The notes below the pieces were generated by a model that saw only the letters and a program-made list of their open reading frames with translations, searched no databases and was not told the origin of the DNA. DNA of 35,142 nt, taken from IMG/VR virus record IMGVR_UViG_3300027508_000022, positions 1-35,142 of that record. The stretch is one strand, 5' to 3'. The translations under genes and the position numbers were made by a program. Source of the DNA: a virus. Positions 1 to 35,142 of this stretch are shown piece after piece (the first letter of the stretch is position 1; the number at the start of each line of letters is the position of its first letter).

Positions 1-80
1 CTTGCTATCACTGCGGTAGGTCTTTCCTAATTGCTAAACAACAAATGAGAGTATATAATTTCTGTAATAGTTGTGGTTAG
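1..80 (+). CDS. 3' end of a plus-strand gene with a C-terminal zinc ribbon (partial)
   Basis: Reading from base 3 to the TAG at 78-80 gives 25 residues, CYHCGRSFLIAKQQMRVYNF followed by CNSCG. The two CxxC pairs are spaced like the knuckles of a zinc ribbon, a fold common in DNA- or RNA-binding phage proteins. It is the only plus-strand coding sequence seen in the window and runs off the left edge, so the rest of the protein and its function are unknown. It is convergent with the ribonucleotide reductase gene, and the hairpin at 166-194 lies between them. The call rests on the cysteine pattern in one short frame. Confidence 0.55.
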   Translation, partial: CYHCGRSFLIAKQQMRVYNFCNSCG

Positions 81-165
81 GATTTAATAGCGCAGGGTGT
101 CCTCATCTCCGCCCTTGATTATGGTTTCCGTCCCTTCGCCGTAATCAACGCTATAGCATAAAGAA

Positions 166-194
166 AGCCCCCCTAGTTCGGGTCTAGGGGGGCT
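166..194. terminator. Rho-independent terminator shared by convergent genes
   Basis: An 11-bp GC-rich perfect stem (AGCCCCCCTAG with CTAGGGGGGCT) closes a 7-base loop. Read on the minus strand it is followed by TTTCTTTAT and sits 16 bases past the reductase stop. Read on the plus strand it is followed by a T-rich stretch. It most likely ends both the reductase transcript and the plus-strand transcript. Confidence 0.85.
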
Positions 195-209
195 CTCTAC
201 TTTATATAT

Positions 210-2243
210 TTAATTATCTTTTATAGGCACTTCGCAGAAGTCCGTTGAGCAGTATTTCTCACCGATTGCATCGGCTGCCATTCCTGCATAGACATCAGTA
301 AAGTCGATAGGCAGTAACTTCATAGTAGATTTTTCGTATTCTTCTTTAGTTATCTGTGTGTATGGCATCTGTGGGTAAGTCTCGTTCCCCATAGGTAAGA
401 AAGAAACGGTTTTGAGTTGCCCATCAAACATATGTAGCACTGTTCCTACGGCGTCTTTTTCAGTATTTGCATTAAATGATACTGTAACGCTAACGCTGTT
501 GTCTGACCAATAACGCTGTGCCATCGCTGCGAGAGACATCTTTTCGTAAATAGAGACATCCTTTTCCGACCTTTTTGCAGAGGACTTAATAGGGAAGAAC
601 ACCACGCTAGTAGTCTTAGGAGATTCCGAAGCTTTTTCTACTTTATAACCTGACGCCTTAAAGAGAGGAAGCATAGGGTCATCGTTTCCAAAGCGGATTG
701 CACGAAGGAAATACTCACCACCAGGAGTCCAATGCACCCCAGGAGATTCACCAGCAAGGATAGATACTGTTCCTGATGGCTTGACTGTCGTAGTCTTAAT
801 AGATTCGCGGATACCTAACCACTCGGAGTATGTGCGGTCGTAGTTTTGGATAACTGCATATCCCTCGTCCATCCACACACGAAGAGTTGGTAGCCCTACG
901 CGGTCTGCAAAGTTGGCTACACCAGACATAGAAGTTCCAATGCGACGATTGCGTTGCATGATTGCGTTAGTTTCTTCCCAGTGGGTAGGTAGCAATGTGA
1001 CGGTCTTCGCGTAAAGGTAAGCAAACTTTAATGTGCGCTTGTAATCTTCTATAGAGTCATGGCGGTTGAGGTAGGTTTCAACCAGAGTGCAACACTCAAA
1101 TGATTCCAAAGACTGTTCCGCGCATGGGTTGTAACCAGCGGCTCGATGGTCTTTATTATTGATTGGGTCAATAAGGCGACCATACTGACGAGTAACATCC
1201 ATCCAGATAACACCAGGCTCACCGTTCAGGGCAATACCCTCAACAATGTGTTCTAAATTAGAACCGACTGAGACCTCAACAGAGTTGTTAGACATCCAGG
1301 CCCAACCAGGAGCTGAGCTGTCGTATGAGTTGCGCTCTGGGAACTTGGCAGGGTTCTTTAAATTTAAAAAGGTTTGGTCATCTAATCTACCCATGAGTAG
1401 CTCGGCTGAGCGGCGGACGTTGCCAGAGACAACGCACACACCGATTAAATTACCTAAATCGGCAATATCTACCCTTGTTAATTTAGAATTGGCCCTTTTC
1501 TTATTAAAGATAGAGCGGACGTGATTGTGCAGCTTCTCCAGCGGCTCGTGGCCCGCGGCCGTGCCTCCAAAGGTTTTGATGGGAACGCCAGCAGGACGGA
1601 TTAGGGAGTAATCAAATACATAGACAGGCTGTTCTGGTTTTAAATAGGAGTTAATAAGCATGCTTAATGACTCAACCCAGCCCTCACGGGTATCTGGAAT
1701 CTGGATAGTTACTTCTGGCAACTTAGGCTCGTAGATTGTGAAATCTTTGTCCGCGCCCTTGTCGTCAAAGCCTACACCTACGCCCAGCATTGATGCTTCC
1801 ATTAGAAAAGCAAACGGCTTGGCAGGGTCTAATTTAGACATGCTAGAAGTAGAGACAAAAGCACAGTTCTGCAGTGCTGCAGAGTTCTTGAGCTCATTGA
1901 CAATCGGGGTGCCCATAACCCACAGACCTCGGCCTGGTGGAGTCCACTTTAAATTAAACAAACGGTCAAACGCTTCCTTAGCCGAAGCCTGAGCCCTGGA
2001 GTCATTCCAAGGTAAACGCTGAGACTTACAGTGGTCTTTCTGGATTGAATACATGCCCTCGATTACGCGTTGGCAAACGTCGGTCCAAGTTTCCTTTTCC
2101 CCATTTTCTTTTAAGCGGGAGTAGGTTCTTAAAAAGGTAATTTCGCCAACTGAGTTACCAGCGGCATCTTGGTATCCCCAAGGCACTTTCTTCTCGCGGT
2201 AGTCCTTTAAAAATTCTTCTGCTAGGCGAAAAGTAAATGCCAT
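210..2243 (-). CDS. nrdJ: Class II adenosylcobalamin-dependent ribonucleotide reductase, monomeric (RTPR-like)
   Basis: The 677-residue protein should reduce ribonucleotides, probably triphosphates as in the Lactobacillus RTPR family, to deoxyribonucleotides for phage DNA synthesis, using vitamin B12 coenzyme and no oxygen. Visible signatures are NCAFVST (Cys127, first redox cysteine), GVGVGFDDKG, NPCAEQSLESFECC near residue 370, the VKPSGTVSILAG phosphate-binding loop near 486, and a C-terminal CSTDFC (Cys665/Cys670), which is the CX4C thiol-relay pair typical of this family. Length fits the monomeric class. No N-terminal ATP cone is seen. The ATG at 2243 follows AAGAGGAG at good spacing. 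It is the last gene of the leftward block, with a terminator just after it and a palindrome upstream that may regulate it. Confidence 0.95.
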   Translation of the reverse strand: MAFTFRLAEEFLKDYREKKVPWGYQDAAGNSVGEITFLRTYSRLKENGEKETWTDVCQRVIEGMYSIQKDHCKSQRLPWNDSRAQASAKEAFDRLFNLKWTPPGRGLWVMGTPIVNELKNSAALQNCAFVSTSSMSKLDPAKPFAFLMEASMLGVGVGFDDKGADKDFTIYEPKLPEVTIQIPDTREGWVESLSMLINSYLKPEQPVYVFDYSLIRPAGVPIKTFGGTAAGHEPLEKLHNHVRSIFNKKRANSKLTRVDIADLGNLIGVCVVSGNVRRSAELLMGRLDDQTFLNLKNPAKFPERNSYDSSAPGWAWMSNNSVEVSVGSNLEHIVEGIALNGEPGVIWMDVTRQYGRLIDPINNKDHRAAGYNPCAEQSLESFECCTLVETYLNRHDSIEDYKRTLKFAYLYAKTVTLLPTHWEETNAIMQRNRRIGTSMSGVANFADRVGLPTLRVWMDEGYAVIQNYDRTYSEWLGIRESIKTTTVKPSGTVSILAGESPGVHWTPGGEYFLRAIRFGNDDPMLPLFKASGYKVEKASESPKTTSVVFFPIKSSAKRSEKDVSIYEKMSLAAMAQRYWSDNSVSVTVSFNANTEKDAVGTVLHMFDGQLKTVSFLPMGNETYPQMPYTQITKEEYEKSTMKLLPIDFTDVYAGMAADAIGEKYCSTDFCEVPIKDN

Positions 2244-2267
2244 CGTAATCTCCTCTTGTTTAATTGA

Positions 2268-2284
2268 ACGTATAGTTTATACGT
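2268..2284. promoter_or_regulatory. Palindrome upstream of the reductase gene
   Basis: ACGTATA and TATACGT form a perfect 7-bp inverted repeat around a 3-base centre, 25-41 bases upstream of the reductase ATG. The minus strand reads ACGTATAAACTATACGT, which contains TATA-type -10-like hexamers. It may be a promoter core overlapped by an operator. No good -35 is evident, so the function is inferred from position and symmetry. Confidence 0.4.
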
Positions 2285-2345
2285 GCGTTACATCTGTTTT
2301 AGAACTAATCATGTTCCAGGGTGTTGCTAAGGTTTCTTATATGAT

Positions 2346-2361
2346 AATAGGAAATCCTATT
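2346..2361. repeat. AT-rich inverted repeat over the end of the TGT-like gene
   Basis: AATAGGA and TCCTATT are perfect 7-base complements with two bases between them, overlapping the stop codon of the 2357-3823 gene. The stem is AT-rich and lacks a U-run, so it is at best a weak terminator or mRNA end structure. Together with 2268-2284 it makes up most of what can be seen in the gap before the reductase. Confidence 0.3.
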
Positions 2362-3823
2362 CTTCTATTGCGCCCTTGATTATTTCCGTAGTTTGGGCTT
2401 CGGTAAACCCACCATTTGGTAACTCTTTTAGGGCTTGAGCCTTGTCTCCAAAGATAGAACTTAGCACACCAGCAGAGCCTTGTCGCTCTACAGTCATGCG
2501 AATAAACTCACGTGAGTCGTCCAATTCTTTAGTAGTTTTAATCAGTTTAAATAGGCGGTCTATCTCCTGAGAAACGTTAGGGTCAGCGTATCCACCGTTC
2601 ATTTCTTCAGCAAAACGCATGAAAGCAACACGTTGTCCCTGCATTTCGATGATTGCATTAATTAAACTCTTGAGTTGGTCTTTAGTCTTTACTTCGATTG
2701 GTAACTTAAAAGCACAGGCAGATTGAGGCTTGAAAGCAGGGCAGTTAGCGGCTACAAAACATGTGTCGCATGCACGAAGTGAGGTCTGTTGAGAACTAAC
2801 TGCGGTGACATCTTTGATGGTGCCATCCTCGTCAATTTCGGTCTTTGTATTGAATCCAAAGACTGGAAGATTGCCCATTTCGGCGGGATTTCGCGGCTCA
2901 AGTTTCCGCATATCTACCCCCCTATTATCATATACGGCAGGAGCACTTTCCCCACTTTGCTCCACTTCACTCCCATCACTGTTATCATATAACATTGGGT
3001 CTTCTGGATTACCGCTCATCATATTCATCCTTACTTCAAACTGTTCGTAAGACCACACGGCTAACTTAGCAACTTCTTGCGGGTCATCCTCAAGAATCTT
3101 ATCTATATCTAAGCCAGCCTTTTCATAGGTAGCCTTGTATCTAGAACGTGCTTGGTCTTTCATCTTCTTGGGGTAGCGGACAAGCCTAGTGCCATCCCAA
3201 ATAATAGTCTCACCATGCATCATGGGTGATAACCACGACAAGGTGCTTGCGGAATCAAACGGAACTTGACGCAGGTTATCTGGCTTGGCGCATCCTAGCG
3301 CATGCCAGCGGGTTCCCTGACGCTTGCTATGTATACGTGTAGCGCTTGCCAACTGGGTCTCTGACTCAATTGCGTCGCCTGGGATAGCAACATCTAGGTA
3401 ATACTCAACTAGGTTTTTTAGGCCGTCGTAGCCTGTCTGTGGCTGCCATACAGGCACGAACTTAGCGGGTGGGACCTCTGACCACACGTCTTTACGTTGT
3501 TGGTCTATGAACTCTGGGTCAATCCCATAGCCGTTAATCTCATAAAAGGTGGAAAGCCTGTCCATATTTACAGCCACAAAGTGCTCGTAACCAGCTGCAA
3601 ACTCTTCCAGCTCAGCTGGGCCCAGCTTTAGAGTCTTGGGTAAACCAGGGGATACATAAATATAGAAATCCTTATTAAAGTAGTTTTCTAATAGATACTC
3701 TTTGGTTTTTGGTAGGCCGCGTTGCACCAGGCGGTAGTAGCTTACTCCCACATGATTGGCGGTAGTCTCCTCAAGGATTACTCTATTTGAAGGAACCTCA
3801 GCACCTAGATAAATAATCTTCAT
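2357..3823 (-). CDS. Two-part protein: tRNA-guanine-transglycosylase-like N-terminus plus cysteine-rich C-terminal domain
   Basis: The first ~270 of 488 residues read like a TGT/DpdA-type barrel. They contain FYIYVSPG, a strand ending in AVNMDRLS, FVPVWQPQTGYDGL, and then HALGCAKPDNL followed by PFDSASTLSWLSP, the G-x-x-K-P and DS-x-SW pattern of TGT-like enzymes. This family exchanges guanine for 7-deazaguanines in tRNA, or in DNA for DpdA. After a low-complexity linker (~270-330), the C-terminal part carries CDTCFVAANCPAF and a fourth Cys (ACAF), a likely metal knuckle, then helices ending in an acidic tail. I do not recognise that domain. No 7-deazaguanine synthesis genes are in the window. 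The ATG overlaps the stop of the upstream zinc-ribbon gene (ATGA). The fold assignment is by motif only; another barrel enzyme is possible. Confidence 0.5.
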   Translation of the reverse strand: MKIIYLGAEVPSNRVILEETTANHVGVSYYRLVQRGLPKTKEYLLENYFNKDFYIYVSPGLPKTLKLGPAELEEFAAGYEHFVAVNMDRLSTFYEINGYGIDPEFIDQQRKDVWSEVPPAKFVPVWQPQTGYDGLKNLVEYYLDVAIPGDAIESETQLASATRIHSKRQGTRWHALGCAKPDNLRQVPFDSASTLSWLSPMMHGETIIWDGTRLVRYPKKMKDQARSRYKATYEKAGLDIDKILEDDPQEVAKLAVWSYEQFEVRMNMMSGNPEDPMLYDNSDGSEVEQSGESAPAVYDNRGVDMRKLEPRNPAEMGNLPVFGFNTKTEIDEDGTIKDVTAVSSQQTSLRACDTCFVAANCPAFKPQSACAFKLPIEVKTKDQLKSLINAIIEMQGQRVAFMRFAEEMNGGYADPNVSQEIDRLFKLIKTTKELDDSREFIRMTVERQGSAGVLSSIFGDKAQALKELPNGGFTEAQTTEIIKGAIEE

Positions 3824-3930
3824 TCACGGCCCCAGGTATGCCCACACTTGGAACATAACCAGGCTTTGTCTCCAACATACTCCAAAGTTTTGGAGTCACA
3901 TCCTTGTGGACATTTTGGTGTATCGGTCAT
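3820..3930 (-). CDS. 36-residue zinc-ribbon protein
   Basis: The ORF runs from ATG at 3930 to TGA at 3820-3822 and encodes 36 residues with CPQGC near the start and LCSKCGHTWGR near the end, a C-x3-C / C-x2-C zinc ribbon occupying nearly the whole protein. It overlaps its neighbours by ATGA at both ends, so it is a coupled member of the nucleotidyltransferase, HAD and TGT-like cassette. It could guide a partner to RNA or DNA, but no function can be assigned from sequence. Confidence 0.75.
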   Translation of the reverse strand: MTDTPKCPQGCDSKTLEYVGDKAWLCSKCGHTWGRE

Positions 3931-4388
3931 ATCCGTGGGTCCTCCTTATATGCGGCGTTCTGTGAGTCTATCTCTTCTACAATCTTTTGCCAAGACTTGA
4001 CACCCTTTCGGCTATCGGGTCTGAACTCTTCCCTAATGTAGACAGGGGACATAAATACTAAGGTAGTAATACCAACAGACAATAACTTAACAGTCAAATC
4101 GGGGTCAGAAGTAATAACTAACTCTACTGGGCCTTGGCTTTTAATCCACTCCACCAGTCTAAAGTCTGCGTTGTCACCAAGTGCGGGGACGTTGGTTTTA
4201 TCTACAACGTCGTCAATATTGTTAATTCGTTGTTGGCGAAGCCAATGGTCGCCCTTTGTAACATCATCACAAAGGATTAAAACACGGTGTTTTTCTTTAA
4301 GTGTTCTATATAAAGACATGCCGTCTTGAATGGGGCCACCAAGCCTAGTATCTTTTAATACCCCATCTAGAAAAACTAATATTGCCAC
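3927..4388 (-). CDS. HAD-like fold protein lacking the catalytic Asp pair
   Basis: The 153-residue protein starts MAILVFLDGVL, which resembles HAD motif I (DxDG-T/V-L), but the first Asp, the nucleophile, is replaced by Phe. LILCDD could be motif II and the segment VITSDPDLTVKLLSVGI resembles motif IV. HAD enzymes are mostly phosphatases; without the nucleophile this one is probably inactive or works differently, for instance by binding. It lies between the nucleotidyltransferase-like gene (12 bases upstream) and the 36-residue zinc ribbon (ATGA overlap). The fold call is moderate; loss of the nucleophile is read directly from sequence. Confidence 0.55.
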   Translation of the reverse strand: MAILVFLDGVLKDTRLGGPIQDGMSLYRTLKEKHRVLILCDDVTKGDHWLRQQRINNIDDVVDKTNVPALGDNADFRLVEWIKSQGPVELVITSDPDLTVKLLSVGITTLVFMSPVYIREEFRPDSRKGVKSWQKIVEEIDSQNAAYKEDPRI

Positions 4389-4400
4389 GTATATACCCTA

Positions 4401-5333
4401 TCAGTTGTAGTGTGTAGCTGCTCTCCTTATTAGAGTGCTAGTTGTTGGTAGTTCCATACCATAAGTCTGTGCTTCAAAATCTTGTTTTGTTTTTTTAGAA
4501 ATTTCTTTTAGTTCTTTTAGTGCTTGTACGACTCCGCTTGCTTTTCCTGACTGCCAGCGATAATTATATACATCTCCATAACCCTGTCCACTAGGGCTAA
4601 ACGCGTGTTTTCTTCCTTGATGGATGTCTTCAAATAAAGCAGCTCCCTGCTCTACAGCTAGCTTTAATGCAGCTTCAGCATTGCGTCTAGCCACATCAGT
4701 AGAAGCAGAACCTATATTAGATAAAGCATCTGAGTATCTAGATAAAATATCTACAGCTAAGGATTTATCCTGAGCTACACGACGGTTCCATTGTTTATTA
4801 TTAGGAACAGCCCTAACTTCAGGTTGCACAGTCCAATCATCATTTGTCAGTGAGTATGCTGCGTATGGCTTTATTTTACGTATGTCAGACTGCACATTAA
4901 CATAGAACGTCAATTCAAATATATCCAGGAAGTTTCCTGTAACTGGGTGCAATTCCGTATTAAAACCCTCGTTGAACATCTGGGAAATCTCACGGTCACT
5001 TAGACCTTTATACTTTGGATTAGCCTGACGAAACGCTAGGTAGTTAACTCCAATTAGGCAATCAAGGTCTGCTGGTTTTCTTGCTGCTGTCCATTGATAA
5101 GAAACTGCAGAACCAGCTAACCACACATGTACGTATGATTCTGGGTTGCTGTAGCGGGCTCTTAAATGCTCAAGAAGGATTCTATAAATTAAAGAACGGA
5201 TATGGGGAATAATCTTTCCGTCTCTAAACAGACGGGGGTCCAACCCAGCACCTGGGGTGCTGAAGTAGGAAGTCTCGGAGGGCTCTATAGTGACTGGCTT
5301 AGCCTGCTTCACCAGCGCGTCATAGAAGTTCAT
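4401..5333 (-). CDS. Nucleotidyltransferase-superfamily protein
   Basis: The 310-residue protein has the Pol-beta-type pattern VWLAGSAVSYQW (Gly74-Ser75) followed by KPADLDCLIGV (Asp89 and Asp91), the GS...DxD core that binds NTP and two metals. Members transfer nucleotides to RNA, proteins or small molecules. The third acidic residue may lie in NFLDIFELTFYV (~140). The C-terminal half is helical and unassigned. The gene ends 12 bases before the HAD-like gene, suggesting the two products act together. The substrate cannot be deduced. Confidence 0.65.
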   Translation of the reverse strand: MNFYDALVKQAKPVTIEPSETSYFSTPGAGLDPRLFRDGKIIPHIRSLIYRILLEHLRARYSNPESYVHVWLAGSAVSYQWTAARKPADLDCLIGVNYLAFRQANPKYKGLSDREISQMFNEGFNTELHPVTGNFLDIFELTFYVNVQSDIRKIKPYAAYSLTNDDWTVQPEVRAVPNNKQWNRRVAQDKSLAVDILSRYSDALSNIGSASTDVARRNAEAALKLAVEQGAALFEDIHQGRKHAFSPSGQGYGDVYNYRWQSGKASGVVQALKELKEISKKTKQDFEAQTYGMELPTTSTLIRRAATHYN

Positions 5334-5340
5334 CTAGGTA

Positions 5341-5565
5341 TTATAGTTCTTTTTCTTTTTTCTCTTTGTGCATAACATCGGTTTCGAACTCAAATTTACG
5401 GTGCTTCTCTGGGGTATCGGTCTTTATTGGGTTCATATAGCCACATTGTTGATGCGCGGAAACAAACTGCTGCGCCCACATAATCACTAGGGCCTCATTT
5501 GCAACTTCTTGCACATCTGCTTGGAACGACGCCATGCAATTGCATGACATTTCTATGAACGCCAT
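5341..5565 (-). CDS. Small cysteine-containing protein, unknown function
   Basis: The 74-residue protein has CNC near the N-terminus, a helical middle (VQEVANEALVIMWAQQFVSAH) and QQCGYMNP, then a charged tail rich in Lys and Glu. The C-x-C, His and Cys could bind a metal. It sits 7 bases before the nucleotidyltransferase-like gene in the same run. No family is recognised. Confidence 0.65.
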   Translation of the reverse strand: MAFIEMSCNCMASFQADVQEVANEALVIMWAQQFVSAHQQCGYMNPIKTDTPEKHRKFEFETDVMHKEKKEKEL

Positions 5566-5586
5566 AGGAACACCCCTTAACTGTAT

Positions 5587-5913
5587 TTACAGTATATCGC
5601 GCTCCTGCAGTGCTTGTTTGATTGAACTAGCAACGGAATCATCACTATCTTCCACAATAGGCTTCAAAAGTGCCATAACTTGATAAGCAATAGCACTTTG
5701 GTTCATGCTATCAACAATGTCCTGACACCCATGCTTGATGTCGTCAACTGTGGCCTCACGGTCAACAGTAATAGCGGTTGATAGGTCAGCTGTAGCGTAC
5801 CAGTCGTTGTTGTTTTGCTTAATAATAATAAATGCTGTTGTTGCATCAGGTGCTGCAGGGGTATTCTCTGCAATAGTTTCAATAACCTGTGCGTCTTCAA
5901 TATTTTCGGTCAA
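5587..5913 (-). CDS. Conserved-type hypothetical phage protein
   Basis: The 108-residue acidic protein has a disordered N-terminus (~1-25) and a compact alpha/beta region containing TTAFIIIKQNNNDWYATADL and a helix around VDDIKHGCQDIVDSM. It overlaps the upstream Cys-rich gene by 4 bases (ATGA). No catalytic motif is visible; the family is not recognised. Confidence 0.7.
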   Translation of the reverse strand: MTENIEDAQVIETIAENTPAAPDATTAFIIIKQNNNDWYATADLSTAITVDREATVDDIKHGCQDIVDSMNQSAIAYQVMALLKPIVEDSDDSVASSIKQALQERDIL

Positions 5914-6467
5914 TTGTATAGTCCTCTCGCTTGGTAAGCACGTTTTTGGTTGTACATCTTAACAGGACAAAAATCACATAAGTGAATCTTTGCGTTTGTT
6001 GCTTTTAGCCCTGCTTCTAGACGGTCTTTGGCTGTATCTGGTTTTAGTTCTTTGCGGTCTGACTTATAGTCAGGGCACTGTCCCTTGGGACGGTTATGGA
6101 TAGCGTAACACTTCATCGCATCTGAGGAATAGGTGTCTTTTACGTTATAGAAGTTAGTGCCAAGGATGTCTAGCCCCTTAGAGCCACCATCTAGTATCTG
6201 TTCCTTAATCTGATTAAGGATACTTTCTTTAAGACTTGGGTTACCCATCCATGCAACTGTTAAACAGTCACTAAGGACACCAAAGTGCCCTTGACGCTCG
6301 CAGTCGCCGATATACATTTGAATAAATGGATTATCAGATTGGTCATAACGACCCTCACCTAATGACTTACCAGTCTTGGTGTACGGAATTTCTTGGATAG
6401 TTTTACACTGCTTACATACAAGCAGGTTCATTCTATCTGGCTCTAGCTCGTCAATGATGTTACCCAT
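5910..6467 (-). CDS. Cysteine-rich, probably metal-binding protein
   Basis: The 185-residue protein begins with a CKQCKTIQEIPY knuckle (C-x2-C), has CERQGH, a middle CYAIHNRPKGQCPDY, and a C-terminal CDFCPVK. The pairs suggest one or two zinc or iron-sulfur sites. It is followed by the 108-residue protein with an ATGA overlap. The function is unknown; RNA or DNA binding is a reasonable guess only. Confidence 0.7.
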   Translation of the reverse strand: MGNIIDELEPDRMNLLVCKQCKTIQEIPYTKTGKSLGEGRYDQSDNPFIQMYIGDCERQGHFGVLSDCLTVAWMGNPSLKESILNQIKEQILDGGSKGLDILGTNFYNVKDTYSSDAMKCYAIHNRPKGQCPDYKSDRKELKPDTAKDRLEAGLKATNAKIHLCDFCPVKMYNQKRAYQARGLYN

Positions 6468-6484
6468 GACGGTAGCCTATCACA

Positions 6485-7012
6485 CTACTTAGACTTTTTT
6501 AAAGCTGCCCTTGCTTTTGACATCTTAGCTTCTTTGGCAGCAAACTCAGCATCTGAAATCTTTTCGGTTTTCTTACCAGTTACGGTGTCAATTGTGGTCT
6601 TACGCTGGGTGCTTGGTCCAAGCTTTGCGGCTACTGCTTCAAGCGGGGATGGTCCCGTTGATTTTTTTCCACCCCTTGGTGTTGGGGTAACTTTAGCCTT
6701 GTTTTGGCCACCAGCCATGGCGTCTGTAATAAGCTTATGACGTCTGTGGTCTGCTGCAGGGGAATAGTTATTTGGTTTACGAATTGCTGTGTTAGGGATA
6801 GAAAAGTGACCGCCAGCGTGGATTGCGGTTCCAGCAATATAGTTTGGGTGTTCTTTATCTGCTGATGCGGAAAGGATTGCGCGTTGAGCAGCGTTTTCTT
6901 TATCAAACTTAATCATCTTGTGCTCTTTAGGGTTCATTGCCTCTTGAGCGCTTATTTTAATTTCGCCGTTTGCGTCCCTTGTTCCGCTAAACTGAAACTC
7001 ACTAGGGTTCAC
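6485..7012 (-). CDS. Basic hypothetical protein
   Basis: The 175-residue protein is rich in Lys, Ala, Pro and Thr, with AIHAGGHFSIPNTAIRKPNNYSP in the middle and a Lys-rich C-terminal helix ending in RAALKKSK. The composition suggests binding to nucleic acid or a virion role. It overlaps the next upstream gene by 4 bases. An alternative-frame ORF inside it is a shadow. No family is recognised. Confidence 0.7.
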   Translation of the reverse strand: MNPSEFQFSGTRDANGEIKISAQEAMNPKEHKMIKFDKENAAQRAILSASADKEHPNYIAGTAIHAGGHFSIPNTAIRKPNNYSPAADHRRHKLITDAMAGGQNKAKVTPTPRGGKKSTGPSPLEAVAAKLGPSTQRKTTIDTVTGKKTEKISDAEFAAKEAKMSKARAALKKSK

Positions 7013-7191
7013 TTGTTACGCGCCTCAATAATGTCGGCGCCCATTTTGCGCTCGTAATACTCAGAATCTTCCAACTTAGTTACATTACTAGTTGGACCTG
7101 ATGACTTATTGCCAAGCTTGTCTAACGCACTACCAAACTTTTGAAATTGGCGTACGCTGTCAAACTCACGGCGACGTGGTGTCTTTGCCAT
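7009..7191 (-). CDS. Small basic hypothetical protein
   Basis: This 60-residue protein starts MAKTPRRREFDSVRQFQKFG and ends in EIARNK-like charged residues (DIIEARNK). It overlaps the following gene by ATGA and begins one base after the preceding 69-residue gene stops. It is too short for a functional call; it is accepted because it fits exactly in the overlapping gene string. Confidence 0.65.
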   Translation of the reverse strand: MAKTPRRREFDSVRQFQKFGSALDKLGNKSSGPTSNVTKLEDSEYYERKMGADIIEARNK

Positions 7192-7192
7192 G

Positions 7193-7402
7193 TTAGTTAC
7201 CCGCTGGGTTAACCTTAGATTGTTCTTCTGAATTAATAAAACCGTAGTTCATGTATGGGTGTAGACCTGCGCGGTTCTTAACCACATCTTGGTCGCCCAT
7301 GCCAGCAGCTACAGTTGTATTAGGACGGCGCTTACGATACTTGCCGTCTGTTGCACCTTCGGACATATCTCCGTTAAGTGAACGTGATTGATTGACTGCC
7401 AT
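7193..7402 (-). CDS. Small hypothetical protein
   Basis: This 69-residue protein begins MAVNQSRSLNGDMSEGATDG and has a basic YRKRRPNTTVA segment. It shares its first base with the stop of the upstream gene (TAATG) and lies in a series of short proteins (6.5-8.7 kb) of similar Gly/Asn/Arg-rich style. No motif is recognised. Confidence 0.65.
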   Translation of the reverse strand: MAVNQSRSLNGDMSEGATDGKYRKRRPNTTVAAGMGDQDVVKNRAGLHPYMNYGFINSEEQSKVNPAGN

Positions 7403-7614
7403 TATGACATGCGTCCTTTCACTAATCGATGGGCCTTACGACGGTTGCAGTTTGGGCAAACGTCTTGGTCCCTCAATGATTGTACTGGGTTCATGCTTGA
7501 ACCACAGGCTTTACAGCTTTTAGTGCCATTATAAACGGTCCCAAGGCTGACATCTGTAGCCCCAGCCATGCCTTCACCTGTGCTATCGGTGAATAATCCT
7601 GGGTCTTTACTCAT
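7402..7614 (-). CDS. Small zinc-ribbon protein
   Basis: The 70-residue protein carries SCKACGSSM and VCPNCNRRKAHRL, a C-x2-C / C-x2-C zinc ribbon in the C-terminal half. The N-terminus is Gly/Thr-rich. It overlaps the 59-residue gene upstream by ATGA. It could bind nucleic acid; no further assignment is possible. Confidence 0.7.
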   Translation of the reverse strand: MSKDPGLFTDSTGEGMAGATDVSLGTVYNGTKSCKACGSSMNPVQSLRDQDVCPNCNRRKAHRLVKGRMS

Positions 7615-7790
7615 GCGCCGACTTTTCCTTCGCCTTCAACTTTATAACCTGTTGCAGCAGCTTGCGATTTTGCATGCTCTGGGCTTTTAGACATAAAAGT
7701 ATGTGAGCCTGACCAGCTTCCATCTTTTGCAGACATCTGGAAAGTTACAGGAACCTGTCCTGCTTTAAAATCTGCGTTATTACGTGGCAT
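7611..7790 (-). CDS. 59-residue hypothetical protein
   Basis: ATG at 7790 to TGA at 7611-7613 encodes 59 residues starting MPRNNADFKAGQVPVTFQMS and ending GYKVEGEGKVGA. It has a likely beta N-terminus and a helix (KSPEHAKSQAAATGY). Its stop overlaps the next start (ATGA) and its start overlaps the previous stop (TAATG), so both ends are fixed by neighbours. The function is unknown. Confidence 0.75.
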   Translation of the reverse strand: MPRNNADFKAGQVPVTFQMSAKDGSWSGSHTFMSKSPEHAKSQAAATGYKVEGEGKVGA

Positions 7791-8179
7791 TAGACTGACC
7801 CTCCTAGTGTGTTTCGGCTTGTTGATTGTGTAGTGTTTGGAGTATTGGAGTAATCAGACTCTACACGCTGACCAACCTGATTCTGGTTTCTACCAGGTAG
7901 TTCAATTATATCTTGAATACCAATTTCCTCTGTTACATAACCGTATCGTGACGGAAATAAGTTTATTTGAGGCAGGTTTGGACGCACATAAGCCTGAATC
8001 TCTTCGCTACTCATAGTCCATGTTGCCAAAGACTGGTTAAGTAAACGGTCTTGATTAGACTGAAATGGCCCTAGGTATTCCTGTGGGGGAAATGCTGCTT
8101 CTTCTGGAGCGTAAAGTCCAGGACGGTCTTTGTCCCACGGCTTATGACCGTAGACACCATCTGCGTATTTACCTGGCAT
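7790..8179 (-). CDS. Hypothetical protein, possibly virion-associated
   Basis: The 129-residue protein is rich in Pro, Tyr, Asn and Gln (MPGKYADGVYGHKPWDKDRP; later NLPQINLFPSRYGYV) with a Ser/Thr/Asn-rich tail. This composition is seen in minor virion proteins, but there is no direct evidence. It lies 3 bases downstream of the 181-residue gene. Confidence 0.65.
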   Translation of the reverse strand: MPGKYADGVYGHKPWDKDRPGLYAPEEAAFPPQEYLGPFQSNQDRLLNQSLATWTMSSEEIQAYVRPNLPQINLFPSRYGYVTEEIGIQDIIELPGRNQNQVGQRVESDYSNTPNTTQSTSRNTLGGSV

Positions 8180-8182
8180 ATT

Positions 8183-8728
8183 TTACTTCCACTGTGGTCG
8201 CATGCGCGACATCTGCTCTTGGCGTACCTTATTAATGTTAACAGGTGAATCACTCTTAACAGTAGGGCCTGCTTTACCGTCGTTAGGAAGGTGAGGAGCA
8301 GGCACCAAGTTATAGGCTTCAACGTGACGCTTAACTTTATATACGTTTCCCTCTTTAGATGCTTGCATCTGTCGAGCGATGCCTCTTGTGTTTTCTAAAC
8401 CTGCGGGATAGTAATAATCAGACTGGTCAATACGCTCACCGCGGTGAACACCGCGTTGGTATGAGCGTTGAGTGACGCGAGTCTTTAAGCTGTCAAGTAC
8501 ATTTTCTGATGTTCCGTTTGGTTTGCCACGGCCACGGTCGTCACGACGTGTACGAATAGTTCCAAGGTATCCGTCTGGATACTCAGCTTGAGGTATACGT
8601 CCTTGACCAATACGCAAGAAGTCAAGCTCTGAACGAGCAACAGGGGTTCCACCGCCACCGTAATTGGTGTAGGTGCCCTGCATACCTGCAGCGCCTAGAC
8701 TTTGTGTATTTTGGTGTGGGGCAGTCAT
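8183..8728 (-). CDS. Gly/Arg-rich hypothetical protein
   Basis: The 181-residue protein has a Gly-rich start (GAAGMQGTYTNYGGGGTP), many Arg residues (GTIRTRRDDRGRGKPNG) and a C-terminus ending RMRPQWK. It looks partly disordered and basic. It follows the metallophosphoesterase by 23 bases. No recognised domain. Confidence 0.65.
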   Translation of the reverse strand: MTAPHQNTQSLGAAGMQGTYTNYGGGGTPVARSELDFLRIGQGRIPQAEYPDGYLGTIRTRRDDRGRGKPNGTSENVLDSLKTRVTQRSYQRGVHRGERIDQSDYYYPAGLENTRGIARQMQASKEGNVYKVKRHVEAYNLVPAPHLPNDGKAGPTVKSDSPVNINKVRQEQMSRMRPQWK

Positions 8729-8751
8729 GCCTCAATCATACGCCTGTATGT

Positions 8752-9783
8752 TTAGACGGTCGCCTTAAACTCTTTACCCTCGTAAATAGCTTCGCCATCC
8801 ATAATATGAATAGGTTGCAAGGTGAAATGGCCGTCATCTTCATGGACCCAGCCAATCATAATTCCCTGCTGCCAGTCTTCCCAGTGCTTAAGTGGACGTC
8901 CTTGGTCATTTAAACCAGAACCATATGAAGGAACGGCACCATCTACACGGCATAAGCATCCTGGTGACGCTGACACTGAACGGATAGGGCCATCGCCATT
9001 AGCCACAGTTTTGTACTGCATCTCTTGACGGTGAGCGTGACCAAACACTGTTGATACGTGTGGGTTCTTGTTTACATACGCTGAAGCGGTTGACCCACCA
9101 GAGCGGACAGTAGTTCCGTGTACAGCACGTAAGTGTGGAGTAATCCAATACTCACCTGCTGGGTAACCACCTACGTAATCAACATTAATTTCATCTAAGC
9201 GAAGTAGGAAAGGAATAGACATAACAGGCCAATCTTCTGGAGTAGCGCCTGCGCGTTTAATACCCTTAGAAGCCATGGCGTTCATTGTTACGTACTTCTG
9301 CATACGGCAGTCGTGGTTACCTTCAATTAAAGTAATCTTTGCAGTTGGGCAAGTGGCACGTTGTTTAGCTAGCAAAGCGTGGCCGTAATCAAGTGCTGGT
9401 TGCACAGTGTGTGCAAACATTTCCTCTTGGGCGTACTTACCCATTGTTGGTAGGTCTAAGTAATCGCCTAGGTGCACAATCTCATCTACGCCGTAGCGTT
9501 TTTCCATGTATGCAAGTAGTTGGAAATGTACATCAATTGCTGCTTCATCGTGGAATGGGTCTAGTGCTCCATCTTCGTATTTGCGGTAACCAATCTGTGG
9601 GTCGGGTACAAATACGAATAATTTAAATCCATTTTTTGTTGCTTGTTTTTCTTTATATTCTGCTGGCTTAATAACTGTTGGCTTTGCTTGTTGTATTGGT
9701 GGCCAAGCCCAGTTAGTAGGAGCGACTTCCGCGTCTACTATAGCCATATCTAAAATATCGTTTAAACTTAATTTTGTTGTCAT
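8752..9783 (-). CDS. Calcineurin-like metallophosphoesterase
   Basis: The 343-residue protein has the full motif series of two-metal phosphoesterases: DPQIG (Asp61; the usual DxH is DxQ here), LGDYLD (Asp107), GNHD (155-158), VHG (His222) and GHAH (248-251). Members hydrolyse phosphodiesters or phosphomonoesters in nucleic acids, nucleotides or proteins; the substrate is not evident. The first ~50 residues are an extra N-terminal segment. It is the second gene after the promoter near 10.13 kb and shares one base with the stop of the first (TAATG). The Gln in motif I occurs in Mre11-distant phage members and need not abolish activity. Confidence 0.85.
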   Translation of the reverse strand: MTTKLSLNDILDMAIVDAEVAPTNWAWPPIQQAKPTVIKPAEYKEKQATKNGFKLFVFVPDPQIGYRKYEDGALDPFHDEAAIDVHFQLLAYMEKRYGVDEIVHLGDYLDLPTMGKYAQEEMFAHTVQPALDYGHALLAKQRATCPTAKITLIEGNHDCRMQKYVTMNAMASKGIKRAGATPEDWPVMSIPFLLRLDEINVDYVGGYPAGEYWITPHLRAVHGTTVRSGGSTASAYVNKNPHVSTVFGHAHRQEMQYKTVANGDGPIRSVSASPGCLCRVDGAVPSYGSGLNDQGRPLKHWEDWQQGIMIGWVHEDDGHFTLQPIHIMDGEAIYEGKEFKATV

Positions 9784-10082
9784 TAGGCATTATCTCCGTT
9801 GTTTCTATAGCATGAGCATTTTCTTCTAAAGTGCATATAGAACGTTGTCTTTTCTAATGGAATCTCTGGATACACTTCTTTAATTGCATAAAAGTAATTA
9901 GAAATATCTACAAGAATTTTTGTTCCACCAAAAGCTTTATACATACGCTCTACTGTATCTTTATCAATAGTTGTTAACCATCTACCACAGATACATGCAC
10001 CTGCGCTTTTGCTTCTCTTTGGATTTGCCTCTAATTCTGTAAGCAAATCGCCCAGACTCTTTTTATCTGGCTCCTTAGGCAT
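9783..10082 (-). CDS. Small C-x-C protein, possible DNA-binding regulator
   Basis: The 99-residue protein has a Lys-rich start, ACICGRWLTTIDKDTVERMY, a helical middle (VDISNYFYAIKEVYPEIP) and MHFRRKCSCY near the end. Two C-x-C pairs could form one metal site. It is the first gene after the 10124-10152 promoter, a place often held by regulators, but the DNA-binding role is only inferred. SD AAAGGA lies before the ATG. Confidence 0.65.
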   Translation of the reverse strand: MPKEPDKKSLGDLLTELEANPKRSKSAGACICGRWLTTIDKDTVERMYKAFGGTKILVDISNYFYAIKEVYPEIPLEKTTFYMHFRRKCSCYRNNGDNA

Positions 10083-10123
10083 AGGTTGTCCTTTCGCCCC
10101 GTCTCGTGTGTGATAGTAAGCGT

Positions 10124-10152
10124 ATCATAAAGAATCAGTGGCGGTAAGTAAA
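10124..10152 (-). promoter_or_regulatory. Candidate sigma70-type promoter for the leftmost operon
   Basis: On the minus strand TTTACT (-35-like), a 17-base spacer and TATGAT (5 of 6 to TATAAT) lie 42 bases upstream of the 9783-10082 gene and just after the Hsp20 terminator. This is a natural restart point for transcription of everything from 10.08 kb to the reductase. Sequence match only. Confidence 0.5.
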
Positions 10153-10156
10153 GTAA

Positions 10157-10189
10157 ACCCCCTGCTAAATAAAATATTTAGCAGGGGGT
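10157..10189 (-). terminator. Rho-independent terminator after the Hsp20 gene
   Basis: A 13-bp stem (CCCCCTGCTAAAT with ATTTAGCAGGGGG) closes a 5-base AT loop and continues on the minus strand into TTTACTTTACTT. It lies 101 bases past the Hsp20 stop and separates that gene from the leftmost operon. The T-rich side shows that it serves minus-strand transcription. Confidence 0.85.
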
Positions 10190-10210
10190 CACGGTACAAG
10201 AAGGGGGAGT

Positions 10211-10235
10211 CGTACTATAACAGGGTTACAGTACG
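10211..10235. promoter_or_regulatory. 25-bp near-perfect dyad between Hsp20 and its terminator
   Basis: CGTACT-A-TAAC-AGG-GTTA-C-AGTACG is symmetric except for one mismatched pair around a 3-base centre. Its minus-strand reading includes TATAGT with TTGCAA 18 bases upstream, a possible promoter that would fire into the terminator at 10157-10189. It is probably an operator or processing site; no function is shown. Confidence 0.4.
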
Positions 10236-10270
10236 TCTTGCAATCATATAATAACACTGGTGAACGTCAG

Positions 10271-10280
10271 TGGACGTCCA
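10271..10280. repeat. Perfect palindrome TGGACGTCCA flanked by near-copies
   Basis: TGGACGTCCA lies 10 bases past the Hsp20 stop, between TGAACGTCAG and TGGACAGTCT, which look like degraded copies in 10-base steps. CACTG/CAGTG arms surround the left side. It may be a protein-binding array or an mRNA 3' structure. Together with 10211-10235 and the terminator it accounts for most of this ~200-base gap. Confidence 0.35.
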
Positions 10281-10289
10281 TGGACAGTC

Positions 10290-10838
10290 TTATTTAATCT
10301 TGATTGTTTTTTCTTTTTTGCCTTCGGGAATGAGGCGCTCTAGCTCAATGATTAAGAAACCATCAGATAGTTTTGCGTCTCCTACAATTACGTCGTCTGC
10401 AACTGCAAACTTCTGTACAAAGTTACGTGCTGCAATACCCTTATATGAGTACTCCGCATCGTCTTCGCCTTGGTTGCCTTCGACTGTGATGATGTTTTCT
10501 TTATAGGTAATCTTAACATCATCCTTCTTAAACCCTGCAATAGCAAGCTCAATTTGCGCCTTATTATCGGGTAGGGTCTTGATGTTGTATGGGGGGTAGT
10601 TGGACTTAATACGAACGTCTTCTAGGTTCTCGAAGAACTCTAGGTGGCGCTCAAACCCAAATGTCCACGGGTCTAGCATGTTGTGTAGCAGTTTAAATGG
10701 GTCTACGGAACGTTCTGCAGCTAGTTGATAACCCTTAATAAGCTGTTGAGTTCCTGCTGGTATTTGCTTTGGTTGATGGGGAATCGACCATTCTTGATTT
10801 CTTTCATGTGGTGAGCCCATTGGGTAGCCTGAAGCCAT
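10290..10838 (-). CDS. Small heat-shock protein, Hsp20/IbpA-like
   Basis: The 182-residue protein has a ~75-residue N-terminal arm, then the alpha-crystallin domain: YPPYNIK, ELAIAGFKKDDVKITYKE, ITVEG, YSYKGIAARNFVQKF, and SDGFLIIELERLIPEGKKEK. The YPPYN and I-A-RNF-x-x-KF strings match bacterial IbpA, a holdase that keeps unfolding proteins soluble. A phage copy may protect virion assembly or the host. SD AAGGAG precedes the ATG. It forms its own unit between two terminators, so it is likely expressed separately from its neighbours. Hsp20 genes are known from cyanophages and other large phages; here it is on a probable actinophage. Confidence 0.9.
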   Translation of the reverse strand: MASGYPMGSPHERNQEWSIPHQPKQIPAGTQQLIKGYQLAAERSVDPFKLLHNMLDPWTFGFERHLEFFENLEDVRIKSNYPPYNIKTLPDNKAQIELAIAGFKKDDVKITYKENIITVEGNQGEDDAEYSYKGIAARNFVQKFAVADDVIVGDAKLSDGFLIIELERLIPEGKKEKTIKIK

Positions 10839-10894
10839 AATATATCTCCTTAGACGATATAAGTTAAGTGACCCTCGGTTGAGCAGTCATCTAT

Positions 10895-10900
10895 AGTATA
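10895..10900 (-). promoter_or_regulatory. Possible -10 box for the Hsp20 gene
   Basis: TATACT on the minus strand is 57 bases upstream of the Hsp20 ATG, inside an AT-rich stretch between the preceding terminator and the gene. No clear -35 box is seen at 16-18 bases, so a phage sigma factor, an extended -10 or an activator would be needed. It is proposed because the gene is isolated by terminators. Confidence 0.25.
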
Positions 10901-10939
10901 CAACAATCTAATATAAAATATATTCCCAAAATGCAAAAA

Positions 10940-10958
10940 GCCCCGCATATAGCGGGGC
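10940..10958 (-). terminator. Rho-independent terminator of the middle block
   Basis: GCCCCGC and GCGGGGC pair around a TATAT loop and are followed on the minus strand by TTTTTGCATTTT, a classic terminator, 16 bases past the stop of the 10975-11316 gene. It ends the long gene run that begins near 21.3 kb. Confidence 0.9.
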
Positions 10959-10974
10959 CTCTAGCTATTAAGTT

Positions 10975-11316
10975 TTAGTTGCTGCTGCCGTCTTTGAAAT
11001 TTGGGCGCTGACGATTAATGGCTGAACTAAACATACGACCATTGCTCTGAGTAGCGCCTGCTTCTGGAGCAGTGCTCTTCTGGAACTTAACACGAATGCC
11101 GTAGCGAGCGCCACCGCGAGCGAGTTGTCCAAGAATGTTCTTACGTGCTGGCTTTGCCTGTGTGTAAGGGTCTGTTGCACCCTTAGCGTTGCCAGTCTTC
11201 TTCACAAGTGTTCCCTTTACAGGTCTAGCAACTTGTGGCTTTGAACCTGCAGCGTTTGATGGTTCCGCAGATGTCGGAGCAATCGGTGCTGAGTTCTTTG
11301 TTGAGTCTTTTTTCAT
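10975..11316 (-). CDS. Basic, partly disordered hypothetical protein
   Basis: The 113-residue protein is rich in Lys, Ala, Pro and Ser, with a disordered start (KKDSTKNSAPIAPTSAEPS) and a basic middle (NILGQLARGGARYGIRVKFQK). It looks like a small DNA-binding or virion protein. SD AGGAAA is placed before the ATG. It is the last gene before the 10940-10958 terminator. No family is recognised. Confidence 0.65.
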   Translation of the reverse strand: MKKDSTKNSAPIAPTSAEPSNAAGSKPQVARPVKGTLVKKTGNAKGATDPYTQAKPARKNILGQLARGGARYGIRVKFQKSTAPEAGATQSNGRMFSSAINRQRPNFKDGSSN

Positions 11317-11377
11317 ATGGTTTCCTTTGGCCTTAGGAGTAATAACAGGGTATATCTATTGGGGTAGAAATACAGGG

Positions 11378-11656
11378 TTAACTTGCCTTTACATCAAAAA
11401 CAATTGCAGAAATCTGACCGTCATGGCTGTCAATGCTTGAGAAGCCAGGGATGCAAAGAAGGTCTAGACCTCGTGGAGCTGTGTATCCACGGGCAATAGC
11501 GATTGCCTTAACGGCTTGGTTTACTGCGCCAGCGCCAACTGCACGAATTTTACAAGTGCGAGTTTCATAAATGCTGTGGGCAATAGCTGATGCTACAGCT
11601 TGTGGGTTGCTTCCTGCGCCAACGCGTAGGATTTGTTCATCTTTTGGTTCGGACAT
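11378..11656 (-). CDS. SpoVS-family protein
   Basis: The 92-residue protein matches stage V sporulation protein S across its length: ILRVGAGSNPQAVASAIAHSI, IRAVGAGAVNQAVKAIAIAR, and GLDLLCIPGFSSI. SpoVS has an Alba-like fold; in Bacillus and relatives it affects sporulation and septation, and nucleic-acid binding has been proposed. Here it is part of a phage gene run next to small zinc proteins, which suggests a role in gene regulation or nucleic-acid packaging rather than sporulation. The match is strong, while the role in the phage is unknown. Confidence 0.9.
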   Translation of the reverse strand: MSEPKDEQILRVGAGSNPQAVASAIAHSIYETRTCKIRAVGAGAVNQAVKAIAIARGYTAPRGLDLLCIPGFSSIDSHDGQISAIVFDVKAS

Positions 11657-11708
11657 GTGTACCTCGGTTTACGAATAGTGTGGAACCCCGTAGATACAAT
11701 TATGCAGT

Positions 11709-11930
11709 CTAAATTAAAGTTGGTCTGTCTAAAGGCGTGGGAGCCTTGGCATAGCTGCCGCAAACAGAACACTCCATATCCAACAAATACTGGGCTAACT
11801 CGTAATCCTGAAAACTAGCCTTTATATTCCACAGACTAGACTCACAGGTAGGGCATTCATGGCAAATCTGGTCCGCATACTCCATAGTGCCTGTGTAATC
11901 AGGCTTTAGTTCTCTAATTCCCTTTGCCAT
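11709..11930 (-). CDS. Zinc-ribbon protein
   Basis: From the ATG at 11930 this encodes 73 residues, MAKGIRELKPDYTG and onward, with CHECPTCESSLWN and MECSVCGSY forming two cysteine knuckles. A TTG start at 11969 would add 13 hydrophobic residues encoded inside the upstream gene; the ATG is preferred although neither has a strong SD, and the 17-base overlap with the upstream gene suggests translational coupling. Likely nucleic-acid or protein binding; the partner is unknown. Confidence 0.7.
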   Translation of the reverse strand: MAKGIRELKPDYTGTMEYADQICHECPTCESSLWNIKASFQDYELAQYLLDMECSVCGSYAKAPTPLDRPTLI

Positions 11931-12147
11931 GGCGACAACCGCTAAAGTCTGCAATAACTCTATAAGCAACTTCCATATAAACTGAAGCAGTAGTTGCTAA
12001 GTCTTCTGGATGGTGTAGCTGACCGTGAGTATGGCCCCAATTAGAGCTTAGATACTCCCTAAGTCCAAGGGCAAGGCGGTCTACAAACTCATCAGAGGTC
12101 ATCCAACCGTCTTCTAGCAAGTCTTTTTTCTTATGACTCTTGGCCAT
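11914..12147 (-). CDS. Small hypothetical protein
   Basis: The 77-residue protein has a Lys-rich start, DGWMTSDEFVDRLALGLREYL, then HTHGQLHHPEDLATTASVY. Its His cluster might bind metal, but no fold is recognised. It overlaps both neighbours by 17 bases. Confidence 0.65.
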   Translation of the reverse strand: MAKSHKKKDLLEDGWMTSDEFVDRLALGLREYLSSNWGHTHGQLHHPEDLATTASVYMEVAYRVIADFSGCRHGKGN

Positions 12148-12376
12148 CTAAACTCCACTCCTTTTTTATATTATGGATTAGGGCGAGGTTGTCTTCAATC
12201 TCTTTATCAATAAGGGCAATTTCTTCTTCTGACATCTTGTCTTTGTTGTCATTATAAAACTGTAAACCCGCGTTAAAGTTAGATTCAAACACGGCTAACT
12301 GAGCTATGCGGCGTTTCTTAATAAACTCTTGTTGTTCGGCAACACGTGCTGCTCGCTTGTCTTGCGTCTTACTCAT
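12131..12376 (-). CDS. Small helical, charged hypothetical protein
   Basis: The 81-residue protein is mostly charged and predicted helical, probably coiled-coil (KRAARVAEQQEFIKKRRIAQ; SEEEIALIDKEIEDNL). It overlaps the upstream 55-residue gene by 8 bases and the downstream gene by 17. No functional motif is seen. Confidence 0.65.
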   Translation of the reverse strand: MSKTQDKRAARVAEQQEFIKKRRIAQLAVFESNFNAGLQFYNDNKDKMSEEEIALIDKEIEDNLALIHNIKKEWSLDGQES

Positions 12377-12536
12377 TTACGTTCTCCTTAACCCAATCAA
12401 CCCACTCAAGGGCTAAGTCCCCAATATCAATAGTTTTGCTAAAACCCATCTCATGTAAATGCTCAATAAAATCATCATCAGCAACTAAAACTGGTAACTT
12501 AAGCCCTAAATCGTACATAGTTGGATATTTTTTCAT
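12369..12536 (-). CDS. 55-residue acidic hypothetical protein
   Basis: ATG at 12536 to TAA at 12369-12371 encodes MKKYPTMYDLGLKLPVLVAD and continues to EWVDWVKENVNE. It is acidic with two short helices. The start overlaps the stop of the FmdB-like gene (ATGA) and the stop overlaps the next start by 8 bases, which supports it as a real gene. The function is unknown. Confidence 0.7.
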   Translation of the reverse strand: MKKYPTMYDLGLKLPVLVADDDFIEHLHEMGFSKTIDIGDLALEWVDWVKENVNE

Positions 12537-12700
12537 TGTCCGCCCCACCCTCCGCCTTTAAACTGCACTGATGGTGGTGTGTAAGATTTAATCATAAACT
12601 CTCCGCAACCTTCGCAAGAAGGACGTTGTGTAGCATCAAAAGCAAAGTGCATCTCAACTGTACGGTCACAGTTAATACAGGTAAAATCATATTTTGGCAT
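12533..12700 (-). CDS. 55-residue FmdB-type zinc-ribbon protein
   Basis: ATG at 12700 to TGA at 12533-12535 encodes 55 residues: MPKYDFTCINCDRTVE (Cys8, Cys11), RPSCEGCGEF (Cys29, Cys32) and a Gly-rich end (VQFKGGGWGG). This is the layout of the FmdB/CxxC-CxxC putative regulatory zinc-ribbon family. Its start overlaps the stop of the HslV-like gene (TGATG). The family's function is poorly known; a regulatory role is often assumed. Confidence 0.8.
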   Translation of the reverse strand: MPKYDFTCINCDRTVEMHFAFDATQRPSCEGCGEFMIKSYTPPSVQFKGGGWGGQ

Positions 12701-13251
12701 CAGCCTACCTTTTCTTGTTTTACTACTTGAAATGGTCCTGAGGTATAAGCGTCTAGTTTTTCTGCAATTTCTAATGCCTCTACGGCGTTAGCACCAGCAT
12801 GAAGCGCCCCCAAAGCATATGCTGAGCCATTTCCTACGGCGTATAACCCGTCTTGAGAACGAGTTACCGAAAGGTCATCACTAATATCAAAAATCTCACC
12901 GCCAACGGCAATGAGAAAATGGAAACGCTGCTCGGTTGTGTTTTTATCGCGCTCTTCTTCAAAGTTATAGCCGTTATCTTTTAAACATTTACGTAAAGAA
13001 GGTACTACTTTAGTAATAGCAAAATGATATACGTCTTTTTTGTGCGCTGCTGTTAACTTTGGAGGATTCCAAATGTGCTGGGCAATATCGCAAGGGTTAA
13101 CCTCACCAGAACCAGCAATTAAAAGGTCTCCACGTTGGGAAATTTTTACCATCTGGTAATGCTTTTGAATACGCCCATCAGGGTCGGTCACCTGACTGTC
13201 TGCAGCTAATACGCATTTATCTTCGTATTGAACACCAACTAGTGTTGTCAT
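12700..13251 (-). CDS. HslV/proteasome beta-like Ntn peptidase
   Basis: The 183-residue protein begins MTTLVGVQYEDKCVLAADSQ. After Met removal Thr1 would be the catalytic nucleophile, with Asp17 at the expected HslV spacing and Lys35 close to the usual Lys33. GSGE (~47) and YAVGNGSAYALGALHAG (~137-153) match the G-S-G and G-x-G-S-A-x-A-x-G-A patterns of proteasome and HslV subunits. HslV forms a double ring fed by an ATPase (HslU); no such unfoldase is seen in this window. It may use a host ATPase or process virion proteins. It lies after the RuvC-like gene with a one-base overlap. Confidence 0.85.
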   Translation of the reverse strand: MTTLVGVQYEDKCVLAADSQVTDPDGRIQKHYQMVKISQRGDLLIAGSGEVNPCDIAQHIWNPPKLTAAHKKDVYHFAITKVVPSLRKCLKDNGYNFEEERDKNTTEQRFHFLIAVGGEIFDISDDLSVTRSQDGLYAVGNGSAYALGALHAGANAVEALEIAEKLDAYTSGPFQVVKQEKVG

Positions 13252-13814
13252 TATCGTTCCCTATGTTTGACGTCTTGTAGTTTATCGTACACATCTTTTT
13301 CATACGCTAACTCATGCTTGCCAGAAACCACCCTAGCTAGGGAGTAGGAATCTGCGGCGTTGTCGTCCGTGAATTCTACACCCCACTTCTTATAAATGTG
13401 AAGTAGCATCTGGTTCTTTTGTATACCAGTCCCCTTACCTGTTACATACTTTTTTAAGCTGGTAGGTGGTACCAGTAAGGGGTAGTGACCAGAAGCATGA
13501 CACTCAAGCTTAACCATCCCACCTAGTTCACCTAAGTGGAACACCCTGCCTGAGCCTGCGTAAGCGTAGTCTTCCATGGCTACATCTAAAATTTTAATAG
13601 GCGTATCAAATAGGACATTACTAAGAAATGCTCTAATCTCTACCAAACGGTCTATGCCTCGTAAATCAGATTTAAACACCTGAGTAAAAAAAGCGTTGTC
13701 CTTTCCTAGCAAGGTTATAGCAAATCCACTATATGACTGGTCTATGCCTACATACACTGAAACAGGGCTACTGCCTGCGAGGTCAAGACCTCCATCAAAA
13801 TTTTTAATGGTCAT
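13251..13814 (-). CDS. RuvC-like Holliday junction resolvase
   Basis: The 187-residue protein has the RNase H-fold acidic residues of RuvC: YVGIDQSYSGFAI (Asp25), DVAMEDYAY (Glu81), and FTDDNAADSYSLA (Asp151, Asp155). Between them KGTGIQKNQMLLHIYKKWG matches the K-x-x-V/M helix region. It should cut four-way DNA junctions during phage recombination and before packaging. It overlaps the upstream gene by 4 bases and sits in the RecA recombination block. Confidence 0.85.
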   Translation of the reverse strand: MTIKNFDGGLDLAGSSPVSVYVGIDQSYSGFAITLLGKDNAFFTQVFKSDLRGIDRLVEIRAFLSNVLFDTPIKILDVAMEDYAYAGSGRVFHLGELGGMVKLECHASGHYPLLVPPTSLKKYVTGKGTGIQKNQMLLHIYKKWGVEFTDDNAADSYSLARVVSGKHELAYEKDVYDKLQDVKHRER

Positions 13815-14302
13815 GGTACAAATCTATTTCCCATCATCCTACTGCTAGACGTGCGTCGGGTGAGCTCACGACTAGTTAATGAGTAGTAACGCTCTAAGTT
13901 TTCTAACGCAGTCTCTAATAGTTTTCTATATGCGTGGGCATAGTTCTTTGCTTTATCCAAGACCATAATGTACTCATCAGTAGCGACTGCTGCCTTTAAC
14001 ATGACGGCTTTTTCTGTGCTCTTACCAGTGGTCTTCATTAGCAACCCTTTAGCAACCTCAAGGTCATAGGAGTTAGTGGCTTCTAACTCCGCAAGGTTAG
14101 CGCAGGCTACCTGAGTACGTAGGAAGTTTAAGTTCTCCATATATTTACCAGCCATAACCATTAGTTCTTGGTCATCAACCAAGGTAATATCCGCTGGAAA
14201 CTCTGGTGGTTGGATGTTCATTGAGCGTTTTAATGGCAGCCCTTGGGACTCTAACTGTTGTAGGACAATCTCGCTGATGCCTGTTGCCACTATCTCACTC
14301 AT
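13811..14302 (-). CDS. Helical protein, possible UvsY-like recombination mediator
   Basis: The 163-residue protein is almost entirely helical, with a Leu/Ala-rich segment (KYMENLNFLRTQVACANL), LLMKTTGKSTEKAVML, and a basic C-terminal end (ENLERYYSLTSRELTRRTSS). The length and the run of helices leading to a basic tail recall T4 UvsY, which loads the RecA-like recombinase on ssDNA. It lies between the RuvC-like and RecB/Cas4-like genes. The idea rests on context and general architecture, not on a recognised motif; treat it as a hypothesis. Confidence 0.3.
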   Translation of the reverse strand: MSEIVATGISEIVLQQLESQGLPLKRSMNIQPPEFPADITLVDDQELMVMAGKYMENLNFLRTQVACANLAELEATNSYDLEVAKGLLMKTTGKSTEKAVMLKAAVATDEYIMVLDKAKNYAHAYRKLLETALENLERYYSLTSRELTRRTSSSRMMGNRFVP

Positions 14303-15152
14303 TATAACCTCCGCACTTAGAACATCCGCCCCACTTGTCTAAATTACAAGCGGGAGGAGTGTTGTTATTAATGGCTTCCATAATCATTGCTGCTGCCTCA
14401 AACATTGGTGCAATAGCAAAGTCAGATTTAGGTACTACAAACTCTTTTACATCCTGTGTTGCTTTGTTTTCGTAGATAAGCACTGCTTCTCTTGGGTAAT
14501 CTGGTAGTTCTAACAACTCGGCAAGCTTCATATAAATTTGTACTTGAGTAATGTGCTTAGCAAAAGGCTCTTTAATATCTGCCCAAATCTTTTCCATATT
14601 ACCGCTGTGCTGTGCTACTAGCTCTGGGTTTTCCCAACGGATAGTTCCAATACCGATAGATTTAACCTCTAACATTAGTGGGTCACCTAGGTTTACTAAC
14701 CACCCATCAGCATGACCTGAAATGCGCAAAGGCTCATAGAACAACGGAACTTCACAATACTCAAGTGGCCCTTCGTGACAGTCAGAGCCGCCAAAGAAGT
14801 ACTCGTCACAGTCTTTGCAATACCACTTACCGTATAGACAGTTCATTTCTTGGAACCACTTTTGCCACTTAGCGTGGATACCATGGCCTTCAGCAAAAAC
14901 GGATTGTAATCTAAGACTGTTGGTTCTATTACTTTCTAGAGGGTAGTGACCCTTTAACTGAAAGTAAGAAGCGCGATAACACCACTCACCGCTTGCCATC
15001 TCTGATGGATGCAACACATCGGTGCGGCGGCTCATGTCTTTTGGTTTAGAAAGAACATGTCTCTCTACTGAAGTTAATACTCTGGTTGGTTTTTTACCAG
15101 CGTTTACAAAACTCTTTAATGCTCCTGAAGGCTTGTACTTAGGCTGTGTCAT
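14295..15152 (-). CDS. Cas4/RecB-like exonuclease with predicted Fe-S cluster
   Basis: The 285-residue protein has the PD-(D/E)XK nuclease core ISGHADGWLV (His147, Asp149) and MLEVKSIG (Glu162, Lys164). Four cysteines, one near the N-terminus (Cys58) and three at the C-terminus (Cys269, Cys277, Cys280), fit the 4Fe-4S staple of Cas4/AddB-type nucleases. An insert with Cys112, Cys115, Cys125 and Cys133 adds a possible zinc knuckle. Phage members resect DNA ends for recombination. It overlaps the 163-residue gene by 8 bases. Confidence 0.85.
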   Translation of the reverse strand: MTQPKYKPSGALKSFVNAGKKPTRVLTSVERHVLSKPKDMSRRTDVLHPSEMASGEWCYRASYFQLKGHYPLESNRTNSLRLQSVFAEGHGIHAKWQKWFQEMNCLYGKWYCKDCDEYFFGGSDCHEGPLEYCEVPLFYEPLRISGHADGWLVNLGDPLMLEVKSIGIGTIRWENPELVAQHSGNMEKIWADIKEPFAKHITQVQIYMKLAELLELPDYPREAVLIYENKATQDVKEFVVPKSDFAIAPMFEAAAMIMEAINNNTPPACNLDKWGGCSKCGGYNE

Positions 15153-15164
15153 ATTCAGACCCTA

Positions 15165-15482
15165 TCACATATCAAAGTCAAGCACCCACTCCTCGAGGGT
15201 CTTTCCTTCTTTTTTAGCTTTACGTTTTAACGCGTTGCGTTCGCGATGTGACATGCCACCCCAGATACCGTGCTGCTCATCCATTGACTCTGAATATAGT
15301 AAACACTCTTTACGCACAGGGCACTCTGGCAAACCATCCTTACCAAAACACACTGCTTTAGATACGGTTGCTATCTTTTTATACTTTGCTTTATCTCTTG
15401 GTGGGTACCACAACTCTGTATCCATACCGCGACACTTGGCTTTATGTCTCCAGCCCTCTACGTGTCCGACGTCTTCGTGCAC
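15165..15482 (-). CDS. WhiB-family Fe-S transcription regulator
   Basis: The 105-residue protein has a WhiB pattern: WRHKAKC (Cys17), then VCFGKDGLPECPVRKEC (Cys45, Cys54, Cys60), HGIWGGMSHRER, and a basic tail KRKAKKEG. WhiB proteins bind a 4Fe-4S cluster and the principal sigma factor and occur only in Actinobacteria and their phages. The second and third cysteines are 8 residues apart, not 2 as in most cellular WhiB. The start is GTG at 15482, 8 bases after CAGGAG; no later ATG retains Cys17. It overlaps the upstream nuclease gene by 25 bases. Confidence 0.9.
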   Translation of the reverse strand: MHEDVGHVEGWRHKAKCRGMDTELWYPPRDKAKYKKIATVSKAVCFGKDGLPECPVRKECLLYSESMDEQHGIWGGMSHRERNALKRKAKKEGKTLEEWVLDFDM

Positions 15483-15802
15483 TCAATTAACTCCTGAAGT
15501 CTCTGGCGTAGTTCCAAAAAGTCATCTTCAGTTAGCATCACATAATTTTCATTGTTGAGACTAAAACCGAGGACAGGCATACGACTGTCAAGAATTGCTT
15601 CTGTAACAATCTTTTCTAGAACCGTAGCTTTAATGGTTACGGTGGCTTTGCCAGTCCACTTGTGTTCTATTAACAAGTCTTTAGACCGAACATCACCTTT
15701 ACGACTCCAAAATGCACCGCTGGCAGCTGTACGCTGTCCACCTACTGCTTTTGCTAGTCGGTCCTCGTGCTTCTTCGACTCCTTTTGTCCTTTACTCCTC
15801 AT
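15458..15802 (-). CDS. Holliday-junction-resolvase-like PD-(D/E)XK nuclease
   Basis: The 114-residue protein has a basic N-terminus and the core GGQRTAASGAFWSRKGDV (Asp37) followed by LLIEHKWT (Glu46, Lys48), the D...ExK pattern of small archaeal Hjc/VRR-like nucleases. It probably cuts branched or damaged DNA. It is the second resolvase candidate in the block, beside the RuvC-like protein at 13251-13814. Its start lies inside the end of recA (11-base overlap). Confidence 0.75.
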   Translation of the reverse strand: MRSKGQKESKKHEDRLAKAVGGQRTAASGAFWSRKGDVRSKDLLIEHKWTGKATVTIKATVLEKIVTEAILDSRMPVLGFSLNNENYVMLTEDDFLELRQRLQELIECTKTSDT

Positions 15803-16844
15803 TCTCGGCTACCAACTTGGAGCCTGCCTTGATGGAGTCAAGTACATCGCGTTCTAAAGTCTCTTTTAAATCAATTTCTTCCCGTATAGCGTCAAGCATA
15901 GCATCAGAACCCTGCCACTGTCTATCCGCGTAACGGTAGTAGGCACCAGCCCTACTGATTACCTTGTTTAGTATGCCAATAGCAAGGATTTCTTTAGCAA
16001 AATCAATGTCGCCAGCATGCAAACCGTTGCCCTTTGAGAAGTAGAAGTCAAAGGTAGCCACCTGTGATGGTGGGGCTGACTTGTTCTTAATAACTCTGGC
16101 CTTAATACTCTGCCCTACACGACGCTTATCTTGTCCAGTTCCTACCTCAATCCAGTCGTCACGACGAACCTCAATACGGGTAAAGAACGCATAGTCTTTA
16201 CCCAAACCACCTGGAGTAGTGCGGGGGTCGCCATACATAACGCCAATCTTGGAGCGCCACTGGTTAATAACAATACCAATAAATGGACGTTCTTCTTCTG
16301 TAAGACTTCTCTTAGACGCTTTTCCTACCTTACGGAAAAACTTATTAGTTAGAAGGGCGCTACGACCTACAGTAGATTCCTCCATCTCCTTATCGTTTTC
16401 TGTTGTAGGGACCAAGGCAGGTAAAGAATCAATAACAATACAATCGACCGCTTTACTTTCTGTAAGCTGGATGACAGATTCATATGCTTGCTCCATAACG
16501 TTAGTTGAAACTACGTATACACGAGTGGAGTCTACGCCACACATCTCTGCGTATGTAGGAACCCACTGCTCTGCTGCTACCCACACAGTTGTAAACTCTG
16601 GGTCGCGCTTTTGGTTAGCAGCAATAGTTTTTAATGCAATAGCGGTTTTACCATTACTAGCTTCACCAATGATTTCATGCCACTGGTTTACTGGCCACCC
16701 ACCGCCTAATGCAACGTCCAGTGATACTGAGCCAGTTGTGTAACGCTTAGCAACATCAGTCTTAATGTCAGACCCGAGAATGATGGTGTCATCCCCGTAC
16801 TTCTTGTTAATATTCTTTAAGACTTTTATTAACTCTGCATTCAT
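15792..16844 (-). CDS. recA: RecA-like recombinase
   Basis: The 350-residue protein follows bacterial RecA: TGSVSLDVALGGGWPVNQWHEI, Walker A GEASNGKT (~60), Walker B DCIVIDSLPAL, and EESTVGRSALLTNKFFRKV, with INQWRSKIGVMYGDPRTTPGG in the L2 region. The usual GPESSGKT is GEASNGKT, within the range of phage RecA/UvsX. It should coat ssDNA and catalyse strand exchange. It heads a recombination cluster (Hjc-like, Cas4-like, UvsY-like candidate, RuvC-like). TAATG-type junction with the upstream gene. Confidence 0.93.
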   Translation of the reverse strand: MNAELIKVLKNINKKYGDDTIILGSDIKTDVAKRYTTGSVSLDVALGGGWPVNQWHEIIGEASNGKTAIALKTIAANQKRDPEFTTVWVAAEQWVPTYAEMCGVDSTRVYVVSTNVMEQAYESVIQLTESKAVDCIVIDSLPALVPTTENDKEMEESTVGRSALLTNKFFRKVGKASKRSLTEEERPFIGIVINQWRSKIGVMYGDPRTTPGGLGKDYAFFTRIEVRRDDWIEVGTGQDKRRVGQSIKARVIKNKSAPPSQVATFDFYFSKGNGLHAGDIDFAKEILAIGILNKVISRAGAYYRYADRQWQGSDAMLDAIREEIDLKETLERDVLDSIKAGSKLVAENEE

Positions 16845-17197
16845 TAAATGTGTCCTATGATTGTGTTTGGATTAAAACCGCCTGCTTGTACTTGTTTTGC
16901 TGCTTGAGTAGGACCGTCTGCTCTTGGGCTATTTACTCCAGAAACACCAGTTCCAGATTGAACAATTGGATAACCGCAATCATAGCAGCGTTTGCGAGAC
17001 TCAGGAGTTGCCCCACCGTAGTTGTTACTTCCACATCCAGGACAACGTTCTGATAAAGGCACTGTTTGTTGAACTGTTGGGTATGAAGGAGGTTGTTGAT
17101 AAACAGGTTGTTGTTGTGGTTGAACCTGTGGTGCTACTGGCTGAGGTCTTGGAGCGGGTGTGCTCCCTAATTTGTTAGCCCACCAATTACTGCTCAT
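16844..17197 (-). CDS. Pro/Gln-rich protein with C-terminal zinc ribbon
   Basis: From ATG at 17197 it encodes 117 residues, MSSNWWANKLGSTPAPRPQP, then a long Pro/Gln-rich linker, CPGCGSNNYGG and RCYDCGYPI (two C-x2-C knuckles), and a Gly-rich tail ending NPNTIIGHI. An upstream ATG at 17206 would add three residues; 17197 has the better SD (GGATGAGG). The short N-terminal peptide plus disordered linker suggests an adaptor tethering a zinc ribbon. The function is unknown. Confidence 0.65.
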   Translation of the reverse strand: MSSNWWANKLGSTPAPRPQPVAPQVQPQQQPVYQQPPSYPTVQQTVPLSERCPGCGSNNYGGATPESRKRCYDCGYPIVQSGTGVSGVNSPRADGPTQAAKQVQAGGFNPNTIIGHI

Positions 17198-17705
17198 CGT
17201 CCTCATCCTTTCTATAAGCTAGGTCAGTTGAGTAAACTTCCCCAGGTACTATTAAACCAAGTTTCATGGCGGTTGACAAGCCGCCTAATAAAGCTGAGAA
17301 ACCAATCATTCTATACATCATATGCATCATTTCAGTCTCTCTTTCAATTTCTTTTTCTAAAAACCCATCTGGTTCTCGTTTTTTAATTTCATCTATTTGC
17401 ATAGCAACAATGACATCAGCACCTAGCTCTGCAATCGTGGATATAAAAGGTATTAAATACTCAACGTTATCTAGACGTGCTTCGCTTTCGCCAGTCTCAT
17501 GCTCATGTCCCTCATCACTTACAGGGTTCATGCCTAACAGTAAAGCTAACTCGTTTGGGTGCTCAGATAGGTCCGTGTCGTATAGATACCAACGCATCAA
17601 CGTTCCTAACGGTATCTCTTCCTTAAAGTTCTCAAAAGATACGTTAAAGGACTCTCCACCTTTTTTAAAGAAACGATTAAACCAACTCACTTTGCCTCTC
17701 CCCAT
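17187..17705 (-). CDS. Hypothetical acidic protein between polymerase and recA
   Basis: The 172-residue protein starts with a basic SWFNRFFKKGG stretch, has an acidic middle (SDEGHEHETGESEARLD), a helical region EIERETEMMHMMYRM, and a hydrophobic stretch MIGFSALLGGLSTAMKLGLIV that could touch a membrane or form a core helix. It overlaps the polymerase gene by 19 bases. No family is recognised. Confidence 0.65.
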   Translation of the reverse strand: MGRGKVSWFNRFFKKGGESFNVSFENFKEEIPLGTLMRWYLYDTDLSEHPNELALLLGMNPVSDEGHEHETGESEARLDNVEYLIPFISTIAELGADVIVAMQIDEIKKREPDGFLEKEIERETEMMHMMYRMIGFSALLGGLSTAMKLGLIVPGEVYSTDLAYRKDEDDEQ

Positions 17706-19687
17706 CGCTGAACAACCTTTACATCTGCAATAAGCGGTACCTCTAGTAAGTTGATGCCTTCCATTGCTTCTCTAATAGCCTCTTTTGTTTCTTCAACAAG
17801 ATTGTCTGGGGTTAAAGTAACAAGTTCATCGTGTACGGTTAACAAGATACTAGCCCCCTCAGGAATCATCTGATGAGCCCTAATCATAGCAAGCTTCATG
17901 ATGTCAGCAGCAGACCCTTGGATACGTGTGTTGAACGCCTGACGCTCAGCCCCGCCACGCTTTAGGAAATCTCTAGAGTTAATTTCAGGTAAGTAACGCT
18001 TGCGCCCCATCAGGGTGGATACATACTGTTTACTTCTAGTAGCCCCAATAACCTTAATGCGATAGATATTTACGGACTTAAACTTATCCGCAAAGTTTCC
18101 TAATAAAGTACGTGCTTCGGTAACGGTACATCCAATAGAACGAGCAATCTTATCTGGACCTACGCCGTATGCCATAGATAAAACAAGAACCTTTCCAGCC
18201 TGACGGTTTACCTTCATGACATCTCCAACAGTTGTATAGATGTCTCCACCTTCTACATAGTTTTTAACCATGGTTGGGTCCTTAGACATAGAAGCAATGA
18301 TGCGAGGTTCAATCTGTGAGTAGTCAGCGACCACTAGTTTGTATCCTGGCGGTGCATAGAACAGGTTACGGATAGCCTTACCATGCGCAGTTGCTGGGTT
18401 AGGAACATTCTGCAAGTTTGGGTTACGACTAGAGAACCGACCAGTCTCAGCTCCATGTTGAATAAAGTCAGCGTGGATACGCCCGTCAACTAATAGGCTT
18501 TCCTTGTACTCTACTTTAGATTTACCACCAACAGTACGGACAACGTCACCTCCCAGGTATGGGATTACGTACGTGCTCTGTAACTTATTTAAATCTGCGT
18601 AGGTGAGCAGAGCGTGAACTAACAGGTTCTTCTCACGATAAGGCTCTAATGCCTCAGCTGACACAGAATAATCTACGTAGTCTAGGTCTATACCCTTCAT
18701 CTCTTTGTCTTGACCCTTTGCTGTAAGAATCTTTGGGCTTAATCCTTGACCACCATCGGACTTCTTGCTGTATAGGAGGTACTGCTTTTCTTGGTTAGAG
18801 TTAATGTTAAATACTCGACCAGCAATCTTATAAATCTCAGCCCTAGCTTTTTCTATATCTATCTCTAACTGGGTATTAAGTATAGCTAGCTGCTCGGTGT
18901 CAATAGGTGCGCCATGCAACTTCATATGACATAAGACTTCTAATACGCCCATCTCTAGGTTCATAATATTATCTAGGTCAGCTTCTGTAATCTTTTTAGC
19001 TACCTCTTTCCACAGTAAGAAAGTGTACTTTGCATCTAGGTATGCGTATTTAGCCACAGTGCTAAACGGGTGAACCTCTACCTGAGCGCCAACACCCTTC
19101 TCCATCTCATAACCCAACTCGCGCTTTAAACAGTCGTCAAGGCCACACTTGTTTTTATTACGGTTGTCATATACAAATGAGCCAACCATAGTGTCAAAGT
19201 AAGGGCCTGTAGGTATTTTTTTATCTAGATACTTAGAGACAGAGCATAAATCAAAGACTAAGTTGTGACCTACTTTTAACTTGTCACTAAAAAATAAAGG
19301 TTTTAATGCTTCAAAGACTTCGGCTGGGAAGAGTTGTTCAGGAGCAGGGCCGAAAGTTTTAGTAGCTTTTTTGCGGTCACGAGAGTAATCACTCTCTCTA
19401 GCCTGTAAGCCCGCGAGAACGCGCTTCTCTCCTTGCCCCGTGAGTGGGAAGCTCTCTGATATAAACTCACCATTTGGGTGGCCCAACGGAATAACATCCC
19501 CGCGACCATGTGTCGCAAGGCTAATCCATAATACTTGGTTGACAACTGGAACTCCTCGTCTTGCTCCAACAGTTTCTACGTCAAAAGCAAAAGCATCTTG
19601 CTTAAGATAGTAGACAACCATCTCATCTAACTGTTCTCTTGTTGTAATAATGTTCAATTGATACCCCTTAAGAGTCTGGGGAGCCAT
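17687..19687 (-). CDS. polA: Family A DNA polymerase with 3'-5' exonuclease
   Basis: The 666-residue protein has exonuclease motifs AFDVETVG (~34-40), KVGHNLVFDL (~170) and YAYLDAKYT (~218), then polymerase motif A VADYSQIEPRI (~452), motif B with Arg495 and Lys499 ending MAYG, and motif C TVHDELVTL. There is no 5'-nuclease domain, as usual for phages. The residue four after the motif B lysine, equivalent to E. coli Phe762, is Leu503. It is the replicative polymerase. The ATG used here lies in a perfect hairpin (19675-19721) and lacks an SD; a TTG at residue 11, after AAGGGG, is a possible alternative start. Confidence 0.95.
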   Translation of the reverse strand: MAPQTLKGYQLNIITTREQLDEMVVYYLKQDAFAFDVETVGARRGVPVVNQVLWISLATHGRGDVIPLGHPNGEFISESFPLTGQGEKRVLAGLQARESDYSRDRKKATKTFGPAPEQLFPAEVFEALKPLFFSDKLKVGHNLVFDLCSVSKYLDKKIPTGPYFDTMVGSFVYDNRNKNKCGLDDCLKRELGYEMEKGVGAQVEVHPFSTVAKYAYLDAKYTFLLWKEVAKKITEADLDNIMNLEMGVLEVLCHMKLHGAPIDTEQLAILNTQLEIDIEKARAEIYKIAGRVFNINSNQEKQYLLYSKKSDGGQGLSPKILTAKGQDKEMKGIDLDYVDYSVSAEALEPYREKNLLVHALLTYADLNKLQSTYVIPYLGGDVVRTVGGKSKVEYKESLLVDGRIHADFIQHGAETGRFSSRNPNLQNVPNPATAHGKAIRNLFYAPPGYKLVVADYSQIEPRIIASMSKDPTMVKNYVEGGDIYTTVGDVMKVNRQAGKVLVLSMAYGVGPDKIARSIGCTVTEARTLLGNFADKFKSVNIYRIKVIGATRSKQYVSTLMGRKRYLPEINSRDFLKRGGAERQAFNTRIQGSAADIMKLAMIRAHQMIPEGASILLTVHDELVTLTPDNLVEETKEAIREAMEGINLLEVPLIADVKVVQRWGEAK

Positions 19688-19721
19688 ATTAGAAAGGGGA
19701 TTAAGAACATGGCTCCCCAGA
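19664..19721 (-). promoter_or_regulatory. Hairpin/pseudoknot over the DNA polymerase start codon
   Basis: TCTGGGGAGCCAT (19675-19687 plus-strand reading) and ATGGCTCCCCAGA (19709-19721) are perfect 13-bp complements with a 21-base loop. In the mRNA the 3' arm begins with the polA AUG. The loop holds CCCCUU, complementary to AAGGGG just downstream of the stem (plus-strand 19664-19669), so an H-type pseudoknot can form. No U-run follows, so it is not a typical terminator. It probably controls polymerase translation, comparable in principle to the T4 gp43 operator. Structure is seen; function is inferred. Confidence 0.65.
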
Positions 19722-19731
19722 ACGCTAGTTG

Positions 19732-20397
19732 TTAGAGAAGTGAGTTGGCGATTTCTTCAAGTTCCGCCCATGTGTGTTCCTTAATAACGGAACGTTCGAA
19801 CGGCTTGATTTCGGCAACACCCTTTTCTGCCATGTCTGAATCGATTCCCCAGTCTTCCATGAGGTCGCGTGGCTTAACTGCGTTGAGGTGATACACAGTT
19901 TGCTGCATCTTTCCAGTGCGGCTAATAGCCCAGTAGTTCTTGGTCAAAGGACCTTGTGGTGAGAACTCTGCTGCGTACAATGTTTTGTACAAGCGAGGGC
20001 TTGCGATAAGCATCTGACGTACAACACCTGCTGGAGTAACCACTGCCATCGTGAATGCTCTCTTGTCTTCAGGCTTGCTGCCTAGCTTTACGCATAGTGG
20101 GTCGTTAGCCCCTAGTGATACATACGAGCGCTTGCCCACAGTTTTCTGCTGTAGGAAGTGTTGCTTGTAGATAGCAAAGGGACCATTCTGGTCAATGAAC
20201 TTAACAATTGTGAACTCACCATCAACAAACTTAAATTCTGTTGGGTAGTCACCTGCGGATACGGTGAGCTTTTCGGCTGCATCCCATCCTGATTGTACTG
20301 CGTTACTGCTTGATTGAGTCGGACGCTCATCAATTTGTGAGTCCACTGAGAACTCGTCTACTTTTGGAAGAAAATCTTCCGTGCGATTGATTGACAT
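19732..20397 (-). CDS. Putative single-stranded-DNA-binding protein
   Basis: From ATG at 20397 (SD AAAGGAA just upstream) it encodes 221 residues, MSINRTEDFLPKVDEFSVDS and onward; a longer reading to 20466 would lie inside the previous gene. The middle is rich in beta strands (EFKFVDGEFTIVKFIDQNGP, AFTMAVVTPAG) and the C-terminal end is acidic and hydrophobic (HTWAELEEIANSLL), a layout seen in phage SSBs whose acidic tails recruit partners. It lies directly before polA. No direct family motif is certain, so the function rests on composition and position. Confidence 0.45.
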   Translation of the reverse strand: MSINRTEDFLPKVDEFSVDSQIDERPTQSSSNAVQSGWDAAEKLTVSAGDYPTEFKFVDGEFTIVKFIDQNGPFAIYKQHFLQQKTVGKRSYVSLGANDPLCVKLGSKPEDKRAFTMAVVTPAGVVRQMLIASPRLYKTLYAAEFSPQGPLTKNYWAISRTGKMQQTVYHLNAVKPRDLMEDWGIDSDMAEKGVAEIKPFERSVIKEHTWAELEEIANSLL

Positions 20398-20398
20398 A

Positions 20399-20872
20399 TC
20401 ATTCCTTTGTTTCGTTTGTTTTAGCATCTTCGACTTGGATACGTTTCCAAGTATCAGCAATAGCATTTGTTAATTGCTGATTTGGCCAGTCTATACGTTT
20501 CACGTGCAAAACTCCAGACTTACCAAACAGTTCAACAACTGCTTCTATCTGGGCCCGAGAGTACAGTCTCCGACCTTTATGGTCATCCCCGTTACGGTTC
20601 TTCTTTGTGGGAAGTCGGTAAGGTGATGGCGGTAGGTATCCCTCTTTAATCCATGTACGGACTGTTATTACAGGTCTTCCTAACGCTTGTGCGAGAGCGC
20701 CAATGGTATAGAACTCTATGTCCTTACCATTAGGTAGAGTCTTTTTATAGGATGTTGTATCCCATGTATCTGGAACATCTACCTCGGGCTTTTTTAATTC
20801 CCGACGCTTTCGTTTACTGTTTGGATAATAAGTATCCAAATCAGAAAACATCTTATCTATCTCGTCTGACAT
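20399..20872 (-). CDS. MerR/excisionase-like helix-turn-helix protein
   Basis: In the 157-residue protein, residues ~55-115 read YTIGALAQALGRPVITVRTW, IKEGYLPPSPYRLP, and GRRLYSRAQIEAVVELFG, a MerR-type winged helix: a helix-turn-helix followed by the recognition of the wing and an R-x-Y-S/T motif. The N-terminus is acidic then basic. It may regulate the replication run it belongs to, or act as a directionality factor. Its stop is 1 base before the SSB-like gene start. Confidence 0.75.
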   Translation of the reverse strand: MSDEIDKMFSDLDTYYPNSKRKRRELKKPEVDVPDTWDTTSYKKTLPNGKDIEFYTIGALAQALGRPVITVRTWIKEGYLPPSPYRLPTKKNRNGDDHKGRRLYSRAQIEAVVELFGKSGVLHVKRIDWPNQQLTNAIADTWKRIQVEDAKTNETKE

Positions 20873-20881
20873 TTAAGCCTA

Positions 20882-21292
20882 TTACTTTCCTACAATAAAT
20901 GCATAAGTAACTTTAGATGGGAACATCGTGTCAATGTCATCCTCTGTTAAATACCCCTCATAGAAAGCAGCCATGATTGCTGCTTCATCAATTTGTGGAA
21001 CCATCTTAATACACTTATCGCGGATACCTTTTTTAGTAAGGATATCTTCTGCTACATCCATGTCTAGGTTTTTTGCAACACGACGTTGCTTCATAATAGT
21101 TACATCTTGTTCCTCTGACATCTCTGCAGGGACTGTAAGAACAATGTGACCGCGTTCATCGGCGGCGCCAAACTCATCAATAGACTGAGTTAGTCGACCT
21201 TTAATTTCTGTTTGTCTTTTACTTAAAAAATCTACTTCATCTTTAAGTTTTTGATATTGATTAATAAACGAGCGGATAGCTGTTGTATCCAT
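20882..21292 (-). CDS. Coiled-coil protein, unknown function
   Basis: The 136-residue protein starts with a coiled-coil (FINQYQKLKDEVDFLSKRQTEI KGRL region, residues ~8-35), then a small alpha/beta part and an acidic stretch (EGYLTEDDIDTMFP). The N-terminal helix recalls Gam-type nuclease inhibitors, but the match is too weak to assign. It is the first gene after the promoter/operator at 21313-21352. Confidence 0.6.
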   Translation of the reverse strand: MDTTAIRSFINQYQKLKDEVDFLSKRQTEIKGRLTQSIDEFGAADERGHIVLTVPAEMSEEQDVTIMKQRRVAKNLDMDVAEDILTKKGIRDKCIKMVPQIDEAAIMAAFYEGYLTEDDIDTMFPSKVTYAFIVGK

Positions 21293-21312
21293 GAAAATCC
21301 CCTATCTGTTGA

Positions 21313-21352
21313 ACTTGGTTATAACCTAATACCAAGTCCTAGGGTCTGTCAA
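21313..21352 (-). promoter_or_regulatory. Promoter and operator upstream of the 20.9 kb gene run
   Basis: A perfect -35 hexamer TTGACA (minus strand; 21347-21352) is followed after 15 bases by TATTAG. Overlapping this is an inverted repeat ACTTGGT (21313-21319) / ACCAAGT (21331-21337), and inside it GGTTATAACC is a second palindrome. The arrangement suits a repressed promoter driving the SSB, polymerase and recombination genes. The -10 match is weak, so the exact start point is uncertain. Confidence 0.5.
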
Positions 21353-21356
21353 CTTA

Positions 21357-21500
21357 CTATTTGGCGTTGTTAGCCTTGATTCCTCTGTAGCCAGTCTTCT
21401 TCTTGTTCATGCTGCCAGGCTTCTTATAACCAGAGCCATTGGGGGTTGACGCTTGGCGTTGAGCCAAGGCCTTGGCAATCTTATCGTGGTGCTTGCCCAT
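21357..21500 (-). CDS. 47-residue basic protein
   Basis: ATG at 21500 to TAG at 21357-21359 encodes MGKHHDKIAKALAQRQASTP and a Lys/Gly-rich remainder (YKKPGSMNKKKTGYRG). It begins one base after the stop of the ribbon-helix-helix gene and is probably translated with it. It is strongly basic, so nucleic-acid binding is possible. No SD is visible. Confidence 0.55.
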   Translation of the reverse strand: MGKHHDKIAKALAQRQASTPNGSGYKKPGSMNKKKTGYRGIKANNAK

Positions 21501-21501
21501 G

Positions 21502-21645
21502 TTACTTGTTAAGATAATCCTCTAGCGCTTTGATAATGACGCTTGTAACGGTAATCTTCTCTGCCTTAGCCTTCTTTTGGACAGCGGTCCATAGGCTATC
21601 AGATACGCGGATAGTACGCGTTGGGGTCTTAGGTGCGTTAGGCAT
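21502..21645 (-). CDS. 47-residue ribbon-helix-helix protein
   Basis: ATG at 21645 to TAA at 21502-21504 encodes 47 residues. RTIRVSDSLWTAVQKKAKAE followed by KITVTSVIIKALEDYL is a standard ribbon-helix-helix (Arc/CopG) DNA-binding domain with almost nothing else. Such repressors usually act as dimers on palindromes; one lies just upstream at 21662-21680. It may regulate itself or the promoter at 21313-21352. Confidence 0.8.
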   Translation of the reverse strand: MPNAPKTPTRTIRVSDSLWTAVQKKAKAEKITVTSVIIKALEDYLNK

Positions 21646-21661
21646 CCTATAAGTATACCTG

Positions 21662-21680
21662 CCCAACGATTATCGTTGGG
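21662..21680. promoter_or_regulatory. Perfect 19-bp palindrome upstream of the ribbon-helix-helix gene
   Basis: CCCAACGAT-T-ATCGTTGGG is a perfect 9-bp inverted repeat around one base, 17 bases upstream of the ribbon-helix-helix ATG and 8 bases beyond the tRNA-Gln 3' end. TATACT lies between it and the gene, and TTTACA lies just before it. It lacks a U-run, so it is better read as an operator than a terminator, though an RNA processing hairpin at the end of the tRNA transcript is also possible. Confidence 0.5.
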
Positions 21681-21687
21681 TGTAAAG

Positions 21688-21758
21688 CTCCCACCCATGG
21701 ATTCGAACCACGATAGACGCCTCCAGAGGGCGCCGTCCTGCCGTTAGACGAGGTGGGA
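21688..21758 (-). tRNA. tRNA-Gln (anticodon CTG)
   Basis: The minus strand folds as acceptor TCCCACC/GGTGGGA, D stem GTCT/GGAC, anticodon stem GCGCC/GGCGT with loop CTCTGGA (anticodon CTG), and T stem CGTGG/CCATG with loop TTCGAAT. The discriminator is G. CCA is not encoded and would be added by the host. Third tRNA in a cluster of three. Confidence 0.9.
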
Positions 21759-21759
21759 C

Positions 21760-21835
21760 TGGAGCGGTTGACGAGGCTCGAACTCGCGACCTGCACCTTG
21801 GCAAGGTGCCGCTCTACCAACTGAGCTACAACCGC
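21760..21835 (-). tRNA. tRNA-Gly (anticodon GCC)
   Basis: Acceptor GCGGTTG/CAACCGC, D arm GCTC...GAGC, anticodon stem GCACC/GGTGC with loop TTGCCAA (anticodon GCC), T stem GCGAG/CTCGT with loop TTCGAGC. It is the only one of the three that encodes the 3' CCA, after discriminator T. Confidence 0.95.
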
Positions 21836-21839
21836 ATCG

Positions 21840-21912
21840 CTGCCCCACCTGGGCTCGAACCAGGGACCTAGCGATTAACAGTCGCTCGCTCTGCCAGCTG
21901 AGCTATAGGGCA
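21840..21912 (-). tRNA. tRNA-Asn (anticodon GTT)
   Basis: Acceptor TGCCCTA/TGGGGCA, D arm GCTC...GAGC, anticodon stem AGCGA/TCGCT with loop CTGTTAA (anticodon GTT), T stem CCTGG/CCAGG with loop TTCGAGC. CCA is not encoded. Its first base directly follows the TAA of the SNF2-type helicase gene, so it must be cut out of the helicase mRNA. Confidence 0.95.
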
Positions 21913-23502
21913 TTAAACATTTGCTGCAAGTAAAAACTGTCTCAAGCTACCAACACTCAATGGTACTCCACCATCTTCTGTCATGCCAGTGCCGTCAATG
22001 ATAGCGTTAGCAACAGAGTTTTTCTGTTGCAGCGCCTCGTGTTGACGCTCTTCAATTGAGCCAGCGATAAGAATATCTTGGATTACGATTGTGGGCCACG
22101 TGGAGGACGCTCTTTGAATACGACCATTCCTTTGCGTAGCGTTTCCTGAACTCCAAGGTAAATCATAGTTGATAAGAAGGTTAGCAGCAGGGAGGTCCAC
22201 ACCGTAGCCCCCAGCATCAGAGCTAACAAGAACACGAATAGTGGGGTCAGTGTTGAAGGCAATTTTATTTTCTTCTTTGGTTTTAGCATCTAGTTTTCCC
22301 GAGTACTTTCTACACATGTCAACGCCCAGTGCGTCAACGACTTTATCTAACATATCTACATAGGTAGCAAATATAACTACCTTGTTGTCTTCGCTCTGTT
22401 CTAGGTGGTCTTTTACATATTGAACTAGGTAATCTAATTTAGGAGAGTTAGTTAATCCGTCTAACTTACCAGTGTCTACAAGCTCAGCAATATAAGCTGA
22501 GCCTTCTCCACCCATCTGTTTAAACTTTTTAGCGCTAGTTGTTAACAACTCTGGGTGAGAACACAGCATCTTTAATGCGCCAATCTTAGACATAATCTTG
22601 CCACGCATTTCATCCTCTGGACCGCCTCGACGAGACTCAACGCCGTAGTGAGCTAGAAGATTAAAGTTATGGCCAAATAAATCCTGAGCTTCATCCAGGT
22701 CATTAATCAAATCTGAAGTTACCTGACCGTATAACTTAGATGCCCTGCGGTCAAAGAAAATCTTTATAGGGTCTTTGTGGATAGTGTCTGGCAAGTAAGG
22801 GGCGACATCTGGGTCTTTCTGAGCTTTACGTACAGAAGCTTCTTTCATCTTCTCATGCAGGGTCTTTAAGTTACGGTAGTACTGGGGAGCTCCCCAAGAA
22901 TTTCTTACAATAAAAGCAGCATCAAAGATGTCAAACCTACCAAGTACGCTGGCGTCAACGAACTGCATAATGCTATACAGCTCTTCAGGCTTGCCATTTT
23001 CAATCGGAGTACCAGTGAGTGCAAATCTATATTTAGCATTGATTAACTTCTTTACTGCTCTGGAGCGCTTGGATTTGAAGGACTTGATGGCTGTGGCTTC
23101 GTCAAGTACAACGAATCCTCGTGGTAGTTCTTTGATGGAATCCCAGTCGTTAACAACCTGCTCGTAGTTAAGAACGATGTAATCAATCCCTGTAGTCCGC
23201 CAGTCCATGGCTTCAGCGTACTGCTCTGCACGTTTCTTCGGCGTTCCATCAATAACCAAAGCCTTTGAAGTTCCATTAGTAAATTTCTCAATCTGGTTAG
23301 CCCACTGATACTTCAATGAGGATAGACATATTATAAGACCTGGCTCTGTAATTTTGTTCTCATCCATCAAACGTTCTATAGCTGCAATAGTCAGGACAGT
23401 CTTACCCAAACCAAGGTCGTAAGCAACTAGCATCTTCTGGCGCTCGCACATGCGGTCAACAGCCTCAGGTTGATAAGGCAAAAGGGTTCCTGTAAATGTC
23501 AC
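21913..23502 (-). CDS. SNF2-type superfamily 2 helicase/translocase
   Basis: The 529-residue protein has LLPYQ (Q-motif-like start), Walker A YDLGLGKT (~30), LNYEQV, motif II VVLDEAT (DEAT, not DEAD/DEAH), motif III ALTGTPIENG, and C-terminal motifs IV-VI with VSSDAGGYGVDL, INYDLPWSSGNATQRNGRIQRA. This is the SWI2/SNF2 layout, which moves on duplex DNA without necessarily unwinding it. In phages such proteins take part in replication, recombination (UvsW-like) or removal of proteins from DNA. It ends directly before the tRNA-Asn gene. Confidence 0.88.
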   Translation of the reverse strand: MTFTGTLLPYQPEAVDRMCERQKMLVAYDLGLGKTVLTIAAIERLMDENKITEPGLIICLSSLKYQWANQIEKFTNGTSKALVIDGTPKKRAEQYAEAMDWRTTGIDYIVLNYEQVVNDWDSIKELPRGFVVLDEATAIKSFKSKRSRAVKKLINAKYRFALTGTPIENGKPEELYSIMQFVDASVLGRFDIFDAAFIVRNSWGAPQYYRNLKTLHEKMKEASVRKAQKDPDVAPYLPDTIHKDPIKIFFDRRASKLYGQVTSDLINDLDEAQDLFGHNFNLLAHYGVESRRGGPEDEMRGKIMSKIGALKMLCSHPELLTTSAKKFKQMGGEGSAYIAELVDTGKLDGLTNSPKLDYLVQYVKDHLEQSEDNKVVIFATYVDMLDKVVDALGVDMCRKYSGKLDAKTKEENKIAFNTDPTIRVLVSSDAGGYGVDLPAANLLINYDLPWSSGNATQRNGRIQRASSTWPTIVIQDILIAGSIEERQHEALQQKNSVANAIIDGTGMTEDGGVPLSVGSLRQFLLAANV

Positions 23503-23738
23503 AGAGGTATCTCGTTAACTCTATCTTTAGACCAATGGATATAAGACCTAATATAGACAAGAGCGTAGGCAAGAGCAGAAAAGATAAAACCGTACTGGTC
23601 AGTAGTTAGCGCGTAACCAATCCACAAGACTTCGTTAAAAAGAAGCACTAGCCAGCCCCAAATAGTTTTACGTCCAACAAAGTAAATCCCGCCTACACCT
23701 ATAACAGCAAGGACCCAGGACCCATACTCCATAATCAT
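23499..23738 (-). CDS. Small membrane protein, PnuC-like in style
   Basis: The 79-residue protein has three likely membrane segments: WVLAVIGVGGIYFVG, WGWLVLLFNEVLWIGYAL, and FIFSALAYALVYI, followed by a charged C-terminus (HWSKDRVNEIPL). The pattern resembles a piece of the nicotinamide transporter PnuC, though far shorter than the full transporter. It overlaps both neighbours by 4 bases. A role in the host membrane is likely; the function is not known. Confidence 0.65.
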   Translation of the reverse strand: MIMEYGSWVLAVIGVGGIYFVGRKTIWGWLVLLFNEVLWIGYALTTDQYGFIFSALAYALVYIRSYIHWSKDRVNEIPL

Positions 23739-24277
23739 GAGTACCCTCTCATTCTAGTTTGTATAAGAATCTTAAGGTCATCAAGGGTACCGTTGTTAAG
23801 AAATATTTGGTCAACCTTTTCACCATCCATGGCGGTCTCTGACGAGTGAGCATTTACTGGGATAACCCCACTGCGCCTTATGCGCCAAATCTGTGAGTTG
23901 TCGTAGTCTCTAATAGCCTTAGCTTCATTTGGATACCTAACATCTGTAATAACATAGTTAACTTCTCCAAACAACTGAAGTTCATTTAATGCTTGCTTTA
24001 CCCAAAACATATCACCAAAAGTTTTACGAGCGCCGACACCTAGACTCTGTAACATAGTGCGAATTTCTGGGAAAGCAGTCTTGGCAACATCCCAACCGTA
24101 ACTATCAACAACTGGTTGGACCCTATACCCACCATCTTTAACTATAGGGTTCATCTCATAAAGAAGTTTGCGAATAGGGTCTGCAAAAGCTATGCGTGTA
24201 TAGCCATAGTTTTTAACAAGGATATCAGCAACAGAGTCTTTGCCAGACTGTGCATAACCTGTAAGTCCAATAATCAT
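23735..24277 (-). CDS. Deoxynucleoside monophosphate kinase
   Basis: The 180-residue protein starts MIIGLTGYAQSGKDSVADIL, a P-loop with GxxxxGKD, followed by YTRIAFADPIRKLL, FPEIRTMLQSLGVGARKTFG, and VITDVRYPNEAKAI with IWRIRRSG. This is the T4 gene 1-type dNMP kinase family that phosphorylates dNMPs to dNDPs. It fits with the reductase as nucleotide supply for the phage polymerase. ATGA overlap with the primase gene upstream. Confidence 0.88.
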   Translation of the reverse strand: MIIGLTGYAQSGKDSVADILVKNYGYTRIAFADPIRKLLYEMNPIVKDGGYRVQPVVDSYGWDVAKTAFPEIRTMLQSLGVGARKTFGDMFWVKQALNELQLFGEVNYVITDVRYPNEAKAIRDYDNSQIWRIRRSGVIPVNAHSSETAMDGEKVDQIFLNNGTLDDLKILIQTRMRGYS

Positions 24278-25203
24278 CGAAGCGCCTTCTTTCCATGAAC
24301 CATGTGACGAGCCTTCTCTAAGCCGTACTGTATCTCGGCTTTGCTCATTCCGCCAACATCTTTCATTTCGGTCTGCTCATAATTAAAAAACCAAGCTTCC
24401 TTGCCATACTCTTGACAAAGAATTAAAAGGTTTACGGACGACTCACGCCCAGACGTATCATTGTCCATAGCAAAGATAACCCTATCGGCTCCTCTAATAA
24501 CATTAAACTGTTGCATGGATACTATTGAACCGTAGGTACTAACCCCACCTTTAATCCCTACAGACGCTAAGCGAACAACGTCTAACGGCGACTCAACAAC
24601 AATCATGTCTCCGCCTGTGTATTGTTTAAAACCAAATAGGGAGTTACTTTTCTGCACACCTGTAGGTTGATTTCTAAAAAACCTAGACTTGTGACCCTTC
24701 TCCTGCCACCCCAATAACTTATGTGTGTATGGGTCGCGGATAACGGTAATCCAATTACTGTGTCTGTTATCCCACAACACTTCATACTCTGCTGCGGTTG
24801 ATGCTGTTAACCCTCTAGCTTTTAAAGCGTCATCTGGTGGAGTACCAAACGCAGCAAGCATAGACTCCGTTATATAAGTTAACTCTTCAAATATTTTTTT
24901 AGGCTTTACTGCTTTTTGTAGTGCAGCACTAAGATTTGTTGTTCCATCTTCAAGCCACTCTTTAGATTTATCAAAGTCCCACTTTTGAATATAGGAAACC
25001 AAGGACAGCAGTCCGCCTTTGAAGTGGCATGAAAAACAGATATGGGCACCTGTGTCTGAGTTAATCCACCACGACGGGTTACGGTCTTCGTGGCCCGTAC
25101 GCTCAACGTGTGCTGGGCAATAGCCTTGGATTTCGGAACCTCTAGTAGAAACAACTTCAATACCTAGCCTTTCAAGTGTGTCTTCCATTTCCTCTATGGT
25201 CAT
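24274..25203 (-). CDS. DnaG-type DNA primase
   Basis: The 309-residue protein has an N-terminal zinc finger of CHC2 type (GYCPAH with Cys29 and His32, then HICFSCHFKGG with Cys56 and Cys59) and a TOPRIM domain (MIVVESPLDVVRLA; VIFAMDNDTSGRESS). It should make RNA primers at the fork. It is shorter than bacterial DnaG and lacks the C-terminal helicase-binding domain. It overlaps the helicase gene by 4 bases, as expected for a primase-helicase pair. Confidence 0.88.
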   Translation of the reverse strand: MTIEEMEDTLERLGIEVVSTRGSEIQGYCPAHVERTGHEDRNPSWWINSDTGAHICFSCHFKGGLLSLVSYIQKWDFDKSKEWLEDGTTNLSAALQKAVKPKKIFEELTYITESMLAAFGTPPDDALKARGLTASTAAEYEVLWDNRHSNWITVIRDPYTHKLLGWQEKGHKSRFFRNQPTGVQKSNSLFGFKQYTGGDMIVVESPLDVVRLASVGIKGGVSTYGSIVSMQQFNVIRGADRVIFAMDNDTSGRESSVNLLILCQEYGKEAWFFNYEQTEMKDVGGMSKAEIQYGLEKARHMVHGKKALR

Positions 25204-26423
25204 AGGTCACTTCCATCAATCTCACGGAACTGGCCATTATTCCAATCCCACATAAGTGATACCTCTGCGCGTCCAGAGTTACGGCTATCAAGAATCTTTA
25301 ATAAACGTGTGTCATCTACCGCTTCATCTTCACGCTGTAAACCAAACAACACGTCTGCGTCTTGGTGGAAAGAAGATGAGTAACCAATAGAGTCGGCTGT
25401 TACCTGACCCTTGCTCATCTTCCATTTCAATGCTTGGGTTGATACAACAATAGGCACCTTAAACTTTTGAGCCATGCGCTTTAAAGAACGAGTAATGTTA
25501 GTAATAGCAAGTGGCTCGTTGGACTTACCAGTCTGCTCATCAATCATCAAATAGGTACCGTCAATAAATACAATGTCTGGATGCAAGACCTGAATTTTGC
25601 TAGCAATACCAGTTACGGTCATACCTGATGCGGCATCAACTAACCAGAACTTCTCACGCATCTTTGTAATGTTCTCAAGCTTTTGCTTATACCGTGCTTC
25701 TTCTTCTGGTGTTAACAAACCATTGATTAGTCGACTGTGGGAAATGCGAGCTCGCATAGAGTCATAACGGGTAATCTGTTCGCTGTTGCTCATCTCAAAA
25801 GACTGGAACATAACTTTCTTGTCTTGCATGTGCACGTTCTGTGCAATCTGTAATGCAAGAGTTGACTTACCAGTCTTAGGTGGGGCCACAATAACAATTA
25901 ACTGCCCGTCTTGTAGACCACCAGTTGCTAGGTCCATAGTTGGGAACCCTGTTGGAACTCCAAGAAGTCCTGGGTTGTTCTTGCGATACTCATACTCATC
26001 CCAACGAGATAGTGGCTCGTTAGTTACATCTAGGTCGCTGCTTTTACTTAAGCCATCTTCTTCAAGACTGGACATCCCGCTCTGTAATGTAAGAAGCGCT
26101 GTCTCGTGGTCTTGAGCATCAATAAATTTAATAGCACCATCAATCATCTTGATGGTGGCTGCAACACGGCGCTCTTTAACTACAACATCTATTAAATACT
26201 CAAGAGAGTCTTGTACATCTACTAATTTATAGTTAGGAAAGTTTTGTTTAATTACGTCAAGGCTTGGGACTTCAGCGTAAGTTGTGAAGTGTTCTCGGGT
26301 TAGCTTCCAGACTTGTTTATTATCTGGGTCAATAAACCAGGAGTCATGTACACCACGTTCAAATAAAAGGGCTAGGTCGCGGTCAGCAAGAACTTTACTT
26401 AGTAATTTAGTTTCATTGTTCAT
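25200..26423 (-). CDS. DnaB-like replicative helicase
   Basis: The 407-residue protein has a DnaB N-terminal-like helical part (~1-110) and a RecA-fold core: GVPTGFPTMDLATGGLQDGQ, Walker A APPKTGKS (~186), FQSFEMSNSEQITR, Walker B IVFIDGTYLM, and VVSTQALKWKM with the arginine-finger region DSRNSGR. It unwinds DNA 5'-3' at the fork, loaded by the DnaC-like protein at 27143-27832. ATGA overlaps on both sides. Confidence 0.88.
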   Translation of the reverse strand: MNNETKLLSKVLADRDLALLFERGVHDSWFIDPDNKQVWKLTREHFTTYAEVPSLDVIKQNFPNYKLVDVQDSLEYLIDVVVKERRVAATIKMIDGAIKFIDAQDHETALLTLQSGMSSLEEDGLSKSSDLDVTNEPLSRWDEYEYRKNNPGLLGVPTGFPTMDLATGGLQDGQLIVIVAPPKTGKSTLALQIAQNVHMQDKKVMFQSFEMSNSEQITRYDSMRARISHSRLINGLLTPEEEARYKQKLENITKMREKFWLVDAASGMTVTGIASKIQVLHPDIVFIDGTYLMIDEQTGKSNEPLAITNITRSLKRMAQKFKVPIVVSTQALKWKMSKGQVTADSIGYSSSFHQDADVLFGLQREDEAVDDTRLLKILDSRNSGRAEVSLMWDWNNGQFREIDGSDL

Positions 26424-26827
26424 AAGCCTTTAAAGTCCCGTCCCCAGTGCCCGTATCGTAGGAGCCTTGATTGTATATCAACGACACCTACAACTTCAGG
26501 TCTGAGGGGTAACTCAGATACTAAATGGTTGACCGTATCGTATGCCGTAAAGTATCTAAACGGGTTAGTACCTGCCTTGTCAAGCTGGTCAACCAATGTA
26601 GATAAATCTTGTTCCGTTAAATCATATGAAACAAGCTCTAATGTAAAGCCTGTTCTATTTGTATACAGGTACAACCAACTAAGGATGGCCCTGTCAATTT
26701 TTTTATCTATCTTAACAGTTGGAATTATTTTAAACTTTTTGCCTTTTTTAATTTCAAGTGTTAAAAAAATGTCGGTGGTAACCAGTAGCCTTTTTGGTAA
26801 CTCGTTACTTATATCCCCATGCTTCAT
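26420..26827 (-). CDS. Hypothetical protein of the replication block
   Basis: The 135-residue protein is of alpha/beta type with a basic strand-rich start (LLVTTDIFLTLEIKKGKKFKI), an acidic middle, and a C-terminal VVGVVDIQSRLLRYGHWGRDF. It lies between the SWIM protein (4 bases upstream) and the helicase (4-base overlap). No motif is recognised. Confidence 0.65.
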   Translation of the reverse strand: MKHGDISNELPKRLLVTTDIFLTLEIKKGKKFKIIPTVKIDKKIDRAILSWLYLYTNRTGFTLELVSYDLTEQDLSTLVDQLDKAGTNPFRYFTAYDTVNHLVSELPLRPEVVGVVDIQSRLLRYGHWGRDFKGL

Positions 26828-26831
26828 GGGG

Positions 26832-27146
26832 TTAGAATACCTCTATCTTTCCAAACTTGATGACAAATTCTCGAAAGTCTGTATTAGATTGGCGAGCTTT
26901 ATCCGCGTCGTCTTTAGAAGCACGACTAGAGATTTCTAGAGGATAGTTTCCGTTATTATTTTCAATGCGCGTCTTTACAAACTTAACATGCTTGCAAGTG
27001 GCACGACCTTTAAAGCCAGGACATGTACAAGATAATTTCTCAGTTCCTTCTTGAACTGATACTTCGTAGATTCCTGGACCTGGGGTCTGAGTCTGGCTTA
27101 GGAAAACCTGTACCAGTCTGAACTCTTCATTCACAGTATTCCTCAT
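26832..27146 (-). CDS. SWIM zinc-finger protein
   Basis: The 104-residue protein contains LSCTCPGFKGRATCKHVKFV, the C-x-C...C-x-H SWIM motif (Cys40, Cys42, Cys51, His53). SWIM domains bind DNA or proteins and occur with SNF2 helicases and in recombination factors. It follows the loader gene (ATGA overlap) in the replication block, so a role at the fork or with the SNF2-type helicase at 21.9 kb is plausible. Confidence 0.8.
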   Translation of the reverse strand: MRNTVNEEFRLVQVFLSQTQTPGPGIYEVSVQEGTEKLSCTCPGFKGRATCKHVKFVKTRIENNNGNYPLEISSRASKDDADKARQSNTDFREFVIKFGKIEVF

Positions 27147-27832
27147 TTACGTAGGTCTCCTCTTTGTGACACGACTGGTAAATAGGCAAACGCACCCCTT
27201 GCGAAACTCTCTGTTGCGTCCCCATAGAGGCCTGCCCAATCATTTAGTTCTACGTTTGTGGTAATAATAGTTGGTAATCCGTTGTTGTATCTAGTGCGCA
27301 AAAGATGATGGAGCATGTTCTTTTGCCACCCAGAGAGACCCGCATGTTCCTTACCAATATCGTCTAAAACTAATACACGTATATTGTAGGCATCCGCTAA
27401 AGACTCACCTAGAACACCATGATAGAGGGTGTCTTGGTCATCTGTCGGCTCATTCATCATAGAACCTTTGAGGTTTAAGAAATCATTAAAGGTCATAAAG
27501 TAACAAGGTCTAATTAATGACTCGCTAGCCTTTACGTCAAAGGCCTCAATTGGCAGGGTTAACATCATTTCTTGAATAATCGACAAAGCTAAAGTAGTTT
27601 TTCCACGCCCTGGGTTGCCGTATAATAGAAGACCTTTTCCACATGATGGGTTACCAGCAGCCCGTACTACTTTGCCATCAGCAACAGCTTGAACCCAAGC
27701 ACGTATCTTTTTAATGTCTTCTGGGTCTGACTGTTGGCAATCATCCAAAGTCCAACCTTGAAGCAAGTATGGAATACCAGCAGATTGTATCCAGGAGCGA
27801 CGTCTAACTTTTTGTTCCCCTAACTTATACAT
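27143..27832 (-). CDS. DnaC-like AAA+ helicase loader
   Basis: From ATG at 27832 the protein has 229 residues. Walker A is LLYGNPGRGKTT and Walker B is VLVLDDIGKE, followed by the sensor-1 segment PTIITTNVELNDW and a C-terminal RGAFAYLPVV. It loads the DnaB-like helicase onto DNA. The start at 27832 follows GGGAGGGC at ideal distance inside the end of the previous gene (8-base overlap); a longer reading to 27886 would lie within that gene and has no such SD. Confidence 0.85.
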   Translation of the reverse strand: MYKLGEQKVRRRSWIQSAGIPYLLQGWTLDDCQQSDPEDIKKIRAWVQAVADGKVVRAAGNPSCGKGLLLYGNPGRGKTTLALSIIQEMMLTLPIEAFDVKASESLIRPCYFMTFNDFLNLKGSMMNEPTDDQDTLYHGVLGESLADAYNIRVLVLDDIGKEHAGLSGWQKNMLHHLLRTRYNNGLPTIITTNVELNDWAGLYGDATESFARGAFAYLPVVSQRGDLRK

Positions 27833-28745
27833 TAAAGCCCTCCCATGATTTAGATGCGTCATTCTTAAGTGCTGCAACATCAACATCAGTATTACTACTT
27901 CTGCGGATATCGGGAAGCATATCTGGCGCCCTCTTTATAAACATACGCCACACCTTATCTGGGTTGTCAAGTCTCTTGTCGTGCTTGATGGTTGATAAGA
28001 ACTTATCAATTAAAGTTTTTTCTTCTTCACCGTTGGTGCCGTGCTTTTCGCGGAGCAACTCAATGGCGCCATTTAATCCAGAGCGGTTGGTTGTCCACTC
28101 AGCAATGTGCCAGATTTGTTTCATCTGGTCCGCAAAGTATGTAGAGACTTGGCTAGGTGTCCAGTCCTTAACATCACGACTCGCAAGTTCAATAACTTTA
28201 TCTGCATGACGACCTTGACGAGCCTCTGTTTTTTCGCGGCGCTTTCGCTCGCGGTCCTTTGCTTTTAAATCCGCCAAGTCATCAGGGTCAATTGGGTCCC
28301 CGCCTAACATCTGTTCTCCAATCTTTAGGTCCATCGTTTCAAAAGTTTCATTGTGGTCCGACTCCGTCGGACCCTCTTTTAATAAAGAATTTGTATATAG
28401 ACTATTAGGATAATTAGCTATATTGCTATTCTGTGAAATGGAGTTGCCTTTTTTGGCATGCGGTCCGCGTTCCTTTTTGGCACTCCGTCCAGGTGCCTTT
28501 TCGGCATACCGTGACAGATACTCTAGTCCCTCTTCGGTAATTAGCAACTGACTCCAGTAGTGACCTCCCTGACCCCTACCCTTCTCTAGGGCCACGTAGC
28601 CCCTAGAACGGAGCTCAGTCAGCCCTGAGCGGATTACCTTCACCCCCGTCTGGAAGGCCTCAGAGAGGCCCTCAGCGCCCCGCAGAGCACCGAACGAGCG
28701 AATATGTAGGAGTATACCTAGGGCTTTAGGGCTTAGAGGTTCCAT
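27825..28745 (-). CDS. Winged-helix putative replication initiator
   Basis: Residues ~1-80 of this 306-residue protein form a winged helix (LSPKALGILLHIRSFGAL, SEAFQTGVKVIRSGLTEL, GRGQGGHYW...LLITEEGLEYL). The middle (~85-190) is basic and disordered, including LKAKDRERKRREKTEARQGR. The C-terminal part is helical (KQIWHIAEWTTNRSGLNGAI). Such proteins upstream of a DnaC-like loader usually bind the origin or initiate replication. No origin repeats are visible inside the gene, so the role rests on domain and context. Confidence 0.6.
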   Translation of the reverse strand: MEPLSPKALGILLHIRSFGALRGAEGLSEAFQTGVKVIRSGLTELRSRGYVALEKGRGQGGHYWSQLLITEEGLEYLSRYAEKAPGRSAKKERGPHAKKGNSISQNSNIANYPNSLYTNSLLKEGPTESDHNETFETMDLKIGEQMLGGDPIDPDDLADLKAKDRERKRREKTEARQGRHADKVIELASRDVKDWTPSQVSTYFADQMKQIWHIAEWTTNRSGLNGAIELLREKHGTNGEEEKTLIDKFLSTIKHDKRLDNPDKVWRMFIKRAPDMLPDIRRSSNTDVDVAALKNDASKSWEGFNV

Positions 28746-29397
28746 CGCCCTTATCTTTCTTCATCTCCTCCATAAAGACCTTGGCAAATATACGGGCTAT
28801 GGCTTCGATTCCTTGATGGAGATTCTCCATATCCTCGACTTCGTCTTCTTCGTCTTCCCAATCCTCGTCGTCTTCTTCGTAATCTTCCTCCTCTTCCTCT
28901 TCCTGAACAACCTCAGGCTCCTTCTTCTCTAGAACTTCTTCCTTTGGAAACTCTGGCTCTCTGATTGCTTTAATATCTGGAGCAGCGGAGATAGGGGATA
29001 GTCCGTCACTTAAGTCAAAACAAGGAACGTTATTTTCTTTACACACCGCTAAGATTTGCTGGGAGTCTTGGTCTTCGTCATCCCACAGGATAAAGGCAGA
29101 GGTCTTTGAACTCTTTAATTTCAAAGCAGCCTCCTCGAAAGGCTTTATAGTTACGTTCATGCTTGCCGAGGGTATACCTTCGTGTGTGGCATCCTCGGGA
29201 GCAAAGATTAAAATATCTTTGTGTTTATCTTTTGCGTACTGGGCAGCAAAGACTTGGCCTTGTGACGGCTTTAATTTATATGGGAGTACTAAAAAACCCT
29301 CGTTACCATTTGCATAGTAATAATCTTCCATAAGGGCTTCAATATTTGCCCGACTTGTTTCTCCGTTACCACCTACGATAACAAAGTACTTCTCCAT
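28726..29397 (-). CDS. Acidic protein with nucleotide-fold-like N-terminus
   Basis: The first ~145 of 223 residues form an alternating alpha/beta pattern (KYFVIVGGNGETSRANIEAL; DILIFAPED; TSAFILWDDEDQD; CKENNVPCFDLSDG), possibly a Rossmann-like fold. A stretch around residues 170-195 is almost only Glu and Asp, followed by a helix and a charged end. The acidic stretch may bind basic proteins or mimic DNA. SD AAGGAGG precedes the ATG. The gene overlaps the initiator gene by 20 bases. Confidence 0.65.
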   Translation of the reverse strand: MEKYFVIVGGNGETSRANIEALMEDYYYANGNEGFLVLPYKLKPSQGQVFAAQYAKDKHKDILIFAPEDATHEGIPSASMNVTIKPFEEAALKLKSSKTSAFILWDDEDQDSQQILAVCKENNVPCFDLSDGLSPISAAPDIKAIREPEFPKEEVLEKKEPEVVQEEEEEEDYEEDDEDWEDEEDEVEDMENLHQGIEAIARIFAKVFMEEMKKDKGDGTSKP

Positions 29398-29435
29398 AAG
29401 ACCTCCTTGTTAGGAGACCCATACTACACAATTTC

Positions 29436-29717
29436 TTATTCTGGTCTAGTCGGGTTAACAACGGCGGGTTTGTATACAGCCACCCGTTCTACAATAGCTA
29501 GCAAGGCTGAGCCAAGAAACGCACCAGATACGGCATATAGTACGACTCCCTTGATAGTTGAAACTTCAACTAACCAACAGGCAATGCTTGAAAAACTAAT
29601 TGAGGAAATAGCATTGGTAACCCTATTACTAATAAAAATACTTAGAATAGAAACTAGAGGTTCTATAACAGCAAGCAGAAAGGCTGTAAAGCATCCGATG
29701 AGTATTAGGTCTAGCAT
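29436..29717 (-). CDS. Small membrane protein
   Basis: The 93-residue protein has two or three membrane segments (LDLILIGCFTAFLLAVI, LVSILSIFI, and GVVLYAVSGAFLGSALLAIV) and a short Pro-rich C-terminus. A plus-strand ORF covers the same bases but has no match to the gene layout and is a shadow. It sits between the baseplate and replication blocks, where a holin could be, but no lysin is near, so the function stays open. Confidence 0.55.
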   Translation of the reverse strand: MLDLILIGCFTAFLLAVIEPLVSILSIFISNRVTNAISSISFSSIACWLVEVSTIKGVVLYAVSGAFLGSALLAIVERVAVYKPAVVNPTRPE

Positions 29718-29729
29718 AGGGCTATCCTA

Positions 29730-32519
29730 CTACGTCTTTGGTTGAGCAAGATACACGGCATAGGAAGCACCTAGGCCTACGTACTCGTCAAGGGCTCCTG
29801 CGTTCATACGGCTTTCAATTGCAACACGGTTCTTGTAGTAGTGGCTACGCCCAGCATTGGGGGTAGCGCCTTCCCAGAAGAGCTCAGCTGTAGAGCTAAA
29901 GCCTACGCTGCCGTCAAAGTATTCTAATACAAAGAAGCTATTTTCAAATAGAGCAGCGTCTGTAAACAGGGTGTTTGACGTTGCTAAAGGTGTCCAAGCA
30001 AGCTGCACATGTGCATAAGCTGCGTTATCTGGAGCTACAGCTGTAACACTAGCCCGTGTCCAGCTATTAACGTTAACAGGGAATGCACTTCCCGACGCTG
30101 TACTAATTACTGTCTTACTTGAGTTGTACCAAACAATAGACGGTGTTACAGAGTTAGAGGTCTGCCCAGCTTTTACGTACACACTAAATGAGTAGGCTGT
30201 CTCAGGGTAGTAGATTCCCATAAGGTCAGCTGATGTTGTAGTTGACTTAATTAAAACTTGAGTAGTACCTGAAGAGGTGACTCTAAATGCGTTTCCAGAT
30301 TTGTAAACCTCACCTGATGTAACTGCTGTAGCAGGTACGTTTGTACCAGTTGCAGCATATGTTAACTCGTTATCACCAGCAGATAGTAAAGTCTTTACTC
30401 CGTCAAATGGTGCACCCATGTTTGTAATAACAACAACGTCGCTAGATTTGTATGTGTGTACTGTGTTTGTAATAAGGGTTGCTACATTACTAGTTAATTG
30501 TTTACTTGTAACACTGTAAAAATCAATGTTAGGCTCTGCTGAGCCGCTTACAACTGTAGCGGTAGAGTTAGTTACAGACCATGGAGTTGTAGGTGATTCA
30601 AACCTAGGGTTGATAAGCTCATTAATTCTATTTGCTTTAAAAGTTAAATGAACATTTCTAGCATCATCGTAGGAAGTTACAGTAGCTGATTTCTCAAACT
30701 GAGCGGCATCAAAGAAGTGATACTCGTTTAAAGAGCTTGCGCCAACGCTTGAGATAATAACCTGTGGGACAGCGTAGTAACACTCTTGAGCTTTCTGTAC
30801 AGATAGTAGAAGACCAGAACCTGTTCCACCAAGTAATGAGTTATTAATAGTAAAGACTGTGGTTGTATCAGCACCAGCTCCACCGTTAGGGATAGATGCA
30901 GAGACTACAACACCTCCGCTAATAAATACGTTTGCTAAAGGAGTAATGGTAGGTTGTTTTCCAGACACATAAGTAAGGGGAACGTTAGTAAAAGAGCCGT
31001 TACCGTACCCAGTTCCACCACTAGTAATAGCATTTAAAAATAGTTTTGTAGGAGCAACGTCCGTTACAAATGGACGAGCGCCAAGTGACCCGACAGTATT
31101 GCTTGCCGAATTACCAGTAGAGGTTTGGATTAAAACACCAAAGCGGTCATACCATTTTACTGCTGCCTGCATAGAACGAGAGTTTAAGTTAGAACCACTG
31201 TAAAAACTAAAAGTGTAGGTTTGACCGCTGCTAACAGGGACGCCATCAGTAACTGGGTTGTTATCTCCGCAAGATATAGTTACCTCAGCAGTTGCATCAA
31301 TTGCGTTTTTTACAGCCAGCAGGCCTTTTCTTTTATTAGGGAACAAGGTTGGGGTTGTTGCTTCAACCCAAGGCTCTGGTTGTGGAAGGATGTACGGGGC
31401 TTCATTGATTGCATAGTTGTAAGCATTACGTCTAGACACGTCAGATGAAGTTAAAGAGTAAGAGATAGAATCAGCATCTACAGCTGTAATAGCTACAGAC
31501 GTAACTGTTTTATTAAATATAGGGTACGGCACATTAAAGATAAAAATTTTCATTCCAACTTTATAGCCGTGTGTTCCAATAAATAGGCGACCTGTATTAC
31601 TAACAACTGCAACTTCATTAATATCTTTTCTAGCAACTTGAGATAACGTAGCGCTAGAGTTTGGGGATACCCAGTGACCAATGCCCTCTTCAAAAGAGGC
31701 GTCGTTGTAATCAAGTAAAATGTTGTGGCTTACCTGAACACCCTCAATTGGAGGATTAGAAACGGTAGCGTCTTTGTTTTCAATGACTCCCCAACCAGTA
31801 AACCCACGAACATAGTTACGAAGACCGTCACGGCTTCCCTTTGACTTCTGTACAATAAGCGCATCTCTTAGTAGAACACGTGAACGTTCAAAGCCAATTT
31901 CAGGCTCGTAGTTAATTCCAAACTGAGTTAAAAGTGGGGATAAAAGTACGCCAGGAGTTTTTTCTGGGTTATATTTTTCTCTAGATATCTGAGCAAGAGA
32001 CTTAATATAATCAAATTGGAACCCAAAAAGACTTAGGAAATTTCTTAGGTCAGCGTTGTCTGTTCCAGAATTGGCTGTGTATGGCTGTGTTAGCTTCATA
32101 ACTTCTGGTACGTAGTCGTATAACTTTGTTCGCATATTGTAATTAAAAACAGACAGACCAGAAACGCGTCCAGCATTTACCCATTGAAGCTGTGTTGTTT
32201 CTAGTACAAAAAGTGAGTAGTAAAAGATTCTTGGTTCGGTGGCTGGAAGCGTGTCATCAAAAAACTGAGGGTCTAATCCGCGAGTAGTGTCAAACACTGT
32301 TAAACCGTCTGTAATATTTACAGGGAATCCGTATTTGTTTCTTACAATCTTGAGTTTAGCCCAGGCTCCAACAGGAGTAGTCCATGACAAAGTAATCTTT
32401 CCATAGGAAGTAGAAAGAGCTTGTAAGTCTTCGGCTACAAATGAAAGCGGAGAATCGGGACCGTAGTAGCTTAGAGGAAAATCTAAACTACTATAGTAAT
32501 CAAGACCATAACGTGCCAT
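29730..32519 (-). CDS. gpI-like baseplate protein fused to carbohydrate-binding-like modules
   Basis: The 929-residue protein has an N-terminal Ig-like part (~30-110), then a P2 gpI-like segment (~128-250): YDYVPEVMKL, LRNFLSLFGFQFDYIKSL, LLSPLLTQFGINYEPEIGFE, and QKSKGSRDGLRNYVRGFTGWG. gpI links the baseplate wedge to fibers. Then come two jelly-roll modules of the CBM4/9 kind, one starting near residue 272 (DASFEEGIGHW) and one near 636 (INPRFESPTTPW), each containing a YSFSVYV/YTFSFYSG-type strand and a WYN/WYD strand. Both are interrupted by a small beta module also seen in the gpJ-like protein. The C-terminal part probably binds host surface glycans. P2 gpI has only ~180 residues, so this is a large fusion. 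Confidence 0.8.
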   Translation of the reverse strand: MARYGLDYYSSLDFPLSYYGPDSPLSFVAEDLQALSTSYGKITLSWTTPVGAWAKLKIVRNKYGFPVNITDGLTVFDTTRGLDPQFFDDTLPATEPRIFYYSLFVLETTQLQWVNAGRVSGLSVFNYNMRTKLYDYVPEVMKLTQPYTANSGTDNADLRNFLSLFGFQFDYIKSLAQISREKYNPEKTPGVLLSPLLTQFGINYEPEIGFERSRVLLRDALIVQKSKGSRDGLRNYVRGFTGWGVIENKDATVSNPPIEGVQVSHNILLDYNDASFEEGIGHWVSPNSSATLSQVARKDINEVAVVSNTGRLFIGTHGYKVGMKIFIFNVPYPIFNKTVTSVAITAVDADSISYSLTSSDVSRRNAYNYAINEAPYILPQPEPWVEATTPTLFPNKRKGLLAVKNAIDATAEVTISCGDNNPVTDGVPVSSGQTYTFSFYSGSNLNSRSMQAAVKWYDRFGVLIQTSTGNSASNTVGSLGARPFVTDVAPTKLFLNAITSGGTGYGNGSFTNVPLTYVSGKQPTITPLANVFISGGVVVSASIPNGGAGADTTTVFTINNSLLGGTGSGLLLSVQKAQECYYAVPQVIISSVGASSLNEYHFFDAAQFEKSATVTSYDDARNVHLTFKANRINELINPRFESPTTPWSVTNSTATVVSGSAEPNIDFYSVTSKQLTSNVATLITNTVHTYKSSDVVVITNMGAPFDGVKTLLSAGDNELTYAATGTNVPATAVTSGEVYKSGNAFRVTSSGTTQVLIKSTTTSADLMGIYYPETAYSFSVYVKAGQTSNSVTPSIVWYNSSKTVISTASGSAFPVNVNSWTRASVTAVAPDNAAYAHVQLAWTPLATSNTLFTDAALFENSFFVLEYFDGSVGFSSTAELFWEGATPNAGRSHYYKNRVAIESRMNAGALDEYVGLGASYAVYLAQPKT

Positions 32520-34231
32520 TAGAGAGTAATACCTCCAGAAGCGCCAACAGTTAGACTTGAAAGTGTTGGAAGCTCGCTCTTAGCACATTCAATGTCGTTA
32601 ACTTCATAAACAGTAATAGAGCCAGCAGAAGCAGCAGTGCTCACGTTAGTGGCAAGAACCTCATACGAAATTGTATTAGCTGCCTTAGCTGTTACTCTTG
32701 CAACACCATTAAAAGTACTATCTACACCAGTAACAGATATGAACTGACCAACAGTTACGTTGTGGTTTATAGAAGTTGTTAATGTTGCAACCCCGCCGCT
32801 AAGCACTTTATTAGTCACCGTAAATGTCTGGTCGCTAGCTGTTCTTACAAGCTTTTGAAGGTTAGCACGGCTAACTCCTTCAACTCCATCCATAGCTTTT
32901 AATACATCAGAGTAACTAATGTAATCATTAAACACTACGTTATTAAAATCAAACAGGTTTTGAACTGCGGATTTAACATCTTCTAGTACCTTATCCTGTC
33001 GATAGGTAGGTAGAACAATAATGCCTCCAGCAACAGTGACTGGAACATAAGTAGGTGGTTGAAGGGTTACTGTAGTTCCAGCAGGAATCTTATCGACTAG
33101 GTATTCATCAATCTCAGTCTTTAAGTTGTTAAAGACTACAGATGTTGTAATACCATCGCTTTGTAAGCCACTGTCTCCATAAGGAGCAAAGTAAACAGTT
33201 ACGCTGCTATACACATTTGCAACAGATATAGCTTTAGCTACACCTGATACTTGAATTACAAGTGATGCGTAGTCACTTAGTGACACCGCTCTGTTCAAAG
33301 CTCTAATACTCTTAGGAGCGTTAATACGGATAGAGTCTGTTGACTCTTCATCCGCACCGCCAGCCGCAGCACCAGATATTAAACCTGAGTCCTGGTTACT
33401 TACAGACAAACCATTCGAAGCGTTAGTTTTAATAAACTTAATTGTGTTAGCAGCAATATTTCCAGAAGTTCCACCACCAACGCGGTAGGTAGCTTCAAGG
33501 CTTACACCATTGAGTGGAATTCTTCCACTGATGCTATCGCCAAATTGAATAAAGGTGGTGCCATCAGAGTTTGTATAAGTAGAAAATACTGGGTCGTATC
33601 CGCTGTAGTCAACTAGGTAAGGAACCTCTGTATAAATAACTCCGTTAACGTCAATTAAAATACTTCCTTTAATCGCTGAAAGTTCTCCAAGTTCAAAGAC
33701 TTGATTAGCGCTTCCATCAGATGTTCCAATGGTCTCTGCTTCAATAGTCTCGCCTTGTGTAGCAGTTACAGTATTAGAGCCGTTGTTACCTGCAGATTTA
33801 GCTGGGACGGTAACTGCACTATCTGTTTCAAATATAACTTGAGTAGTGACACCGTTACTGGTTACGTTAGCTGCAACTTTTGTGCGCTTTGGTACAGTGA
33901 TAATACTGGCTGAAGAATTTTGAAAAGTAAGAAGTACTTCGGATGGGGTTGTTCTTGTTGGAGTATACCCAAGTAAACGGGCAATCTGAAGTACAGACTC
34001 TCTTTGGCTAGCGGTCTCAATAAAGGACTCGTTTGCTGTACGGTCAATGTAGTAGTGCAAACCATCGCCAATATAAGAGAACAACTCCAATAAGGTCATG
34101 CCAAAATCCGCGGGGTCGCGGTTAGTCCATTGAGGGGCGTAGTACGGGATTAACTCAATTAAGTCTTCTCGTATAGACGAGTAGTCTCTAGACGTATAAT
34201 CAACTTGGGGGATGTAGTTATCGTCAGCCAT
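32519..34231 (-). CDS. Baseplate wedge protein, gpJ/gp6-like
   Basis: The 570-residue protein begins YIPQVDYTSRDYSSIREDLI, then MTLLELFSYIGDGLHYYIDRTANESF, and later ALNRAVSLSDYASLVIQVSGVAKA and PAGTTVTLQPPTYVPV, hallmarks of the baseplate J family (P2 gpJ, T4 gp6), which forms the inner baseplate ring. Residues ~472-540 add a small beta module that also occurs twice in the next gene product. It shares one base with both neighbours (TAATG), so the starts are fixed. Confidence 0.88.
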   Translation of the reverse strand: MADDNYIPQVDYTSRDYSSIREDLIELIPYYAPQWTNRDPADFGMTLLELFSYIGDGLHYYIDRTANESFIETASQRESVLQIARLLGYTPTRTTPSEVLLTFQNSSASIITVPKRTKVAANVTSNGVTTQVIFETDSAVTVPAKSAGNNGSNTVTATQGETIEAETIGTSDGSANQVFELGELSAIKGSILIDVNGVIYTEVPYLVDYSGYDPVFSTYTNSDGTTFIQFGDSISGRIPLNGVSLEATYRVGGGTSGNIAANTIKFIKTNASNGLSVSNQDSGLISGAAAGGADEESTDSIRINAPKSIRALNRAVSLSDYASLVIQVSGVAKAISVANVYSSVTVYFAPYGDSGLQSDGITTSVVFNNLKTEIDEYLVDKIPAGTTVTLQPPTYVPVTVAGGIIVLPTYRQDKVLEDVKSAVQNLFDFNNVVFNDYISYSDVLKAMDGVEGVSRANLQKLVRTASDQTFTVTNKVLSGGVATLTTSINHNVTVGQFISVTGVDSTFNGVARVTAKAANTISYEVLATNVSTAASAGSITVYEVNDIECAKSELPTLSSLTVGASGGITL

Positions 34232-34641
34232 TATCTAGGCACCTCCAGTAGTGTCTCTCCTGCTCTGCTTAGGATAGCAGTCTTTATCGTTACACTCTCG
34301 CTTATTGTGTCTCCTGCATACGTATAAAATACGTTAAAGTAATGTTGTTCGCTACTGTCTAAGTAATACACAACCTTAGTTAACGTTAATGGCTTTAACC
34401 ACATACCAAAGGCTGTTGTTACAGCCTGATTAATTAAGCTCTTGGCAATGTCTTCTGGTTCAAAAACAGCACTCTTAGCTCCGCTTCCAAAGTTTGGACG
34501 CATAACTCGTTCACCATAAGCAGTCATAACCGCAATAACAACTCGGTCTTGCCATATCTTTTTAGGGTCGCTTGTTGCAGCAATTGACCCGTTTGAGTTA
34601 AAAGAAAACGGCAAGCTTATAGCCGTTGATACATCACTCAT
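34231..34641 (-). CDS. Baseplate wedge protein, gp25/gpW-like
   Basis: Starting at ATG 34641 (ATGA overlap with the spike stop), it has 136 residues: MSDVSTAISLPFSFNSNGSI, DPKKIWQDRVVIAVMTAYGERVMRPNFG, then VTIKTAILSRAGE. The G-E-R-x-M-R-P-x-F-G string is the signature of T4 gp25/P2 gpW, which joins the tube and inner baseplate. An upstream ATG at 34659 lies inside the spike gene and is less likely. Confidence 0.88.
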   Translation of the reverse strand: MSDVSTAISLPFSFNSNGSIAATSDPKKIWQDRVVIAVMTAYGERVMRPNFGSGAKSAVFEPEDIAKSLINQAVTTAFGMWLKPLTLTKVVYYLDSSEQHYFNVFYTYAGDTISESVTIKTAILSRAGETLLEVPR

Positions 34642-35142
34642 AGTTCTACTCCCATCCATACTGGAAAGTTAGGGTCTCCAGCAATAAACATAACCCAAAC
34701 CTTTTGTCCTACCGCTGGCACCAGCCTGTGTGGCGTGTGCTCAGGGAACTCTGTAGTTATTTCTAAATCGTCATTCCACTTGTTATCTGTATTGGCATCA
34801 GTCTCATGAGCATGGTCAAGGCTTAGGCTGTTACCTGTGTGGTTATTAGTGTGTGCCGCTGTATAGCTAAAGCTGTGAGTATGAGAACCAAAAGTAGCAA
34901 CTGTAGCTCCGCCAGTGGTCCCTGAAATTGCATGGTCAGCATGAGCGTTAAGTAAGGCAGCTACTTCAACAGCTAGATGCTTCTTATGGTCAGGGTGATT
35001 AGAGTTAGAGGTTACAGGCAGGCATGGTCTAGCCCACTCTGTCATCTCCTGCCCCATGACCTGAGGAACCTGAAGTTTAATCTTGTTCTCACCTTCAGGG
35101 TCATCGTTCTCAGCACAGATACCTTCGTATAGTCCATAGAAC
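34638..35142 (-). CDS. Baseplate spike/hub protein, gpV/gp5-like (5' end beyond window)
   Basis: The frame stays open to the window edge: 167 codons from 35141 down, starting FYGLYEGICAENDDPEGENKI and KLQVPQVMGQEMTEWARPCLPV. The DP-G-x-x-K-I-K-L-Q-V-P...WARPC-P stretch is the OB fold of gpV/gp5-type spike proteins, so the Met at 35057 is internal and the real start is to the right. A His-rich insertion follows the region HLAVEVAALLNAHADHAI (GSHTHSF, AAHTNNHTG, LDHAHETD), then the OB fold resumes with GQKVWVMFIAGDPNFPVWMG. The histidines may bind metal, as at the iron-binding tip of P2 gpV, but their place inside the OB part is unusual. Confidence 0.8.
   Translation of the reverse strand, partial: FYGLYEGICAENDDPEGENKIKLQVPQVMGQEMTEWARPCLPVTSNSNHPDHKKHLAVEVAALLNAHADHAISGTTGGATVATFGSHTHSFSYTAAHTNNHTGNSLSLDHAHETDANTDNKWNDDLEITTEFPEHTPHRLVPAVGQKVWVMFIAGDPNFPVWMGVEL

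Follow-up and report, generated by a model that had tools for sequence, protein, structure and literature searches.

What does a long, perfectly paired hairpin do in the gap between a putative single-strand DNA-binding protein (SSB) gene and the DNA polymerase gene of an uncultured phage? The DNA is IMG/VR record IMGVR_UViG_3300027508_000022, positions 1 to 35,142, and this full stretch of 35,142 nt is referred to below as the window. The hairpin belongs to the minus-strand mRNA and is intercistronic, with the SSB gene on its 5' side and the polymerase gene on its 3' side (60 nt between). An earlier note, made from the letters of the window, had described the two 13-base arms, a CCCCUU in the loop that matches AAGGGG 5 nt past the stem, and a polymerase AUG within the 3' arm that has no Shine-Dalgarno (SD) sequence of its own, and had proposed an H-type pseudoknot that controls translation of the polymerase. 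Most of what is known about how phages control their replication proteins at the level of translation comes from T4 and its relatives. The parts of the locus, in the order of the mRNA, are:

19732..20466, minus strand: upstream gene, taken to code for a gp32-like SSB (longest ORF 244 aa; stop codon 19734-19732)
19722..19731, minus strand: 10-nt spacer CAACUAGCGU from the SSB stop to the stem, containing the UAG of a YAG motif
19709..19721, minus strand: 5' arm of stem S1 (from the sequence, and from covariation in relatives)
19688..19708, minus strand: apical loop of 21 nt, or of 15 nt with the stem counted as 16 pairs
19694..19699, minus strand: CCCCUU, the loop strand (anti-SD) of the putative second helix S2; CCCC occurs in the loop region of 111/140 relatives
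19675..19687, minus strand: 3' arm of S1, containing an out-of-place AUG at 19687
19670..19674, minus strand: CUCUU, 5 nt, loop L3 of the putative pseudoknot
19664..19669, minus strand: AAGGGG, the SD and the second strand of the putative S2
17687..19657, minus strand: family-A DNA polymerase of 656 aa with an almost certain UUG start at 19657 (family from Pfam, start from relatives)

The order on the mRNA is SSB stop, 10 nt, S1, 5 nt, AAGGGG, 6 nt and UUG. The arms, of 13 bases each, pair perfectly and all the coordinates given earlier hold on the sequence, as does the match of CCCCUU (19699-19694) to AAGGGG (19669-19664); the stem can be drawn with 16 pairs including one G-U (94% complementary, 15 nt between the arms). 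A 101-nt segment folds with -30.4 kcal/mol (z -4.74), which none of 200 shuffles equalled, and a detector that required at least ~11 stem pairs together with at least 5 pairs of a loop:downstream helix found this to be the sole site of its kind on both strands of the 35-kb window. Searches of Rfam with the window and seven relatives returned only tRNA at the gathering score, and at E <= 10 a 301-nt stretch gave just mir-1276 and SSRC10, both sub-threshold; a nucleotide search of phage records gave no match.

Relatives were collected by five IMG/VR scans and from four GenBank phages, which together supplied at least 387 loci with the polymerase N-terminus and, from these, at least 169 distinct 90-nt upstream regions. 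The 29 of the 169 regions whose best match is a Streptomyces phage polymerase were set aside, and the other 140 belong to the wide clade of the window. Clustering of these 140 at 75% identity gave 44 clusters, which stand for sequence identity and not for independent lineages.

The polymerase itself is readily placed, with matches to Pfam DNA_pol_A (E 5.9e-90) and to the 3'-5' exonuclease domain DNA_pol_A_exo1, and its nearest named relatives, at about 40% identity, are from the Streptomyces phages GiJojo, Alone3, BRock and others. Its host was not found by a scan of genome contigs, in which the best 80 of 563 matches were all of 36% identity or less. The earlier note had put the start codon at the AUG in the 3' arm, with TTG 19657, the eleventh codon in that frame and 6 nt past AAGGGG, as a fallback. 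At the place of this TTG the 140 relatives have ATG in 95 cases, TTG in 42, GTG in 2 and ATA in 1, and N-I-I-T follows directly after that codon in 124 of them. In 99/140 relatives the frame is closed by a stop among the 20 preceding codons (in one, L072, only four codons ahead of the polymerase ATG), an in-frame ATG ahead of any such stop is found in 3/140, and alignments to the Streptomyces phage polymerases start at query residue 8-13. The start codons of the relatives, the upstream stops and the point at which homology begins thus indicate that the polymerase almost certainly starts at UUG 19657 with AAGGGG as its SD, and AUG 19687 was rejected as the start on the same counts of upstream ATGs and stops. 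An ATG in the 3' arm is confined to the nearest relatives of the window, and AUG 19687 itself, as noted earlier, has no SD; judged from this comparison it is incidental. The start codon of the polymerase is thereby corrected, in favour of the fallback.

The upstream gene starts in relatives at the position of ATG 20397, which gives a protein of 221 aa. The window protein has no match in Pfam or PHROG, and among 28 aligned homologues two have a match to PHROG 14578 (single-strand DNA-binding protein); a search of PDB sequences with the SSB profile gave a best E of 0.032, to an unrelated entry. An AlphaFold model (pLDDT 75.7, N-terminal 50 residues disordered) yielded nothing in Foldseek at E <= 0.001, and gp32 was absent among the 50 matches listed. 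A second look at the model with VIA-align placed RB69 SSB and T4 gp32 chains in the top four positions (Z 9.6, 8.9, 7.5 and 7.3, with RB69 SSB at 9.6 and T4 gp32 at 8.9), the next unrelated row being at 5.4. The gene at the same place in the Streptomyces phages Alone3 and GiJojo is annotated as SSB. On account of these structural matches and syntenic annotations we take the product, from its model, as a gp32-like SSB, in line with the earlier suggestion of an SSB gene at this place. Immediately before the SSB gene lies a gene for a MerR/excisionase-like HTH protein (20399-20872, minus strand), and a MerR-like gene is likewise placed in GiJojo. Three consecutive tRNA genes (21688-21912, minus strand) stand just upstream of the replication cluster, as they also do in L012, L022 and L036.

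The hairpin is nearly ubiquitous in the clade of the window. Folding was constrained by barring the last 12 folded nt from pairing, which keeps the SD out of S1, and a hairpin of at least 10 pairs was then obtained in 139/140 upstream regions and in 43/44 cluster representatives; in L295 the folded hairpin is a different one, further upstream, and in L375 the fold likewise chose a different hairpin, the true arms being seen by eye. The length of the stem by itself is unremarkable, since 110 of the 205 other gene starts in these loci have a hairpin this long. What sets the polymerase start apart is the mean fold energy (-29.4 kcal/mol vs -14.1 kcal/mol at the other starts) and a CCCC in the apical loop (30/44 cluster representatives vs 1/205 other gene starts). 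S1 ranges from 10 to 20 pairs across relatives and its sequence is not conserved. The spacer from the SSB stop to the stem is 9-11 nt in 87/140 regions and 22/44 clusters, and a YAG (YAGN) motif stands just 5' of the stem in 28/44 clusters, vs 12.1 in shuffles. Among the Streptomyces phages, the same gap has a hairpin without a CCCC loop in Alone3 and BRock and an ORF in GiJojo and pSt2308; many of their IMG/VR relatives have neither hairpin nor ORF in it. The strong, different hairpin of the cultured phages Alone3 and BRock (L158 and L159) has TAGACAGAC 5' of it, which resembles the YAG motif.

A strong GC-rich stem immediately past the SSB stop, followed by a flank somewhat rich in T (on average 3.3 of 8 nt), could alternatively be a transcription attenuator or partial terminator that leaves less polA mRNA than SSB mRNA, the match of loop and SD being secondary, and the hairpin in the gap of Alone3 and BRock is terminator-like too. 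We think this unlikely, because T is scarce after the stem (only 7/42 have at least 5 T among the 8 nt) and because the C-run and its match to the SD are left unexplained. The S1 hairpin is absent from the terminator-like sites that our scan gave, but that scan accepts loops of 3-8 nt only, so that S1 is undetectable by it. Elsewhere in the window, strong inverted repeats at 10157-10189 and 162-198, with 15-nt arms 3 and 7 nt apart, look terminator-like by eye.

The arms should have diverged in step if S1 is maintained as a structure; an absence of covariation among related phages is what the earlier note had named as counting against it. Compensatory changes were found in both groups of relatives that were aligned. 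In the L138 group 15/17 S1 pairs have changed on both sides and 91.6% of the cells are paired (38 sequences, 34 distinct), and in the L080 group the values are 12/16 pairs and 95.8% (24 sequences). The observed whole-structure scores of both groups were reached by 0/500 shuffles, with the single exception of 'further pair types' in the L080 group, for which 102/500 shuffles reached the observed value; slid registers scored far below the true register in both. These counts cover 38/47 members of the L138 group and 24/31 of the L080 group, and the 62 of the L072 group lie outside them. L067, L295, L244, L361, L280, L288, L293, L283 and L286 were omitted from the first group, and five ACGUGC-loop sequences, L089 and L110 from the second; the omissions were made before counting, for dissimilar layout, and bias the counts in favour of the structure. 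Since the covariation exceeds that of shuffles and slid registers, the comparison of sequences shows that S1 is conserved as a structure of the RNA or, at the least, of a single strand.

The pairing of the loop with the SD can be followed in the same relatives. With a generous definition of the loop, CCCC is present in 111/140 regions, and the SD in these is GGGG in 89, GGG in 12, GGAG in 4, GAGG in 3 and lacking in 3; in the 29/140 loops without CCCC the SD is GGA in 12, GGGG in 7, GGAG in 6, GAGG in 3 and GGG in 1. On the deepest branch (6 rows) the five with a GGAG SD all have a CUCC loop, and the sixth, L188, has a GGGG SD and no C-run. Over the 44 clusters the complementarity of the loop to its own flank is 12.97 vs 10.74 +/- 0.30 for shuffled loops (the maximum of 500 being 11.56), with only 10/44 clusters reaching 0.05 individually. 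Energy tests were made on 42/44 clusters, L375 and L295 being omitted. The loop paired with its own SD has -7.17 kcal/mol vs -6.38 +/- 0.25 kcal/mol for swapped partners, 2/2000 swaps being equally good, and the loop:SD helix is at least as strong as that of the 16S tail with the SD in 29/42 clusters (-9.5 vs -7.5 kcal/mol in the window). The stem and loop-SD element combined was detected at polA in 27/44 loci, vs 17 other matches in 2 x 237,666 bases. S2 in the L138 group has 80.1% of cells paired and double changes in 2/5 pairs, and was tested jointly with S1.

Several observations temper this picture. A GGGG-type SD precedes polA in 28/44 clusters vs 37/206 other starts, but is not unique to it, since it also precedes another gene in many relatives. 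On the polymerase tree, a test of the association between loop and SD had just six supported independent pairs to draw on (2.1 in agreement, 0.7 opposed) and is not significant and underpowered. GGGG SDs occur without CCCC in L188, L281, L283 and L286, and with CCC in its place in L246, L247 and L304, and L306, L368 and L369 retain the CCCC loop with no SD-like sequence ahead of the polymerase start. Further, 12 of the 29 regions that lack CCCC form a sister clade (L357, L123, L124, L129, L155, L067, L062, L047, L048, L049, L059 and L061) in which the loop is a conserved ACGUGC and the SD is GGA. The ACGUGC loop lies ~40 nt before polA and is mostly the palindromic CACGUG, and it is possible that it serves as a kissing-loop dimer or as a protein site. 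A search for a complement to it was fruitless, as the positions of CACGU vary and much of it is the palindrome itself. The conserved G-run SD and C-run could also serve a protein. Taking both sides together, the complementarity and the swap test favour the H-type pseudoknot of the earlier note, with clade exceptions and a tree test short of significance; S1 is secure, and S2 is well supported by the sequences though not proven.

Another SD in the window lies in a comparable setting. Ahead of a 136-aa ORF (20882-21292), the segment 21290-21360 on the minus strand has an AGGGG SD and a promoter-like box, TTGACA. Upstream of the same ORF many relatives have a C-run that is followed by a G-run SD and preceded by a -10-like box, whereas the clade with the ACGUGC loop has an AGGA SD enclosed by CCUAAC..GUUAGG. 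A second SD-masking hairpin before this ORF is possible, but transcription may start downstream of the C-run.

Long intercistronic stem-loops are often mRNA processing or stability elements, and the hairpin between the SSB and polymerase genes might be an RNase site or a decay barrier that protects the SSB mRNA, without any part in initiation. We consider this quite improbable, as it predicts neither the pairing of the loop with the SD nor the position of the C-run near the 3' arm.

A clear S2 can be drawn in 35 clusters, with a length of 5-8 pairs in 30/35, and the gap between the loop strand of S2 and the 3' arm is 0-1 nt in 23/35, which is the arrangement of H-type knots. An L3 of 4-8 nt is tight for an S1 of 13-20 pairs. 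By simple A-form phosphate geometry 13/35 clusters fit the whole of S1 and 22/35 need 1-5 basal pairs opened; in the window ~2 basal pairs of the 16-pair stem would need to open for S1 and S2 to coexist. On the other side, a stem beginning 9-11 nt after the SSB stop agrees with the position of the leading edge of a ribosome that has the stop codon in its A site, so that translation of SSB should not melt S1. Readthrough and frameshift pseudoknots have a spacing of about 10 nt, and a pseudoknot ~10 nt past the SSB stop might by this token be a recoding signal that drives readthrough or frameshifting into the polymerase. Such a fusion was rejected, as the frame from the SSB stop to the polymerase is unconserved (18, 13 and 13 of 44 clusters per phase), and we find a recoding role barely credible.

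The reading that we regard as probable is that the element is a cis-acting, SD-sequestering H-type pseudoknot, placed between the SSB and family-A polymerase genes, that limits translation of the polymerase. S1 would hold the C-run, as an anti-SD loop, near the polymerase SD, and the C-run would pair with the SD 3' of the stem (S2) in competition with the tail of the 16S rRNA. As S1 begins where a ribosome terminating on SSB ends, it would remain folded during SSB translation, and one mRNA might in this manner give SSB in bulk and polymerase sparingly. We infer that S2 forms in the cell, that it is repressing, because it would occlude the SD, and that something opens or stabilises it, the candidates being ribosome traffic, SSB, the polymerase or a host factor. 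The translational control of the polymerase that had been proposed earlier is likewise favoured by inference from this occlusion. A further-reaching version, which strikes us as somewhat unlikely, is that the element represents an unreported phage RNA family acting as a switch, in which the pseudoknot at the leading edge of the SSB-terminating ribosome shuts the polymerase SD and is toggled by ribosome traffic or by SSB or polymerase in free form. If this were true, the SSB:polymerase stoichiometry would track the amount of single-stranded DNA, and the logic of T4 gp32/gp43 would have been invented independently within one intercistronic element.

A tentative possibility, by analogy with T4, is that the hairpin is an autogenous operator that binds free polymerase or SSB, so that a protein in excess of its DNA target stabilises the closed state. 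This would add an actor to the pseudoknot and is not exclusive of it. The gene pair, a gp32-like SSB and a replicative polymerase, is suited to such a role, and T4 gp32 and gp43 each repress their own mRNA (PMC3014915); the YAG 5' of the stem (28/44) and, in the sister clade, the conserved ACGUGC loop are possible points of contact with a protein. On the other side, the sequence of the stem is unconserved, the polymerase here is of family A whereas gp43 is of family B, and the gp32 pseudoknot of T4 precedes gene 32 whereas the element here follows the SSB gene.

On the SD-sequestering pseudoknot reading, a compact element that spans 44 sequence clusters of uncultured phages links the gene of a gp32-like SSB to that of a family-A polymerase and brings its own anti-SD. 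With it one can ask whether an H-type pseudoknot with a long stem is able to gate initiation, and by what means a phage adjusts the ratio of SSB to polymerase on a single mRNA, and its natural variants (CCCC/GGGG, CUCC/GGAG, the ACGUGC loop and the lost C-run) amount to a ready mutant panel. We found no description of the element in the open-licence literature searched, nor in the accessible part of PMC2864571.

Among known systems, T4 gp32 represses its own mRNA by way of a pseudoknot operator and T4 gp43 its own by way of a hairpin operator (PMC3014915, PMC535899). The pseudoknot of T4/RB69 gene 32 lies about 67 nt upstream of the gene and nucleates gp32 on a UUAAA-rich leader, the SD being unpaired (PMC3014915, PMC535899). 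The element shares with it a phage replication gene, an mRNA pseudoknot, here a predicted one, near the initiation region and a gp32-like SSB nearby, but it follows the SSB gene, precedes polA and would pair the SD itself; a UUAAA-rich unpaired leader was not found, CUCUUAAGGGGUAUCAA being what stands 3' of the stem. The operator of T4/RB69 gene 43 is a 16-18-base hairpin with a UAAC loop, with no evidence of a pseudoknot in the accessible part of PMC3014915. Here too a hairpin lies close upstream of the SD of a replicative polymerase gene, but the polymerase is a DNA_pol_A protein with a 3'-5' exonuclease domain instead of a family-B enzyme, and the short UAAC-loop hairpin is replaced by 10-20 pairs with, in most relatives, a C-run loop. 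The preQ1 riboswitch classes include H-type pseudoknots with an anti-SD:SD second helix that turn the gene off by occlusion of the SD (PMC11625349). The second helix predicted here is of the same kind, whereas a conserved aptamer-like core and an Rfam riboswitch match are lacking and neither gene is metabolic. An autogenous pseudoknot is also present in the translational operator of E. coli rpsO (S15) (PMC3014915), which is a ribosomal protein system. Of the features of the class of SD-sequestering H-type pseudoknots, the element has a covariation-supported stem 1 and, by complementarity and the swap test, the pairing of the loop with a downstream SD, with clade exceptions and a tree test short of significance. 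Its working would be like that of the T4 gp32/gp43 operators, but it differs from the gp43 operator in polymerase family and loop, and from the gp32 operator in gene position and leader.
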